Of a stretch of 64,000 bases of DNA, positions 1 through 64,000 are shown piece by piece. The stretch comes from Polynucleobacter arcticus (GTDB lineage: Bacteria > Pseudomonadota > Gammaproteobacteria > Burkholderiales > Burkholderiaceae): contig NZ_CP028940.1 of NCBI RefSeq assembly GCF_013307205.1, forward strand, positions 1,161,702-1,225,701, read 5' to 3'. The notes beneath the pieces are model-generated. The model did not search any database. It had not been told where the DNA came from and saw only the letters and a list, made by a program, of their open reading frames with translations. Made by a program: the position numbers and the translations under genes. Position 1 is the stretch's first letter. The number at the start of each line of letters is the position of its first letter.

Positions 1-272
1 GGGGTTTGCCCACGCGGTGCTAGGGGCAAGGTCATCATATCTCGCTGAATCACTTTGCCAATCTCCAGCAATCCCTGTAAAGCGGGATTAATTTTTCCGA
101 CGGTGCCAAAGTTCACGATGCGTTTGGGCTCAAACTGATGGATAGCCTGAATACTCGCTGCAGTTGCGTTGATCTTGCCAACCCCGGAATACACAATATC
201 GACACCCGCCGGTAATAGGCTTTTATTAAGCTCAGACTCTAATGCGGTAATAATCAGTAAATGTGTTTTCAT
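1..272 (-). CDS. 5'-methylthioadenosine/nucleoside nucleosidase-like protein (partial, N-terminus)
   Basis: The reading frame opens with ATG at 272 and runs off the left edge of the window, so only about 90 residues are present. It begins MKTHLLIITALESEL, then has SGVGKINA and NFGTVGKINPALQG, the pattern of the PNP/UDP phosphorylase fold shared by MTA/SAH nucleosidases, which cleave the N-glycosidic bond to free adenine. The C-terminal half is missing, so the substrate cannot be fixed. It is divergent from apt with only 11 bp between start codons; a shared role in adenine salvage is inferred from that pairing. Confidence 0.7.
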   Translation of the reverse strand, partial: MKTHLLIITALESELNKSLLPAGVDIVYSGVGKINATAASIQAIHQFEPKRIVNFGTVGKINPALQGLLEIGKVIQRDMMTLPLAPRGQT

Positions 273-283
273 ATTAGCCAAAA

Positions 284-802
284 ATGAATTTATTAGATTA
301 TCTACCCGGAGTGCCCGACTTTCCTCGGCCAGGAATCCTATTTAGGGATATCTCCCCTCTTTTAGCCCATCCCGCTGCATTTAAGGAGGCAATTTTGCAG
401 CTTGAGGCTTTAGCCCGAGAGTTTGACTATAGCCATATCCTGGGCATTGAATCCCGTGGATTTATCTTTGGCAGCGCCCTAGCCCACCAAACTCACAAAG
501 GGTTTGCTCTAGCACGCAAACCCAACAAGCTGCCCCTGGCTAGCCATCGCGAATCTTATGGCCTTGAGTACGGCTCTGATTCTCTTGAAATTCAGCAATC
601 TACTCTGCCCCAGGGAGTACGGGTGCTGATAGTGGATGATGTCTTAGCGACCGGTGGAACCATCATTGCAGCTAGCCAATTACTCCAAAAAGCAGGATTT
701 GAAGTAGCTGGTGCTTTAACGTTATTAGAAATTACAGGCCTCAATGGCGGTGCGACCCTAAATCAAAAGGGGATTGCCAATAGGACTGTCTTAGTCGCCT
801 AG
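284..802 (+). CDS. apt: adenine phosphoribosyltransferase
   Basis: A complete 172-residue type I phosphoribosyltransferase that makes AMP from adenine and PRPP in the cytoplasm. The N-terminus carries the Apt signature FPRPGILFRDI (residues 13-23), and the PRPP-binding loop VLIVDDVLATGGT lies at residues 114-126. Length is normal for the family. A stop codon in the same frame at 275-277 means translation cannot begin upstream of ATG 284. The few bases between stop and start have no Shine-Dalgarno sequence, so the message may be leaderless or weakly initiated. The divergent upstream gene encodes a nucleosidase that could supply adenine. Confidence 0.95.
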   Translation: MNLLDYLPGVPDFPRPGILFRDISPLLAHPAAFKEAILQLEALAREFDYSHILGIESRGFIFGSALAHQTHKGFALARKPNKLPLASHRESYGLEYGSDSLEIQQSTLPQGVRVLIVDDVLATGGTIIAASQLLQKAGFEVAGALTLLEITGLNGGATLNQKGIANRTVLVA

Positions 803-811
803 TCCGAGAAC

Positions 812-1093
812 TTACAGCAGGTTTTTAGCGCTTTTGAGTAGCTTCATAGCGCCCCAACCAGTTGCCAACACTTTGCTAGCTAATTTGGGCTTGTAGTGTG
901 CCAACACAGCAAAGACACTAGTCCAGATGACTGGGCTACTCCTCACAAAGTTGAATGCATCAATGCCCTTGTCAGCCCAAAACAAGGGCTTTTCAATAGG
1001 CTCAAAATGTAGTGCAAAATCCGCACGCTCTTGCGCCGCCCGTTCTTGCAAGACTTTTTGCCTTACCTCTAGCTCTGCTAATTTGAGACTCAT
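812..1093 (-). CDS. YqjK-like small protein
   Basis: A 93-residue protein with a charged, Arg/Glu-rich helical N-terminus and a more hydrophobic middle (WTSVFAVLAHY). Its position as the last gene after a DUF883 protein and a holin-fold membrane protein matches the enterobacterial yqjD-yqjE-yqjK cluster, and the sequence is YqjK-like. Start and upstream stop overlap as ATGA (4 bp), indicating translational coupling. Its molecular function is unknown. It ends convergently 10 bp from apt with no visible terminator between them. Confidence 0.6.
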   Translation of the reverse strand: MSLKLAELEVRQKVLQERAAQERADFALHFEPIEKPLFWADKGIDAFNFVRSSPVIWTSVFAVLAHYKPKLASKVLATGWGAMKLLKSAKNLL

Positions 1094-1461
1094 CGGTTTG
1101 CAAGCTCCTGCCGATCTTTAGCCAACTCTGCAATAGTCGCTTCAAACAACTTCGGCATCGTCTTGAGTGAACGCAGCACTATCAAGGCTAGAATGCAGCC
1201 GACCGCTAAGAACCCACTGGTAAGCAGGCCAAGTGCCAGCATGCGATTACTCTCCCAACTGTAGATCACGATGAGCAATGCCAGCATGATTAATCCGAAG
1301 AATAAAAAAAATAAGGTGAAGATGACCATGACCAGCAAGCTAAGGAATTTAGAGCGTGCGATTTGTACATCGATGGAAATTAATTCTAAGCGCGTTTGAG
1401 CAATCGAAGCCCCAGTAGCAACTAAGTTTTTCAGAGAAGACAACAGGTTTTCTTGAGACAT
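1090..1461 (-). CDS. YqjE-like phage-holin-fold inner membrane protein
   Basis: A 123-residue protein with an amphipathic N-terminus followed by two strongly hydrophobic segments, about residues 38-68 and 74-98, and a charged C-terminus. This is the layout of the YqjE / Phage_holin_3_6 family. Despite the family name, these chromosomal proteins are not lysis proteins; their role is unclear and probably linked to the inner membrane. It is the middle gene of the three-gene cluster, 6 bp after the DUF883 gene and overlapping the YqjK-like gene by 4 bp. Confidence 0.7.
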   Translation of the reverse strand: MSQENLLSSLKNLVATGASIAQTRLELISIDVQIARSKFLSLLVMVIFTLFFLFFGLIMLALLIVIYSWESNRMLALGLLTSGFLAVGCILALIVLRSLKTMPKLFEATIAELAKDRQELANR

Positions 1462-1467
1462 AAGTGC

Positions 1468-1803
1468 CTAGCGACGACGGATGAAAAGACCAATAAGCAA
1501 GCCCAATCCGGCAGCTACTCCGACAGCCTCCCAGGGGTTACGGTGTACAAACTCATCAGCGCCCTCTGCAACTACTTTAGCTTTATCAGTCAAGCCACCC
1601 TCTATGGAGGAAAGACTTTCTTTAGCATTATTTAAAGTGTCTAAGGCTTTTGAACGAATCATTCCGAGTGGACCATCCTCATGACTTGCAGTTGCATGAA
1701 TGAGTTCTTCGGCATCTGCCATCAATGCTTTGAAATCAACGATTAATTGCTCGGAATTTAATTTGACTTCTTCATGTGTTGCGGTTGATTTTCTAGCAGT
1801 CAT
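1468..1803 (-). CDS. DUF883 (YqjD/ElaB-like) membrane-anchored protein
   Basis: A helical, acidic protein of 111 residues with one C-terminal membrane segment (GVAAGLGLLIGLFI) and a terminal RRR, the hallmark of DUF883/ElaB/YqjD proteins. In Escherichia coli YqjD the C-terminal anchor places the protein in the inner membrane and the soluble part associates with ribosomes in stationary phase; transfer of that role to this protein is inference. ATG 1803 is preferred over GTG 1809 because AAGGAG lies 5 bases upstream of it. First gene of the three-gene cluster. Confidence 0.8.
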   Translation of the reverse strand: MTARKSTATHEEVKLNSEQLIVDFKALMADAEELIHATASHEDGPLGMIRSKALDTLNNAKESLSSIEGGLTDKAKVVAEGADEFVHRNPWEAVGVAAGLGLLIGLFIRRR

Positions 1804-1868
1804 CACCACTCCTTGGAATTAACGAATAAATTACTTGTTAAGCCCATTCTAAGCAATTCCAAACAAAA

Positions 1869-2309
1869 TTACAGTATTAATACCGTCATACCAGCATTGC
1901 CCTCTTTAAAGTGCTTGAGATGCGCCTTTAAGCCCGGTCTCCTTCTTAATAGAGCGTGATAGGCCTCACTACCAAAGGCAGTCTGCTCACCAAAATGATA
2001 TTCATCCACTCGGTCTGAGAAATAATTGTTTTCCAGAGCATCGTGCACAATCCATTTGATCTTGCCTCCCTCGCCGCTTGCACCATAGCCATGAATGAGG
2101 ATCATCGCCTTAATACCCAATTCCGATGCTCTACGAAGAGCAATGGTGAGTCTATCCAAAGCCTCTTCAGCGCTAGGACTATCGAATTTCAGATTTAACA
2201 CTAAGGTATCGCTGTGCGGCAACGGGAGATCATCGCTGCCACATTGACGACACTCCCCAAGCATTCCCCTAGGATTGCCGCATTCTGGACATTCAAATGA
2301 ATGGGTCAT
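1869..2309 (-). CDS. Smr-domain protein with N-terminal zinc ribbon
   Basis: About 146 residues. The N-terminus has two CxxC pairs (CPEC, then CRQC), a likely zinc ribbon. The rest resembles the Smr (MutS2 C-terminal) domain: a beta strand with LNLKFDSPSAEEAL, then LIHGYGASGEGGKI, the glycine-rich loop of the fold. Stand-alone Smr proteins are nucleic-acid-binding, often endonucleases; activity here is not shown. ATG 2309 fits the upstream AAGGTG better than GTG 2312. Next to it lies the small HTH operon, separated by about 45 bp. Confidence 0.6.
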   Translation of the reverse strand: MTHSFECPECGNPRGMLGECRQCGSDDLPLPHSDTLVLNLKFDSPSAEEALDRLTIALRRASELGIKAMILIHGYGASGEGGKIKWIVHDALENNYFSDRVDEYHFGEQTAFGSEAYHALLRRRPGLKAHLKHFKEGNAGMTVLIL

Positions 2310-2355
2310 CACACACCTTCATAGATGATTGAGCAATAACCCACTCATGAAAATA

Positions 2356-2652
2356 TTAAGAGCAATATTTTGCTTCTAAAGCAGAAGCAGTATTAACCGG
2401 ATCATCAACCATGCGATTTAAGGTCAACTGAGCAGCATCTTTATTCTCTTGCACCTTTAAATTGAGATTAATCAATCCTGCCACATCTTTACGGATCGAG
2501 GTATTGCCATAACGCAAAATCTTTAAAGTCGAAACTGCTTCGGCTGAAATCTTGCATTGCTCATTTACCAATGCAGAGGAGTCTGATGAAGTATTGGCAT
2601 AAGCAAATGCAGCTACAGAGATTGAGGCAATAGCTAAGAAAGTTTTCTTCAT
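2356..2652 (-). CDS. hypothetical exported protein
   Basis: A 98-residue protein with a clear Sec signal peptide (MKKTFLAIASISVAAFAYA, cut after about residue 19). The mature part has two cysteines, one near its start and one three residues from the end, which could form a disulfide in the periplasm. No family recognised. Its ATG follows the stop of the upstream 59-residue gene after a single base (TAA-A-ATG), and its ribosome-binding site AGGAAA lies inside that gene, so the two are very probably co-transcribed and translationally coupled. Confidence 0.7.
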   Translation of the reverse strand: MKKTFLAIASISVAAFAYANTSSDSSALVNEQCKISAEAVSTLKILRYGNTSIRKDVAGLINLNLKVQENKDAAQLTLNRMVDDPVNTASALEAKYCS

Positions 2653-2653
2653 T

Positions 2654-2833
2654 TTATTTCCTTATTTTGTGACCACATGTTGGACAACAACCTAAATCAC
2701 TTGCTCTTGTTTTTCTAAGGGCGGCATAGACGCTAGATTCGGAAATTTCCATCTTTCTGGCGGCTTGAGCTGCAGTCATCCCCTTCCCTATCCAATCTAA
2801 TGCTTGATGTGTTTTTGGTATTGCTTTTCTCAT
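2654..2833 (-). CDS. 59-residue helix-turn-helix / zinc-knuckle protein
   Basis: A small gene too short for a 60-residue ORF cut-off. It starts MRKAIPKTHQALDW, continues with a helix-turn-helix-like stretch (MTAAQAARKMEISESSVYAA, residues 19-38) resembling resolvase or Trp-repressor-type HTHs, and ends CCPTCGHKIRK, a candidate zinc knuckle. The start is marked by a near-perfect Shine-Dalgarno AGGAGGTG at 2836-2843. A plausible sigma-70 promoter and an iterated operator-like sequence sit directly upstream. It forms an operon with the exported protein gene. It may be an autoregulatory DNA-binding protein (inference). Confidence 0.72.
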   Translation of the reverse strand: MRKAIPKTHQALDWIGKGMTAAQAARKMEISESSVYAALRKTRASDLGCCPTCGHKIRK

Positions 2834-2851
2834 TTCACCTCCTATTTAATT

Positions 2852-2881
2852 ACTATACCACAAAAGTTGTGAAGTTGTGAA
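2852..2881 (-). promoter_or_regulatory. candidate sigma-70 promoter of the small HTH operon
   Basis: On the minus strand a TTCACA -35 element (2876-2881) and a TATAGT -10 element (2852-2857) are separated by 18 bp. They would start transcription near 2845, giving a leader of about 12 bases that contains only the Shine-Dalgarno. The -35 hexamer is part of a tandem 8-bp repeat, so a protein bound to the repeat would block this promoter. Confidence 0.45.
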
Positions 2882-2892
2882 GTTGTGAAGTT
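2859..2892. repeat. tandem 8-bp repeat plus palindrome over the HTH-operon promoter
   Basis: GTTGTGAA is repeated exactly three times at 2866-2889, with a further GTT to 2892. The first copy also forms one arm of an interrupted palindrome, CACAA-AAG-TTGTG, at 2859-2871. The 8-bp period, the symmetry and the overlap with the -35/spacer region suggest an operator, possibly for the small HTH protein encoded just downstream. Confidence 0.65.
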
Positions 2893-3093
2893 TAGTAATA
2901 AATATTTAAGGGGTTTTGATACCGGTAAAAATCAATGAGTTGAGTTGGTAGAACTAAAAATTGCTGCCGCTGAAATAGGCCTACCTGGGCTAAAGGTATT
3001 GCATGTAGATAGTGATTGAGGCAATAAAAAAGCCCCGGTGAAGGGGCTTAGTTATATGTCGTATTGGATCAAGCAGTTAAATCACAAGGATTT
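2893..3093. other. intergenic stretch left of the islet
   Basis: No convincing gene. A short plus-strand open stretch from about 2910 to a stop near 3019 could encode some 35 residues of ordinary composition but has no good start or ribosome-binding site; it may be a gene remnant. The only clear element is the minus-strand terminator at 3030-3049. Confidence 0.5.
3030..3049 (-). terminator. intrinsic terminator, minus strand; possible original terminator of tRNA-Ser
   Basis: AAGCCCC (3030-3036) pairs with GGGGCTT (3043-3049) across a six-base loop, and read on the minus strand it is followed by a T-run. No gene lies immediately upstream on that strand. If the 3094-5283 segment were removed, this hairpin would sit about 44 bases after the 3' end of tRNA-Ser, so it looks like the displaced native terminator of that tRNA. 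Confidence 0.65.
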
Positions 3094-3111
3094 TGGCGGA
3101 GACGAGAGGAT
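3094..3111 (-). repeat. 18-bp duplicate of tRNA-Ser 3' end (candidate distal att site)
   Basis: These 18 bases (TGGCGGAGACGAGAGGAT on the plus strand) are identical to 5284-5301 in the same orientation. The identity starts exactly at the A of the encoded CCA end and covers the 3' acceptor strand and part of the T arm. This is the usual form of the attachment core left by tyrosine-recombinase elements that insert into tRNA 3' ends. The rest of the tRNA is absent here. Confidence 0.75.
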
Positions 3112-3146
3112 CACAAACCCCATACTGGGTATGAGTTTGAAGACCA

Positions 3147-3165
3147 ATATACCGAACGATATACC
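3147..3165. repeat. left pair of ATATACC motifs
   Basis: ATATACC occurs at 3147-3153 and 3159-3165, a 12-bp spacing. The 12-mer CAATATACCGAA at 3145-3156 recurs exactly at 5153-5164 near the other end of the islet. An 8-bp inverted repeat CTGGGTAT/ATACCCAG (3125-3132 and 3161-3168) brackets the pair. Possible recombinase arm-binding sites (inference). Confidence 0.55.
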
Positions 3166-3337
3166 CAGATTTTGCTGTTTCCTATGTAATCTAAAAATAG
3201 CCTATTTCCGATGGCAATTAATAGTTTTTTGGCTATCTTAGCCATGCTCTACGTCTGCTATGGGAAGGTTGCGGCCTTATTTTGAATTAGGTATCAGACT
3301 CTAATCGACCCTAAGGAGACGCCTGTAGACAACAAAA

Positions 3338-3355
3338 AACCCGCCGAAGCGGGTT
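3338..3355 (-). terminator. intrinsic terminator of the autotransporter-like gene
   Basis: AACCCGC (3338-3344) pairs with GCGGGTT (3349-3355) around a CGAA loop; on the minus strand the hairpin is followed by a T-run. It lies about 26 bases after the stop codon of the gene at 3382-4824. Confidence 0.85.
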
Positions 3356-3381
3356 GATTGCCTGAATTCAAATGAACCTCT

Positions 3382-4824
3382 TTAGAAACCCACTGTATAT
3401 GTTGCCATCACAGTAGTTGTTGCTGCAGCTTGATAAGCCTCTTGACGATAAATGCCGGTCACTCCAACACGCTGGTTCTTCTCAACATCATAGCTAGCAC
3501 CTAACATTGCTGTTGGACGTGTTCTTACTGGATTGGAATTAAAGTTCACTGGAGTTAAACCAGTTACACCAGTAGCTGAGTAAGAGCCATTAGCAGTATT
3601 AGTATCTGTTTCTACACCAGCGCTAGCAAACAAATTGGTTTGCGGGATGCCTCTGTAGTTAACGCCAACACCAGCTAAAGCAGTTGTAGCATTTGTGTTC
3701 AATGCTGAGTAAGTCAGCGGTGCTGTTACTGTAGAAGATGATCCTTCGGTATAGCCACCCATATTGTTCTGGGTGTAACGGATGCCAACGTATGGGGAAA
3801 CTACTACTTGATCAACAAAACCAAAGCCATACTTAGCAGTTACCTGTGCGCCTTGACTGTTGAGTTGTGAGCCGCCTGAACCTGCTTCAGAGGCAGTAGC
3901 ACCAGCGCCGACTACAGAGCGATTAATGGTGGTGTTCTTTTGACCGTATGCTGCTGATACCTTTACTTCTGTACCAGTACCATCTAAGCGCTCATTCCAT
4001 ACACCGAATAAACCGAGTAATGGGGTGTTATTACCCAAGTTCACAGTAGAGCCAGCATTACTAACGGATACATTCTGATCGGCATAAGCACCAATACGAA
4101 CAGATGGTAGAGCGCGGTAAGCAGCAATTAACAGAGCGCTAGAGTTATTCAAACCATTAGCTGCTGATACAGCGGTATTACGACCACCAGCAGATATGCA
4201 AATATTGTTCGCGCCAAATACAGAGCAGTCATAGCTAAAGCTATTGGCTAGTACCGCATTTTGTAGTGTGTAAGTGCCTTGTAAAGCCTGGGCTGTGTTC
4301 GCTACTGAGGCTTGGGTATTGGCGAGGGATGGGCCTGTTGGAGTTGGAGTTGGAGCTGGTCCAGAGCCGGTATAGACCAATAAATTTGAAATGTAATACT
4401 GGGTTGCGGGAGCGCTAATAGCTCCAGAACCAGTTAATGCCAAACTAACAGCATTACCACTTAGCACGAAAGACCCGCTGTAATTTGCGGATGATGTAGT
4501 TAATAGATGGATAGCTCTACCCACATTTGACCCATTGAGAGTTGTTGTTGGATAGGCATTTAGACCAAGATTAGGTGCAGCCCCTCCTGAACCCGGATTC
4601 ACCACATAACCAGTGTATGAATAGGAAATTGTTTCACCACTTACAAGAGAATAACTAGTGCCAAGCGCAAAGCCAGCCCCCGGGACTGAAGCCGGTCCAG
4701 CACGGAATCCTTGAGTAGGATCCCCGTTAAATAATATCGTCTGAGAATTTGCATTAATAGAAACAAGACTTCCAGCAACCAAGGCTGAAGCAAAAGCGAT
4801 TTTTTTGATATTAAGTGATTTCAT
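3382..4824 (-). CDS. autotransporter-like outer membrane beta-barrel protein
   Basis: 480 residues: a signal peptide (about 1-27, ending INANSQ), a Ser/Gly/Thr-rich passenger of about 125 residues, a Pro/Thr linker (PAPTPTPTGP, near 156-165), then about 300 residues of alternating strands ending in aromatic Phe480 (VMATYTVGF), as in autotransporter barrels and other BAM substrates. Two cysteines at 200 and 209 lie just inside the barrel domain. It would sit in the outer membrane and display a short passenger or self-fold as a barrel. It is the only gene in the tRNA-Ser islet and ends with its own terminator. The ligand is unknown. Confidence 0.7.
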   Translation of the reverse strand: MKSLNIKKIAFASALVAGSLVSINANSQTILFNGDPTQGFRAGPASVPGAGFALGTSYSLVSGETISYSYTGYVVNPGSGGAAPNLGLNAYPTTTLNGSNVGRAIHLLTTSSANYSGSFVLSGNAVSLALTGSGAISAPATQYYISNLLVYTGSGPAPTPTPTGPSLANTQASVANTAQALQGTYTLQNAVLANSFSYDCSVFGANNICISAGGRNTAVSAANGLNNSSALLIAAYRALPSVRIGAYADQNVSVSNAGSTVNLGNNTPLLGLFGVWNERLDGTGTEVKVSAAYGQKNTTINRSVVGAGATASEAGSGGSQLNSQGAQVTAKYGFGFVDQVVVSPYVGIRYTQNNMGGYTEGSSSTVTAPLTYSALNTNATTALAGVGVNYRGIPQTNLFASAGVETDTNTANGSYSATGVTGLTPVNFNSNPVRTRPTAMLGASYDVEKNQRVGVTGIYRQEAYQAAATTTVMATYTVGF

Positions 4825-5116
4825 AATTCTTTAGGGGTATGTTGTGTAAATTAGCTTTAGAGCTAATTTTTAGCAAATCGAATTATACGGAATGACTAGA
4901 CCGTCACCACGGTTTCTATAAGTAAATCACTTAAATACAACAACCATGGGCTTGATTGACCTCAGTGGCACCTAGTGGCCGTTCTGAGACAGTGACTTAC
5001 TTACAGTGCTATGTCCGCTTATACGCAAATAAGAGCCTTGGGCATCAGGCCACAATCCCAAAAAATGCAATGCACTTAACTGTTCATAAATTTCAGCACG
5101 AAACGATGTTAAAAAA
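4825..5116. other. intergenic stretch upstream of the autotransporter-like gene
   Basis: About 290 bases without a supportable gene. The part next to the gene start must hold its promoter on the minus strand, but no clear -35/-10 pair stands out. The plus-strand open frame from 4956 has no ribosome-binding site, and its repetitive C-terminal part simply translates the ATATACC repeats. Confidence 0.5.
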
Positions 5117-5161
5117 ATATACCATCCGATATACCATCCGATATACCAAAGGCAATATACC
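5117..5161. repeat. right array of ATATACC motifs (12-bp period)
   Basis: ATATACCATCCG is repeated exactly at 5117-5128 and 5129-5140; further ATATACC copies follow at 5141-5147 and 5155-5161. The last copy is embedded in CAATATACCGAA, which is identical to the left array at 3145-3156. All copies have the same orientation. Iterated short sites near both ends of a tRNA-bounded segment resemble integrase or excisionase arm sites; that reading is inference. Confidence 0.65.
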
Positions 5162-5220
5162 GAAGAGCTATAGTTTCAGCGCTCTATTTTTTATAAGTCA
5201 TTGATTTAAATGAATAAAAA

Positions 5221-5241
5221 AACCCGCTATGGAAGCGGGTT
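5221..5241 (-). terminator. intrinsic terminator downstream of tRNA-Ser
   Basis: AACCCGCT (5221-5228) pairs with AGCGGGTT (5234-5241) around a five-base loop, with A-rich sequence on the left that gives a T-run on the minus strand. It lies about 43 bases after the mature 3' end of tRNA-Ser and inside the islet, so it would have taken over termination from the hairpin at 3030-3049. Confidence 0.8.
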
Positions 5242-5283
5242 TTAATAAAAAAATTCCTTTAAAATCAATGGTATACAAGCAGG

Positions 5284-5378
5284 TGGCGGAGACGAGAGGA
5301 TTCGAACCTCCGATCAGAGTTTTAGCCCCGATGCTCCCTTAGCAGGGGAGTGCCTTCGACCAGCTCGGCCACGTCTCC
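5284..5378 (-). tRNA. tRNA-Ser (anticodon GCU)
   Basis: 95 bases including an encoded CCA. The acceptor strands GGAGACG (5372-5378) and CGTCTCC pair fully, the anticodon loop contains CTGCTAA giving anticodon GCU, there is a long class II variable arm, and the T-loop is GGTTCGAATCC. It reads AGC/AGU codons. The last 18 bases are duplicated at 3094-3111, making this tRNA the likely insertion site of an islet. Confidence 0.96.
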
Positions 5379-5467
5379 CTGCTTGATACCTTTACAACGC
5401 CCACAGTTTAACGGATTCCGTTGACTGCGGGGTTTTACTACGGTTTTAAAGCGTTTACTGCGTATTT

Positions 5468-6718
5468 TTACTTCTGATCTAGCTCAAAAGCCTTATGGAG
5501 CGCACGTACAGCCAACTCCATATATTTTTCATCGATCACAACAGAAATCTTGATTTCACTCGTGGAGATCATCAGAATATTGATGCCCTCTTCAGATAAA
5601 GTGCGGAACATTTTGCTTGCCACACCAACATGGGAGCGCATACCAACACCCACTACAGAGACCTTGGAAACCTTTGGATCACCAGTAATTTCTTTAGCCT
5701 CAATATGGGCCTGGACATTACTCTTAAGCAAATCTAAGGCTTTTTGATAGTCAGCACGCGGTACGGTGAAGGTAAAGTCAGTCTTACCTTCAAAGGATTG
5801 GTTCTGAATAATGATGTCTACATCAATGTTGGCGTCGGCAATCGGACCCAAAATTTGATAAGCGATTCCCGGGCGGTCAGGAACTCCCAGAACGGTAATT
5901 TTTGCTTCATCACGCGCAAAGGCGATGCCGGAAATAACTGCGGCTTCCATAGTGCTGTCCTCTTCAAATGTAATCAAGGTACCCGACTTCATCTCCAGAT
6001 CAAGGGGCATCAACGGATCTGTCAATGATGACAGAACACGGGTTTTCACTTTGTACTTCCCAGCAAACTCGACGGAGCGAATTTGCAATACCTTAGAACC
6101 CAGACTTGCCATCTCTAGCATTTCTTCAAAAGTAATCTTGTCTAGGCGACGCGCATCTTCGCAAACACGGGGATCGGTTGTATAAACACCATCAACGTCC
6201 GTATAAATCAAACACTCGTCCGCCTTGAGGGCAGCGGCCATTGCAACAGCCGAGGTATCAGAGCCGCCACGACCTAAGGTCGTGATATTGCCATTCGGAT
6301 CGACACCTTGAAATCCAGTAACGACCACAGCACGGCCAGCATTGAGATCAGCCAGAATTTTTTGATCGTCAATACTTTTGATGCGCGCTTTAGTAAAAGA
6401 AGAGTCTGTATGTACGGTAACCTGCCAACCTGCATAGCTGACAGCATCAACACCTTCACGAAGCAAAGCCAAAGCCAATAGGCCGGAGCTCACCTGCTCA
6501 CCGGTCGAAGCAATTTGATCTAGCTCACGCGGGTTAGCGTCGGGATTGATATCTTTTGCCAAGCCAAGCAAGCGATTGGTCTCACCTGACATGGCAGAAG
6601 GCACCACTACAACCTGGTGACCTGCACGCATCCACTTGGCAACGCGTTTAGCGACATTCTGAATGCGCTCAACTGAGCCCATTGAGGTGCCACCATACTT
6701 ATGAACGATAAGAGCCAT
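5468..6718 (-). CDS. lysC: aspartate kinase
   Basis: 416 residues, the length of monofunctional aspartokinases in this group. The N-terminus MALIVHKYGGTSMGSVERI holds the KYGGTS kinase motif; TTLGRGGSDTSA is the catalytic-domain nucleotide/substrate motif; the C-terminal about 160 residues are tandem ACT domains (ITVLGVPDRPG and VSVVGVGMRSHVG) that bind feedback inhibitors, normally lysine and threonine. It makes aspartyl phosphate, the first step to lysine, threonine, methionine and diaminopimelate; dapA is also in this window. It stands alone between tRNA-Ser and tilS, so its regulation seems to be mainly allosteric. Confidence 0.97.
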   Translation of the reverse strand: MALIVHKYGGTSMGSVERIQNVAKRVAKWMRAGHQVVVVPSAMSGETNRLLGLAKDINPDANPRELDQIASTGEQVSSGLLALALLREGVDAVSYAGWQVTVHTDSSFTKARIKSIDDQKILADLNAGRAVVVTGFQGVDPNGNITTLGRGGSDTSAVAMAAALKADECLIYTDVDGVYTTDPRVCEDARRLDKITFEEMLEMASLGSKVLQIRSVEFAGKYKVKTRVLSSLTDPLMPLDLEMKSGTLITFEEDSTMEAAVISGIAFARDEAKITVLGVPDRPGIAYQILGPIADANIDVDIIIQNQSFEGKTDFTFTVPRADYQKALDLLKSNVQAHIEAKEITGDPKVSKVSVVGVGMRSHVGVASKMFRTLSEEGINILMISTSEIKISVVIDEKYMELAVRALHKAFELDQK

Positions 6719-6802
6719 AAAAGCCGTTGTTTTATCTATTTATAGGGAACTGCATTCCCTAGGGTCTAAAAGGGGCTTATTTTACAGGGTTTTATCCCTT
6801 TG

Positions 6803-8122
6803 CTATGGCTTGACAATCCACTCAGGAATAACTCGCTTACCAGTTGACGTTAAATGAGGATAGCTTACCCCAACCCCAGCCACCGCAATAAGCTCATCGT
6901 TGATATACAACAGAGGTGCCTGCCGCTCCCAAGGTGGTGTACCTGACTCCTGAAAGAGATTCTTAAGTGTTTTGCGGGGTGTATTGAGCTTGATTTGAAT
7001 CTTTTCTGCACCTTGGCGCAATCTTTCCTCGATAAGACCCTGCTCTTGGGCTCTGTGTACCCAGGTCAGCGATAAACCTAGCGCCTTACTGCGTAGCGGC
7101 AAGCTCTTAAATATCCACTGACCAGCATTGCTGTTGGCTACCTGCAAGATACTGCGCCATAAATAAATACTCACCCCATCATGCTGCCATTCCAAGCTAG
7201 AGTCCGGCTTTACCGACATGAGATCTTTCCACCAGGATTCGAGTCGATCTTGAGATGGCATTCCTAAATTATTTAACTTCAACCAATAACGCATGAGATT
7301 ATTGGCAGCTGCTTTATCTGCCTGAGCTAGGGCAAGCAGGGGCGACAGCTTTAAGTTATCGCCCTGAAGAATATTTTTCGCATCCTGTCGAGCCAAACGA
7401 TCGAGCAGCACTTGGGACTGAGCCAGTAAATCTGCACTTCGAGCTAAATTGGAGATGGCTCCAGGCTGAATTTTTTCCAATCTCGGAATAATTACCTTGC
7501 GCAAAGCATTGCGGCGATAGCGTGTATTTTGATTGCTAGGGTCTTCTACCCACTTTAGCCGATGCTCCTTAGCGTATGCCTCTAACTCTGCTTTACTGTT
7601 ATTTAACAATGGGCGCCAAAGCGTAATTGAGTGACCCTCTTTTGACATAGAGCGACCGAGGGGCATACCGGAAAGGCCAGCCACTCCGGAGCCACGCAAC
7701 AGTTGCAAAAGAATCGTTTCAGCTTGGTCATTTTGATGATGCGCTAGTAGCAAATCTTCAACCTCATGCTCCCTGCATAAATCGATCAAAGCATCGTAGC
7801 GCTCTGCTCTTGCTCTAGCCTCAATATTGCCTTGAGATTGATCGGCAAAATGCAGTAGGCGAAAATCAAAATGGACGTGATATTTTTTGGCTAGTTTCTC
7901 GCAAAACTCCAACCATTGATCAGCCGGCTTTTGTAATCCATGATGGATATGAAAAACCCAAACTTCAATTGAAGGATCTTGAAGATTGCTTGCTTGCACC
8001 CCTTTACAAACAGTATCGAGCAGCACAACCGAATCTAGCCCACCGCTGAGGGCGAGGCCAATTTTTCTAGCCGCTACTGGAGCAGCTTTAAGGCTTGGCT
8101 TCGATTTCCTTAAACTTGCCAT
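6803..8122 (-). CDS. tilS: tRNA(Ile)-lysidine synthase
   Basis: 439 residues. The PP-loop [14 protein letters not shown] near residue 25 binds ATP, and [27 protein letters not shown] and [13 protein letters not shown] are TilS motifs; a C-terminal substrate-binding domain follows. The enzyme adds lysine to C34 of tRNA-Ile(CAU) so that it reads AUA; it is normally essential. The start overlaps the 3' end of accA by 35 bp, suggesting co-transcription with that gene. Confidence 0.95.
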
Positions 8123-9059
8123 AACTCATCAAACGCTCATGGCGACGCTCAAGTAGCGCATCCACTTTCATGCCATCGAAGGTCTTCAGGGATTCAGCCA
8201 AAGCTTTGCGCATATTAGTCATCATGACATCGTAGTCACGGTGAGCACCACCAGTTGGCTCGGCTACGATTTTGTCGATCAGACCTAATGTTTTCAAACG
8301 TTGTGCAGTCAGCCCCAGTTGCTCGGCAGCTTCAGGCGCCTTCTCTGCTGTCTTCCAAAGAATCGAAGCGCAGCCTTCAGGCGAAATCACGGAGTAGGTA
8401 GAGTTCTGCAACATCAGCACCACATCACCCATAGCAATAGCCAATGCACCGCCAGATCCACCCTCACCAATAATAGTGGCGATGATAGGCACTTCTAACT
8501 CTGCCTGAACATAGAGATTGCGGCCAATCGCTTCAGATTGATTGCGCTCCTCGGCATCGATACCTGGAAATGCCCCTGGTGTATCTACAAAAGTAAACAC
8601 GGGTAATTTAAATTTCTCTGCCAAACGCATTAAGCGCATAGCCTTGCGATATCCCTCAGGACGACTCATGCCAAAGTTTCTTAGAGCGCGCTCTTTGGTA
8701 TCCCGCCCTTTTTGGTGACCGATCACCATACAAGGCTGATTCTCAAAACGCGCCAAACCTGCAATGATGGATTGATCATCTGCAAAATTGCGATCGCCAT
8801 GAAGTTCATGAAAATCAGTAAACAAGGCGCCCACGTAATCTAATGTGTAGGGACGCTGCGGATGACGCGCTACTTGTGAAACTTGCCAAGGACTGAGGTT
8901 GGCATATACATCTTTAGTCAGCTGCTGACTTTTTTCAGTCAGCGTTTTGATCTCATCAGAAATATCTACCGATGATTCGTCTTGCACAAATTGCAGCTCT
9001 TCAATCTTTGACTCTAGTTCAGCGATCGATTGCTCAAAATCCAGGAAAGTCGTTTTCAT
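8088..9059 (-). CDS. accA: acetyl-CoA carboxylase carboxyltransferase subunit alpha
   Basis: 323 residues, the usual AccA length. The N-terminus [20 protein letters not shown] is typical, followed by the crotonase-fold core with [32 protein letters not shown] and [13 protein letters not shown], the last being the glycine-rich oxyanion region. With AccD (not in the window) it transfers CO2 from carboxybiotin to acetyl-CoA, the first committed step of fatty acid synthesis. It lies 9 bp after the DNA glycosylase gene and overlaps tilS, so the three may be one transcript. Confidence 0.97.
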
Positions 9060-9068
9060 AGCTCGATT

Positions 9069-9725
9069 TTAGTATTCAACGGGAACGGGGTCGATACTTC
9101 TCCACATATACCAGGTGGCTACCGTTCGCCAGGGGGCCCAATTTGCTGCTACTTCACGAGCCTCATGCCTACTAACCGGCTCTCCACTGAAGTAATTGAG
9201 TGAAATAGCCTTAATGAGGCCCACATCGTCCAAAGGGAGAATATCCGGCCTCACCATGTTAAAAATCAGGAACATTTCTGCCGTCCAGCGGCCAATTCCC
9301 CGAATAGCACTCAATTCTTTAATAATGGCCTCGTCCTCCATGCCTTTCCACTGATTAGCATGTAAGCGGCCAGAATCAAAATGCTCGGCCAAATCTCGAA
9401 TGTATTCAACCTTTCGACCCGATAAACCCGCTGCACGCAACTCTTCTACAGTAAGGGCAAGAATATTTTTGGGGCTGACTTTCTTTTTAAGGGCCAAGAG
9501 GACTTTGTTCCAGACGGATTGGGCTGCAGCTACGGAGATCTGTTGACCGACAATCGATCTCGCTAAAGTAGTGAATGCATCACCGCGGGTCATCAAAAAG
9601 AGAGAGTCGTATTTAGGGATGATTTTCTTCAGAATACGATCCTGTTTCATAAGCTCAGTACAAGCCCGCTCCCAATACTCGGGGGCTACTTCCTCATGAA
9701 TTAACTGCTCTGCTGCTTTACTCAA
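9069..9725 (-). CDS. DNA-3-methyladenine glycosylase II family protein (HhH-GPD)
   Basis: 218 residues. ARSIVGQQISVAAAQSVW and the helix-hairpin-helix LSAIRGIGRWTAEMFLIF, followed by DILPLDDVGL containing the expected catalytic Asp, define the HhH-GPD superfamily, AlkA branch. No iron-sulfur cysteine cluster is present, which argues against Nth/MutY. It would remove alkylated bases in base excision repair. It lacks the N-terminal domain of Escherichia coli AlkA, as in many compact bacterial homologues. Confidence 0.88.
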   Translation of the reverse strand: MSKAAEQLIHEEVAPEYWERACTELMKQDRILKKIIPKYDSLFLMTRGDAFTTLARSIVGQQISVAAAQSVWNKVLLALKKKVSPKNILALTVEELRAAGLSGRKVEYIRDLAEHFDSGRLHANQWKGMEDEAIIKELSAIRGIGRWTAEMFLIFNMVRPDILPLDDVGLIKAISLNYFSGEPVSRHEAREVAANWAPWRTVATWYMWRSIDPVPVEY

Positions 9726-9769
9726 GATACATTCTCAATCACTCAATATCTAAACACTATTTTTTAGAT

Positions 9770-11191
9770 TTAACTTCTACGCCACTCGGTGATTCCACCG
9801 GGCTTGTCTTCCAATACTACGCCCTGCTCTATTAATTCTCGACGAATCAGATCAGCTTTCGCAAAGTCTTTAGCTAGCTTAGCTGAAACCCGTGCTGCAA
9901 TCTGCTCTTCAATTTGATCAGCGGATAAACCTTCAACGCTACCACGCGACCCTGCTTGTAAAAAGTGGGTTGGATCACGCTGTAAAAAGTTGAAGGTGCC
10001 GGCCAATTGTTTTAAGGTGGCCGCCAATTGCGCTTTTTCTTCACCCTGTGCACGATTAACCTCACTTGCTAAATCAAATAATGTAGCAATTGCCTCAGGC
10101 GTATTGAAGTCATCATTCATGGCGTCTGTAAAACGCTTGGCCCAGACTGCGTGGGGGTCAATCGGCTGATTGCTCGCGGGTACTTGTGCCAGCGCTGTAT
10201 AGAGACGAACTAATCCAGCGCGAGCTTCTTCGAGCTGTGCATCACTATAGTTAATGGGACTGCGATAGTGGGCACGCAACATAAAGAAGCGTAATACCTC
10301 TGGATCAAAACTCTTGAGAACATCTCGAATCAAAAAGAAGTTACCAAGTGACTTGGACATCTTTTCTTCATTCACCCGAATGTGGCCGTTATGCATCCAA
10401 TAATTAACGAAAGGTGCATCGCTCGCTTTGTGGTCTTGGCCATACAAGGCGCCTTCGCTTTGTGCAATCTCATTCTCGTGGTGAGGAAACTGTAAATCCG
10501 CACCGCCGCCATGAATATCAAAATGCTCACCCAATAAGTCACAGGACATTGCTGAACATTCAATATGCCAGCCAGGGCGGCCATCGCCCCAAGGAGATTT
10601 CCATCGAGTATCTGCTGGCTCTTCTGGTTTAGCGCTTTTCCACAATACAAAATCAAGGGGGTCACGTTTACCGCCGCCAACTGCAACGCGCTCACCAGCA
10701 TTGAGTTCGTCTAAGGATTTTCCTGAAAGATGGCCATATCCCGGAAACAATCGCACGGCAAAATTCACGTCAGCATCTTCACCCTGATAAGCCAGTTCCT
10801 TGTCGACTAAACGACCAATGATTCCTTGCATTTGTGCAATGTAATCCGTAGCACGGGGCTCATGATCGGGATGGATCAATCCCAGTTCATCCGAGTCAAA
10901 ATGCATAGCATCAATAAAACGCTGAGTCAGAGCAGAAATGGGCTCACCATTCTCCACAGCGCGATTGATGATCTTGTCGTCAATATCCGTGATGTTACGG
11001 ACATACACCACTTCATAGCCGCTAGCTCGTAACCAACGAACCACCATATCAAAGACAATCATGACCCTAGCATGCCCAATATGGCAGAAGTCATAGACCG
11101 TCATCCCGCAGACATACATCTTCACCTTACCCGGCTCGATGGGTTTAAAGGCCTGTTTTGAACGACTGAGGGTGTTATAGATTTGCAGCAT
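9770..11191 (-). CDS. cysS: cysteinyl-tRNA synthetase
   Basis: 473 residues from ATG 11191; an upstream in-frame TTG at 11212 would add seven residues but the family starts ML(K/Q)I(F/Y)NTL, matching [10 protein letters not shown] here. The HIGH motif is CHIGHARV, the zinc-binding Cys is in YVCGMTVYD with [10 protein letters not shown] and [12 protein letters not shown] further on, and [10 protein letters not shown] is the KMSKS loop. It charges tRNA-Cys. It is divergent from the TPR lipoprotein gene. Confidence 0.97.
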
Positions 11192-11251
11192 AGGGGCGAT
11201 AAAGGTGGGCAAGTAGCGCCAATTTGTTAGACTGAGCGCTGAGTATATCGA

Positions 11252-12076
11252 ATGAGCCAGTTTTCCACCCTGCCCCCTATGCCTGCTAAGCCCTTTTTTT
11301 GTCGTCCAGCCCTTGTGGGCGGTTTGAGCTCCCTAGCAACCCTTCTGATTCTGGGTGGGTGCAGCACACCAGGCCAACAGTTAGCGGATGCTGAAATCCG
11401 AGCTCTTAATAGCGCTCCTGCCAGCCCCTCAACAGGCCCTCAAGCACCCTATTTGGGCTCTTATGGCCCCAATGACCCACCAAGACTCGCAGGCAATGAC
11501 GCGGGATATGACCAATTCAATGCAGAGCTATCAGATTCTGTGGCAGTGCCCTTTTTATCATTTTTGATTATTGAGCCCGACCCAGTAACTCGAAATGGCG
11601 TCCCGTCCGATATTGAAAAGCTTGTAAAAGCCAAGAAATATCCGGATGCGATCGACCTGATCAATCAAAACCTAAAGAAAACTCCCGGTAACGTGCAGTT
11701 ACGTTACGTCAAAGCGCGCATGCAAATTGAAATGCGTCAATGGGAGCCAGCCAAAAAGACCTTGATCGAAATCACTCAGCAATTTCCAGAATTACCAGAG
11801 CCCTATAACAACTTAGCAGCCCTAGCAGCCAACCAAGGCAATTGGATTGAAGCAAGAGATTATTTAGAACTTGCATTGAAATTGCGTCCTAGCTACACAG
11901 TAGCTTCGGCAAATTTGGGCGAAGTCTACATTCGCTTGGGCGCCCAAGCTTATGACAATGCCGCCAAAGATGCTGTGCTTAATCAACGCCAATACACCAA
12001 TCGTGCCAAAGCATTGATGGAAATACTCAAGCCCACAAAAAAATCTGTCCCACCGACTCCAGCTATCTCAAAATAA
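11252..12076 (+). CDS. TPR-repeat lipoprotein
   Basis: 274 residues. A hydrophobic segment ending [11 protein letters not shown] is a lipobox with Cys at about residue 36, so the mature protein would be lipid-anchored in the cell envelope. Residues about 125-240 contain tetratricopeptide-type helices ([57 protein letters not shown]). ATG 11279 is an alternative start giving a more typical signal peptide length. It comes before ppiB by 46 bp. TPRs imply a protein-interaction role; the partner is unknown. Confidence 0.8.
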
Positions 12077-12122
12077 TTTTTTACTGTTTTTATCTACTCA
12101 CTCATCAGAAAGTAAATTCATC

Positions 12123-12626
12123 ATGACTCAAGTTTTACTCAAAACAAATAAAGGGGATATCACCCTCACACTCGATGCTGTTAAGGCGCCTAAGACGGTT
12201 GCTAATTTTTTACAGTACGTCAAAAGCGGTCACTACGATGGCACGATCTTTCATCGTGTAATCGATAACTTCATGGTTCAAGGTGGCGGCATGACGGCTG
12301 GTCTGAAAGAAAAATCATCCGGTGCTCAGATTGAGAATGAAGCAAACAATGGCTTAAAAAATGATCGCGGTACAGTGGCAATGGCTCGCACCAGCGATCC
12401 ACATTCAGCTACAGCGCAATTTTTTATCAATGTGAATGACAATGGTTTCTTAAATCACACAGCACCCAACGCTCAAGGTTGGGGCTACGCCGTTTTCGGT
12501 AAAGTCACCGGTGGCTTAGATGTAGTTGATGTCATCCGTAAAGTCAAAACAGGGAATTCTGGTTTTCACCAAGATGTACCTGCTGAAGACGTCGTCATTG
12601 AAAAGGCAAGCGTTCTCGAAGAATGA
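12123..12626 (+). CDS. ppiB: peptidyl-prolyl cis-trans isomerase, cyclophilin type
   Basis: 167 residues, cytoplasmic (no signal peptide). Cyclophilin core motifs are visible: [19 protein letters not shown] with the catalytic Arg, and [18 protein letters not shown]. It catalyses proline isomerisation during protein folding. Its stop overlaps the start of lpxH as ATGA, so the two are translationally coupled. Confidence 0.95.
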
Positions 12627-13414
12627 TTCCGCAGTACGCGAGCGCGTTATTCATTTCTGATTTGCATCTCACGCCGTCAATGCCATTGACGGCCCAACGG
12701 TTTTTTGATTTTTGTGAGAAAGATGCCCCCAAAGTCGAGGCTGTCTTTATTTTGGGTGACCTGTTTGAGTATTGGGTCGGAGATGATGCAGCTCTCCACT
12801 CACCATTTCAGCAAGAGGTGAAGCGCGCGCTAGCAACCCTTTCTACTAAAGTGAAAACGTATTACTTACATGGCAATAGAGACTTTTTACTGGGAGCTCA
12901 TTTTTTAAGTAAGACTGGCATGACCTTGATGCATGATCCCACCAAGGTATCGATCGCTGGAAATGAATATGTGCTGTGCCATGGAGATTCACTTTGCACT
13001 GCTGATATTGGCTATCAAGTTTTCCGCAGCTGGGTACGTAAATCTTGGATTCAATCGTTGTTTTTGAAAATGCCCTTGCATTGGCGTCGCGCCATTGCAA
13101 ATCGTCTTCGTAGTAATAGCGGGATGCAATACCGACGTGATAAACAAACTGCGCCCCAGGGAGCTCAGGATAAAACGGATGTGACCCTAGCAGCTTGCTC
13201 TGAAATATTAAAGAATCAATCAGGCAATCTGTTGATTCATGGGCACACGCACCGCCCAGCCCATCACCAAGAGAGTTTGCTAGATCAAGAATGGCAACGT
13301 TGGGTTTTGTCGGACTGGGACCTAGATCATCCAGAAAGTCTGCAGCCTCGGGCAAGTGCCTTACTCATTAATCAAAACGGCGTACGCTATACCGATTTGA
13401 TTAAAGCGGGATAA
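12623..13414 (+). CDS. lpxH: UDP-2,3-diacylglucosamine diphosphatase
   Basis: 263 residues of the calcineurin-like metallophosphoesterase fold: [43 protein letters not shown] and IHGHTHRP provide the dinuclear metal ligands in the LpxH order. The enzyme makes lipid X in lipid A synthesis at the inner-membrane face. It is coupled to ppiB by a 4-bp overlap, a common arrangement in betaproteobacteria. Convergent with suhB, 7 bp away. Confidence 0.94.
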
Positions 13415-13421
13415 CTATTGG

Positions 13422-14210
13422 TTAGTTATTGGAGTATTTGGATAAGCACTGCACCATCTGAGCAAAAATTCGTGGATTAGCGCACATCACTTCACCACTT
13501 TGCAAGAAGCCTTCCTCGCCACGGTAATTACCTATCAAACCACCAGACTCCGTAATCAATAATGCCCCTGCAGCCATGTCCCATGGCTTCAGATCACTCT
13601 CAAAAAATCCATCGTATCGACCAGCAGCAACATAAGCTAAATCTAAAGAAGCAGCACCAGGACGACGAAGGCCTGCAGATTGACGCGACATATCAGCGAA
13701 GATTTTTAAATACTTCTCTAAGTCTTGGTCTTCACGATAAGGAAAGCCAGTGCCTAAAAGGCAATTTGCTAGGCGATCTTGAGTGGCAACACGCAAGCGC
13801 CGGCGATCTAAATAAGCGCCTGCACCACGGGTGGCTGTGAAGAGTTCATCGCGAGTGGGGTCATACACTACAGCTTGTTGGGTAACGCCATTAACAGACA
13901 GGGCAATCGAAACTGCATATTGCGGAAAGCCATGAATAAAATTGGTAGTGCCATCTAGTGGGTCAATGATCCACACGTTTTCAGCATCAATGTTTTGAGC
14001 GCCAGTTTCTTCAGCCAAAAACCCATGAGACGGGTAAGCCTCGCTGAGCGTTTCAATTATGGCCGCTTCGGCCTGTCTGTCCACCTCGGTTACAAAATCA
14101 TTATGCTGTTTACGGTCAACCTGAAGACGCTCTAAATTGAGAGAGGCTCTGTTAATCACGGTTCCGGCACGACGGGCAGCCTTCACGGCCACATTTAACA
14201 TGGGATGCAT
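13422..14210 (-). CDS. suhB: inositol-1-monophosphatase family protein
   Basis: About 262 residues from ATG 14210. The longer frame from 14261 is rejected because the family begins MHPMLN(I/V)AV as here. Lithium-sensitive phosphatase motifs are present: [26 protein letters not shown] and, near the C-terminus, [18 protein letters not shown], together forming the metal site. SuhB hydrolyses inositol phosphate in vitro and in Escherichia coli also acts in rRNA transcription antitermination; the latter cannot be judged from sequence. Divergent from trmJ. Confidence 0.93.
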
Positions 14211-14331
14211 AGTTTTGATGGACAAATTAAATAAGAACAAGCTCAGCAGACTGCGGGACAATCAGGAGCTAACATGATGATTCTAAACGATTGCCCCTTT
14301 GAACTCCTAAGCTCCTAGAGATTACGCCTTT

Positions 14332-15090
14332 ATGAATACTACTCAAGCACAATTATTGCGCTGGGTGATGGTTGAAACTAGCCATCCCGGAAACGTCGGT
14401 TCCGCCGCGCGTGCACTTAAAACCATGGGATTTGGAGATCTACGCCTGATAAAGCCAAAGATTTCTGGGGTTGCCAAGATGCCAGAGGCAATCGCTCTTG
14501 CTAGTGGTGCGGTCGATATCCTGCAAGCCAGCCAAGAATCCCCCGCCCTTGAATCGGCTGTACAGGATTGCGCTCTCGTCCTGGGTCTTACGAGCCGTGA
14601 CCGAGAGTTTGGACCGCCCGCTCTCAATTGGCAGGGTGCTCGCCCCTTAATTCAGGCGGCGATTCATGGCAAACAACGTGTCGCCCTCCTGTTTGGTCCC
14701 GAGCGAACAGGTTTGGATAACCATCATCTTTCCCTCTGCACCCATCGAGTGTGGCTAGATGCTAATCCACTCTACCCCTCACTCAACCTTGCCCAAGCAA
14801 TGATGGTCTGCGCTTTCACTCTAAGAGAGACCTTAGTAACGAATTCAAAATCTATGCCGGCGGACTTAATTCAAAGCTCCTCAGAGCTTGTGGACTATGC
14901 TGATCCAGCGGCCGTGGCTGCAATGCTTGATCATTGGCGAGCAGGGCTTGAGGCTATTGGCTATCTTGATCCTGCTAATCCCAAGAAACTGATGCCCCGT
15001 CTACAAGCCCTATTTGCAAGGACCCGACTCCATCAGGAGGAAATCGACCTTCTACGGGGAATTGCCAAACAGATGCTCTTAAGAAAGTAA
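14332..15090 (+). CDS. trmJ: tRNA (cytidine/uridine-2'-O-)-methyltransferase TrmJ-type
   Basis: 252 residues of the SPOUT superfamily. The N-terminal VETSHPGNVGSAARALKTMG is the TrmH/TrmJ motif 1, ALLFGPERTGL is motif 2 and YPSLNLAQAMMVCAF is motif 3 of the knotted SAM site. A C-terminal helical extension (KLMPRLQALFARTRLHQEE) matches TrmJ, which methylates position 32 of tRNAs. 29 bp before cysE and in the same direction, so probably co-transcribed. Confidence 0.92.
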   Translation: MNTTQAQLLRWVMVETSHPGNVGSAARALKTMGFGDLRLIKPKISGVAKMPEAIALASGAVDILQASQESPALESAVQDCALVLGLTSRDREFGPPALNWQGARPLIQAAIHGKQRVALLFGPERTGLDNHHLSLCTHRVWLDANPLYPSLNLAQAMMVCAFTLRETLVTNSKSMPADLIQSSSELVDYADPAAVAAMLDHWRAGLEAIGYLDPANPKKLMPRLQALFARTRLHQEEIDLLRGIAKQMLLRK

Positions 15091-15119
15091 GTCTAGCCTT
15101 TACCCGTTAAAATTAGACG

Positions 15120-15887
15120 ATGTTTAATTCACTCTTCGACCAAGTCGATTCCATCATTGTTCGTGACCCAGCCGCCAGAAATCGCCTGGAAGTAATTACC
15201 TGCTACCCAGGTTTGCATGCAGTATGGATTCATAAAGCATCACATGGCCTCTGGAACCTTGGCTTTAAATGGATTGCGCGACTCTTGTCGATGGTGGCAC
15301 GTTGGATTACTGGCATTGAAATCCATCCGGGTGCAAAGATCGGTCAGCGAGTATTTTTAGATCACGGTCTAGGTATCGTTATTGGGGAAACCACAGAAAT
15401 TGGTGATGATTGCACCATCTACCAGGGCGTTACTTTGGGCGGTACCTCCTTATATAAGGGGGTTAAGCGTCATCCTACTTTAGGTAAGGGAGTGGTGATT
15501 AGTGCTGGCGCCAAAGTCTTAGGAGGCTTCACTGTAGGTGATGGTGCACGTGTTGGCTCAAATGCTGTGGTACTAAAAGAAATTCCAGCCGGAGCAACTG
15601 CAGTCGGGATTCCTGCGCGCATCTTGCACCCAGATTTACCGCAGGCTAGCACTCCAGAAAGTAAGGCAAAAGAGTATTTCTCTGCCTATGGAGTCACTCC
15701 TAACGTGGACGATCCAGTCTCTATGGCTTTAAAGGGTTTGATTGATGCCACTCTAGAGCAAGAAGCCAAAATCGCCGCACTAGAGAAAGCGCTTGCAAAG
15801 TTAAGCAATACACCGACATCAGATGCCAATGAGTCTAGTGATACAAAACGTGATCTTGGCGCTTTAAAAGAGTGGCTAAAAGAATAA
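15120..15887 (+). CDS. cysE: serine O-acetyltransferase
   Basis: 255 residues. A helical N-terminal region (FDQVDSIIVRDPAARNRLEV) comes before left-handed beta-helix hexapeptide repeats (GAKIGQRVFLDHGLGIVIGE, then DDCTIYQGVTLGGTSLYKG), the CysE acetyl-CoA site. It acetylates serine to start cysteine synthesis. The N-terminal domain is the shorter EpsC-like version rather than the longer enterobacterial one. The C-terminus after about residue 185 is variable and charged. It converges with the SlyD-like gene with one base between stop codons and no terminator. Confidence 0.95.
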   Translation: MFNSLFDQVDSIIVRDPAARNRLEVITCYPGLHAVWIHKASHGLWNLGFKWIARLLSMVARWITGIEIHPGAKIGQRVFLDHGLGIVIGETTEIGDDCTIYQGVTLGGTSLYKGVKRHPTLGKGVVISAGAKVLGGFTVGDGARVGSNAVVLKEIPAGATAVGIPARILHPDLPQASTPESKAKEYFSAYGVTPNVDDPVSMALKGLIDATLEQEAKIAALEKALAKLSNTPTSDANESSDTKRDLGALKEWLKE

Positions 15888-15888
15888 G

Positions 15889-16482
15889 TTAATGCAGGGT
15901 TGGTGACGAAGTACCCGCACTTGAAGTACCACCTGCCGACTCATCATCACCATCATCGGGCTCATCGCCCGGCATCCCAAAAGCAAATGCTTCGCCACCT
16001 TCAGGATAGCGATTTTCAATTTCTTCATCGGTAGCTGTGCGAACATCCTCGACCTGAACCCAAAATCGCAGAGCCATACCAGCTAAAGGATGGTTGCCAT
16101 CTAACACTACTTGACTGTCCGCTACATCAGTTACGGTGTAAATTAGGGGGTCATCATCTCCATCACCAGCATCGCCCTCTTCCTCGGCGTCAGGCACGCC
16201 CTCAAATTGCATGCCGACTTCTAAGGGCTCTGGAAAACGGGCACGTGGCTCAATCTTTAATAGCTCTGGGTCATATTCACCAAAAGCCTCGCTAGGCTCA
16301 AGCTGAATGCTGGCCTCATAACCGAGGTCTTGACCATCTAATAAGGTTTCGATCTTTGGAAAAGTGCCCTCATATCCACCGTGCAGGTATACCATCGGAG
16401 CATCTGGTTCCTCGATAATATTGTTTTGCGCGTCAGTCAATTTGTAGCGCAGGGACACAACGGTATTTTTTTCGATCTTCAT
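15889..16482 (-). CDS. FKBP-type peptidyl-prolyl isomerase, SlyD-like
   Basis: About 197 residues from ATG 16482; an in-frame TTG at 16500 is possible but MKIEKNTVVSLRYKL is the family start. QLEPSEAFGEYDPELL and HPLAGMALRFWVQVEDV are the SlyD FKBP/insert-in-flap signatures. The C-terminal tail is acidic (GDEPDDGDDESAGG) instead of His/Cys-rich, so nickel storage as in Escherichia coli SlyD is unlikely; an acidic insert (AEEEGDAGDGDDD) also interrupts the domain. Cytoplasmic folding helper. Confidence 0.85.
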   Translation of the reverse strand: MKIEKNTVVSLRYKLTDAQNNIIEEPDAPMVYLHGGYEGTFPKIETLLDGQDLGYEASIQLEPSEAFGEYDPELLKIEPRARFPEPLEVGMQFEGVPDAEEEGDAGDGDDDPLIYTVTDVADSQVVLDGNHPLAGMALRFWVQVEDVRTATDEEIENRYPEGGEAFAFGMPGDEPDDGDDESAGGTSSAGTSSPTLH

Positions 16483-16526
16483 GCGTAATTCATTCAACAA
16501 TGTGTTTTAAATAGCTTCTTACTTAT

Positions 16527-17756
16527 ATGACTACATTTTACTTGAGCAAGCCCTATGATCCACCGCAGGCACCCCAAAATCTTCCTCTAGATCGTCCTTG
16601 GGCTCTTCTAGGGGGAAATAGTCCTCAAAAGTTCATGAAAACCTTCTGGCATAAAAAGCCGCTTTTGGTTCGTGGTGCTATCCCCGCATTTGAGCTTGCA
16701 AAACAAATGGGCGAGCCCCTTGGTAGCGCAATTTCACCGGAGGAGCTATTGAAGATTGCAGGCAATGAAGTAGTTGAATCAAGATTAATTCAAGCTCAGC
16801 CTTGGAGTTTTACAAACGGCCCATTCAAGAAAAAAACTATTCCGCCCCTCGATGCACCGAACTGGACGCTCCTACTTCAAGGCATGGAAGCCAGACATCC
16901 AGCAGCAGCAAAAGTACTCTCTTGGTTTCGCTTTATTCCAGATGCCCGTTTAGATGATCTGATGATCAGTATTGCTGGTCCGGGTGGCGGCGTTGGACCT
17001 CACTTTGATTCTTATGATGTCTTTTTAATTCAGATGTCGGGTCGTCGGCGTTGGCGCATCTCAGAACAAGGAGGCTTAAGCTTAAATCCCAATCTTCCCT
17101 TAAAAATTTTGCAACAATTTAAGGCGGAGCAAGAATGGGATTTAGAGCCAGGGGATATGCTGTATTTACCCCCGCATGTAGCGCATGAAGGAATTGCATT
17201 GGATGCGGCTTGCCAAACTTGGTCAGTCGGATTTAGATCGCAAAGCTATAGAGAAATACTTCAAGAGGGCTTATGGCGTCTTGCTGAATCACTTGAAGAT
17301 TTTCCAGATCTGGATAAACACTTTGCCGATCCAAACCAATCGGCAACTAGCGCAGCCGAACAACTCCCAGAAGAGCTTATTAAGCAAGTAGGCCAGAAAT
17401 TAAGAGGCTTAAAGCTCGATCGTGTAGAAACATTCCTCCCAGGAATAGCTGCCTATTTGAGCGAACCTAAGCCACAGGCCTATTTTGATGGACTGGCAAA
17501 TACGCATTCCCCGGAAGCATTCAAACTTCTACTTGAAATACAAGCCCTGAAACCTCACCCCCAAACCAGGATACTTGCACTAGGCAAGGTGATTTACTGC
17601 AACGGTGAGGATATGACTAGCGACCAAGAAGCTCGGATTCAAAAGGCATGGCGCGCTCTTGCTGCCAAAAAACAAATCAACGGCCCTATTGGTGCAGTAG
17701 CCCCAGATAACAGTCTTTTCGAAGCCTTCACAGCTGGCTGGCTCATTTTTAATTAG
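16527..17756 (+). CDS. roxA: ribosomal protein L16 arginine hydroxylase (JmjC/cupin)
   Basis: 409 residues of the YcfD/RoxA family of Fe(II)/2-oxoglutarate oxygenases. The metal triad is visible: His159 and Asp161 in GPHFDSYDVFLIQMSGRRRW and a distal His at about 220 in LPPHVAHEG. The N-terminus has FWHKKPLLVRGAIP, typical of the JmjC ribosomal oxygenases; a winged-helix C-terminal part follows. It hydroxylates an arginine of L16 using the co-substrate made and used by the odh and TCA enzymes. Divergent from the SlyD-like gene. Confidence 0.9.
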   Translation: MTTFYLSKPYDPPQAPQNLPLDRPWALLGGNSPQKFMKTFWHKKPLLVRGAIPAFELAKQMGEPLGSAISPEELLKIAGNEVVESRLIQAQPWSFTNGPFKKKTIPPLDAPNWTLLLQGMEARHPAAAKVLSWFRFIPDARLDDLMISIAGPGGGVGPHFDSYDVFLIQMSGRRRWRISEQGGLSLNPNLPLKILQQFKAEQEWDLEPGDMLYLPPHVAHEGIALDAACQTWSVGFRSQSYREILQEGLWRLAESLEDFPDLDKHFADPNQSATSAAEQLPEELIKQVGQKLRGLKLDRVETFLPGIAAYLSEPKPQAYFDGLANTHSPEAFKLLLEIQALKPHPQTRILALGKVIYCNGEDMTSDQEARIQKAWRALAAKKQINGPIGAVAPDNSLFEAFTAGWLIFN

Positions 17757-17772
17757 CAGATAAAGACAAAGC

Positions 17773-17778
17773 TATAAT
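17773..17778 (+). promoter_or_regulatory. -10 element of the small lipoprotein gene
   Basis: A consensus TATAAT lies just after the roxA stop codon and about 90 bases before the lipoprotein ATG. No good -35 is visible at 16-18 bp. It would give a 5' leader of about 83 bases containing a perfect palindrome. Confidence 0.5.
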
Positions 17779-17822
17779 GATTCATGGAAAGTACCTAAGG
17801 GCTTACCCTGTGCAATCCTGGT

Positions 17823-17842
17823 ATTAATAACCGGTTATTAAT
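17823..17842. promoter_or_regulatory. perfect 20-bp palindrome in the lipoprotein leader
   Basis: ATTAATAACCGGTTATTAAT is exactly its own reverse complement with no spacer. It lies between the TATAAT element and the ribosome-binding site (AAGAGGAAATTACAA) of the small lipoprotein gene. It could be a dimeric repressor operator downstream of the promoter. Confidence 0.6.
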
Positions 17843-17868
17843 GATCATTTTTTAAGAGGAAATTACAA

Positions 17869-18054
17869 ATGAAGAAGTCACTCGCACTCGTAGCAATGTT
17901 GGCAATCGCTTTGGCCGCATGCGGTAAAAAAGAAGAAGCAAAACCTGTAGAAGCTGCTCCTGCTGCTCCTGCTGCTGCTCCTGCTGCTGATGCTCTTGCT
18001 CCTGCTGCTGCTCCAGCCGCGCCTGTTGCTCCAGCTCCTGACGCTAAGAAGTAA
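17869..18054 (+). CDS. small Ala/Pro-rich lipoprotein
   Basis: 61 residues: a lipoprotein signal peptide ending in lipobox LAAC (Cys19), then GKKEEAKP and a low-complexity tail of about 40 Ala, Pro and Val residues ending DAKK. The tail is encoded by iterated GCTCCTGCT-type codons, so its length may vary between strains. It has a leader with a TATAAT box and palindrome, a purine-rich ribosome-binding site and a strong terminator 17 bases after the stop, so it appears to be an independent, probably well-expressed transcript. Envelope-anchored; function unknown. Confidence 0.85.
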   Translation: MKKSLALVAMLAIALAACGKKEEAKPVEAAPAAPAAAPAADALAPAAAPAAPVAPAPDAKK

Positions 18055-18070
18055 TCTTCTTCTTGAAGAA

Positions 18071-18096
18071 AAAAAGCCGCTGAAAAGCGGCTTTTT
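18071..18096. terminator. bidirectional intrinsic terminator
   Basis: AAAAAGCCGCT (18071-18081) and AGCGGCTTTTT (18086-18096) form an 11-bp stem with a GAAA tetraloop. A/T runs on both sides allow termination of the lipoprotein gene (plus) and of the bamC operon (minus). Confidence 0.92.
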
Positions 18097-18127
18097 TATT
18101 GACTAAGAATTCATCTAACTCAATTGC

Positions 18128-19276
18128 TTATCGAATCATCTGCTCGGTGAGCAAGGTCAAAAGCTGTAATCCAGCAGCAGTGTTTTCAGGCTTACCATCA
18201 GCGCCTTGCACATAAATGGATGAAGCATTCTCGCTGGTTGATTTAACAACCACTTGATACTTTTTAGCCTTCAGGCTAGAGTCGTCCTTACTGCTAAATA
18301 AATTAGTGAAGAACCCTTTAGTATCACCCAAATCTTTGGGGTTTACGTAGCGAACATAGTAAATGCCGTTAGCACGGTTACGATCTTCAACGGTAAAGTT
18401 CGAGCGATCCAAGGCAAGCCCAGTATCGCGCCATGCACGGTCAAAGCCAGCCGCTATATCAATATAAGCCGTATTGACGCCCTGTTGAACTAATTTTGCC
18501 TTTGGCGTCTTGGGGCCTAGTGGAGCTGCAACCTGAGCTTTGGCCTGTTCCTGGCTCATGCCTAAACGCTCCATCAATCGAGCTAAGAAAGCTGCCTCGA
18601 GCTCAGGATCATTTGGTCGCGCCGTCCAAATTGTGGAAATACAAGAGCCAGTGCTATCAGTCGTACATTTTTCAATGGCACCACGCTGGGTGATGTAAAT
18701 TTCTGTTTCGTTTGGCTTACTGACTTCCAGACGTGTTTTATATTTATCGCGCTCGCCAGTGTCGTACAAGGAGTCCAAAGCTCCACCAATAAAGGAACGG
18801 ATAAAGTCTTGAGCAATCTTGGCACGATTCTCAGCCCAATCCGTCTCCATAATGCCAGTCGATGGGGAATCAATCACCAATAAGAAGCCATTCTCCTGCC
18901 AAAAATCTTTAATTTGTGGATAGAGCTCAGGGGCCGGCTTTTCAACTACCAACCAACGGCGCTCTCCATCACGGGCAATGCGCATACCTGGAATACCAGT
19001 CATCACGTTTTTTCGTGTCTGGACTGATTTTTTCACTGCAGCGTTGTACTCAGACATTGTGGCGGAGCCATCTTGAACAATATAGCGACGATCCGCCTGG
19101 GAGGTAACTAAGTCCGGAGGAAGAGATAAGTTAGGCCCACGAACTGCTCCAGCAGACTTATAGTCAACAGTGTCATTCGTTGTCACTGATTTGCAAGCTG
19201 TTAAGCTAAAGCACACAGCGGAAAGTATCAGCAAGACTGCGAAATACTGGCGCAGAAGTTGGAGCAAATTCATCAT
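18128..19276 (-). CDS. bamC: outer membrane protein assembly factor BamC
   Basis: 382 residues, a lipoprotein with lipobox FSLTACKS (Cys28). The unstructured N-terminal lasso region ([18 protein letters not shown]) that binds BamD is recognisable, followed by two helix-grip domains ([19 protein letters not shown] and [20 protein letters not shown]). It is part of the BAM complex in the periplasmic leaflet of the outer membrane. Its start overlaps the dapA stop by 4 bp, the conserved dapA-bamC linkage. Confidence 0.92.
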
Positions 19277-20232
19277 AGTAAGCCGGCCTGTTTCATTGCA
19301 GTCTTCAAAGGTTCGCGCAAAGCAACACTCAAAGGGGTTAAAGGCAAACGAATTCCAGCTGTGATTTTGCCCATTTCATGCAGGGCCCATTTCACGGGAA
19401 TTGGGTTCGCCTCGGTAAACATGGCTTTATGTACAGCCAATAATTGATATTGAATCGCACGCGTTTTAACAACATCATCAGACATAGCCGCCTGACATAA
19501 GTCATGCATCAAACGTGGCGCAATGTTTGCTGTAACAGAAATATTTCCTTTGCCACCCATCAGCATCAGCATTGCAGCAGTTAGATCATCGCCAGAGAAT
19601 ACCGAGAAATCATGATGTCCAGCACGCTTTAAATCAGCGAGCAATAAGGTGCCTCGCTCAATGCTACCGGTTGCATCTTTAATACCGATAATTCCAGGCA
19701 ATGCGGCAAGACGAACCGTAGTTTCACCAGCGAGGTCAGCAACCGTTCTACCAGGAACGTTATAGAGAATAACTGGCAAATCAACAGACTCTGCGATCTT
19801 CTTGAAGTGAGCAAACATACCGTCTTGAGTAGGCTTGTTGTAATACGGGACAACCTGCAGACTTGCATCAGCGCCAACTGATTTAGCAAATTTGGTTAAC
19901 TCGATTGCTTCTGTGGTGGAATTTCCACCAGTTCCAGCGATGACAGGAATGCGTCCAGCAATGTGATCAACAGCTACTTTAATCAGTTCACAGTGTTCTT
20001 CAACAGAAACTGTTGGCGACTCGCCACTGGTACCCACGATGACGATACCATCTGAACCTTCGTTGACATGCCAGTCGAGCAATGAACGCAAGGCAGGGAA
20101 ATCTAAACTTCCATCCTCTAGCATCGGAGTCACAATAGCCGGCATGCTGCCAGCGATGGGCTTTTTACTGACTTGGGATTGGCTTGTATTAGTCACTGAA
20201 TGTGTCTGATTTATCTGAATGTTAACCACCAA
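19273..20232 (-). CDS. dapA: 4-hydroxy-tetrahydrodipicolinate synthase
   Basis: A class I aldolase of the DapA family: [17 protein letters not shown] at the start of the barrel, [33 protein letters not shown] with the catalytic Tyr, and [10 protein letters not shown] carrying the Schiff-base Lys. It condenses pyruvate with aspartate semialdehyde on the lysine/diaminopimelate path after LysC. The frame from TTG 20232 gives an N-terminal extension of about 25 residues compared with the family; GTG 20196 is a plausible alternative. It overlaps the methyltransferase gene by 11 bp and bamC by 4 bp. Confidence 0.95.
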
Positions 20233-20824
20233 ATTGTAACGGAACGTACCCTTTTAAATGCCCTTTTACAGCAACAATCCGCTGAACCATGGCTGGTTTA
20301 GGCTGATCAAGGTAAATATCCTCGTAAGCAATCACTTTGAGGCCCGAGCGTGCAGCCAAAGCGAGTAATTCCCCTGATTTCAGTAGGAAATTAGGGTTGG
20401 ATGGCCGCCCAAACTGGGCATTTCCATCGGCGAAGGTCTCGTAGATAAAGATACCCCCATCACTCAACATCCTCGGCAGTTCATCTAAAAATGGACGATA
20501 TAGGTAATTTGTAACCACAATTGCTGAAAACTGCTGGCCTGCCAAAGGCCAAAGGGCACCTTCCAGATTCTCTTGCAGGGCTTGAATATGAGGATTTTTT
20601 AAACGCTCAATAGGCTCAATATCTTGATCAACCGCTAAAACCGTATGACCCAGGGATGCTAACAATCCAGCATGCCTGCCAGCACCACAAGCCAAATCCA
20701 AAACCAACCCCTCGGCGGGTATAAGAGCAGCAAAACGCTTTACCCAAACGGAGGCATCTGCAATGACATCGTGATTTGAGATCAAGGGATTAACTTCAAT
20801 CGTACGCAAGACCCATAGACTCAC
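20222..20824 (-). CDS. class I SAM-dependent methyltransferase
   Basis: About 200 residues. Motif I is [20 protein letters not shown], then the acidic loop VLAVDQD and motif post-I ([13 protein letters not shown]); the fold is that of small-molecule methyltransferases such as TehB-like proteins. The substrate is unknown. The start is uncertain: the open frame extends to 20908, well inside trpS, but homology only begins near residue 40 of it. GTG 20824 or TTG 20809 are the likeliest starts, both overlapping the 3' end of trpS. It is probably co-expressed with trpS and dapA. Confidence 0.75.
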
Positions 20825-21998
20825 GGACCTCACGCATTGTTTCTTGAGCAACCTTACGCGCTTTATCGCAACCATCAGCAATAATTGAACGCAGCAGGCT
20901 TGGATCATCTAAGTACTTCTGTGCGCGCTCAAACATCGGTTGCTGCTCAGCAAGAATCGCATCGATTACTGGCTGCTTGCACTCTAAACAGCCAATACCC
21001 GCTGACTTACATTCTTTTTGTACCCACGTTTTAGTATCTTCACTGGAATACACAGTATGCAGTTGCCAAACTGGGCAACGCGCAGGATCGCCCGGATCGG
21101 TTCTGCGAACGCGAGCCGGGTCCGTTGGCATAGTACGTATAGAGCGAATGACTTCTTCCGGCTTCTCGCGAATGCTAATCGTATTACCGTAGGACTTTGA
21201 CATTTTTTGTCCGTCAATGCCTGGCATACGCGAAGCGGAAGTGAGCAAAGCTTGCGGCTCTGGCAAAATAATTTTACGGGCGCCCTCCAAGAAACCAAAC
21301 AATCTTTCACGGTCCGCCATGGAAAGACTTTGCGCTTCTTGAAGCAATGCCTTAGCTTGCTCTAAAGCCTCGTCATCACCCCGCTCCTGAAACGCTACGC
21401 GCAACTCAGCGTACATCTTGGCGCGCTTACTACCTAATTTTTTAACTGCTTCCAGGGCCTTCTCTTCAAAGCCAGGCTCGCGACCATAAAGATAGTTAAA
21501 GCGGCGTGCTACTTCACGTGTCATCTCGACGTGAGGAACTTGGTCTTCACCAACCGGCACAAATTGCGCACGATAAATCAGAATGTCGGCAGCTTGTAAC
21601 AAAGGGTAGCCTAAGAAACCATAGGTCTGCAGATCTTTTTCTTTAAGCTTGTCAATTTGATCTTTATAGGTTGGAACTCGCTCAAGCCAGCCCAGTGGAG
21701 TACCCATTGAGAGAAGCAAAAATAGTTCAGCATGCTCAGGCACTTTGCTCTGAATGAATAAAGTCGCCTGATTAGGATCAACCCCACATGCAAGCCAATC
21801 AATCACCATATCCCAGACCGACTGCTCAATCAGATCGGGGGTTTCATAATGGGTTGTTAAGGCATGCCAGTCTGCTACAAAAAAGTAGCAAGGATACTCA
21901 GACTGCAAACGAACCCAATTCTTTAAAACACCATGGTAATGGCCGAGGTGCAAACTACCGGTTGGTCGCATACCAGAGAGAACGCGTTCTTCAAACAT
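20796..21998 (-). CDS. trpS: tryptophanyl-tRNA synthetase
   Basis: 400 residues. The HIGH-type motif is RPTGSLHLGHYHG and the KMSKS loop DGQKMSKSYGNT; VADWHALTTHY is the tryptophan-binding region. It is longer than the Escherichia coli enzyme (about 334) owing to an insertion between the two motifs around residues 190-250, a form common in betaproteobacteria. It charges tRNA-Trp in the cytoplasm. Confidence 0.96.
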   Translation of the reverse strand: MFEERVLSGMRPTGSLHLGHYHGVLKNWVRLQSEYPCYFFVADWHALTTHYETPDLIEQSVWDMVIDWLACGVDPNQATLFIQSKVPEHAELFLLLSMGTPLGWLERVPTYKDQIDKLKEKDLQTYGFLGYPLLQAADILIYRAQFVPVGEDQVPHVEMTREVARRFNYLYGREPGFEEKALEAVKKLGSKRAKMYAELRVAFQERGDDEALEQAKALLQEAQSLSMADRERLFGFLEGARKIILPEPQALLTSASRMPGIDGQKMSKSYGNTISIREKPEEVIRSIRTMPTDPARVRRTDPGDPARCPVWQLHTVYSSEDTKTWVQKECKSAGIGCLECKQPVIDAILAEQQPMFERAQKYLDDPSLLRSIIADGCDKARKVAQETMREVRESMGLAYD

Positions 21999-22050
21999 CT
22001 TGATCTTTATTCTTTAAAGGTAATAAAACAGGTTGGGTGTAAAAAGTCGC

Positions 22051-22899
22051 TTAATGAAATAGCGTCCATACAGGGGTTAAATGCTCAGGTAGATGTGGCA
22101 AAGTCCCAAGGTCAATATAACTCTCTTCTGGATCGTGAAAATCAGATCCTCGAGAAGCCAAAAATCCATAATGCTGGGCAATCTTGCCATAGGTTTGATA
22201 TTGATTAGGGCTGTGGCTACCAGTGATTACTTCAATGGCTATCCCGCCGATGTCCTTAAAATGCTTGTAAAGTTCATCCATCTGCATAGCACTCAACTTG
22301 TAACGCCCAGGATGCGCAATCACAGCTGCACCACCGGCACCCTTAATCCAGGCTACTGCGTCATCTAATGATGCCCAGAGATGGGGTACATAACCAGGCT
22401 TGTCTTCGACTAAATAATTCTTAAAGACATGATCGGTATCACGGCAAACGCCTTGCTCAACCAAAAAGCGTGCAAAGTGTGTACGAGAAATTAAGTCATG
22501 GTTACCAGCGAAATGGAGGGCACCTTCATAGGCGCCAGCGATGCCCACCTTCGATAATTGCTCGGCCATCATTTTGGCGCGATTGCCCCGCCCATCGCGT
22601 GTACGACGCAATCCCTCTAAAATTCCTGCATGGGTGGCATCAATTCCGAGGCCAACTATATGAATGGTCTGACCCATCCAGCTGACAGAGATTTCAACTC
22701 CAGAAACATAATCCATACCTAGCAAGCTCGCCGCAATTCGGGCTCTTTCCTGACCGCCCAACTCGTCGTGATCGGTCAACGCCCATAATTGAACACCATT
22801 ACCGTGAGCACGCTCTGCCAGCTGCTCAGGCGTTAAGGTTCCATCAGAAACCACGGAATGGCAGTGTAAGTCGGCGTTTAGGCTGGAATGACTGGTCAT
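22051..22899 (-). CDS. PHP-domain phosphoesterase (RNase AM / nucleoside bisphosphate phosphatase type)
   Basis: 282 residues. N-terminal DLHCHSVVSDGTLTPEQL and LWALTDHDELGG supply the PHP metal ligands; VIAHPGRYKLS and a late GSDFHDPEES complete them. It matches the YciV/TrpH family, which hydrolyses 3',5'-nucleoside bisphosphates and trims RNA 5' ends. Located 52 bp upstream of trpS on the same strand, as is often seen in this group. Confidence 0.88.
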   Translation of the reverse strand: MTSHSSLNADLHCHSVVSDGTLTPEQLAERAHGNGVQLWALTDHDELGGQERARIAASLLGMDYVSGVEISVSWMGQTIHIVGLGIDATHAGILEGLRRTRDGRGNRAKMMAEQLSKVGIAGAYEGALHFAGNHDLISRTHFARFLVEQGVCRDTDHVFKNYLVEDKPGYVPHLWASLDDAVAWIKGAGGAAVIAHPGRYKLSAMQMDELYKHFKDIGGIAIEVITGSHSPNQYQTYGKIAQHYGFLASRGSDFHDPEESYIDLGTLPHLPEHLTPVWTLFH

Positions 22900-22908
22900 A
22901 GGCCTATT

Positions 22909-24012
22909 TTAGGTCAAGCTGGTGTCAACCACACGGCGAGGTGCATCTAGGTAGTCGCGAGATTGCATCTCTATCAAGCGAGAAACTGTCCGAGAGAACT
23001 CACTAGTAATCTGCCCCTCGGTGTATAAATCGACTGCAGGAACCTCCGCAGAGATGATTAACTTGATTTTATGGTCGTAAAGAACGTCAATTAGCCAGAT
23101 AAAGCGGCGGGCTTCATTAGTCATCCTAGGGGGCATATAAGGCACCCCGGACAAAATCACCGTATGAAACTGGCTAGATATCTCCAGGTAATCATTCTGG
23201 GATCTTGGGCCGCAACACAAGGTTTCAAAATCAAACCACACCACCCCTTCGGCCATGTGAAGCGGCCTTAACTCTCGAGACTCAATACGCAGAACAGGAC
23301 GAACTAACTCCTTCTGATTTCCAATCAACCTCTGAAACATCTGCATCAGAATCGCACTGGTATTGGCATTTACAGGCGTGAGATAAGCCTCTACTTGGGC
23401 CATTTGCACACGACGATAGTCATTACCCGCATCGACATTCATGACATCGAGCTGCTCTTCAAGAAGTTTAATTGCGGGAAGCAAACGGTCGCGATGCAAG
23501 CCATTGGGATACAACTGACTCGGTTGATAGTTCGACGTCATCACAAACTGAACGCGATCTTCGAAGAGCGCGCTCAACAAACGATAGAGAATCATCGCAT
23601 CAGCAATGTCATTAATATGAAACTCGTCAAAACAGATCAGCCGGTATCTATTGGAAATTCTTTTTGCAAGCTCATCCAGAGGGTCTGCCATACCAGAGAG
23701 CTCATGAAGCTCACGATGTACTTCTCGCATGAACTCATGAAAGTGAATACGAATTTTTTTCTCTAAAGGGGATGCAGCAAAGAAGCAATCCATTAAAAAG
23801 GATTTGCCGCGACCGACACCACCCCATAGATAGACGCCACGGGGTAGCTTGGGTTTAAAGAGTTTCTTTTTTAAGCCGTTACTGCGAATTTCTTTGTAAG
23901 CAACCCACTCATCTTCGCAATCTTGCAAACGCTCAATAGCAGCTAGCTGCGCAGGATCACTGTGATACCCGCGCAGCTTTAACTCTTGATGGTAGTACTC
24001 TAATGCTTTCAA
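22909..24012 (-). CDS. zapE: cell division protein ZapE (AFG1-like ATPase)
   Basis: 367 residues with Walker A GGVGRGKSFLMD, Walker B RLICFDEFHINDIADAMIL and the AFG1 motif FVMTSNYQPSQLYPNGLHRD. In Escherichia coli ZapE acts at the Z-ring late in division. The start codon is TTG at 24012, directly abutting the lpdA stop (TAATTG); no in-frame ATG lies nearby upstream. It is the fourth gene of odhA-odhB-lpdA-zapE. Confidence 0.92.
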   Translation of the reverse strand: MKALEYYHQELKLRGYHSDPAQLAAIERLQDCEDEWVAYKEIRSNGLKKKLFKPKLPRGVYLWGGVGRGKSFLMDCFFAASPLEKKIRIHFHEFMREVHRELHELSGMADPLDELAKRISNRYRLICFDEFHINDIADAMILYRLLSALFEDRVQFVMTSNYQPSQLYPNGLHRDRLLPAIKLLEEQLDVMNVDAGNDYRRVQMAQVEAYLTPVNANTSAILMQMFQRLIGNQKELVRPVLRIESRELRPLHMAEGVVWFDFETLCCGPRSQNDYLEISSQFHTVILSGVPYMPPRMTNEARRFIWLIDVLYDHKIKLIISAEVPAVDLYTEGQITSEFSRTVSRLIEMQSRDYLDAPRRVVDTSLT

Positions 24013-25449
24013 TTACATGTTTAATGCACGTTTATCCGTCGCCAATGCCGCTTCACGCATTACTTCAGATAAGCTAGGGTGAGGATGACAGATACGAGCA
24101 ATATCTTCAGCGGCCGCTTTAAATTCCATAGCTACAGCTGCTTCAGCGATTAGGTCAGAAGCATTTGGTCCAATAATGTGAACACCCAAGATTTCATCTG
24201 TCTTTTCATCGGCCAATATTTTGACAAAACCCTCGGCTCGATCCATACCTAAAGCACGGCCGTTGGCAGCAAATGGAAATTGACCAGCTTTGTAAGCAAT
24301 ACCAGCCTGCTTTAACTCCTCTTCATTTTTCCCAACCCAAGCAATTTCAGGATCGGTATAAATTACCCAAGGAATACAGTTGTAGTCGATGTGCGGCTTT
24401 TGACCTGCAATCGTTTCAGCAACTAAGACACCTTCATCTTCAGCTTTATGTGCCAACATCGGTCCGCGCACGACGTCGCCGACAGCATAAACGCCAGGAG
24501 CTGCAGTAGCGCAGGTATGGTCATCGACTGGAATAAAACCACGTTGGTCAACTTGTAGGCCAATCTTATCAAGGCCTAACTTATCCGTATTGGGTACGCG
24601 ACCAACAGAAACAATCAAGCGATCACACTCTAGTTTCTGAGCCTTACCTTCGCTATCGATGTAATTCACGACAACACCTTTTTTATCTGCTTTCACTTCA
24701 CCAATCTTGACGCCCATATTGATTTTGAGGCCTTGCTTCGTGAAGATCTTTTGCGCTTCTTTTGCGATACCTTGATCGCAAGCACCCAAAAACGTAGATG
24801 AGGCTTCAAGAATAGTCACATCAGAACCAACACGACGCCATACAGAACCTAATTCCAATCCGATTACGCCAGCGCCAATGACACCCAGCTTCTTCGGAAT
24901 AGAGTCAAACTTGAGACCGCCTTCGTTATCGCTAATCAATACGTTATCCACCGGAATATTCGGTAAGTGACGTGCTTTAGATCCAGTAGCAATGATCACA
25001 TTCTTAGCAGTAACGACTTCTTGATCTTTGCTGTCGATCTTGACCTGGTAGCCATCAGCACTCTTGCCTTCAAAGGAGGCGTGACCCTTTAGCAAAGTAA
25101 TTTTGTTTTTACGGAATAAGAACTGAATACCAGCAGTCATCTTGGTCACAATCGCATCTTTACGAGCGATCATTTTGTTTGAATCCAGCTTGACAGAGCC
25201 CACGGTAATACCATGATCCGCAACATGATGACTAATCTTCTCAAACTCTTCAGAGGACGCGAGCAAGGCCTTTGATGGAATGCAGCCGACATTCAGGCAC
25301 GTACCGCCTAAACGTGGCTCACCTTTTGGATCGTCATAGGCATTCGATTCAGCACAGGCTACCTTGAAGCCCAATTGGGCTGCACGAATCGCAGCAATAT
25401 AGCCGCCAGGGCCGCCGCCAATAACTACTATGTCAAATGATTGACTCAT
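24013..25449 (-). CDS. lpdA: dihydrolipoyl dehydrogenase (E3)
   Basis: 478 residues. The FAD-binding VIGGGPGGYIAAIRAAQLG, the redox disulfide GGTCLNVGCIPSKALL, the NAD-binding GVIGAGVIGLELGSVW and the C-terminal HPHPSLSEVMREAAL with the active-site His are all present. It reoxidises lipoamide on OdhB. It lies 11 bp after odhB, so it is the E3 of the 2-oxoglutarate complex; it may also serve others. Confidence 0.96.
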   Translation of the reverse strand: MSQSFDIVVIGGGPGGYIAAIRAAQLGFKVACAESNAYDDPKGEPRLGGTCLNVGCIPSKALLASSEEFEKISHHVADHGITVGSVKLDSNKMIARKDAIVTKMTAGIQFLFRKNKITLLKGHASFEGKSADGYQVKIDSKDQEVVTAKNVIIATGSKARHLPNIPVDNVLISDNEGGLKFDSIPKKLGVIGAGVIGLELGSVWRRVGSDVTILEASSTFLGACDQGIAKEAQKIFTKQGLKINMGVKIGEVKADKKGVVVNYIDSEGKAQKLECDRLIVSVGRVPNTDKLGLDKIGLQVDQRGFIPVDDHTCATAAPGVYAVGDVVRGPMLAHKAEDEGVLVAETIAGQKPHIDYNCIPWVIYTDPEIAWVGKNEEELKQAGIAYKAGQFPFAANGRALGMDRAEGFVKILADEKTDEILGVHIIGPNASDLIAEAAVAMEFKAAAEDIARICHPHPSLSEVMREAALATDKRALNM

Positions 25450-25460
25450 ATTCTCCCCTC

Positions 25461-26673
25461 TTATAAATCAAGTAGGAGACGTGAAGGATCTTCTAAAGCA
25501 TCCTTCATTGCAACCAAACCAAGGACAGCCTCACGGCCATCGATGATCCTGTGGTCGTATGACAATGCCAAATAGTTAATTGGGCGAATGACGATTTGAC
25601 CATTCTCTACTACAGCGCGCTCTTTAGTGGCATGAATACCCAAGATGGCAGACTGTGGAGGATTAATAATTGGGGTAGATAGCATCGACCCAAATACACC
25701 ACCGTTAGAGATCGAGAATGTGCCGCCAGTTAAATCCTCTAAAGACAATTTACCTTCGCGAGCTTTAGTGCCAAACTCAGCAATCTTTTTCTCGATATCC
25801 GCCAAATTCATTTGATCAACATCACGCAAAATAGGAACTACCAAGCCACGTGGTGAGCTCACCGCAATGCCGATATCAAAATAACCGTGATAAACGATGT
25901 CATTGCCATCAACTGAGGCATTCAACAATGGGAACTTCTTCAATGCATGAGTTGCAGCTTTAACAAAGAAAGACATAAAGCCCAACTTCACTCCGTGAAC
26001 TTTCTCAAACTGATCTTTGTACTTGTTACGCATGGCAATGACCGGCGCCATATTCACTTCATTAAATGTGGTCAAAATGGCGTTATTTGCTTGAGACTCT
26101 AGCAAACGTTCAGCAATACGAGCACGCAAACGGCTCATTGGAACGCGCTCTTCTGGGCGGTCACCCATCGGAATTGGTGTACTTGGCAATGCAGCAGATT
26201 TTGTACCGCCAGCGACCGCATTCAGTGCATCCCCTTTAGTCACACGACCATCGCGACCAGAACCTGCAACTTGACCAGCGCTAATATTGTTTTCGGCAAG
26301 AATTTTTGCAGCCGAGGGAGCGGCAGCGGCACTAGGTGACTTAGGGGCTGGGGCTGGGGCTACTTTAGCTGGCGCAGCAGCTGGTGCGGCAACGGCTGCA
26401 GGTACAGGTGCAGCAGTAGCAGCGGCAACCGCAGTGCTATCAATCTTTGCAATCAACTGCTCAGCAACAACAGTACCACCATCAGCAATGACGATCTCTG
26501 TAATAACACCAGCAGAAGGAGCTGGAACTTCCAATACGACTTTGTCAGTTTCAATTTCAATCAAGATCTCATCTTGACCGACAGCATCGCCGACCTTTTT
26601 TTTTCCACTGCAGCAGAGTAGCTTCAGCTACTGACTCAGAGAGTTGGGGAACTTTAACTTCAAAAATAGCCAT
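25461..26673 (-). CDS. odhB: 2-oxoglutarate dehydrogenase E2 (dihydrolipoamide succinyltransferase), frameshifted at an A9 run
   Basis: The gene starts at ATG 26673 ([20 protein letters not shown]), but after TGG nine A's put translation into a frame that stops about a dozen codons later. Eight A's would restore the expected reading [20 protein letters not shown], and the rest of the gene is intact in the shifted frame down to 25461. The downstream part has the lipoyl Lys ([10 protein letters not shown]), an Ala/Pro hinge, the peripheral-subunit-binding domain and the catalytic [13 protein letters not shown]. The other odh genes are intact, so the shift is a sequencing error, a slippage-corrected site or a real mutation. 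An internal TTG at 26564 would lose much of the lipoyl domain. Confidence 0.85.
26596..26604 (-). other. A9 homopolymer causing the odhB frameshift
   Basis: Nine consecutive A's on the coding strand (T's on the plus strand). Eight would keep odhB in frame. Runs of this length are known substrates for RNA-polymerase slippage and are also frequent sites of sequencing indels. Confidence 0.85.
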
Positions 26674-26716
26674 GATTAATCCTATTTAATATTTATATAT
26701 AGAGTGATGTCCACGA

Positions 26717-29572
26717 TTACTTCGTAATGACATAACCCTTCAGTTTTGCGAATGCAGCCGTAAGGAGAGACTTTTGTTGTTCTTGATGGAGGTGGGCATA
26801 TCCACATGCTGGTGAGGCTGATGCTGGTCGACCTGCATATGCCAACTTTGTGCCCTCAGACATATTCTCCAAGATATTGTGCTGAACAAAGAACCAGGCG
26901 CCTTGGTTTTGTGGCTCATCTTGACACCACACTATCTCAGTCAGATTGGGATACTTCTTCAACTCCGCAGTCAATGCCTTGTGCGGAAATGGGTACAACT
27001 GCTCCAAACGAATAATCGCAACATCATCCAGTTTTTTATCGCTACGTGCTTTAGCTAAGTCGTAATAGACCTTTCCAGAACACATGACTAGACGAGTAAC
27101 CTTCTTACCGTCAATGGCCACATCGCGCTCAGGCAGAATTGTTTGGAAACCACCCTTAGTAAACTCAGACAACGGTGAAGCAGCTTCTTTATTTCGCAAT
27201 AATGATTTTGGCGTCATCAAGATCAACGGCTTCCTGAATTGACGAATCATTTGACGGCGTAATACGTGGAAGATTTGCGACGCTGTTGTCGGCTGAATGA
27301 CCTGCATATTGGTATCAGCACACAACTGCATAAAGCGCTCTAAACGGGCCGATGAATGCTCCGGGCCCTGACCTTCGTAACCGTGAGGAAGCATCATGAC
27401 CAAACCATTTGCACGGCCCCACTTCACTTCACCGGAGGCAATAAATTGATCGATTACTACCTGAGCGCCGTTAGCAAAGTCGCCGAACTGAGCCTCCCAG
27501 ATGGTTAACGTATTTGGTTCTGCAGCAGCATAGCCATACTCGAAACCGAGCACAGCCTCTTCGGATAGGATTGAGTCGATAACAACAAACGGAGCTTGAT
27601 CCTTGGCGATATGACGTAAAGGAATGTACACGCCTTTATCCCACTTCTCGCGGCTTTGATTATGAAGCACCGCGTGACGGTGAGTAAAGGTACCGCGGCC
27701 GCTATCCTCGCCGGACAGACGAACTGGATAACCACTAGCAACCAAAGAAGCGAAAGCCATATGCTCGCCCATACCCCAGTCGATATTCACTTCACCGCGT
27801 CCCATAGCAGCGCGGTCTTTCAATACCTTCTCTACTAGCGGATGAATCTGAAAGCCTTCACGAACAGTAGAAACTCTCTCGGCTAAACGCTTCCATTCAG
27901 TTAATGGAATCGCTGTATCTGCCTCGTCGGTCCACTTCTTATTCAAAAATGGTGACCAATCTACAGCAAACTTCCCTTGATAGTTACTCAATACAGGATC
28001 GGAAGTTTGCTTACCAGCATCCATCGCAGCACGATATTCTTTCACCATTAAATCACCGGTGCCAGCTGGTAATATGCCTTGCGCCTCTAACTTGTCTGCA
28101 TACAGTTTGCGCGTCCCTGGATGCGCAGCAATGATTTTGTACATTAAAGGCTGGGTCATCGCAGGTGAATCCTGCTCGTTATGACCTAACTTTCTAAAAC
28201 AAACAATATCAATCGCTACATCTTTATGGAACTGACTGCGGAACTCCACTGCAAGCTTAGTAGCTAAAACAACCGCCTCAGGATCATCGCCATTCACGTG
28301 CAACACAGGGGCATCGATCACCTTCATGATGTCGGTGCAATATAAACTCGAACGCAAATCACGTGGATCTGAAGTTGTAAAGCCAATCTGGTTGTTGATC
28401 ACGATATGAATCGTGCCACCAGTGGAATAGCCGCGAACTTCAGCCATGGCCAAAGTCTCTTGCATGACGCCCTGACCAGCAATTGCCGCATCTCCGTGCA
28501 CGAGCACTGGCAATACTTGCTCGCCCAACATATCGCCACGACGCTCCATACGAGCGCGGGCAGAACCCTCTACGACTGGATTGACGATTTCTAAATGGGA
28601 AGGATTAAATGCCAACGACAAATGCACTGGGCCTGATGGTGTTGAAATGTCACTAGAGAATCCTTGGTGATACTTGACGTCACCTGCAGGTAATGTTTCC
28701 GGGCCTTTGTGCTCGAACTCAGCAAACAGATCCGTTGGCATTTTGCCCAAGACGTTAACTAGTACATTCAAACGGCCGCGATGGGCCATACCAATCACAA
28801 TTTCTTGTACACCTTTTGAGCCGGCTTCACGCACCAGCGCATCCATACAAGGGATAAAACTGTCCCCACCCTCAAGTGAGAAACGCTTTTGACCAACATA
28901 CTTCGCTTGAAGGTAGCGCTCCAGGCCTTCGGCTGCAGTCACACGATCCAAAATTTGACGCTTCTCGTCAACGTTGAATCTCGGGGTCGAGCGGATGGAC
29001 TCTAATTTTTCTTGCCACCACTTTTTAATCTTTTGGTCGGCAATGTACATGTACTCAGCACCCAGAGTACCGCAGTAAGTTTGACGTAAGGCCTGCAATA
29101 GATCACGCAAGGACATCTCTGTCTTGCCAAAGAAAGTATTGCTAGTGTTGAAAACGATATCCATATCGCCGTCAGTAAAACCGTAGAACGCAGGGTCTAA
29201 CTCCGGAATATCCGGGCGCTCTGTACGCTTAAGAGGGTCAATATCTGCCCAGCGATTACCGACGTTACGGTATGCGGCAATTAACTGTTGAACGGCAACG
29301 CGTTTGCGTCCCATCTCCGAGTCAGCTGAATCGGAAACAGTTTTGATGGGGCCTTGTTTGGCCCGCTCAGCAAATGAAGCAACAATCGGCGCGTGCGCAA
29401 TATCGACTCTAGAGGAGCCATCTGCTGCAGGGACTTGCTTCACGCCATCGAAATAATCTCGCCAATGATCCGCTACGGAAGCTGGATCGTGCAAGTAGGA
29501 TTCGTAGAGCTCTTCTACGTAAGGGGCGTTTCCGCCGAAGAGATAGGAATTATCTCTTTGATCCTGCATCAT
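26717..29572 (-). CDS. odhA: 2-oxoglutarate dehydrogenase E1
   Basis: About 951 residues. The N-terminus MMQDQRDNSYLFGGNAPYVE is typical of beta/gammaproteobacterial SucA; the thiamine-diphosphate core includes IGMAHRGRLNVLVN, AIAGQGVMQETLAM, and later GEDSGRGTFTHRHAVLHNQ. It decarboxylates 2-oxoglutarate in the TCA cycle. ATG 29572 is preferred to GTG 29581 because AAAGG(TG) lies about 8 bases before it. First gene of odhA-odhB-lpdA-zapE; the roughly 290 bp upstream to the divergent regulator must hold both promoters. Confidence 0.97.
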   Translation of the reverse strand: MMQDQRDNSYLFGGNAPYVEELYESYLHDPASVADHWRDYFDGVKQVPAADGSSRVDIAHAPIVASFAERAKQGPIKTVSDSADSEMGRKRVAVQQLIAAYRNVGNRWADIDPLKRTERPDIPELDPAFYGFTDGDMDIVFNTSNTFFGKTEMSLRDLLQALRQTYCGTLGAEYMYIADQKIKKWWQEKLESIRSTPRFNVDEKRQILDRVTAAEGLERYLQAKYVGQKRFSLEGGDSFIPCMDALVREAGSKGVQEIVIGMAHRGRLNVLVNVLGKMPTDLFAEFEHKGPETLPAGDVKYHQGFSSDISTPSGPVHLSLAFNPSHLEIVNPVVEGSARARMERRGDMLGEQVLPVLVHGDAAIAGQGVMQETLAMAEVRGYSTGGTIHIVINNQIGFTTSDPRDLRSSLYCTDIMKVIDAPVLHVNGDDPEAVVLATKLAVEFRSQFHKDVAIDIVCFRKLGHNEQDSPAMTQPLMYKIIAAHPGTRKLYADKLEAQGILPAGTGDLMVKEYRAAMDAGKQTSDPVLSNYQGKFAVDWSPFLNKKWTDEADTAIPLTEWKRLAERVSTVREGFQIHPLVEKVLKDRAAMGRGEVNIDWGMGEHMAFASLVASGYPVRLSGEDSGRGTFTHRHAVLHNQSREKWDKGVYIPLRHIAKDQAPFVVIDSILSEEAVLGFEYGYAAAEPNTLTIWEAQFGDFANGAQVVIDQFIASGEVKWGRANGLVMMLPHGYEGQGPEHSSARLERFMQLCADTNMQVIQPTTASQIFHVLRRQMIRQFRKPLILMTPKSLLRNKEAASPLSEFTKGGFQTILPERDVAIDGKKVTRLVMCSGKVYYDLAKARSDKKLDDVAIIRLEQLYPFPHKALTAELKKYPNLTEIVWCQDEPQNQGAWFFVQHNILENMSEGTKLAYAGRPASASPACGYAHLHQEQQKSLLTAAFAKLKGYVITK

Positions 29573-29869
29573 GATGCTCACCTTTCATCGGGTTTCCCGA
29601 ATAAAAACTGTGGTTAAAACCATTCGGTCTACGGCTTTACCGCTTGACGAATTGATCTGTGCAAATACTGTGACAACCTGTCTAATTTAACACGATTACC
29701 CATTGATACATAAAGGACTTTCCCTAACTAAGTCGGCTTGGTAGTCATTTTCCCGATTTAGCCTTGAATAAGAATTTTCCTACTGAGGTTTAAACCCCGC
29801 CCGACAGATTCCCATGGATTTGCTTCGTATTCTCTAAATCTTCAAATGAATTAATGGGATTAAGGATAT

Positions 29870-30571
29870 ATGAAAGCAATTACCCCAGAAATGGAATATT
29901 TAAGTACCAGACAGAGTGCAAAGGTATTGCAGGTATCTCTTGGTACAGTACAGAAAATGGTGGAACTGGGTGAGTTAATCGCCTGGAAGACCCGTGGTGG
30001 CCATCGGCGTATCTTAGCGAGCTCATTAGAACAGCAGCTAGCACGCCGTAAAAGGTCGATGCGGCAAAAAACGACTCAAAACTGCATTGCCATAGGCATT
30101 TTTAGGAGGGTTGAAAATAGCCATGAATTAATCGAATCTATTCAATGCTGGCAATTAAAGGTGGATTTAGAGGTATCGGTAGATAGCCTTGAGGGTCTCA
30201 TGAAGGCGGTTTCGATTGCACCAGATTTAATATTTCTGGATGCCCTGATACCGCCAGTTGAGCAAGTCCATTTGATCCATTATCTGAGTAAAAACAAGGA
30301 CACCCAGCGTATTCCTATTTTGGTAGATGAGGGCTTTATCCGACTTCACCCCGGGGTAATGGGTTTAGCTGATGAAAATACTGTTGGCGTCAAACCTCAA
30401 TGCCCAGATATTCTCCAAGAAAAGCTGGAGAATGGCCTCATTGATGAAAACCCCTTAATTATTGGCTATCCCGCCACAAATCCAGAGCTAGAGAGTACAT
30501 TGGGGAATCAGAATCGACATGCGCTATTGGAGCCTATTTTTGTCCAAGCGCTCAACAGAAAATGTGCCTAG
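29870..30571 (+). CDS. excisionase-type HTH protein with a degenerate receiver-like domain
   Basis: 233 residues. Residues about 8-50 are a MerR/excisionase-type winged helix (YLSTRQSAKVLQVSLGTVQK ending TRGGHRRI). After a basic linker, residues about 72-155 read like a response-regulator receiver: IGIFRR, then PDLIFLDALIPP with Asp124 in the phospho-acceptor position. The acidic pair, Thr/Ser and Lys of active receivers are not evident. The C-terminal about 75 residues match nothing I recognise. AAGGA sits only 3 bases before ATG 29870; ATG 29891 is an alternative. Divergent from odhA and ending at a strong terminator. Function unknown, probably a transcription regulator. Confidence 0.7.
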   Translation: MKAITPEMEYLSTRQSAKVLQVSLGTVQKMVELGELIAWKTRGGHRRILASSLEQQLARRKRSMRQKTTQNCIAIGIFRRVENSHELIESIQCWQLKVDLEVSVDSLEGLMKAVSIAPDLIFLDALIPPVEQVHLIHYLSKNKDTQRIPILVDEGFIRLHPGVMGLADENTVGVKPQCPDILQEKLENGLIDENPLIIGYPATNPELESTLGNQNRHALLEPIFVQALNRKCA

Positions 30572-30594
30572 ACTTACCCACCCCTAGATTGATT

Positions 30595-30626
30595 AAAAGC
30601 CGCTCGGTTCACACAGAGCGGCTTTT
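30595..30626. terminator. bidirectional intrinsic terminator
   Basis: AAAAGCCGCTC (30595-30605) pairs with GAGCGGCTTTT (30616-30626) across a ten-base loop, with a T-run on the plus strand and A-rich sequence on the left. It separates the convergent regulator gene and H-NS gene. Confidence 0.92.
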
Positions 30627-30656
30627 TTATAAATTAATTCCATTTAAATCAATAGC

Positions 30657-30941
30657 TTATATCAAGAAGTTGGCGCGATCTCTACCTTCTATCCATTTTG
30701 GAGCCTTACCGCGACCCGTCCACGTATCACCAGTAGATGGGTTACGGTACTTTGGAGCAACCTTTCCACTAGAGCTTCGTACACCCGATTTACGACTAAA
30801 TAAGTCTGAGGCTGTTAGATCGTATTCCTCGATGATCAGCTTAGCTTTTGCAATACCATCAGCCTTTTCACGCTGTACCGCTTCTTTAATTTGCTTGTCC
30901 AACTGCTCGCGCTGGGCTAATAGCTCTTTATAGGAAGACAT
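30657..30941 (-). CDS. H-NS family nucleoid protein
   Basis: 94 residues. The N-terminal half is a coiled coil (YKELLAQREQLDKQIKEAVQ) for oligomerisation; the C-terminal DNA-binding part carries YRNPSTGDTWTGRGKAPKWI, the conserved H-NS core with its AT-hook-like loop. It silences AT-rich DNA. The roughly 200 bp upstream are strikingly AT-rich, consistent with autoregulation (inference). Monocistronic between a terminator and the thioesterase gene. Confidence 0.93.
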   Translation of the reverse strand: MSSYKELLAQREQLDKQIKEAVQREKADGIAKAKLIIEEYDLTASDLFSRKSGVRSSSGKVAPKYRNPSTGDTWTGRGKAPKWIEGRDRANFLI

Positions 30942-31141
30942 ATATTAATTCTCCGAATATGAATTGTCTGAACTAACTAGGAATTAGTTAATCCTATGTT
31001 GAGATTATATACATACATTAATAAATAAGCCTATAAATACTGCATATTAGCCATAACCCTACAAAACTAAATGAATTAACTTATTAATATTTAAATAAAT
31101 AACATAATAATTATAAATACAATATTTATTAGTATTTACTG
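30942..31141. other. AT-rich region upstream of the H-NS gene
   Basis: About 200 bases made almost wholly of A and T, with long runs such as TTATTAATATTTAAATAAAT. No gene. It must contain the H-NS promoter and is a natural H-NS nucleation target; individual promoter elements cannot be picked out in sequence this AT-rich. Confidence 0.6.
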
Positions 31142-31543
31142 TTATCTTCTCAGCATAAATGTACCGCTAGATTTTGCGGTGATTTCACCAGCCTCATTCA
31201 AAACTACAGCCTCACAGTAATTAATCGTTTTGCCGGCCTTCAGTACGGAGCCCTCCACTACGATTTTGCCAATACTGGGACGCAAGAAGCTAACACTCAT
31301 ATCGATGGTCATGGCGCCAAGTGGTTGATCATTTGTACTCCGGGCCGCTGCACCCATCGCAAAATCCAACAGGGTCATCACTACGCCACCATGGGCAATG
31401 TGAAAGCTATTCTCAAACTCGGGCTTAATTACCAAGCTAATCCGTGATTTACCGCCCTCCGCGAACTCCGGCACCACACCCAAGTGAGCTAAAAAAGGAA
31501 TGCTTAATCCAAAATAAGTAGTGTCGCTGGTGTTTGAAGTCAT
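31142..31543 (-). CDS. PaaI-type hotdog-fold thioesterase
   Basis: 133 residues from ATG 31543; the longer open frame runs back into tRNA-Pro and is rejected. NSFHIAHGGVVMTLLDFAMG is the hotdog thioesterase motif with the HGG loop and Asp, and GAMTIDMSVSFLRP the next strand. It probably hydrolyses an acyl- or aryl-CoA; the substrate is unknown. It lies just after tRNA-Pro. Confidence 0.88.
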   Translation of the reverse strand: MTSNTSDTTYFGLSIPFLAHLGVVPEFAEGGKSRISLVIKPEFENSFHIAHGGVVMTLLDFAMGAAARSTNDQPLGAMTIDMSVSFLRPSIGKIVVEGSVLKAGKTINYCEAVVLNEAGEITAKSSGTFMLRR

Positions 31544-31596
31544 AGAAAGACCGATGGGTAGGAAAGATTGGGGGAAAAGGATGAATACCAAATTGA

Positions 31597-31674
<78 letters not shown>

Positions 31675-31699
31675 ACGGAAAAGAAAATTGTATCAGTAA

Positions 31700-32050
31700 C
31701 TATTTGGAGAGAATTTGTAAAACGGCTTGCAGCTCATCTCGTAAGCGAAGCTCGCCACGGGCTTCATCGAGACGATTACGGGCACCACTAATCGTAAAGC
31801 CCTCTTCATATAAAAGCGCTCGAATCTTACGAATTAAAACAACTTCATGATGTTGGTAGTAGCGACGATTGCCGCGACGTTTTTGGGGACTTAACTGCGA
31901 GAACTCTTGCTCCCAATAACGTAAGACATGGGAGCGAACACCGCAAAGATCGGCAACCTCACCAATAGTGAAATAGCGCTTAGCGGGGATTGGGGGGAGC
32001 TGCGAGCTGAGCAGCACCGACCCAGCATCAAATACTGTTTTCTCGAGCAT
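31700..32050 (-). CDS. MerR family transcriptional regulator
   Basis: About 116 residues. [24 protein letters not shown] winged helix, then YWEQEF and [13 protein letters not shown], followed by a helix ending in QILSK. It is the short MerR-like protein always found after ihfA in this operon in betaproteobacteria. No cysteine metal site is present apart from one in the helix-turn-helix. ATG 32050 is chosen; TTG 32059 is possible. Overlaps the ihfA 3' end by 23 bp. Confidence 0.88.
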
Positions 32051-32351
32051 GCGACTCAACTACGTCCTTGAGTTTTTGACTTGCGTGGAAAGTGACAACA
32101 CGGCGAGCCGCAATCGGAATCATTTGGCCTGTTTTTGGGTTTCGGCCGGGTCGTGCAGACTTATTACGTAACTGGAAATTACCAAACCCAGAAATTTTCA
32201 CCTCTACGCCAGTCTCCAAAGAACGTCCAATGCGATCAAAGAATGCATCAATCATATCTTTGGCCTCACGTTTATTGAGACCCACCTGATCGAAGAGCGC
32301 TTCAGAGAGCTCGTTCTTGGTAACGGTGTCATTGCTAGCTAATTCATTCAT
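32028..32351 (-). CDS. ihfA: integration host factor subunit alpha
   Basis: 107 residues. [20 protein letters not shown] and [20 protein letters not shown] followed by [18 protein letters not shown] identify the DNABII family, alpha subunit; the arm with the Pro-intercalating RPGRNPKTG is intact. With IhfB it bends DNA, including at sigma-54 promoters such as those controlled by NtrC. It follows pheT, as in enterobacteria. Confidence 0.95.
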
Positions 32352-32393
32352 GTCTGAAGTCTCTTCGTGCTGTATCTAGGGCTAATATTAAAC

Positions 32394-34853
32394 CTAGCGC
32401 AGACGAGCTGCGCAATTTTTCTCAAGCGCCGCCATTAAAGCGGCCATAGTTGCTTCAATTTGGGTATCTTGCAATGTTTCTTGGGGATTTAACAAAGTAA
32501 CGCGGAACGCCAAACTCTTCTCATCATCCGCCATGCTACTTGAACCAGGCTTTGCCTTGAATTCGTCAAATAACTCGATTGCTTTAACGAAGTTCGGCTT
32601 CTTTACCTTCATTGCATCGAGTAAAGTCTGTGATGAAACGGATTGCTTCACCACTACCGCCAAATCACGTTGCACTGCGGGAAACTTGCTGAGCTCTTCC
32701 GGCTGCGGAATACCCAGATTACGAATAGACTCTAAGTCCATTTGAAACAAAACTGGAGCCTGGGGTAACTCATAAGCTTGCTGTAATCGTGGATGCAATT
32801 CGCCGATCCAGCCAATGTTGCAATTACCCGCTGGGGTCATCAATTGAATTTTGGCACTACGACCAGGATGTAATGCAGGATGTGCGGCAGCTTCGGTTGT
32901 GAAATACAAGGGATCCAGTACGCGCTCTAAATCACCCTTACCATCAAAGAAATCCACTAAACGGTTATCGCTTGCCCATTGCTCAGGCACAAATGAACCA
33001 TAAGCCAAGCCACCCACCAGCTGTGGTTGATAAAAACCAGCTACCTTGCCAGCCTCTTCTTGAATATTTTCATCACGTTTAAATACCCGACCCGTTTCAA
33101 ACAAACGCACACGACCAGCACCGCGATTCAAGTTTGCCTTCAGGTTAGCCAATAAACCACCCCAGAGATTACTTCGCATCACGCCATACTGGCTCGCAAT
33201 TGGGTTGAGTACGGTAATGAGATCTTTTTCAGTAGCGGCAGCTAGGCGTTGCTCACTTTCTGAGTCGATAAATCCAAAGTTCACCGCCTCTTGATAACCT
33301 TGAAGTGCCAAACGTTGGCGTAACAAATGTACCCCACGTTTTGACTCAGCCTTAGCACTCATCTTCAATGAAGCGACTGGTGGCACATCAGGAATGTTTT
33401 CAAAGCCGTACATACGGGCGACTTCTTCAATTAAATCTTCTTCTATTTCGATATCAAAGCGATAGCTTGGCGGTGTCACCACAAATACATCACCTGCCTC
33501 TTTTTTAAACTCAAACCCTAGACGCTGAAACACATCAGCCACAATTTCAGAAGTCAACGGAATACCAATGACCTTCATGGCACGAGCCAAACGCATACTG
33601 ACAGGTTTACGCTCAGGCATAGCTAATACTTGGTCGTCAATTGGGCCCGCTTGGCCACCGCAGACTTCAATAATCATTGAAGTTAAGTACTCCAAGCAAT
33701 TAACGGTATTTTGTGGGTCAACGCCGCGCTCAAAGCGATGCGCCGCATCAGTGCTGAAATTAAAACGACGGGCACGTCCTTGAATTGCTGAAGGCTGCCA
33801 ATAAGCCGCCTCAACATAAATATTCTTAGTGTCATCAGTTACTGCGCAATGATTGCCGCCCATGATGCCCGCCAATGCTAGTGGGCCTTTTTGATCGGCA
33901 ACTATGCCAGCATCTTGCATCTTGCCAGCAGAATCAGGCCCTTGTAAGGTAACCGTCTGGCCGTTTAACAACTCGAGACTTTCGCCTGGCTTCGCCCAGC
34001 GAACAGATAAATCACCAGTTAGTTTATCAATATCAAATACATGGGTCGGTTGACCCATCTCCAACATAACGTAGTTGGATAGATCTACCAAAGGAGAAAT
34101 GCTTCTTTGCCCAGCATGACAAAGACGTTGAATAATCCAATCCGGCGTCTTAGCCTGAGGATTCACCCCTCGAATGACACGACCCGCAAAGCGTCCGCAG
34201 AGGTCAGCGTTGTCAACAGTTACTTTAAGCTTATCTTGGATAGAGACGTTTACAACATTCCACCGAGGTGCACACAATAAAGCGCCGGTAATTGCGGATA
34301 CTTCGCGTGCCATACCCATCAACGAAAGACAGTCCGCCTTATTGGGCGTTAACTTAATCACAAAGATTTGATCATCCAAATCTAAGTACTTACGAATATC
34401 TTCACCAACTGGTGCATCACCAGGTAACTCCAGAATACCCTCGTAATCATCACCAAGGCCAAGCTCGCGACCAGAGCACAACATGCCCTGACTTTCTACA
34501 CCGCGTAGTTTGCCTGTCTTAATCATGAAAGGCTTACCGCCAGATTCTGCTGGAGGCAATTCTGCGCCAACTAATGCACATGGGATTCTGATACCGACGC
34601 GCGCATTCGGCGCACCACAGACGATTTGCAACTCTTGACCAGTTCCGGCATCCACTTTACAAACTCGCAAACGATCAGCATCCGGATGCTGCTCCGCAGA
34701 GAGGATTTGTGCAACAACAATTTTTGTAAATGCAGGAGCTACTGAGTGCTGCTCTTCAACCTCGAGACCTGCCATTGTCATGGCATGACCTAAAGCATTG
34801 CTATCCAGTGAGGGGTTTACATATTGGCGTAACCAAGATTCAGAAAATTGCAT
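32394..34853 (-). CDS. pheT: phenylalanyl-tRNA synthetase subunit beta
   Basis: 819 residues. N-terminal MQFSESWLRQYVNPSL, the tRNA-binding OB-fold (IVVAQILSAEQHPDADRLRV), the B3/B4 editing region, B5 and the C-terminal anticodon-binding B8 domain (FPAVQRDLAVVVKQSVSSQ) are all seen. Forms an alpha2-beta2 enzyme with PheS. Lies 31 bp after pheS in the conserved translation operon. Confidence 0.97.
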   Translation of the reverse strand: MQFSESWLRQYVNPSLDSNALGHAMTMAGLEVEEQHSVAPAFTKIVVAQILSAEQHPDADRLRVCKVDAGTGQELQIVCGAPNARVGIRIPCALVGAELPPAESGGKPFMIKTGKLRGVESQGMLCSGRELGLGDDYEGILELPGDAPVGEDIRKYLDLDDQIFVIKLTPNKADCLSLMGMAREVSAITGALLCAPRWNVVNVSIQDKLKVTVDNADLCGRFAGRVIRGVNPQAKTPDWIIQRLCHAGQRSISPLVDLSNYVMLEMGQPTHVFDIDKLTGDLSVRWAKPGESLELLNGQTVTLQGPDSAGKMQDAGIVADQKGPLALAGIMGGNHCAVTDDTKNIYVEAAYWQPSAIQGRARRFNFSTDAAHRFERGVDPQNTVNCLEYLTSMIIEVCGGQAGPIDDQVLAMPERKPVSMRLARAMKVIGIPLTSEIVADVFQRLGFEFKKEAGDVFVVTPPSYRFDIEIEEDLIEEVARMYGFENIPDVPPVASLKMSAKAESKRGVHLLRQRLALQGYQEAVNFGFIDSESEQRLAAATEKDLITVLNPIASQYGVMRSNLWGGLLANLKANLNRGAGRVRLFETGRVFKRDENIQEEAGKVAGFYQPQLVGGLAYGSFVPEQWASDNRLVDFFDGKGDLERVLDPLYFTTEAAAHPALHPGRSAKIQLMTPAGNCNIGWIGELHPRLQQAYELPQAPVLFQMDLESIRNLGIPQPEELSKFPAVQRDLAVVVKQSVSSQTLLDAMKVKKPNFVKAIELFDEFKAKPGSSSMADDEKSLAFRVTLLNPQETLQDTQIEATMAALMAALEKNCAARLR

Positions 34854-34884
34854 ATGCGCTATCTACTATTAGAAGGTTAGCTAA

Positions 34885-35931
34885 TTAAGCTGGAAATTGC
34901 GCTAAAAAACGAAGATCATTCTCAAAGAAAAGACGTAAGTCATCAACGCCATAACGTAACATCGTTAAACGCTCTAGACCAGAACCAAAAGCAAAACCGG
35001 TGTAGCGCTCAGGGTCAATACCCATATTACGCAAGACATTCGGATGCACCTGCCCTGCTCCAGAAATCTCCAACCAACGGCCGGCTAACTTGCCGCTACC
35101 AAAGGCCATATCGATTTCAGCGGAAGGTTCCGTGAATGGGAAATAGGAAGGGCGGAAACGAACTTGTAATTCATTCGTTTCAAAAAAGGTTCTAAGAAAA
35201 TCGGTATACACACCCTTGAGATCTGCAAAGGAAACACTTTCTGCAATCCACAAACCTTCGACTTGATGAAACATGGGTGAGTGAGTTGCGTCGCTATCTA
35301 CCCGATAAGTTCTGCCGGGAGCAATCACTTTGATAGGGGGCATCACATCCGCATCCGCATACTTCTTAACATGCTCGCTCGCGTAACGAACCTGAATTGG
35401 GCTAGTATGCGTGCGCAATAACAATGGCTTCCCATTAGCATCTTTGCCATCAATGTAAAAAGTGTCCTGCATAGATCGGGCAGGATGATTCTCAGGACTA
35501 TTTAAGGCGGTGAAATTAAACCAATCGGTTTCAATTTCCGGGCCATCTGCTACATCAAAACCAATCGAGCGGAAGATCTCTTCAACGCGCTCCCAGGTGC
35601 GCATCACAGGATGCAAACTACCTACAGCTTGGCCACGACCAGGCAAGGAAACGTCAATTGATTCTGCCGCAAGGCGTTGCAGCAATACTGCATCAGCCAA
35701 TGCCTGGCGACGCTCTTGTAGCGCAGCTTCAACTTGGGTTTTGATTTGATTAATTTGGGCGCCAGCACTCTTGCGTTCATCAGGCGACATTCCACCAAGC
35801 GCTTTTAAGCGCTCAGTGAGAACACCTGACTTACCGAGATACTTGGCTTTCGCGTCCTCTAGAGCTGCCGAATCGGCAGCTCTGAGGAAATCGCGTTTAG
35901 CATCCTCGACAATGTGGTCGAGAGAAACCAT
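34885..35931 (-). CDS. pheS: phenylalanyl-tRNA synthetase subunit alpha
   Basis: 348 residues. Class II motifs are clear: DTFYIDG and [14 protein letters not shown], motif 2 [20 protein letters not shown], and motif 3 [17 protein letters not shown]. An N-terminal coiled-coil arm binds tRNA. The residue after [15 protein letters not shown] is typical. Follows rplT by about 30 bp; no attenuator-like leader is obvious between them. Confidence 0.97.
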
Positions 35932-35960
35932 TGCAGCTTAGTTTTTAAATGAACTAAGAA

Positions 35961-36326
35961 TTAAGCTGCAGCGCTTACTACGGATTTGATCCGAGTAACC
36001 AAAGCAGCAAAAGCCGCTTTGTCAGCAATGGCCATATCAGAAAGTACTTTACGGTCGAGTTCGATCGCAGCTTTCTTCATACCATTCATGAATACGCTAT
36101 AGGTCATGTCATGCTGACGAACTGCCGCGTTGATACGAGCAATCCACAATGCGCGGAATACACGTTTCTTATTACGACGGTCGCGGTATGCATATTGACC
36201 AGCACGCATAACTGCTTGCTTAGCAATACGGAATACGTTTTTACGACGTCCACGATAACCTGTTGCGGCATCGGTGATTTTCTTATGACGGGCTCTTGCT
36301 GTAACCCCACGTTTGACTCTTGGCAT
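35961..36326 (-). CDS. rplT: 50S ribosomal protein L20
   Basis: 121 residues starting [17 protein letters not shown], with the Arg/Lys-rich helical extension ([20 protein letters not shown]) and a globular RNA-binding C-terminal domain. It is essential for early 50S assembly and, in Escherichia coli, represses rpmI-rplT translation. Lies 25 bp after rpmI. Confidence 0.97.
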
Positions 36327-36351
36327 TTAATTCTCCTAATCTAGTCTGAGG

Positions 36352-36549
36352 TTAAGCGTAAGGAAGCATGGAGCGAATGGACTTAACGTCTGCCTTCGCA
36401 ACTTCGGTAGTACCACGGAGGTGACGCTTATTCTTAGTGGTTTTCTTGGTGAGGATGTGGCGTTTAAAAGCCTGACCTCGTTTGATCGTTCCGCCTGCGC
36501 GAACCGTGAAGCGCTTTTTGGCGCTACTCTTGCTCTTCATCTTGGGCAT
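36352..36549 (-). CDS. rpmI: 50S ribosomal protein L35
   Basis: 65 residues from ATG 36549 ([14 protein letters not shown]), with GGGGTG a few bases upstream; the longer frame reaching 36627 is rejected because L35 starts [25 protein letters not shown] is the family core. Co-transcribed with infC upstream and rplT downstream. Confidence 0.96.
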
Positions 36550-36710
36550 AAAGCACCCCTTCTTCTGCATGTGCAACATAGGTGGTAACCGACGGTTACG
36601 CTTCCTGTACCTAGAAGCACTTCTCACTACCGGAGTCCTTAGTAATTCACTAGGAACCCCTCCCTACTTAAACAACAAACTTCATCTTGCGAATAGGTTT
36701 GTTATGTTTA
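36550..36710 (-). promoter_or_regulatory. infC-rpmI intergenic leader
   Basis: A 161-base gap in an otherwise tight operon. It contains a perfect hairpin GTAACC/GGTTAC (36585-36590 and 36594-36599) and other short self-complementary stretches near rpmI. In Escherichia coli this region binds L20 and represses rpmI-rplT; a similar role here is inference from position, and the binding-site structure was not modelled. Confidence 0.35.
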
Positions 36711-37235
36711 TTACTTCGCCTTACGAATGGGGGCCAATACCATCACCATCTGGCGACCTTCCATTTTTGGAAACTGCTCTACTTGACCAAACTCAATCAG
36801 GTCCGACTTCAAACGTTCCAACATTCTGACTCCGATTTCTTGGTGGGCCATTTCACGACCCCGAAACCGCAGCGTAATCTTTGTCTTATCGCCATCTTCC
36901 AAAAAGCGGATTAGATTGCGTAGCTTCACACCATAGTCGCCATCATCCGTGCCGGGACGGAATTTGACTTCCTTCACCTGAATCACTTTTTGCTTGAGCT
37001 TAGCTTCATGCAAACGTTTGGCTTCTTGGTACTTGAATTTGCCGAAGTCCATAATGCGAACTACAGGTGGCACAGCCGTCGGAGCAATTTCAACCAAATC
37101 GGTTTCTTTCTCTTCTGCTAAAGCCAGGGCTTCACTCAACTTAACTACACCGATGGGTTCTCCATCTAGTCCAATCAGACGCACTTCAGGAGCAGTAATC
37201 TCCCGATTTATGCGCTGCGATTTATCAGTAGCGAT
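36711..37235 (-). CDS. infC: translation initiation factor IF-3, probable AUC start
   Basis: 174 residues if started at ATC 37235 (reading as [19 protein letters not shown]), with AAAGGA about 10 bases upstream. IF-3 genes typically use AUU or AUC starts for autoregulation, because IF-3 itself discriminates against such codons. The first standard start, GTG 37184, would delete 17 conserved residues. The N-domain ([20 protein letters not shown]), linker ([16 protein letters not shown]) and C-domain ([20 protein letters not shown]) are all complete. Confidence 0.95.
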
Positions 37236-37277
37236 CTTCTTAATTCCTTTAAAAAAACAATAAAAACCATTCCACCC

Positions 37278-39200
37278 CTAGCTAGGCTCGGGTCCGACTT
37301 TCTGAGAAATATCCTGCTGGAGTCGGGCAACGAAAGCATCAAGAGGCATTACACCTAAATCCACTCCGCCACGGGCACGAACGGCCACCGAATTACTTTC
37401 TGCTTCTTTATCCCCAACAACTAACAAAAATGGGAGCTTCTGTAATGCGTGCTCGCGTATTTTATACGTAATTTTCTCATTCCGCAAATCCGATTCGACT
37501 CTAAACCCTTGTTTTTTCAGAGATTGCTGGACTTGTTGGGCATAAGCAGCGGAATTATCAGAAATATTTAGGACTACAGCCTGGGTCGGAGCAAGCCAAA
37601 CTGGTATATTTCCAGCGTGGTTTTCGATCAAAATGCCGATAAAACGTTCCAAAGAGCCCACAATTGCCCTATGAAGCATCACAGGAGCCTTACGGGTGTT
37701 CTCTTCCGTGACATATTCAGCGCCTAAACGGGCTGGCATCGAGAAATCCACCTGAATAGTGCCGCACTGCCAAGTACGCCCAATCGAATCCTTCAGGTGA
37801 TATTCGATTTTAGGACCATAAAAAGCTCCCTCGCCCGGCAATTCTTCCCATTGCTGGCCCGAAGCAGTTAAGGCACCGCGTAAGGCAGCCTCAGCTTTAT
37901 CCCAAATGGCGTCATCACCAACACGCTTGGCTGGACGTAAAGCCAGCTTGACAGCCACTTCAGTAAATCCAAAGTCTTTGTAGACGTCGCGAACCGCTTT
38001 ATCAAATGCAGCCACCTCTGACTGGATCTGATCTTCAGTACAGAAAATATGGCCATCATCTTGGGTAAATCCACGAACGCGCATGAGGCCATGCAAAGCA
38101 CCTGATGGCTCATTGCGATGGCATTGTCCAAACTCACCGTAACGCAGAGGTAACTCACGATAGCTATGTAAGCCTGAGTTAAAGATCTGGACATGACCTG
38201 GGCAGTTCATCGGCTTTAATGCATAAGCACGATTCTCCGACTCAGTCGTAAACATATTTTCTTTGTAGTTATCCCAGTGACCCGACTTTTCCCAAAGACC
38301 ACGATCCAGAATTTGTGGGGCCTTGACCTCTTGATAACCTTCGCGCTGATACACGCGGCGCATGTACTGTTCAACTTCTTGCCAAATAGACCAACCCTTA
38401 GGGTGCCAAAAAACGAGACCCGGCGCTTCAGGTTGGAAATGAAATAAGTCTAAAAACTTACCAAGGCGACGGTGATCACGTTTCTCGGCCTCTTCTAGCA
38501 TGTGCAGGTGAGCGTCTTGGTCTTCTTTTTTCAACCAAGCTGTACCGTAAATACGCTGCAGCATCTCATTCTTACTATCTCCGCGCCAGTAAGCACCAGC
38601 AACGCTCAGAAGCTTAAAGACCTTGAGCTTGCCAGTTGATGGCACATGGGGTCCACGACATAAGTCAGTGAACTTGCCTTCAGAATACAAAGAGACATCC
38701 TCGCCTTGCGGGATGCTAGAAATAATTTCTGCCTTGTAGTTTTCGCCTTGATCTTTAAAGAACTTAACAGCTTCATCACGGGGCATGACTGTTCGATTAA
38801 CCGGCTCATCTTTTTTTGCGAGCTCAGCCATTTTCTTTTCCAGCGCAACTAAATCATCTGGCGTGAATGGGCGATGAAATGAAAAGTCATAGTAAAAACC
38901 GTTTTCAATTACAGGACCAATTGTGACTTGCGCCTCTGGAAATAATTCTTTAACAGCGTAGGCGAGTAAGTGAGCAGTAGAGTGGCGAACAATCTCTAGC
39001 GCCTCTGGGCTTTTATCCGTAATGATTGCTAGGCGACTATCTTTATCAACGACAAAGCTGGCATCTACCATGTTGCCCTCAACAATGCCCCCTAAGGCAG
39101 CCTTAGCAAGGCCGCTACCAATGCTTTGGGCAACGTCAAGAACGCGAACGGGAGCGTCGAACTCACGTTTAGATCCGTCTGGCAGAGTAACTACAAGCAT
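37278..39200 (-). CDS. thrS: threonyl-tRNA synthetase
   Basis: 640 residues from ATG 39200, preceded by GGAG; the longer frame to 39254 adds a non-homologous leader. TGS domain ([15 protein letters not shown]), editing domain with [16 protein letters not shown], and a class II core including [10 protein letters not shown] and [20 protein letters not shown]; anticodon-binding C-terminus. First gene of the infC-rpmI-rplT-pheST operon; tRNA-Val lies upstream. Confidence 0.97.
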
Positions 39201-39280
39201 GACAACTCCATCAATTAACTTACAAAAAAAGAAAGCGCGGCAGCATTTCAGCAACCGCGCTCTTTTGGGTCTTCATTCGT

Positions 39281-39357
39281 TGGTAGGCTCGATTGGACTC
39301 GAACCAACGACCCCCACCATGTCAAGGTGGTGCTCTAACCAGCTGAGCTACGAGCCT
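39281..39357 (-). tRNA. tRNA-Val (anticodon GAC)
   Basis: 77 bases with encoded CCA. Acceptor AGGCTCG/CGAGCCT is fully paired; the anticodon arm is CCACC-TTGACAT-GGTGG with anticodon GAC; the D-arm (GCTCAGCTGGTTAGAGC) and T-arm (GTTGGTTCGAGTCCAAT) are canonical. It lies between relA and thrS; no duplicate of its 3' end seen. Confidence 0.97.
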
Positions 39358-39375
39358 ATACAGCCATAGAGTTTA

Positions 39376-41397
39376 TCACCGGCGACGCACTTGGGTCACG
39401 CCTTTGACCTCCTCTAGGCTATTTTGGATCAGCCGCAAGGCCTCAGAGTCTTTAATTTCAACCGTCAGCAGTATTTGAGCCATGCCCCGCTTGGCTGATT
39501 TACGCAAATCAATGACATGGACACCTTGCCGAGTCAATATTTCAAATAGCTCGCGCATCAACTCCGGACGATCTAGGCCGGATACCGCTAAATCTGCAGG
39601 AAACACCCGTTTTGCATCCCCCGCGTGCTGCATTTCTTCTGAAGACGCATTCCAAGCTGTCTGGATAACCCGCTCGGGTGCCCTCTCCAAAAGACCACGA
39701 AAGGTTTTACAAGACCGTCGATGAATAGATACGCCCCGACCCTGAGTCACAAAGCCAGCAATAGCATCTGGTGGTACAGGCCTGCAACAACGAGCCAACT
39801 GAGTCAAAAGAGAATCTACTCCAACTACCAACACATCGCCCACTTGACCCTGCTTGCGAGTACTCTGTTTCAGCACGATCTCTGGAGTGGGCGCATTGAT
39901 CTTAGGCTCTGGCTTGTGATCTGACCCAATATCAGTGTGCTTTGTACCTGCCTCCTCATCATCTAAGGCATTGAACCAAGTACGAACTCGAGAACGAGCA
40001 CGTTGTGAACGCAAGTAATTCCGCCTGGGGCTAATCCAATCGCGTGATGGCCCGCCCTGTTTGACCGCAATCACTTCAATTGTCTGCCCATTCTGTAGCG
40101 GTGTGTCCAAAGGCACCATGGCACCATCAACCCGAGCACCACGACAGCGATGACCCAGATCGGTATGTACTGCATAAGCAAAGTCGATAGGGGATGAGCC
40201 CTTCTCCAATGCAATCACTTTTCCCAATGGAGTAAGGACGTAGATGTGGTCGTCAATCTCATGGTGCTTAAGCTGCTCCCATGCATCCTCTTTCCAAGAA
40301 ATCAACTGCCGTGCCCAAGCAATTTGGCGCTCATAGGCTACTGCCGCGCTATGTGTACCGGTTTGATGGTTTGGGTTGGAATCGCTTGATTTATTTTTTG
40401 GCGGAGTTGCCGCACCACTATAAGCACCCTCTTTGTAACGCCAATGCGCAGCCAGACCATATTCAGCTTGCTGATGCATTTCATAGGTACGCACCTGAAT
40501 TTCAAAAGCAGTGCCATGCTCATCCATCACAACAGTATGGAGCGATTGATAACCGTTAGGCTTAGGCCCCGCAATGTAGTCATCGAATTCTCGGGGGACT
40601 GGCTGCCAAACGTTATGTACTATTCCCAAAATGGCATAGCAAGATTTAACGTCATCCACGAGAACGCGAAATGCCCTGACGTCATAAAGATTAGCAAAGT
40701 CCAATGACTTACCCTGCATCTTTTTCCAGATACTATAGATGTGTTTCGGGCGGCCTTGTACCTGACCTTGAATTTGTGAGGCTTTCAGCTCTTCCTGTAG
40801 TCGAGTGACGATGAAGTCAATAAATGACTCACGCTCAGCGCGTTTGCCATCGAGCATCTTGGCAATATCACGGTAGATCTCTGGGGACAGGACTCTAAAT
40901 GCTAGATCTTCCATCTCCCATTTCATTTGCCAAATACCCAAACGATTTGCAAGCGTTGCATCAATATTGAGAATCTCTTGCGCCCATGTTGCAGGCATCT
41001 CAATTTTTTCTTGAGTAATCCAGCGTAAGGTCTGCAAACGTGAAGCAAGATAGATGAGCACTACCCGTAAGTCATCTCCAAAGGCAAGTAACATCTTTCG
41101 GAGCATTTCTTCTTGCCCAGAAATGCTGAGGCCACCGTCAGCACGAACAAGTTTGCCTTGCGCCTGTCTAAGACCTCGATAGCCAATCAATAGCTTGGCT
41201 GACTCCTCACCAATTAACTTAATCAGGGCCTCTTTGCCGTGAGTGCGGGCAATATTAGTAGCAGCTGTTAAGGTAGCTTCATCGAGATGCAGCAGTTTAA
41301 GAATACTGAGTACGCCTGCAGCATGATCTGCGGAAGGCTCGCCATACCAGCCATCAATAATTTTGATGTTCACGGCAACCTTGCCAGCATTGGACAT
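39376..41397 (-). CDS. relA: RelA-type (p)ppGpp synthetase
   Basis: 673 residues. The synthetase domain is intact (RPKHIYSIWKKMQGK, YDVRAFRVLV, DDYIAGPKPNGYQSLHTVV, AEYGLAAHWRYKEG), followed by TGS (IYVLTPLGKVIALEKGSSP), a conserved-cysteine region (LARCCRPVPPDAI) and ACT. The N-terminal hydrolase region lacks the HD metal motif of SpoT, so this is the synthesis-only ribosome-associated enzyme. It makes the alarmone during amino-acid starvation. 15 bp after the fusion gene and possibly co-transcribed with it. Confidence 0.94.
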   Translation of the reverse strand: MSNAGKVAVNIKIIDGWYGEPSADHAAGVLSILKLLHLDEATLTAATNIARTHGKEALIKLIGEESAKLLIGYRGLRQAQGKLVRADGGLSISGQEEMLRKMLLAFGDDLRVVLIYLASRLQTLRWITQEKIEMPATWAQEILNIDATLANRLGIWQMKWEMEDLAFRVLSPEIYRDIAKMLDGKRAERESFIDFIVTRLQEELKASQIQGQVQGRPKHIYSIWKKMQGKSLDFANLYDVRAFRVLVDDVKSCYAILGIVHNVWQPVPREFDDYIAGPKPNGYQSLHTVVMDEHGTAFEIQVRTYEMHQQAEYGLAAHWRYKEGAYSGAATPPKNKSSDSNPNHQTGTHSAAVAYERQIAWARQLISWKEDAWEQLKHHEIDDHIYVLTPLGKVIALEKGSSPIDFAYAVHTDLGHRCRGARVDGAMVPLDTPLQNGQTIEVIAVKQGGPSRDWISPRRNYLRSQRARSRVRTWFNALDDEEAGTKHTDIGSDHKPEPKINAPTPEIVLKQSTRKQGQVGDVLVVGVDSLLTQLARCCRPVPPDAIAGFVTQGRGVSIHRRSCKTFRGLLERAPERVIQTAWNASSEEMQHAGDAKRVFPADLAVSGLDRPELMRELFEILTRQGVHVIDLRKSAKRGMAQILLTVEIKDSEALRLIQNSLEEVKGVTQVRRR

Positions 41398-41412
41398 AAA
41401 AAACTGAAAACC

Positions 41413-43236
41413 TTAACTAAAAAATTCTTTTGCTAAAGCAACTTGCTCTGGCTTAACAAAAGCAGGCGCATGTCCTACTCCCGGAATTTCAATACTTCGA
41501 ACATACGGGTTGACCTTACACATCTCCGCCACAGTTTTAGCGGAGAGTAGATCAGAGTCTCCACCACGCACAATTAACATTGGAATATGAATTTGCTTGA
41601 AGGCATGCCACATTGCCATCTCACCCGCTTTCGCCATGATCGGATTCACCGATGCAAATGGCACAGCAATATCGGGGTCGTAGTGCATCATCCAAAGGCC
41701 GTCCTTTTGCACTAGCATGGGCCCGTTATAAATCTCCCACTCTTCGGGCGAATGCGCACCAAAAGAGGCGCAAATCTCATTTAAACGTTCCAATGCATCA
41801 GCGCGGTGAGCAAAAGCAAAAGGCTGCCCAACGTAAGAGCCTAAGCGCTTGACTGCTTCTGGCTCAATACGGGGACCAACATCATTAATAAGCATGCGAC
41901 GAATGGGGCTATTCGGCATCGATGCATACACCATACCAATCAAGCCGCCCATAGAGGTTCCAAACCAATCCACTTGAGCAACGCCCAATTGCTTAATCAG
42001 ACAAGCCATATCGGCAACGTATTGAGGTACGGCATACAGCATTGGATTCTGGAGGCGATCAGAGTCGCCACGCCCCACAATATCAGGACACACAACGTAG
42101 TACTCCTGACTCATTGCCTCCGCCAAGGTTCTGAAATCACTGCCCCTTCGGGTCAAGCCATGGACGCAAATTAATACTTTTGAATTACTGGGATTGCCCC
42201 AGGCGTGATTCGCCATTCGATGAGTGCCGTCACTACTCGCACAGGTCACATAGAAAATTTCACCCTGGTGAATGCCAACATGAGGAGCTTTAGTCTCGTT
42301 TTCAGGATCTAAATCCTGCGTCTGCTTATCTGCCATTCCGACCACTTCAGGCTGCAAGGTCACGTGATCGATCCCATGCTGATTCAACAGCATCGTATTA
42401 ATGCGACCCATGATTTCTGGCCACTCCGTTATATGGGCAATTTCAATATGGCCAATGAGCGCTGGGAAGCTCGGTGTCATCTCCCAAACATGCAAGTCAT
42501 GAACTGCTAATACACCTGGCACCATTTTTAAATCTGTACCAACTTGTAAATAGTCAATATGGAGAGGCACTCCCTCCATCAAGAAGTGATAGGACTCTTT
42601 CAAAATAGAGATAGTCGACTTCAGAATTAACAGAGATACCAAGATTGACAAGATGGCATCAATTGGCATCCATCCGGTGAGCTGAATCACAACACCCGCA
42701 ATCAGAGCGGCTACAGATCCTAGTAAGTCCCCCATGACATGAACCAATGCAGCGCGCGTATTCACACTCTTTTTGTCGCGTGATAGTACCCATGCCACTG
42801 CGATATTCATGACTAAACCAATCGCAGCAACTATGATGACAGTTAAGCCATCTACATGATGTGGATCATAAAATCGACTGATCGCCTCAAACATGATCCA
42901 TGCAACTAAGGCTAGCATTGCAATGCTATTAACAAATGCAGCCAAGGCTTCCGCTCTTCCAAACCCAAAGGAGTGCTTGGATGACGGTGGGCGACGAGAA
43001 ATGATTTGAGCCAGTAGTGCCAAGCCTAGCGCGGCGGCATCAGTCACCATATGACCAGCATCAGAGATTAAGGCTAAGGAATTGGCATAGTAAGCGGCGG
43101 CACCTTCCACCCCCGAAAAACCGAGGGTGAGCACCAAGGCAATCAATAATAAATTTTGATTAGATACTTCTTTACTGTGCGAATGCTTTGCATCTCCCTG
43201 CTTATGGGCATGAAGTGAATGGTCTGTTGCATTCAT
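41413..43236 (-). CDS. fusion: CDF cation efflux transporter + alpha/beta hydrolase
   Basis: One uninterrupted 607-residue frame. Residues 1-298 are a complete cation diffusion facilitator: His-rich N-terminus, six membrane segments, the H62-D66 pair (LISDAGHMVTDA), the H166-D170 pair (HVMGDLLGS) of zinc-type CDFs, and a cytoplasmic domain ending HVTLQPEV. Residues about 325-607 are a complete alpha/beta hydrolase: CVHGLTRRGSDF, nucleophile elbow GTSMGG with Ser428, an acid near GGDSD (560-562) and His589 in GVGHAPAF. The link (301-324) is polar and acidic and begins with a Met at 42336 that could be an internal start. Either a bifunctional membrane protein or two genes whose stop was lost. 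Confidence 0.85.
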   Translation of the reverse strand: MNATDHSLHAHKQGDAKHSHSKEVSNQNLLLIALVLTLGFSGVEGAAAYYANSLALISDAGHMVTDAAALGLALLAQIISRRPPSSKHSFGFGRAEALAAFVNSIAMLALVAWIMFEAISRFYDPHHVDGLTVIIVAAIGLVMNIAVAWVLSRDKKSVNTRAALVHVMGDLLGSVAALIAGVVIQLTGWMPIDAILSILVSLLILKSTISILKESYHFLMEGVPLHIDYLQVGTDLKMVPGVLAVHDLHVWEMTPSFPALIGHIEIAHITEWPEIMGRINTMLLNQHGIDHVTLQPEVVGMADKQTQDLDPENETKAPHVGIHQGEIFYVTCASSDGTHRMANHAWGNPSNSKVLICVHGLTRRGSDFRTLAEAMSQEYYVVCPDIVGRGDSDRLQNPMLYAVPQYVADMACLIKQLGVAQVDWFGTSMGGLIGMVYASMPNSPIRRMLINDVGPRIEPEAVKRLGSYVGQPFAFAHRADALERLNEICASFGAHSPEEWEIYNGPMLVQKDGLWMMHYDPDIAVPFASVNPIMAKAGEMAMWHAFKQIHIPMLIVRGGDSDLLSAKTVAEMCKVNPYVRSIEIPGVGHAPAFVKPEQVALAKEFFS

Positions 43237-43301
43237 ATAGAAGTCTCTAAAAAGAAATGGGATCGCTAAGACCCCATTATTTCACTAAGCGGTGATAGGG
43301 G

Positions 43302-43952
43302 TTAAAAGCCCGAAGTATCGACAGGGGCACCCGTTTTAGATTTCACATCTTCTTTACTCACTCCGGGTGCCAGCTCTACCAACTTTAAACCTGTTGGCGT
43401 AATGTCGAGCACGCAAAGATCAGTAATGATGCGACTAATGACGCCTACACCCGTCAGTGGCAAAGTACATTTAGGCAGAATTTTGATTTCTTCAGTGCCA
43501 TCTTTTTTCTTGGCAACGTGTTCCATCAATACAACCACATGCTTAACACCAGCAACTAAATCCATAGCGCCGCCCATGCCCTTCACCATCTTGCCGGGGA
43601 TCATCCAGTTTGCCAAATCACCATGCTCGCTCACTTGCATTGCACCCAAAATCGCAATATTGATCTTCCCACCACGGATCATTCCAAAAGAATCTGCAGA
43701 AGAAAAAATGGAGGAGCCAGGTAAGGTGGTAATCGTTTGCTTACCCGCGTTGATCAAATCCGCGTCAATCGTGGCTTCAGTTGGAAATGGGCCAATACCC
43801 AATAAACCATTTTCTGATTGGAGCCATACCTCCATTCCCTCTGGGACATGATTCGCTACCAAGGTTGGCATGCCAATACCCAAGTTCACGTAGTAACCAT
43901 CCTTTAGCTCTTTAGCAGCACGTGCCGCCATTTCATCTCTATTCCAAGGCAT
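43302..43952 (-). CDS. scoB: 3-oxoacid CoA-transferase subunit B
   Basis: 216 residues. [20 protein letters not shown] opens the domain; [14 protein letters not shown] holds the catalytic Glu of the SENG signature. With ScoA it moves CoA from succinyl-CoA to acetoacetate or a similar 3-oxoacid, linking ketone/poly-hydroxybutyrate catabolism to the TCA cycle. It follows scoA by about 50 bp. The symbol is by family; the exact oxoacid is not determined by sequence alone. Confidence 0.92.
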
Positions 43953-44001
43953 GTCGATCTTCCTAACTGTTCAGTACTGTTTTATATAGTGTCTATAGGT
44001 A

Positions 44002-44700
44002 TTAAGCAGCAGACAAAGTGCGTTGCTCAATACGCTTCTCAGGCGTGGTGTTGAGCACCAAACGCTGAACGTAAATACCTGGTGTATGAATCTCATCGGG
44101 ATCCAATTCGCCGTTCTCCACAATCTCCTCTACTTCAGCAACGGTAATCTTGCCAGCCATAGCTACTACAGGATTAAAGTTGCGAGCAGTAAGGCGATAC
44201 ACCAAATTGCCAGACTTATCAGCCTTCCATGCCTTCACCAGAGAAATATCCGAGACGATAGCGCGCTCCATAATGTATCTCTCACCATCGAATTCTTTTT
44301 CTTCTTTTCCTTCGGCAACTAAAGTACCTACACCTGTTTTAGTGTAAAAAGCGGGAATGCCACAACCACCTGCGCGCAGCTTCTCGGCTAAGGTACCTTG
44401 CGGTGTAAATTCCAGCTCAAGCTCACCAGCCAGAAATTGACGCTCAAATTCTTTGTTCTCGCCCACATAAGAAGCAACCATCTTCTTCACTTGTCTTGAA
44501 TTGAGCAGCACGCCCAAGCCGAAGCCATCGACCCCAGCATTATTAGCAATAGCAGTCAAATTTTGTGCGCCGAGATCCTTTACTGCAGCAATCAATGCCT
44601 CGGGAATGCCGCATAGACCAAAACCACCAACAGCCAACTTCTGACCATCTTTCAAGATATCTCTTAAAGCATCCACAGCCGATGGGTAAGTTTTATTCAT
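44002..44700 (-). CDS. scoA: 3-oxoacid CoA-transferase subunit A
   Basis: 232 residues from ATG 44700, with GAGGA eight bases upstream; an extended frame reaches 44742 without homology. GGFGLCGIPEALIAAVKDLG is the CoA-transferase family I subunit A signature, and LAEKLRAGGCGIPAFYTKTG is also diagnostic. Partner of ScoB. Divergent from the ETF-ubiquinone oxidoreductase gene with about 200 bp between. Confidence 0.93.
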   Translation of the reverse strand: MNKTYPSAVDALRDILKDGQKLAVGGFGLCGIPEALIAAVKDLGAQNLTAIANNAGVDGFGLGVLLNSRQVKKMVASYVGENKEFERQFLAGELELEFTPQGTLAEKLRAGGCGIPAFYTKTGVGTLVAEGKEEKEFDGERYIMERAIVSDISLVKAWKADKSGNLVYRLTARNFNPVVAMAGKITVAEVEEIVENGELDPDEIHTPGIYVQRLVLNTTPEKRIEQRTLSAA

Positions 44701-44902
44701 AGATTCGTCCTCATATTGCCAAGAAGGGTAAAAACCAATCATAACGCCTTAGACTCCTTGGCCTATTGGCAGCAAGCAGCAAGCCTGTTTTCTCGCTTAG
44801 AACTAAACTAGAGGGGCAATTTAAGGCTGGATAAGTGTCATAAACACTCAAAACGCCCAAAATAACGGATTGCCCTTTTTTAAGTCATGTCGGAGAGATT
44901 GA

Positions 44903-46573
44903 ATGAACGCCCAGGAATTACTCGCCCAGTTTGGACCAAGAGAATCCATGGACTATGACCTCGTCATCGTAGGAGGTGGCCCAGCCGGTCTTTCTGCAGC
45001 AATCAAGGTAAAACATCTAGCGCAGGAAACGGGTAAAGAGATTAGCGTCTGCGTACTCGAAAAGGGCTCCGAAATAGGGGCTCACATATTGTCTGGCGCG
45101 GTGATGGATCCCAAGGCCCTCACAGAACTCTTCCCTAACTGGAAAGAGCTTGGCGCACCTTTGGATACTGAAGTCACTCAAGATCAGTTTTTATTCCTGA
45201 CTAAAGAGAGCGCATTTCAAGTACCCAATTGGATGCTACCGAACTGCTTCAAAAATGAAGGGAACTACATTATTAGCTTGGCCAATGTCACTCGCTGGCT
45301 AGGTCAACAGGCTGAAAATCTCGGTGTAGAAATTTTCCCCGGTTTTCCAGCTGCGGATATTCTTTATGATGAGCAAGGCGCTGTTTGCGGTGTGGTCACC
45401 GGTTCAATGGGTCTGGATAAAGAAGGTCAGCCTACCGATCAATTTCAGCTTGGCATGGAATTACGCGCCAAGTACACCTTGTTTGCCGAGGGATCACGCG
45501 GGCATCTAGGCAAACAACTCATTGCTAAGTTTGGGTTAGATCAAGACGCTGACCCGCAGAGCTACGGCATCGGTATTAAAGAACTTTGGGAAGTTGAGCC
45601 CTCCAAGAGTAAGCCTGGACTGGTAGTTCATACGGCCGGCTGGCCATTGGAGAGCGATACCTATGGTGGCTCATTCTTGTATCACTTGGGTGATAACAAA
45701 GTGGCAGTTGGCTTGGTGGTGGGTCTTTCCTATAAAAATCCCTACCTATCGCCTTTTGAAGAATTCCAACGCTACAAGTTACACCCCAAAATTCGGGAGA
45801 CTTTTGAGGGCGGAAAGCGTCTCGCCTATGGCGCTCGTGCCCTGACTGCCGGTGGATTGAATAGCCTACCAAAAACCGTATTTCCTGGTGGTGCTTTGAT
45901 TGGTTGTGATGCCGGCTTTTTAAACGCTTCTCGCATCAAAGGCAGTCATGCTGCCATTAAGACCGGCATGCTCGCTGCTGAAGCAGCAGTTGCTGCACTT
46001 GCTGAACATCGCTCGGCTGATGTGTTAACCGAATACCCAAGTGCCTTTAACAATAGCTGGTTACATACGGAGTTAAGTCAAGCCCGTAATTTCAAACCTT
46101 GGATGTCCAAAGGACTATATATAGGGACGCTGATGGTGGGCCTTGAGCAAAAGCTGCTAGGTGGCAATATGCCATGGACAATTCACATAAAGCATGCAGA
46201 TCATGAATGCCTTGAGCCGGCAGCATTACACAAGCCAATCGATTACCCCAAGCCCGATGGCAAGATCACGTTTGATCGCCTCTCATCTGTATTTATTTCC
46301 AATACCAATCATGCTGAGAATCAACCAGTCCATCTCACCTTAAAAGATGCATCGATACCAGTGAGCTTAAATCTCAAAACTTACGCAGGCCCAGAGCAAC
46401 GTTACTGCCCTGCTGGTGTATATGAATATGTAGAAAAAGATGGTCAGCCGCAATTGCAGATTAATGCCCAGAATTGCGTTCATTGCAAAACTTGTGACAT
46501 TAAAGATCCAAGTCAGAACATTGTTTGGATCACGCCTGAGGGTGGTGGTGGACCAAACTACGCATCCATGTAA
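44903..46573 (+). CDS. electron transfer flavoprotein-ubiquinone oxidoreductase
   Basis: 556 residues. N-terminal FAD site VIVGGGPAGLSAAIKVK, ubiquinone/membrane-contact region in the middle, and a C-terminal 4Fe-4S domain with cysteines in YCPAGVYEY and NCVHCKTCDIKDPSQNIVW. It passes electrons from ETF (fatty-acid and amino-acid oxidation) to the quinone pool at the inner membrane. A GGAGAG ribosome-binding site lies upstream. Its neighbours scoAB fit a fatty/oxoacid catabolic context. Confidence 0.95.
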   Translation: MNAQELLAQFGPRESMDYDLVIVGGGPAGLSAAIKVKHLAQETGKEISVCVLEKGSEIGAHILSGAVMDPKALTELFPNWKELGAPLDTEVTQDQFLFLTKESAFQVPNWMLPNCFKNEGNYIISLANVTRWLGQQAENLGVEIFPGFPAADILYDEQGAVCGVVTGSMGLDKEGQPTDQFQLGMELRAKYTLFAEGSRGHLGKQLIAKFGLDQDADPQSYGIGIKELWEVEPSKSKPGLVVHTAGWPLESDTYGGSFLYHLGDNKVAVGLVVGLSYKNPYLSPFEEFQRYKLHPKIRETFEGGKRLAYGARALTAGGLNSLPKTVFPGGALIGCDAGFLNASRIKGSHAAIKTGMLAAEAAVAALAEHRSADVLTEYPSAFNNSWLHTELSQARNFKPWMSKGLYIGTLMVGLEQKLLGGNMPWTIHIKHADHECLEPAALHKPIDYPKPDGKITFDRLSSVFISNTNHAENQPVHLTLKDASIPVSLNLKTYAGPEQRYCPAGVYEYVEKDGQPQLQINAQNCVHCKTCDIKDPSQNIVWITPEGGGGPNYASM

Positions 46574-46599
46574 TTTGCCTGCAAGCTTTGCTAGTGACT

Positions 46600-47757
46600 T
46601 TAGCTAGCTGGGTAGTGACGAGGTCGCATCTTCCCAATCGCCATACCCGCCAGGCCGCAAGCCAATGCTGCCATTACAAATACATTGCGTGGTTGAGTTG
46701 TATCCCATAACCAGCCAGCCACCAAGCCGCCCAGCGTTCCGCCCAGGCCATAAGATACCGTAGCCATGAGAGCTTGACCACGTGCCTGTAACGGTCCAGT
46801 AAACCAGCGCTGGAGTAATTTGGTTGCTGCACTATGGTGAGCACCAAAAGTACCTGCATGCATGAGCTGGGCGATGATGAGAACCCAAGTCACAGGGAAA
46901 AAAGCGATTAAGATAAATCGAAATACGCCGATCCCAAAAGCAATTTGCAGAACCACTTCCGGATCAAGGCGACTCAGTACCTTGCTTTGGTAATAAAAGA
47001 AAATCACCTCAGCAGCAACACCTAAAGCCCAAAACAAACCGATCTGGAATTTGTCGTAGCCTAAATCTGCCAAGTACAGAGAATAGAAAACATACAAAGC
47101 CGCATGTGCAAAGATCATAAAGAAGCCTGAGAGCAGAAACCAACGCACATCAGGGTTAAACAAGACTACTAAGAGCTCACCCTTTACCATCTTGCGACGT
47201 TCCATCTTGGGCTCATGCAGGCGGAATGTAATTAGCGCCAATAAAACCAGTATCACCGCGCCCACTATTGGGTAGAGTTCAATACCCTCGCGCTGAAACA
47301 ACTCCCCAGCAAAAAGTACCATTGCAATAAAGCCAATAGAGCCCCATAAGCGCAAGCGCCCATAGCGTTTGTCAAAAGAATTATCCTTAAACAAAGCATG
47401 CACAGTAGCTGACTCGCCCAATGGCATCAGGCTACTTAAGATCGTGTGCAGCACAAACATCCAAATAAAGAATGCAGCATAGCTCTGCAGGAAAAAAATC
47501 AAGAGAAAAACTACTGCTGCCAAGCAAGCGCTAAAGCGAATAATTCCAATGCGGTCGGAAAGGTAGTCAGATAACCAGCCCCATGAAAATGGACCAACAA
47601 TACGGGTGATCTGCAACATGGACATTAAGACTGCTATCTCAATCACACTAAAGCCACGCTCGAGAAAAAAGAGGCTAGCGTAGGGAGAAACTAAACCAAC
47701 GTAAGCAAAATATAAAAAGAAAAAGGACCCGAAGGCCCAGCGCACTGAAGGTGTCAT
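46600..47757 (-). CDS. MFS transporter, HcaT-like (MFS_1_like family)
   Basis: 385 residues with about twelve hydrophobic segments. FFFLYFAYVGLVSPYASLFF, GPFSWGWLSDYLSDRIG, RYGRLRLWGSIGFI and HAGTFGAHHSAA match the 3-phenylpropionate transporter (HcaT)/LacY-like branch. The substrate is not deducible. It converges with the ETF-QO gene, and aroC begins upstream on the same strand after 33 bp. Confidence 0.8.
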   Translation of the reverse strand: MTPSVRWAFGSFFFLYFAYVGLVSPYASLFFLERGFSVIEIAVLMSMLQITRIVGPFSWGWLSDYLSDRIGIIRFSACLAAVVFLLIFFLQSYAAFFIWMFVLHTILSSLMPLGESATVHALFKDNSFDKRYGRLRLWGSIGFIAMVLFAGELFQREGIELYPIVGAVILVLLALITFRLHEPKMERRKMVKGELLVVLFNPDVRWFLLSGFFMIFAHAALYVFYSLYLADLGYDKFQIGLFWALGVAAEVIFFYYQSKVLSRLDPEVVLQIAFGIGVFRFILIAFFPVTWVLIIAQLMHAGTFGAHHSAATKLLQRWFTGPLQARGQALMATVSYGLGGTLGGLVAGWLWDTTQPRNVFVMAALACGLAGMAIGKMRPRHYPAS

Positions 47758-47790
47758 TTTCTTTTTAGTTTTCTTAGATGAATATTTAAA

Positions 47791-48906
47791 TTAGTCGGTC
47801 ACAGAACCAGGGCGGGCTGATGGAATCGGTGGAATGACGTGCTTCACATCGCCACATTGAGCACGATGACGTAAAGCATGATCTATTAAAACGAGAGCCA
47901 ACATCGCTTCAGCAATTGGCGTTGCTCGGATGCCTACGCACGGATCGTGGCGACCTTTGGTTTGGACTGTGATGGGTTTACCTTCTAAATCAACCGATTC
48001 TTTTGGGCTATGGATGCTGGAGGTTGGTTTGATTGCAATGGATACACGCAAATCTTGACCCGTACTGATGCCGCCTAAGGTGCCACCGCTATTGTTACTA
48101 TCAAAACCATCTGGATGCAGTTCATCGCCATGCTCACTACCGCGTTGCGCTACCGACTGAAAGCCAGCACCAATCTCAACGCCTTTGACCGCATTGATGC
48201 CCATCATGGCATGGGCAATATCAGCATCCAACTTGTCAAATAGAGGCTCGCCTAATCCGAACGGTACATTGCGCGCCCGCACTTCAATCTTCGCCCCACA
48301 AGAATCCCCTGCTTTGCGCAGAGCATCCATATAACTCTCTAACTGAGGAACGACATCGGCATTGGCAACAAAGAAAGGATTGCTCTCGATCACCGCAGCA
48401 TCTTTGAATGGGACCTCGATCTCACCAAGCTGGCTCATAAATCCATAAACCTCAGTACCGTATTGCTCTTTCAGCCACTTCTTGGCAATCGCTGCTGCTG
48501 CTACTACTGGCGCAGTGAGCCTTGCTGAAGAACGGCCGCCACCGCGTGGATCGCGCAGACCATATTTGTAGTGGTAAGCGTAATCAGCATGGCCCGGTCT
48601 AAATGTTTGTAGGATATTGCCGTAATCTTGGCTACGTTGATCCGTATTACGAATGAGTAAGGCAATTGGCGTTCCAGTGGTTTTACCTTCGTATACTCCG
48701 GACAAAATCTCTACCCTGTCCTCTTCCTTACGCTGGGTGACGTGACGTGACGTGCCTGGCTTGCGACGATCCAAATCGATCTGCAAGTCTGCCTCAGACA
48801 AAGACATTCCAGGAGGGCAACCATCAACAACAGCGCCAATCGCGGGACCATGGGATTCACCAAAAGTGGTAACGGTGAAGAGAAGACCTAGAGTATTTCC
48901 TGACAT
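47791..48906 (-). CDS. aroC: chorismate synthase
   Basis: 371 residues. [59 protein letters not shown] and [20 protein letters not shown] are the FMN/EPSP-binding signatures, and the C-terminal [19 protein letters not shown] is complete. It makes chorismate, the precursor of aromatic amino acids and folate. The TSRHVTQ codons contain a short GTGAC tandem, which is within the protein pattern. Confidence 0.97.
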
Positions 48907-48949
48907 AGCGACATTATGTCACCTGTCAGAGGCTTGGGCTAGAGCTGCT

Positions 48950-49405
48950 TCAAGGGGTAGATTTCTCAGTCTCTTCTGGCCAATCCCGGATGTATGCCTT
49001 GAGCATGGTGTTTTCAAAATCCTGAGCCTCAACAACCGATTTAGCAACGTCATAGAAAGAAATCACGCCCATCAACATCTTTTGATCTATGACTGGCAAA
49101 TATCGTGCGTGCTCAACCAGCATCATTCGGCGCACTTCATCTATCTCGGTTTCCATATTGCAAGTCAAGGGCTTGGAGTTCATCACACTCTGAACCCTTA
49201 AATCATCAAGCTTGCCATGGTGCTTTGCCAATGCTGCAATCACCTCGCGGAATGTCAGAATGCCAACCAGCTTGTCGTACTCCATCACCACTAAGGAGCC
49301 AATATCATGCTCGCTCATGACCAGAACCGCAGTTTGCAACGCTGTGTCTGGTGCAACCGTAAACAGTGTGCTGCCCTTGACGCGCAATATGTCACAGACT
49401 TTCAT
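48950..49405 (-). CDS. CBS-domain pair protein
   Basis: 151 residues made of two CBS motifs (VLVMSEHDIGSLVVMEYDKL...ILTFREV and VRRMMLVEHARYLPVIDQKM...VISFYDV). Such stand-alone pairs bind adenine nucleotides and act as energy sensors; no partner domain is attached. It stands between yihY and aroC on the minus strand with its own upstream gap. Confidence 0.88.
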   Translation of the reverse strand: MKVCDILRVKGSTLFTVAPDTALQTAVLVMSEHDIGSLVVMEYDKLVGILTFREVIAALAKHHGKLDDLRVQSVMNSKPLTCNMETEIDEVRRMMLVEHARYLPVIDQKMLMGVISFYDVAKSVVEAQDFENTMLKAYIRDWPEETEKSTP

Positions 49406-49482
49406 TTGGCCTCCAGCTATCAGTTCTTATGCAATCAATATATTCTCAAGCCCCGTGGGAATCAAGGGTCAGGTGAAATATT

Positions 49483-50343
49483 TCAGTAACGAATAACCCT
49501 TAGCAAGCCACTCCGAATACTGGGAAGGTTGGCAACCAGGACTGCCCCAGCTAGAGTGATCCACCAAGTCAGGTAGATCCAAATGAGCGCCAGAGGGAAG
49601 ATGGCAAAGGCACCGTAAACCGTGTTGTAGAAGGCGACATGGGTCAAAAAGAGTCCAAATCCAAACTTCATGAGTTCGAAAGTCAGGGCAGCAAAAAACG
49701 CTCCACTCAATGCATCACGCCACTGAATTTGAGCGTAAGGAAGAATTTTGTAGGCTACAGAAAAGACGGACATCGCCAAGAGCACCGGCACAACCGTTGC
49801 CACAAAACCCAAACTAAAGCTGAGCGCCTCGGTCCACCCTTCTGCTGCGCTAAATAGGAGGCCACTGAGGTAGGTACCGACACCTAGCAGGATGGGGCCC
49901 AATATCGTAGCCGCTGAATAAATTGCAATCTTTTTTGAGATAGGTCGACGTTGGGTGACTCGAAAGATTTGATTAAAGGCGCTCTCAATCACTGCCAGTG
50001 TCATGATGGTGGTGATCACCAGGCCGATTAAACCGACCAAAGTTAAGCCTTTGGCCTGAGCGGAGAATTGATCTAGATAATTAAAAGCCTGTTGATTCAG
50101 TCCACCAGGCATATAGGTGTCCAATAACCAGGCCTGAAAGGCGTATTTAATCCTGACAACGCTGGGCAGGTAACCTATCAAAATGGAGGCAACCGTCAAC
50201 ATCGGAATTAAGGAAAGTGTCGTTGTAAAAGCCAGGCTAGCGGCTACCTGCTTCAAATTTTGGCCGCGATTACGCTCCCAGATCTCTTTTCCAAGAGAGA
50301 GCCATAATTGAGGATTCCGAATGAGGCGCATCGCCCATATCAT
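49483..50343 (-). CDS. YihY family inner membrane protein
   Basis: 286 residues from ATG 50343 (MIWAMRLIRNPQLWL); the longer frame to 50403 runs into the divergent wrbA coding sequence and is rejected. Six hydrophobic segments and the family motifs NLKQVAASLAFTTTLSLIPM and FAIFPLALIWIYLTWWITL are present. Once misnamed ribonuclease BN, these proteins have no confirmed function. Only 11 bp separate its start codon from that of wrbA. Confidence 0.88.
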   Translation of the reverse strand: MIWAMRLIRNPQLWLSLGKEIWERNRGQNLKQVAASLAFTTTLSLIPMLTVASILIGYLPSVVRIKYAFQAWLLDTYMPGGLNQQAFNYLDQFSAQAKGLTLVGLIGLVITTIMTLAVIESAFNQIFRVTQRRPISKKIAIYSAATILGPILLGVGTYLSGLLFSAAEGWTEALSFSLGFVATVVPVLLAMSVFSVAYKILPYAQIQWRDALSGAFFAALTFELMKFGFGLFLTHVAFYNTVYGAFAIFPLALIWIYLTWWITLAGAVLVANLPSIRSGLLRVIRY

Positions 50344-50345
50344 AA

Positions 50346-50951
<606 letters not shown>

Positions 50952-50963
50952 AGACAAATCATC

Positions 50964-51362
50964 ATGCTCAAAGACTGGCGTAACAAAAGCCCATACCAAC
51001 TTATTGCCACTGCAGCCTTTGTGGACCTGTTTATTCTGTGTGTTGCTTGGGAGTGGTTCATCTCCCCGCTCAGACCGGGAGGCTCATGGCTCATTCTGAA
51101 AGCGATTCCCCTGCTATTTGCCATTCCAGGTCTCTGGAAAGGCAAGGTTTACACCATGCAATGGGCATCCATGCTGATCTTGCTCTACATCACTGAGGGC
51201 TTGGTTCGGATTTTAGAAACTGGCACCAATTTCTGGATGGCGGCGCTGGAAACCACTTTAGGCACCATCGGCTTTGTTTGCCTCCTAGCCTTCCTCAAGC
51301 CAATCAAAGCACGTGCCAAGGCGGCCAAAAAGGAGCGTGAAGCTGCAGAAAGCCGCGTTTAA
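50964..51362 (+). CDS. DUF2069 membrane protein
   Basis: 132 residues with four hydrophobic segments (DLFILCVAWEWFI, LILKAIPLLFAIPGL, ASMLILLYITEGLV, LGTIGFVCLLAFL) and the family motif GLWKGKVYTMQWASM. The C-terminal tail is highly charged (KARAKAAKKEREA). Function unknown; conserved linkage with wrbA. Confidence 0.85.
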   Translation: MLKDWRNKSPYQLIATAAFVDLFILCVAWEWFISPLRPGGSWLILKAIPLLFAIPGLWKGKVYTMQWASMLILLYITEGLVRILETGTNFWMAALETTLGTIGFVCLLAFLKPIKARAKAAKKEREAAESRV

Positions 51363-51474
51363 TCGGCCAAAAAGCGGGGGTGCTGACCTTTTTGGGCAAT
51401 TTATTAAAAAATTGTGTACTTCTTGTCATCTCAGCTACTTTTTCAGGCGTTGTATGCCCATGGAGGTGACAAAT

Positions 51475-51660
51475 ATGTCAACAAGACTCAAACGCTGGGC
51501 CCGTTCTATTCAACAAATCGACCTATCCAATAGGACGCCTGAAGTGGCTATTGGCTACTTGGATAGCAAATACCGCGATATCGCGTGGCGCTACATTCGC
51601 ATCCTTGGCTTTGAACGCACGATTAGCTTCATGGCGAGCAACAACTTCCACCCGGAATAG
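51475..51660 (+). CDS. small hypothetical protein, 61 residues
   Basis: Begins MSTRLKRWARSIQQIDL and is basic and aromatic (YRDIAWRYIRILGFERTI). The start is fixed by a strong GGAGGTG six bases upstream of ATG 51475; the longer frame reaching back to 51313 overlaps the DUF2069 gene and lacks such a site. No family recognised. It ends just before a strong bidirectional terminator. Confidence 0.6.
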   Translation: MSTRLKRWARSIQQIDLSNRTPEVAIGYLDSKYRDIAWRYIRILGFERTISFMASNNFHPE

Positions 51661-51685
51661 ATTGCCAAGTCCGCGCACCCCAAAC

Positions 51686-51712
51686 ACCCCAGATGAGGTA
51701 TTTATCTGGGGT
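51686..51712. terminator. bidirectional intrinsic terminator
   Basis: ACCCCAGAT (51686-51694) pairs with ATCTGGGGT (51704-51712) over a nine-base loop, with a T-rich flank (TTTTGTGTTT) on the plus strand. It serves the 61-residue gene; its right arm also encodes the last codons of the convergent MFS gene, whose stop is at 51702-51704. Confidence 0.85.
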
Positions 51713-52886
51713 TTTGTGTTTCTGGGGGCCTAAAAACCCAAAATGCCAATAACAAGACAGCTAAAACTGCGCAGGAACCCGAAAACAAAAAGGCATAGCC
51801 AGGATTAAAGGATTCATAAAGCCATCCAAAGATCAGGGAGGCTGGCAACAACATCAGCCCTGTAATCAGATTGAACCAGCCAAAGGCTGTGCCTGCCATT
51901 CCCTCAGGGGCTAGGTCAGCTACCAGCGCTTTCTCCACTCCCTCGGTAGCAGCCTTGAATAATCCATAGAGCGCAAATAATCCGCACAGCATCCAAAGCG
52001 TGATGGCCGAAAAGCTCATCGCAATGTAAAAAAATGCAAAAGCAAACCAGGCAATTAGAATGAAATACTGACGGCTAAATCGGTCTGAGAGTGCCGATAG
52101 TGGCGTTCCAAATACAGTGGTAATTAAGGAGATCCCTGCCCATAGCAAAGGAATTTGTTCTTGAGGCACGCCAAGCTCCCGAGCCCTTAACAGCAAAAAC
52201 ATATCCGATGAGTTAGCCAGCGCAAAGATTCCAGCCACCAGAATATAACGCTTAAAGTTCGGCGGCAATCCTTTTAAAGACCAGGAGAATGGTTGAACAA
52301 CCCGCTGTTCACGTAGCGGTTCCCTAAGGCAAAGAGACAGAACCACAGCGATAATGCCGGGTACGATTGCCCATAAAAAAATATCTCGCAAGGGAACTTC
52401 TAGTGACAGTAGCAATGCGGCCATTAAAGGCCCAAAAACAGCGCCAGCGTTATCCATCGATCGATGCAATCCGAAGGTAATACCCCGTTGATTTGGAGCA
52501 ACACTCTCAGCCAATAATGCATCCCGCGGCGAACTTCTTAAGCCTTTACCAAGACGATCCGTAAACCGAATACAAAGAACCCATGCCCAAGAATTGGCAA
52601 TCGCAATCAGAGGCCTGCCAATACCCGCCAGAAAATACCCGACAACGATCCAAGGCTTCGTCTTTTTAGTGCGATCAACAATCACACCAGAAACTAGCTT
52701 GAAGATGCTAGATGTAGCCTCAGCAATACCTTCAATCAGGCCTAGAGCCTTTGGCCCAGCCATGAGAACAGTAGCAAGATACAGAGGCATTAATGGGTAC
52801 AGCATTTCACTTGCAGCATCATTCACGAAGCTAATCAAACCAATCAGCCAGACCGTACGAGGTAGAGATCGCAAAGTTTTCCACAT
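51702..52886 (-). CDS. MFS transporter
   Basis: About 394 residues, twelve hydrophobic segments. LISFVNDAASEMLYPLMPLY, FTDRLGKGLRSSPRDALLAE and GTAFGWFNLITGLMLLPAS place it in the large UMF23-like/drug-resistance type MFS group. Substrate unknown. ATG 52886 is preferred over TTG 52895. The final residues (PETQNPR) are encoded within the terminator hairpin. Confidence 0.85.
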   Translation of the reverse strand: MWKTLRSLPRTVWLIGLISFVNDAASEMLYPLMPLYLATVLMAGPKALGLIEGIAEATSSIFKLVSGVIVDRTKKTKPWIVVGYFLAGIGRPLIAIANSWAWVLCIRFTDRLGKGLRSSPRDALLAESVAPNQRGITFGLHRSMDNAGAVFGPLMAALLLSLEVPLRDIFLWAIVPGIIAVVLSLCLREPLREQRVVQPFSWSLKGLPPNFKRYILVAGIFALANSSDMFLLLRARELGVPQEQIPLLWAGISLITTVFGTPLSALSDRFSRQYFILIAWFAFAFFYIAMSFSAITLWMLCGLFALYGLFKAATEGVEKALVADLAPEGMAGTAFGWFNLITGLMLLPASLIFGWLYESFNPGYAFLFSGSCAVLAVLLLAFWVFRPPETQNPR

Positions 52887-53031
52887 ACGAACCAATGTAG
52901 CATTAAATTAAATATGGCTCTGACTGTCACAAACACTTGAAACTAATCCCGATAAAAAGTAGGATGAAGGCATAGGCATCAGCCTTTGCAACCTGCTTTA
53001 ATTACCAGCACTCTCCTTAAAGGAATACATC

Positions 53032-53334
53032 ATGAGTCAGAAAAAATTAGTAAAACAATTATTAAAAAAATTAGACAAATTGGAAGCCGAAAGAGAAAAG
53101 TTGATCGACAAGCTTGCTAAGGCTTTAGACAAGATGGAGAAAAGCACTCCTGCTAAAAAAGTAGTCGCTAAGAAAGCGCCAGCTAAAAAAGTGACAGCAA
53201 AAAAAGCTCCTGCTAATAAAGTAGTAGTCAAGAAGGCGCCTGCTAAAAAAGTAGTTGCTAAAAAGACTCCTGCTAAGAAAGCGGTTGCCAAGAAAGCAGT
53301 AGCGAAAACAGTAGCTCCCACAACGACTGCGTAA
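53032..53334 (+). CDS. histone H1-like Lys/Ala/Pro-repeat protein
   Basis: 100 residues. The first about 38 are a charged coiled coil (LVKQLLKKLDKLEAEREKLI); the rest is about seven degenerate repeats of the type KKAPAKKVVA, as in histone H1-like proteins and the tails of AlgP, PhaF and PhaM. Such tails bind DNA or polyphosphate. AAAGGA lies 8 bases before ATG. It lies directly upstream of a polyphosphate kinase 2 gene on the same strand, 30 bp apart. Confidence 0.85.
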   Translation: MSQKKLVKQLLKKLDKLEAEREKLIDKLAKALDKMEKSTPAKKVVAKKAPAKKVTAKKAPANKVVVKKAPAKKVVAKKTPAKKAVAKKAVAKTVAPTTTA

Positions 53335-53364
53335 CAATAGTTACACTGTTATCAAAATCTGCCC

Positions 53365-54138
53365 GTGAGTAAATCAGAGCTCCCAGAGCATACTTACGAG
53401 GCAGACTTACGACTGCTGCAAATTGAGCTAGTCAAACTTCAGCGTCTCATTATTCAAAAAGGCAAGCGCCTGTTAGTCATTTTGGAGGGGCGTGATACCG
53501 CAGGTAAAGATGGTTCGATCAAAAGCATCATCGAGAACTTAAGCCCCAGAGACACAAGAGTTGTTGCGCTCAATAAGCCATCCCCACGCGAAGAAGGTGA
53601 ATGGTATTTCCAAAGATATATTGCTGAACTACCCGCTGCTGGGGAATGCGTATTATTTAATCGAAGTTGGTACAACCGCGCCGGTGTCGAACGGGTCATG
53701 GGTTTTTGTACTGAAGATCAATACAAGCAGTTTATGGCGACCGTCAATGAGTTTGAGTCCCTACTAGTGAGATCAGACATTCAGGTGATTAAGTACTACT
53801 TAGATATCACTAAGGATGAACAAGCAGCGCGCCTGAAGGATCGCACTAAGGATCCATTAAAACAGTGGAAAATCAGTCCGGTTGATCAAAAGGCACAGAA
53901 GATGTGGGATGCCTATTCGGATGCACGAGACAAGATGCTCAAGCACACGAGTTCAACTCTTGCACCTTGGACGGTCATTGTTGCAAATGATAAAAAATTA
54001 GCGCACCTGAACCTGATTGCCAATTTACTATCTAGGGTTAGCTATCCGGATAAAGATAAAAAACTCTTAAAAATAGATCCAAAGATCGTGTTAACTTGGC
54101 CTGCAAACTCTAAGAAGTTGCCGAAGCTCTCCAAATAG
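53365..54138 (+). CDS. ppk2: polyphosphate kinase 2
   Basis: 257 residues, a single-domain PPK2. Walker A is ILEGRDTAGKDGSIKS, the lid region PSPREEGEWYFQRYIAELPA and Walker B ECVLFNRSWYNRAGVERVMG; KDPLKQWKISPVDQ follows. It transfers phosphate between polyphosphate and nucleotides; which nucleotide is preferred cannot be told from sequence. It starts with GTG 53365. It probably shares a transcript with the H1-like gene. Confidence 0.94.
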   Translation: MSKSELPEHTYEADLRLLQIELVKLQRLIIQKGKRLLVILEGRDTAGKDGSIKSIIENLSPRDTRVVALNKPSPREEGEWYFQRYIAELPAAGECVLFNRSWYNRAGVERVMGFCTEDQYKQFMATVNEFESLLVRSDIQVIKYYLDITKDEQAARLKDRTKDPLKQWKISPVDQKAQKMWDAYSDARDKMLKHTSSTLAPWTVIVANDKKLAHLNLIANLLSRVSYPDKDKKLLKIDPKIVLTWPANSKKLPKLSK

Positions 54139-54139
54139 A

Positions 54140-54403
54140 TTAACGATCTGCCATTGCCTGAATTTGCGCAACGGTGACATAGCCTCTACCCTGTGAATCA
54201 ATCCAGGTGAAATGATCATAGACCCTAGGCATGCAACCCTTAGCTTCATCAAGAGTGAGTTTGCCATCACGATTGGTGTCGCATATTGCAAAGCGCTCTT
54301 GTATCCCCTTGTTGCGAGAAGCATCATTAGCAAATACTGGAGCCACTAACAATGATGATGCAGTGAGCACAGCAAGCCCTAAACCCTTGATCATTGAATT
54401 CAT
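54140..54403 (-). CDS. small exported EF-hand protein
   Basis: About 87 residues with a Sec signal peptide (ending VAPVFA). One canonical EF-hand loop DTNRDGKLTLDE and a second, degenerate one (DSQGRGYVTVAQI) follow, suggesting calcium binding in the periplasm. ATG 54403 is chosen; GTG 54406 and ATG 54394 are possible. It lies one base after the convergent ppk2 and 3 bases from the DUF3313 stop. Confidence 0.78.
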   Translation of the reverse strand: MNSMIKGLGLAVLTASSLLVAPVFANDASRNKGIQERFAICDTNRDGKLTLDEAKGCMPRVYDHFTWIDSQGRGYVTVAQIQAMADR

Positions 54404-54409
54404 CACGCC

Positions 54410-55096
54410 CTACTTAGCGGAAGTTGCTCTCGGATCGGCGGAGGTCTCAAGAGCGACCTTTACAACCTTCTTGGCCATTGCAACAAAGGATTCCACTGAG
54501 CCACCACCAGTTCTAAAGGATTCACCCTGAATAGTCACCAGGCCCTCGCCAATCACTTCTTTGGATTGACTATCGGTAATCTTGCTCTCCACTAACATCG
54601 CAGGAGTTTTTGAGTTCACGCCACCAGCATAAGCAGCCGCATTCATCGCCAAGCCAATAGGTGTGAAATTCCATGGCTGCAGGCTATCGGCAGAACTTTC
54701 AGCGCCAGTAATACCGACAGAGATTCGAGCAACTCCTGGGCCCGGCTGGTTTACGATCTTAATATTGCCGCGATTATTAATGGCTTCAACCATCGAAGCT
54801 TGCAGTGCAACTTTAGCTTGATTGATGGCATCAACTGATACTTCTTTAGTGGCATTCTGATTTAAATAAATCGGATCTAAGATGACTGCAGTGTAAGAGC
54901 CTGGGTTAACACCGGCCTTACGATATCTCCAAATACGTGTATCTGATTCAGAGGTAGCCATTGGCACTAAAACTGAATAATTAGGCAAGAAACCTGACTG
55001 AGGCATTGGCTGGCTTGCCAATTTCGGAGTGTTGCTACAGGCAACTAATAGGGTTACAGCAGATATTGCAGCAACTAAAGTGCCTAATTTTTTCAT
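54410..55096 (-). CDS. DUF3313-like lipoprotein
   Basis: About 228 residues. Lipobox LLVACSNTP gives lipid anchoring after about 20 residues. Motifs FLPNYSVLVPM and AVILDPIYLN resemble DUF3313 proteins, whose role is unknown. ATG 55096 is favoured; ATG 55108 would add four residues. Probably one transcript with the EF-hand gene, whose start lies just downstream. Confidence 0.75.
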   Translation of the reverse strand: MKKLGTLVAAISAVTLLVACSNTPKLASQPMPQSGFLPNYSVLVPMATSESDTRIWRYRKAGVNPGSYTAVILDPIYLNQNATKEVSVDAINQAKVALQASMVEAINNRGNIKIVNQPGPGVARISVGITGAESSADSLQPWNFTPIGLAMNAAAYAGGVNSKTPAMLVESKITDSQSKEVIGEGLVTIQGESFRTGGGSVESFVAMAKKVVKVALETSADPRATSAK

Positions 55097-55190
55097 TTTT
55101 ATTCTCATGTAAAGGTTAAATCAGGAGCTAGTCCGAATCTGATACTGACCATCATACATAGCATTTAAGGCCGCAGGCTAATGGCAAGAT

Positions 55191-55538
55191 TTAAGGGGCT
55201 GGGCAAGGCATCAAACTCCCCGATTTTTGATGCAGCTGTGGCTTGCACTCGACTGGTACAGTATTTGCCTTGGGACTGGCTGCCACACTAGCTGAGGCTG
55301 CCGTTGGGGTGAGCTCTTGAGCAGGCTTTGAGGTCGGCGCACTTAAAGCGGAAAAAGATCTATAAAACTCTTTATCGGTTCCGGGGCATGGCATCAGGGC
55401 ACCGGTTTTTGGGTTCATCATCGGCTTGCACTGGGGGTCGGCCTGGAGCCTAGCCTCTAACTTATCCGAGGTACAAGCCGCCATGAAGGCTGAGGAAATC
55501 AATAAAGTGGTGATGCTGAGGGCTGTGCTGATGTTCAT
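55191..55538 (-). CDS. hypothetical lipoprotein with a duplicated Cys motif
   Basis: About 115 residues from ATG 55538. Signal peptide with lipobox FMAACTS. The mature part has two copies of one motif: CKPMMNPKTGALMPCPGT and, at the C-terminus, CKPQLHQKSGSLMPCPAP, joined by an Ala/Ser/Pro-rich linker. Each copy has two cysteines, apt for disulfides or metal binding. No family recognised. Divergent from the carboxymuconolactone decarboxylase-like gene. Confidence 0.7.
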   Translation of the reverse strand: MNISTALSITTLLISSAFMAACTSDKLEARLQADPQCKPMMNPKTGALMPCPGTDKEFYRSFSALSAPTSKPAQELTPTAASASVAASPKANTVPVECKPQLHQKSGSLMPCPAP

Positions 55539-55623
55539 AAAGCTCTTTAGGTTAAACCTGAAAGCATTAGTAGTGGCAATATATTGCTGCCAATACACTA
55601 TTACTTTAATTTAGGAGAGCGCT

Positions 55624-56001
55624 ATGAATAAAGAAGCATTTGAAAAAGGTTTAAAAACTCGTCGTGAAGTTTTAGGTGCCGAGTATGTAGATAACTCCTT
55701 AAAGAATGCAGACGCATTCAATATGCCGATGCAGGAATTGGTCACTGAATATTGCTGGAATGAAATTTGGAACCGTCCTGGCCTGGACCGCAAAACAAGA
55801 AGCATTATTAATCTAGCGATGATCACCGCTTTAAATCGCCCTCATGAGCTTAAGCTGCACGTCAAAGGCGCCATTAATAACGGCCTGAGCAAAGAAGATA
55901 TCCAGGAGATTTTTTTACAGACTGCGATTTACTGTGGAGTGCCTGCTGCGATTGACAGCTTCCGGTGCGCCAAGGAAGTCTTTGCTGAAATGAAAATATA
56001 G
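55624..56001 (+). CDS. carboxymuconolactone decarboxylase family protein
   Basis: 125 residues. GLDRKTRSIINLAMITAL and LKLHVKGAINNGLSKEDIQE are the CMD family motifs; no CxxC of AhpD-type peroxidases is present, so it is closer to gamma-carboxymuconolactone decarboxylase (PcaC). No other protocatechuate genes are near, so a pathway role is unproven. AGGAGAGCGCT comes before ATG. Confidence 0.85.
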   Translation: MNKEAFEKGLKTRREVLGAEYVDNSLKNADAFNMPMQELVTEYCWNEIWNRPGLDRKTRSIINLAMITALNRPHELKLHVKGAINNGLSKEDIQEIFLQTAIYCGVPAAIDSFRCAKEVFAEMKI

Positions 56002-56102
56002 AAACAAAAACTGATTATTTCAATCGGTAACTATGGATAGTCGATCTTGAGCGTCAATCCTTTTTTTAATAGAATGATTGATCGCTCCTGAAAGACACCG
56101 TC

Positions 56103-56759
56103 ATGAGTACTTGGTTCAATTCTGTTGATATCTATTGCGAACGCATAGATCCAAGTTTTTGGGCTGAGCCTATTAACGCCTTTAGTAATCTATCCTTCAT
56201 CGTTGCAGGATACTTCCTTTGGCGCCGAAAATGTCACCGCTCTGGTTTGCTAGCTATTCTGATAATCTTCATTGGCTTGTGTAGCTTTTGCTTTCATACC
56301 TATGCCAATCGACTAACTGGTTTACTCGATGTCTTGGCAATCGCCTTGTATTTAGTGGTCTTTGCATTTTTGATACCCAAGCAGTGGCCGAGAAGTTCGA
56401 TATTGATTCAACTAGGATCGGTTCTGTTACTAGTCATTAGCATCGCTTTTGTTCAGTTACTCCTTAGTCATTTAAAACTCGCTTCACCATGGTTACCTCC
56501 GGGCATATACCTTGGAGCTTGGCTGGTACTGATTATCTATACTTTAATTACGCAATACACAAATCAATCAGCAGCTCGATTTTTATGGCTAGCAGTGTTT
56601 GTTTTTCCATTATCTCTACTGACCCGTCAACTTGATTTACCCATGTGCGAATTGATTGGTGGCACACATTGGTTATGGCACCTCTTTAATGGTCTAACTT
56701 TATATTTGACTGCTTACGCTCTATGCATAAGACCTGGCTCTAAATCCAATGGACTCTAA
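56103..56759 (+). CDS. ceramidase-family (CREST superfamily) membrane protein
   Basis: 218 residues with about seven hydrophobic segments. VDIYCERIDPSFWAEPINAF, an internal SFCFHTYANRLTGLLD, and C-terminal GTHWLWHLFNGL match the alkaline ceramidase/Per1/PAQR family, which uses conserved Ser, His and Asp residues to bind metal and hydrolyse amide bonds in lipids. All are visible here. The lipid substrate in this bacterium is unknown. Confidence 0.8.
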   Translation: MSTWFNSVDIYCERIDPSFWAEPINAFSNLSFIVAGYFLWRRKCHRSGLLAILIIFIGLCSFCFHTYANRLTGLLDVLAIALYLVVFAFLIPKQWPRSSILIQLGSVLLLVISIAFVQLLLSHLKLASPWLPPGIYLGAWLVLIIYTLITQYTNQSAARFLWLAVFVFPLSLLTRQLDLPMCELIGGTHWLWHLFNGLTLYLTAYALCIRPGSKSNGL

Positions 56760-56908
56760 CAAGTCGTGTATCTGCTTACTTTTGAGTTTGAGTTCTAAGC
56801 CCCATTGGAAACCTCTAAGCCTGATTAGATAAAATTGAGGAAATGTCATTAAGTACTGCTATAAGAATGAGTCTTGTTAAAAATATTTACGATTCCCTGG
56901 GGATTTAT

Positions 56909-57748
56909 ATGAAAAAAATGAAGTATTGCTTGGTTGCACTTTGCTGCTGCCTTTCCTTTAACGCTATGGCCGATAGATCGAGTGTTAAAGGTGATAGCTC
57001 TTATACGCCTAGTCCCGGTCAAGCCGGGAAAGATGTAATTTGGCTTCCAACGGGCACTGAGCTCGTGAGTTTGATGCTCAAAACAGCGAATGTGACAAAT
57101 CAAGATTTAGTTTATGACTTGGGTGCTGGCGATGGCAAGATTGCGATTGCAGCCGCAAAAGAATTTGGAGCAAAAGCAGTTGGTATTGAGTTCAACCCAG
57201 ACATGGCTGCGTATGCACAACGCAATGCGATTCAGTCTGGCGTAGGTCAGTTGGTCAAAATTATTCATGGGGATATTTTTGTCGAGGACTTTAGTCAAGC
57301 CACTGTAGTCACCCTGTACTTACTGCCTGATCTCAATATGCAATTACGGCCAACCATTCTCAAAATGAAGCCTGGTACACGCGTGGTCTCTCATGCTTTT
57401 TCAATGGGCGACTGGGAGGCTGACAAAGAGATGGATTTAGACGGCAAAGCATACTATTGGGTAGTTCCAGCTGATGTTGCAGGTGAATGGTCACTGGAGG
57501 GCAATGAAGTAAAAAAAGTCACCCTTACCCTTGCTCAACGATTTCAACGAATTGGGGGGAACATCAAAATTGGGGATCAGTCTCAGCCTATTCTGAATCC
57601 CCATCTCGAGGGTAAACAACTGCGCTTTTCATACATTGATCTGAACAAAAATTACATCACAGTTAAGGGCGATATTAATGGCTCAGAGTTCAAGGGTGAA
57701 TACAAAAATAGCTACTCTCAAGGCCCGGTTCTAGGCAAGCGTCGTTAA
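56909..57748 (+). CDS. SAM-dependent methyltransferase with an N-terminal signal peptide
   Basis: 279 residues from ATG 56909, with GGGGATT just upstream; the longer frame from 56843 is rejected. The N-terminus MKKMKYCLVALCCCLSFNAM looks like a Sec signal peptide. Then a class I methyltransferase domain: VYDLGAGDGKIAIAAAKEFG, IEFNPDMAAYAQRNAI, and VVTLYLLPDLNMQLRP. The C-terminal about 80 residues are beta-rich. Export of a SAM enzyme is odd because SAM is cytoplasmic; it may be membrane-tethered. It lies 9 bp from the permease gene. Confidence 0.75.
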   Translation: MKKMKYCLVALCCCLSFNAMADRSSVKGDSSYTPSPGQAGKDVIWLPTGTELVSLMLKTANVTNQDLVYDLGAGDGKIAIAAAKEFGAKAVGIEFNPDMAAYAQRNAIQSGVGQLVKIIHGDIFVEDFSQATVVTLYLLPDLNMQLRPTILKMKPGTRVVSHAFSMGDWEADKEMDLDGKAYYWVVPADVAGEWSLEGNEVKKVTLTLAQRFQRIGGNIKIGDQSQPILNPHLEGKQLRFSYIDLNKNYITVKGDINGSEFKGEYKNSYSQGPVLGKRR

Positions 57749-57757
57749 GACTTCAGA

Positions 57758-59101
57758 ATGCCAAAAAATAATTCTCCACAGCAATTATTAAGCCCGACAG
57801 GGGCGATTGCGATCATTGTTGGTATTGTGATCGGTGCCGGCATTTTTAAGACACCGTCTATGGTAGCGGGCATTACAGGCGATGTTGGTTGGGCACTGAC
57901 CATCTGGGTTGTAGGCTCTTTAATATCGATTATGGGGGCTCTTTGTTATGCAGAATTAGCCACTACCTTCCCTCATGCCGGCGGCGACTACCATTTTCTT
58001 ACTCGCGCTTATGGCAAGAATGTTTCTTTCTTATATGGCTGGGCAAAGGCCATGGTGATCAATACGGGCTCAATTGCTTTATTGGCTTTTGTGTTCGGCG
58101 ATTACATGACTAAAGTTTTACCAATCGGAGCTAACTCGACTATTTATTGGGCGGCACTGATCGTCATTACGCTTACCCTAATTAATCTCATTGGCATCCA
58201 TACTTCGGCAGGAATACAAAGCCTCTTAACAATTTTGGAAGTGTTTGGTCTGGTGGCAATCATCGTTGCGGGTTTTGGTATTTTTTCGGCTCCGCTACCG
58301 TTAGTTGATAACCCTCCTTTGTTTTCTAGCAGTCCGGAACTTGGCACACTAGGATTGGGTATGGTGTTTGTTTTATTGACTTTTGGGGGTTGGAATGAAT
58401 CCGCCTATATTTCTTCTGAACTCAAAGGCACCAGCAAGACCATCGTGACAGTGATTGTGGCTAGTCTTACAGTCATCACTGTAGTTTATCTACTAGTTAA
58501 TCTTGCACTGATTAATGGTCTTGGTCTTAAAGCATTGGCTAGCAGTAAAGCAGCACCGGCTGATTTATTAGGCCTTGCTTTTGGCCCCTTAGGTGAAAAG
58601 TTACTCGGTCTTTTTGTGGCAATTGCCGCCCTTACCAGCATTAATGCCACCATGATTGTTGGGGCCAGAACGAATTACGCTATGGGGGAAGACTGGCAAG
58701 GTTTGAGAAAAATGAGTCATTGGGAGTCATCGCGCGGCTCACCAAGCCTTGCTTATTTAGTACAAGGCATTATCAGCCTTGCTTTAGTAGGCTTTGGTGC
58801 CCTACAAAGTGATGGCTTTGAGGCAATGGTGGAGTTCACAGCCCCCGTTTTTTGGATCTTCTTATTCTTGGTTGGGTTGGGCTTATTTATCTTGCGCTTT
58901 AAAGATCATTCGGTGCGTCCATTTAAGGTACCACTTTACCCCCTCACCCCGCTGATCTTTTGCGCCTCTTGTGGGTATCTTGCTTATTCAAGCATCATGT
59001 ACGCACATAGCAGAGGAGCTGTCATGATTTCTATTTACGTAATGATGGCTGGTCTGGTAGCACTGATTTTTCTAAGACTAAAAAAATCACCAAATAGTTA
59101 G
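57758..59101 (+). CDS. APC family amino acid permease
   Basis: 447 residues, twelve hydrophobic segments. GIVIGAGIFKTPSMVAG is the APC substrate-binding unwound helix 1, and GDYHFLTRAYGKNVSFLYGW and NATMIVGARTNYAMGEDW are further family motifs. Probably a secondary amino-acid transporter of the inner membrane; substrate unknown. Co-directional with the methyltransferase gene. Confidence 0.88.
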   Translation: MPKNNSPQQLLSPTGAIAIIVGIVIGAGIFKTPSMVAGITGDVGWALTIWVVGSLISIMGALCYAELATTFPHAGGDYHFLTRAYGKNVSFLYGWAKAMVINTGSIALLAFVFGDYMTKVLPIGANSTIYWAALIVITLTLINLIGIHTSAGIQSLLTILEVFGLVAIIVAGFGIFSAPLPLVDNPPLFSSSPELGTLGLGMVFVLLTFGGWNESAYISSELKGTSKTIVTVIVASLTVITVVYLLVNLALINGLGLKALASSKAAPADLLGLAFGPLGEKLLGLFVAIAALTSINATMIVGARTNYAMGEDWQGLRKMSHWESSRGSPSLAYLVQGIISLALVGFGALQSDGFEAMVEFTAPVFWIFLFLVGLGLFILRFKDHSVRPFKVPLYPLTPLIFCASCGYLAYSSIMYAHSRGAVMISIYVMMAGLVALIFLRLKKSPNS

Positions 59102-59141
59102 GTCGCTAATTTGTCTGACCCAGCACAATATACATCTGCGA

Positions 59142-59990
59142 CTAGGCCTTTTTGATTTCTGCAATCACTGGGGTGTGATCTGAGGGCTGCTCCCAAGTAC
59201 GAGGCTCTTTATCGATGAGGCTTGCCATACATCTATCTTTAAGGGCTTCGCTCAAGAGGATATGATCGATGCGCATGCCTGCATTACGTCTAAAGCCCAT
59301 CATGCGGTAATCCCACCAGCTATAGGATTTTGGCGCTTGCTCAAACATGCGGAAAGAGTCTGTTAAGCCCAGCTCTAGCAATTGCTGGAAGGCTTTACGC
59401 TCCTCTGGAGAAACCAAGTTTTGTCCGACCCATTTTGAAGGATCATATACATCGGCATCAGTAGGTGCAATATTAAAGTCACCCAATAATGCCAGTTGGT
59501 TATTTTGGCTGAGCTCATCTTTTAACCAAGATTCGAGGGCCTGGAGCCAAGCTAGTTTGTAAGCAAACTTATCGCTTTCAGGTGACTGGCCATTCGGGAA
59601 GTATGCTGAGACCAGTCTGATGGGCTGCATTCCAGCGAAAGGAATACTTGCGGCTAAGATACGCTGCTGCTCATCAACATTCCCGGGGATATTTCTGATG
59701 GGCTTTAAAAAGGTAGTGCTAGCATCGGAAGCAATTGGAGCCAAGCTCGCTTTTCTTACAATGATGGCAACGCCGTTATAAGTCTTCTGTCCAGCAGCTA
59801 GACTGACATATCCCGCATCCTCAAGTTCCTGATGCGGATACTTATCGTCAGTAAGCTTTAGCTCTTGCAAGCAAAGCGCATCGATTGGCTTTTTGACCTT
59901 TTCTTGATCTTGCAGCCATTTCAAGACTTGAGGTAAGCGCACCTTCAGTGAATTGACATTCCAAGCGGCAATACGAACTGACTCAGTCAT
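59142..59990 (-). CDS. xthA: exodeoxyribonuclease III-type AP endonuclease
   Basis: 282 residues of the endonuclease/exonuclease/phosphatase fold: IAAWNVNSLKVRLPQVLKWL, LCLQELKLTDDKYP, ALLGDFNIAPTDADVYD and PSDHTPVIAEI include the catalytic Asn, Glu, Asp and His. It cuts DNA at abasic sites. Its start overlaps the ntrC stop by 8 bp. Confidence 0.94.
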   Translation of the reverse strand: MTESVRIAAWNVNSLKVRLPQVLKWLQDQEKVKKPIDALCLQELKLTDDKYPHQELEDAGYVSLAAGQKTYNGVAIIVRKASLAPIASDASTTFLKPIRNIPGNVDEQQRILAASIPFAGMQPIRLVSAYFPNGQSPESDKFAYKLAWLQALESWLKDELSQNNQLALLGDFNIAPTDADVYDPSKWVGQNLVSPEERKAFQQLLELGLTDSFRMFEQAPKSYSWWDYRMMGFRRNAGMRIDHILLSEALKDRCMASLIDKEPRTWEQPSDHTPVIAEIKKA

Positions 59991-61434
59991 CTAATCCCAA
60001 CTCCTGTAACTTACGAGTAATTGTGTTGCGCCCAATGCCCAATCGCTGAGCTGCTTCAACACGTCTGCCACGAGTCACCTCAAGGGCAGCCTGTAAAACC
60101 GCTTTTTCAAATTTGGAGCACAAAGCGTCATACACTCCCGTGTCTCCATCCTGAAGCATCTTCACTGCTAGGCGCCCCAATCCAACCTCCCAATCAAGCC
60201 CACCAACTCGGGTGCCCGCTAGATTGGCTGGGCTAGTGCCCCCTTGAGGCGCAATAGCTAGCTCACTAGCTTCGGCCAATAAATCCGTAGGAAGATCGCC
60301 GCTACCAATGACGTTAGAAGGGGTCATCACTGTTAGCCAGTGACAAAGATTTTCTAGTTGGCGAACATTACCGGGAAACGGCTTAACGCTTATCTCTCGC
60401 AAAACATCATCTGAAAGTTTTTTTGCCTCAACACCCAATGACTTTGCACATGACAGCATGAAGTGTCGTGCCAGCACTGGAATGTCTTCAGCACGCTCGC
60501 GCAATGCTGGCATACGCAAGCGTATGACATTTAGGCGGTGTAATAAATCTTCGCGGAAAGCACCTGCGGCAACCCGCGCCTCTAGATTATGGTGTGTAGA
60601 CGCAATGATACGAACATTGGCTTTGATCGGGTCTTGGCCACCAACACGATAAAAGTGGCCATCCGTTAGAGCGCGCAATAAACGAGTTTGTAGGTCAAAA
60701 GAGATTTCACCGATTTCATCTAGGAATAAAGTGCCTCCATCGGCCTGCTCAAAGCGCCCACGGCGTAGAGTTAAGGCCCCTGAAAATGCGCCGCGCTCAT
60801 GACCAAATAATTCCGACTCTAACAAATCTTTTGGGACTGCGGCAGTGCTAAATGCAACAAAGGGTCCCTTGGCTCTTGGACTATGCTTATGCAAAGCTTG
60901 AGCGACTAGCTCTTTACCGGTTCCAGATTCACCGGTAATTAATACAGTGGAGTGGGACTGTGCAAGGCGACCGATTGCTCTGAACACTTCCTGCATGGCA
61001 GGAGCTTGACCGATAATTTCGGTGGAGTCTTGTCGCCAACCATTAATCTCTTTATTGCTAGATTGATTTCGCTCACTCTGCTCTATCGCCCGACGGATCA
61101 ACTCTACAGCCTTGTCAATATCAAACGGTTTAGTAAGATATTCAAATGCACCGCCTTGAAAGGACGATACCGCTGAATCCAAATCAGAATAAGCAGTCAT
61201 GATGATCACGGGGAGCATCGGGTGTGTTTCTTTTACATTCTGCAAAAGATCCAAACCATTGCCACGCGGCATGCGAATATCTGAAATCAATACCTGCGGC
61301 GTCTCTTTATCCAAGGCATTCAGTACGTCATTAGGATTGGAAAAACTTTTATGAGGAATGTTTTCACGGGTCAGCGCTTTTTCTAGTACCCAACGAATTG
61401 ATTGATCATCGTCCACGATCCAAACGGGTTTCAT
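59983..61434 (-). CDS. ntrC: nitrogen regulation response regulator NtrC
   Basis: 483 residues. Receiver with Asp52 ([11 protein letters not shown]) and Lys104; AAA+ domain with Walker A GESGTGKE (168-175), Walker [13 protein letters not shown] and the sigma-54 loop written GAFSGA (215-220) rather than GAFTGA; C-terminal Fis-like helix-turn-helix ([20 protein letters not shown]). It activates sigma-54 promoters under nitrogen limitation. The start overlaps ntrB as ATGA. Confidence 0.96.
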
Positions 61435-62564
61435 AATGCTTTCTCCTGCCTACGGTACGGAATTTGAATTTGGAAATCAGTCCGTCCAGGACGGCTGTCA
61501 CATGCAATGAAACCCTGATGCTGCTGAACAAAAGTTTGGGCCAAAGTAAGGCCTAGGCCACTACCACCATCCCTGCCAGAGACTAATGGAAAGAAAATAC
61601 GTTCACGAATATCTTCTGGGATACCGGGTCCGTTATCAATTACGTGCAAGTCCATCGCCATTTTGTAGCGTTGTTTGGAAATGGTCACCGAGCGAGCAAC
61701 TCGTGTTTTTAACTCAATCTGAGCAATACCCTGAGCAATTTCCTCTGAAAGTGCTTGGGCTGCATTGTGCGCAATATTGAGGACTGCTTGGATCAACTGC
61801 TCACGATCACCCAGCACCTCAGGAAGGCTGGTGTCATAGTTACGAATGATCCGCAAGCCTTTGGGGAATTCCGCTAATACTAAGCTACGAACGCGCTCCA
61901 GAGCCTCATGAACGTTAAACAATTCCATAGCATGGGCTTTACGATGCGGCGCGAGCAATCGATCCACTAAATTCTGAAGACGATCAGACTCTTTAATAAT
62001 GACTTGGGTGTATTCCCGCAAGCCTTTATCTGGCAACTCAAACTCCAGCAGCTGAGCGGCGCCACGAATACCGCCTAAAGGATTTTTAATCTCATGCGCT
62101 AAGTTACGCATTAACTGTTTGTTAGCTTCAACCTGCTGCGTGACACGCTCATCGCGCTCACTGCGTAACTGTTGATCGATCGGAAACCACTCCATCAGGA
62201 TGAGTGAGGGGTCCTCAAGACTAGCCACTACGACGTGCGCAGGGATGGATTCTTGATGAATACTTCCAGGCAGGGAGTGTAAGACCATTTCTTGGCGTTG
62301 CGCAGATACATGACCAGCCTTGATCTCTGCAATCAAGTAATTGAGCGAATGATTGTCACCAAACAAGTTATGCAAGGACTGTCCCTCAAGAGACTTACGA
62401 GAGAGATCCAGTGCCGACTCTGCGGCTGGGTTCACGTAAATCAATTGCTGGCTTTCTGCCTCAAAAACCACGATGGCATTAGGCAATTGGTCAAGCAATG
62501 TCGGAAAAAAAGGGGCAGCCGAAGCCGCCCCTTTTAACGAATTGCGCAAGAGACCTGCGCTCAA
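61431..62564 (-). CDS. ntrB: nitrogen regulation sensor kinase NtrB
   Basis: 377 residues. PAS domain ([20 protein letters not shown]), phospho-acceptor His157 in [12 protein letters not shown], and ATPase boxes [22 protein letters not shown] and [11 protein letters not shown]. Cytoplasmic, controlled by PII. Codons 10-19 of the frame from ATG 62564 form an intrinsic terminator, so the real start may be downstream, for example TTG 62498, just before [11 protein letters not shown]. It lies 14 bp after glnA. Confidence 0.94.
62508..62535 (-). terminator. intrinsic terminator after glnA, inside the 5' end of ntrB
   Basis: On the minus strand AAAAGGGGCGGC pairs with GCTGCCCCTTTT around a TTCG tetraloop (12 pairs, one G-T), followed by a T-run continuing to 62505. 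It lies 44 bases after the glnA stop and within the open frame of ntrB. It would reduce read-through from glnA into ntrBC. Confidence 0.88.
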
Positions 62565-62578
62565 CTTTTCTCCTTCGC

Positions 62579-63994
62579 TTACAGGGAGTAGTACATATCG
62601 AATTCGATTGGATGCGTTGTCATGCGGAAACGTGTGACATCTTCCATCTTCAATGCGATATAAGCGTCCAACATAGAGTCAGTAAAGACACCACCGCGAG
62701 TCAAGAACTCACGATCTTTGTTCAAGGCTTCCAATGCTTCTTCTAAGCTTGCACAAACGGTTGGGATCTTTGCATCTTCTTCTGGCGGCAAGTCATACAA
62801 GTTCTTGTCAGCAGCTTCACCTGGATGAATCTTGTTCTGAACACCATCTAAGCCTGCCATCATCAATGCTGAGAAGCAAAGATATGGGTTAGCCAATGGA
62901 TCAGGGAAGCGAGTCTCAATACGACGACCTTTAGGGCTAGAAACGTGTGGAATACGAATCGAAGCCGAACGGTTACGAGCAGAGTAAGCCAATTTCACTG
63001 GAGCCTCAAAGCCCGGAACCAAGCGCTTATAGGAGTTCGTACCTGGGTTGGTAATCGCATTCAACGCCTTAGCGTGCTTGATGATGCCGCCGATGTAGAA
63101 CAATGCGAATTCTGACAAGCCTGCATAGCCGTTACCAGCAAACAAGTTCTCGCCGTTTTTCCAAATAGATTGGTGCACGTGCATACCAGAACCATTGTCG
63201 CCAACGATTGGCTTGGGCATAAATGTAGCTGTTTTGCCATAAGCATGCGCTACGTTTTGAACAACATACTTCTGCCAAATCGTCCAGTCAGCACGCTCAA
63301 CTAATGTGCTGAATCTTGTACCCAATTCGTTTTGGCCTTGACCAGCAACTTCATGGTGATGCACTTCGACAGGAATGCCCAATGATTCAAGAATCAAACA
63401 CATTTCAGAACGCATGTCCTGGAATGAGTCTACTGGAGAGACTGGAAAGTAACCGCCTTTTTTGCCTGGACGATGACCAGTATTACCGCCTTCGATTTCA
63501 GCACCTGAAGACCATGGCGCTTCTTCAGATTCAACTTTTACAAAACAACCCTGCATGTCAGCACCCCAACGGACGCCGTCAAAAATAAAGAATTCTGGCT
63601 CTGGGCCGAAAAAAGCAGTGTCACCTAGGCCGGTGCTCTTCAAGTAAGACTCAGCACGCTTGGCAATAGAACGTGGATCACGATCGTAGCCTTTGCCATC
63701 AGATGGCTCGATCACATCACATGTGATGACCAATGTTGGCTCTTCATAGAATGGATCAATGTAGCAAGCTGTTGGGTCTGGCATCAGCAACATATCCGAT
63801 GCTTCAATACCCTTCCAGCCAGCAATAGATGAACCGTCAAACGCATGACCGCTCTCAAACTTGTCTTCGTCAAAATGAGAAATAGGAACTGTAGTGTGTT
63901 GCTCTTTGCCCTTTGTATCTACAAAGCGGAAATCAACAAAAGTACATTCTTTCTCTTTAACTAACTTCATCACATCAGCGACGGTCTTCGTCAT
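62579..63994 (-). CDS. glnA: glutamine synthetase, type I
   Basis: 471 residues. [20 protein letters not shown] and [18 protein letters not shown], then [18 protein letters not shown], are class I signatures; NLYDLPPEE contains the Tyr that is adenylylated by GlnE, so this is the GSI-beta form subject to covalent control. It makes glutamine from glutamate and ammonia. Only six bases of upstream sequence remain in the window, so its promoter (expected sigma-54/NtrC) is outside. Confidence 0.97.
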
Positions 63995-64000
63995 GCAAAT

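Follow-up and report, generated by a model that had tools for sequence, protein, structure and literature searches.

An islet of 2.19 kb at tRNA-Ser(GCU), in the 64-kb stretch of Polynucleobacter DNA analyzed here (referred to as the window), is a real, exact, and lineage-restricted insertion that encodes no integrase and bears paired short repeats inside both of its ends. It is probably a non-autonomous, integrase-less integrative islet that was set at the tRNA gene by a P4-like tyrosine integrase of the Arm-DNA-bind_3 type. The features of the locus are as follows.

3030..3049, minus strand: hairpin just outside the distal core (pattern match), near the tRNA in most empty-site relatives by alignment
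3071..3093, no strand: AAGCAGTTAAATCACAAGGATTT, the ancestral sequence 3' of the tRNA, which here lies beyond the distal core; it abuts the tRNA in some relatives
3094..3111, plus strand: distal att core copy, TGGCGGAGACGAGAGGAT, an exact repeat of the tRNA-Ser(GCU) 3' end
3112..5283, no strand: islet body between the cores, 2172 bp (2190 bp with one core); its removal yields the empty site seen in relatives, exact to the base
3147..3165, minus strand: left pair of putative arm-type repeats, ATATACC (GGTATAT on the minus strand) at 3147-3153 and 3159-3165, with a 12-bp period; function suggested by the layout
3338..3355, minus strand: terminator-like hairpin 3' of the autotransporter gene (pattern match only)
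3382..4824, minus strand: cargo gene for a 480-aa autotransporter, with signal at about residues 1-27, passenger at about 28-160, and barrel at about 161-480 (Pfam, alignment, and model)
5117..5161, minus strand: right set of putative arm-type repeats, ATATACC at 5117-5123, 5129-5135, and 5141-5147 (12-bp period) and at 5155-5161 (14 bp farther on); function suggested by the layout
5219..5243, minus strand: terminator-like hairpin between the right arms and the core (pattern match only)
5284..5301, plus strand: tRNA-side att core copy, the last 18 bases of tRNA-Ser(GCU) (exact repeat)
5284..5378, minus strand: tRNA-Ser(GCU), the intact target gene (ARAGORN; Rfam RF00005)

The core copies at 3094-3111 and 5284-5301 are identical over 18 bp in the same orientation and start 2190 bp apart; as in genomic islands, a direct repeat of the tRNA 3' end thus lies at the far end of the segment. 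These are the only two copies in the window at up to three mismatches (mean of 0.05 in 100 shuffles) and in the whole 2,090,447-base single-contig genome at up to two mismatches. ARAGORN places the tRNA at 5284-5378 on the minus strand (56.4 bits with the Rfam model), so the repeat starts at the CCA end. An earlier note on this DNA had described such a copy, exact and in the same orientation from the CCA end, and had read it as the geometry of a tyrosine recombinase; the repeat search and ARAGORN confirm the copy, and the exact repeat and the empty sites described below support site-specific insertion at the tRNA 3' end. An integrase gene matching the islet would be expected beside arms of the form GGTATAT-N5-GGTATAT and the core TGGCGGAGACGAGA. 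In a plasmid search, all of the 20 listed matches (of 43) cover the tRNA. The hairpin at 3030-3049 is presumably the original tRNA terminator, now 2.2 kb away, and the hairpin at 5219-5243 would now end the tRNA-Ser transcript.

To characterize this site in relatives, we searched 186 genomes of the genus with the 18-mer, found a match in 162, and examined 120 loci from 119 genomes; 7 of the 120 have <2.3 kb of island-side sequence and 3 end at the tRNA, and the judged set consists of the 117 loci whose flank measures 23 bp or more. The tRNA abuts exactly the sequence at 3071-3093 in 8 of these 117 loci, and a ninth does so with one mismatch, as predicted in the earlier note, according to which segment-free relatives should join the tRNA end straight to about base 3093. 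Four of the eight (L024, L085, L099, and L105) are fully empty, with the next chromosomal gene 408 to 412 bp from the tRNA; the corresponding distance is 2631 bp here, or 441 bp after subtraction of 2190 bp. Alignment of the joined window flanks with the empty loci is base-exact across the junction, giving the empty site joined at the repeat that is typical of genomic islands. The flanks have diverged at two further short loci, L022 and L051. The tRNA 3' end of L022 carries two changes, with a matching change in the 5' arm. The pattern opposed to an insertion (i.e., the same autotransporter in all relatives and no empty site) is not what these loci hold, since empty sites are present and the autotransporter occurs at none of the 120 relatives' tRNA-Ser(GCU) loci.

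Other cargo occupies the site in some relatives. In the 70 relatives in which the next conserved gene was found, it lies <800 bp from the tRNA in 6, 800 to 2500 bp in 29, 2500 to 6000 bp in 7, and >6000 bp in 28. A second copy of the 14-base core is present exactly at 12 of the 120 loci, which bears out the expectation of alternative cargo between copies of the tRNA end, and with one mismatch at one more; at up to two mismatches it is found at 17 of the 120, compared with 3 loci on the opposite-strand control, which covered 121 loci with the window included. Of the 13 att-bounded islands, 5 contain a full-length integrase-like open reading frame (ORF) of at least 400 aa (L013, L014, L016, L030, and L097), 2 contain integrase pieces (L015 and L023), and 6 have no integrase or a stub (L036, L055, L075, L089, L098, and L103). 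The islet itself is known from one genome only, so that integrase loss after arrival is indistinguishable from arrival without an integrase.

The earlier note missed the ATATACC repeats within both ends of the islet, two at the left and four at the right. The window contains nine copies of this 7-mer on both strands, six of them at the islet ends. A 7-mer pair common to both ends with a spacing of 11 to 13 bp was obtained in 0 of 5000 shuffles of the ends and at 0 of 1129 other placements in the window, and a scan of the whole genome for the pair pattern, with up to one mismatch allowed, matched the islet only. Similar pairs of other sequence lie upstream of three Arm-DNA-bind_3 integrases of this genome (L135, L138, and L139), and of the 13 att-bounded islands that relatives carry at tRNA-Ser(GCU), 8 have a pair common to both ends. 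The other five (L014, L016, L036, L098, and L103) lack such a shared pair, including L014 and L016 with full-length integrase ORFs, and the arm layout is thus not universal. Pairs of 7-mers at 11 to 12 bp near the tRNA end occur at 19 of 120 loci, a count that takes in the window and up to three loci at other tRNAs, versus 9 of 581 control stretches. These comparisons suggest that the ATATACC pairs are arm-type integrase sites, and their position inside both ends is the layout of a genomic island. With paired arms at both ends, the islet looks like a whole attP without its integrase. Its GGTATAT repeats are directed away from the tRNA, opposite to most other pairs; at one relative's locus (L018), a minus-strand integrase adjoins the tRNA and the pair has the same sense as in the window. 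On this precedent, a former integrase of the islet would be expected to have adjoined the tRNA.

The islet does not encode an integrase of its own, as a genomic island typically does. With 18 integrase queries (i.e., 7 recombinases of the same genome plus integrase-like ORFs from relatives' loci), no remnant was detected in the islet, the best tblastn match (E value, 0.06) lying inside the autotransporter gene; this search and the ORF list agree with the earlier statement that the interval holds no recombinase. A helper with ATATACC/GGTATAT arms was not found in the same genome, whose resident integrases have different arms. The exact pair occurs in 5 of the 186 genus genomes, and in G047, G065, G069, and G140 it is present once each with no tRNA or integrase-like ORF within about 1.5 kb on each side, matches that could be near chance expectation. 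The core-plus-arms pattern had no match in GTDB contigs, a collection that excludes the window's own genome. A viral contig (L205), the sole match to the arms plus TGGCGGA, was rejected as a helper: it is GC-rich, has no tRNA and no convincing integrase match, and was taken as chance. As no arm-matched integrase was found, the islet looks stranded in this strain. The earlier proposal of a non-autonomous mobilizable cassette has indirect support: attP-like arm sets are kept and a related island looks transferred (see below), but the search of its own genome, the genus genomes, and GTDB contigs yielded no arm-matched integrase.

The cargo is an autotransporter gene, which, in line with the earlier count of one complete gene, is the one convincing gene in the interval; the only further ORF of at least 80 aa is an 82-aa ORF with a TTG start at 4956-5204. 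The autotransporter domain PF03797 was detected in Pfam (E value, 1.4e-11; 45.1 bits versus a cutoff of 26), and a C-terminal beta-domain is combined with an N-terminal passenger, as in type Va-like autotransporters. NCBIfam returned no family for the protein, a PDB sequence search with the autotransporter profile returned no match, and no copy of the autotransporter was confirmed in viral contigs. Homologs are present in 67 of the 186 genus genomes, window included (1 to 6 matches each, some of them pieces of one gene), and at 41 GTDB loci, nearly all of them named Polynucleobacter or betaproteobacterial metagenome-assembled genomes (MAGs), with one Limnohabitans MAG. Across 119 homologs, which are the best 120 of 1137 without the query itself, the median identity is 83% for the barrel versus 27% for the passenger, and one homolog among the best 120 of 1137 shows 93% and 17%, respectively; residue 164 is the first invariant column in an alignment of 33 sequences. 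By these comparisons, the family appears to combine a conserved barrel with a hypervariable passenger. The structure model is weak overall (pLDDT, 59.6) and good at residues 31-130. Foldseek with this low-confidence model matched the barrel to the autotransporters AaaA, EstA, and NalP, and weaker matches (E value, about 1e-3) were to CBM4 carbohydrate-binding modules, a lead suggesting that the passenger is possibly carbohydrate binding. The protein would thus display a small passenger at the cell surface through an outer membrane autotransporter barrel.

A tRNA lies in the flanks (up to 6 kb) of 11 of the 41 GTDB loci, and in 10 of these 11 the gene is on the 3' side of the tRNA, a placement that is suggestive. 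The closest named full-island relative comes from Polynucleobacter sphagniphilus MWH-Weng1-1 (G182/L174), in which the gene sits in an 8.77-kb island at tRNA-Ser(TGA) with an att repeat, arms, an integrase, and a D5-type primase. The suggestion in the earlier note that such cassettes swap surface proteins is favored only in part, by the conserved barrel and hypervariable passenger and by the presence of the family in a satellite-like island at another tRNA-Ser; no exchange of autotransporters was observed between these 18-bp ends, however, where the other islands have other cargo.

The islet may instead be a dead relic, that is, a larger integrase-bearing island (e.g., a P4-like satellite) that was internally deleted down to one cargo gene and whose att sites and arms survive because little time has passed. 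We regard this account as possible, if on the doubtful side. Deletion does occur at this site, as integrase pieces or stubs show (L015, L023, L050, L055, L075, L089, and L103), and both the integrase- and primase-bearing P. sphagniphilus island and the failure to find a helper in the same genome, the 186 genus genomes, or GTDB contigs are in keeping with it. Against it, the islet contains no recognized integrase remnant or second gene fragment, the arm sets are complete and the cores intact at both ends, and integrase-less units at this tRNA were apparently transferred after they had lost the integrase.

The last point comes from a 16.7-kb nitrate/cyanate island found at tRNA-Ser(GCU) in L055 (G046), L075 (G074), and L089 (G089). 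It retains the two cores, with one mismatch in L055, as well as the arm pairs at both ends, TGGTAAGC. Ten of its proteins were compared with Pfam and included cyanate lyase, NMT1-type binding proteins, HPP membrane proteins, nitroreductase, and others but no integrase; we read further ORFs as probable nitrate and nitrite reductase. The integrase position is reduced to a 33-codon stub (E values of 3.5e-5 in L055, 0.001 in L075 and L089, and 0.009 in L103; none in L098 at an E value of 0.01), and DNA alignment shows that the stub junction is common to the islands. Between L075 and L089, which come from two species, identity is 99.3% across 14,998 bp of the island versus 89.7% across 1,403 bp of aligned tRNA-side flank. 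In 500-bp bins, island identity is 94 to 100%, and the drop starts no more than 100 to 200 bp from the tRNA end. On the far side of the distal core, where only 131 bp of L089 is available, the two differ, both resembling the ends of related islets. The same leaning is seen, island versus flank, for L075/L098 (96.3 versus 90.6%) and L098/L103 (96.0 versus 91.4%), whereas L055/L075 shows no excess (94.0 versus 93.9%). The shared stub junction indicates that integrase loss predates the L075/L089 transfer. Intact integrase frames of 442 to 455 aa, 70 to 87% identical to the N-terminal integrase piece of L023, occur in G075, G098, G062, and G004; the core lies immediately upstream of all four, and those of G075 and G004 are also accompanied by the exact 7-mer arm pair of the nitrate island. 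These integrases lie 51 (G075), 26 (G062), and 62 (G004) kb from tRNA-Ser(GCU), on its 3' side. The high identity of the enzyme-less island relative to its flank, together with intact integrases having the same core and arms in other species, suggests that enzyme-less units move. Site-specific transfer in trans appears to be the simplest reading for L075/L089; alternatively, one side may have been joined by homologous recombination within the tRNA.

For the islet itself, homologous recombination through the shared tRNA and flank, importing a segment together with its 18-bp repeat as in the replacement-island model, seems improbable. The flanks of Polynucleobacter replacement islands are described as recombination hotspots (PMC5644125), and such exchange accounts for later spread but not for an exact duplication of the tRNA end with the ancestral flank kept outside; the fall in L075/L089 identity within about 100 to 200 bp of the tRNA end also argues against it. 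A chance repeat next to an ordinary, vertically inherited autotransporter gene, which only the absence of an integrase would favor, is extremely improbable given that the repeat has just two copies in the genome and that paired arms are present, and it is refuted by the exact empty sites and by the lack of the autotransporter at the 120 relatives' loci.

Under the preferred reading of a non-autonomous integrative islet, the enzyme would have been an Arm-DNA-bind_3 (P4-like) tyrosine integrase whose gene lay either elsewhere or, at an earlier time, in the element. It would have recombined an 18-bp attP core with the tRNA-Ser(GCU) 3' end, adding 2.19 kb. The insertion would have restored the tRNA and left the old tRNA end at 3094-3111. 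The paired ATATACC repeats would be the arm-binding sites of that integrase, and the remainder would consist of the core, arms, terminators, and one cargo gene. An incoming integrase with matching core and arm specificity could in principle excise and move the islet.

Many integrase-less genomic islands have been filed as dead; here, an enzyme-less unit keeps an apparently full attP, and a similar unit at the same tRNA looks to have been transferred between species after enzyme loss. Arm sequence may offer a means of predicting the integrase able to move a given orphan island, and arm matching makes trans-mobilization testable in Polynucleobacter, a harmless genus of fresh water. A barrel with a hypervariable, possibly carbohydrate-binding passenger would link such movement to cell surface change. 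We tentatively suggest, as a broader and speculative extension, that Polynucleobacter hosts integrase-less "attP cassettes," each pared down to a core, its arm pairs, and a cargo (a single surface protein in the islet and a nitrate/cyanate cluster in the other case), and that arm-matched integrases belonging to other elements carry them from species to species. If so, insertion enzyme and cargo would evolve as separate partners, like CALINs and integron integrases.

Among known systems, tycheposons combine a tyrosine recombinase at a tRNA with cargo and measure 4 to 200 kb, as cited in PMC10872708; the islet has no recombinase and is 2.19 kb long. It likewise lacks the integrase and primase/replication module of P4-like phage satellites, which the P. 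sphagniphilus island possesses. That P4-like satellite-type island shares with the islet a homologous autotransporter (barrel, 86%), an att repeat, and paired arms at both ends but differs in its integrase and D5-type primase, its length (8.77 kb), its tRNA-Ser(TGA) target, and its arm sequence, TTGGTAAC. CALINs (attC arrays without an integron integrase) and MITEs, described as hitchers in PMC11389934, resemble the islet as non-autonomous units served by an enzyme encoded elsewhere, although their recombination sites and enzymes are different. The additive flexible genomic islands of "Ca. Methylopumilus" at tRNA-Lys, described with a repeat of the last 20 bp of the tRNA, lengths of 330 bp to 42 kb, and 1 to 63 coding sequences (PMC10872708), come from freshwater relatives like the islet host but involve another tRNA and another genus. 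The Dehalococcoides ssrA islands are reported as tandem islands flanked by direct repeats at a tRNA-like gene, 15 of them without an integration module and suggested to be mobilized with their neighbors (PMC3146451); they involve serine recombinases at the tmRNA gene, in contrast to the tyrosine-integrase layout at tRNA-Ser with arms at both ends. The cis-mobilizable element (CIME) is described in PMC5704250 as having no integration or transfer genes, retaining attL and attR, deriving from decayed ICEs or IMEs, and often lying in tandem with a helper element. The islet has no such neighbor at its site and holds one gene in 2.19 kb, no ICE or IME sequence is left in it, and no parental element was found in the genus genomes or GTDB contigs. 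It has no integration or transfer genes and retains both attL and attR, and it therefore fits the CIME definition save for ICE or IME ancestry, making it a CIME-like element of a known kind.

The autotransporter gene carried by the islet at tRNA-Ser(GCU) (window 3382-4824, minus strand) belongs to a family in which, across this gene and 119 homologues, the barrel is conserved and the passenger is hypervariable; the passenger of the window protein is possibly a CBM4-like jelly roll. The flank outside the islet contains two further features:

2864-2892: three tandem copies of an 8-bp unit, AAGTTGTG
~2670-2840, minus strand: a stretch well conserved in an alignment with six relatives

The tandem repeat has one unit fewer in the aligned empty-site relatives, and the conserved stretch possibly represents a short unlisted gene. 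Separately, tRNA-Ser(GCU) of genome G002 (locus L022) carries two changes in its 3' end, and its 5' acceptor arm has a change that matches one of them.

Islands at this and other tRNA genes in Polynucleobacter are as follows:

L055, L075, L089, L098 and L103: five islands at tRNA-Ser(GCU), 15.6-16.7 kb in length, with nitrate/cyanate cargo
L194 (G000:C1:848000-862500), 6327-11364: integrase-bearing island of ~4.95 kb at tRNA-Ser(TGA) in the window's own genome
L184 (G182:C17:120500-140000), 1-8717: candidate cassette array downstream of tRNA-Phe in P. sphagniphilus MWH-Weng1-1

In the five nitrate/cyanate islands, the integrase is present as a stub, and one pair of these islands looks to have moved recently between species. 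Past the nitrate island of G074 lies an additional segment of ~9 kb (L247, G074:C1:926400-938000) with a GGTAAC arm pair at its proximal end; this segment gave no integrase match, and a search allowing up to three mismatches revealed no third core copy.

The tRNA-Ser(TGA) island has the core repeat TGGCGGAAGAGGTG and paired arms, TGAGGGAA. An additional pair, GGTGGGTA, lies immediately outside the island and perhaps marks a tandem islet.

Four additional att-like units follow tRNA-Phe in L184, namely, exact 22-bp copies at 2668 and 8375 bp, a one-mismatch copy at 7075, and a diverged copy at 1330. No integrase-like ORF was detected in this locus. Each unit is embedded in a longer conserved context, and the units separate small cassettes in which, by our own reading, the ORFs are toxin-antitoxin-like; the locus looks like a cassette array.
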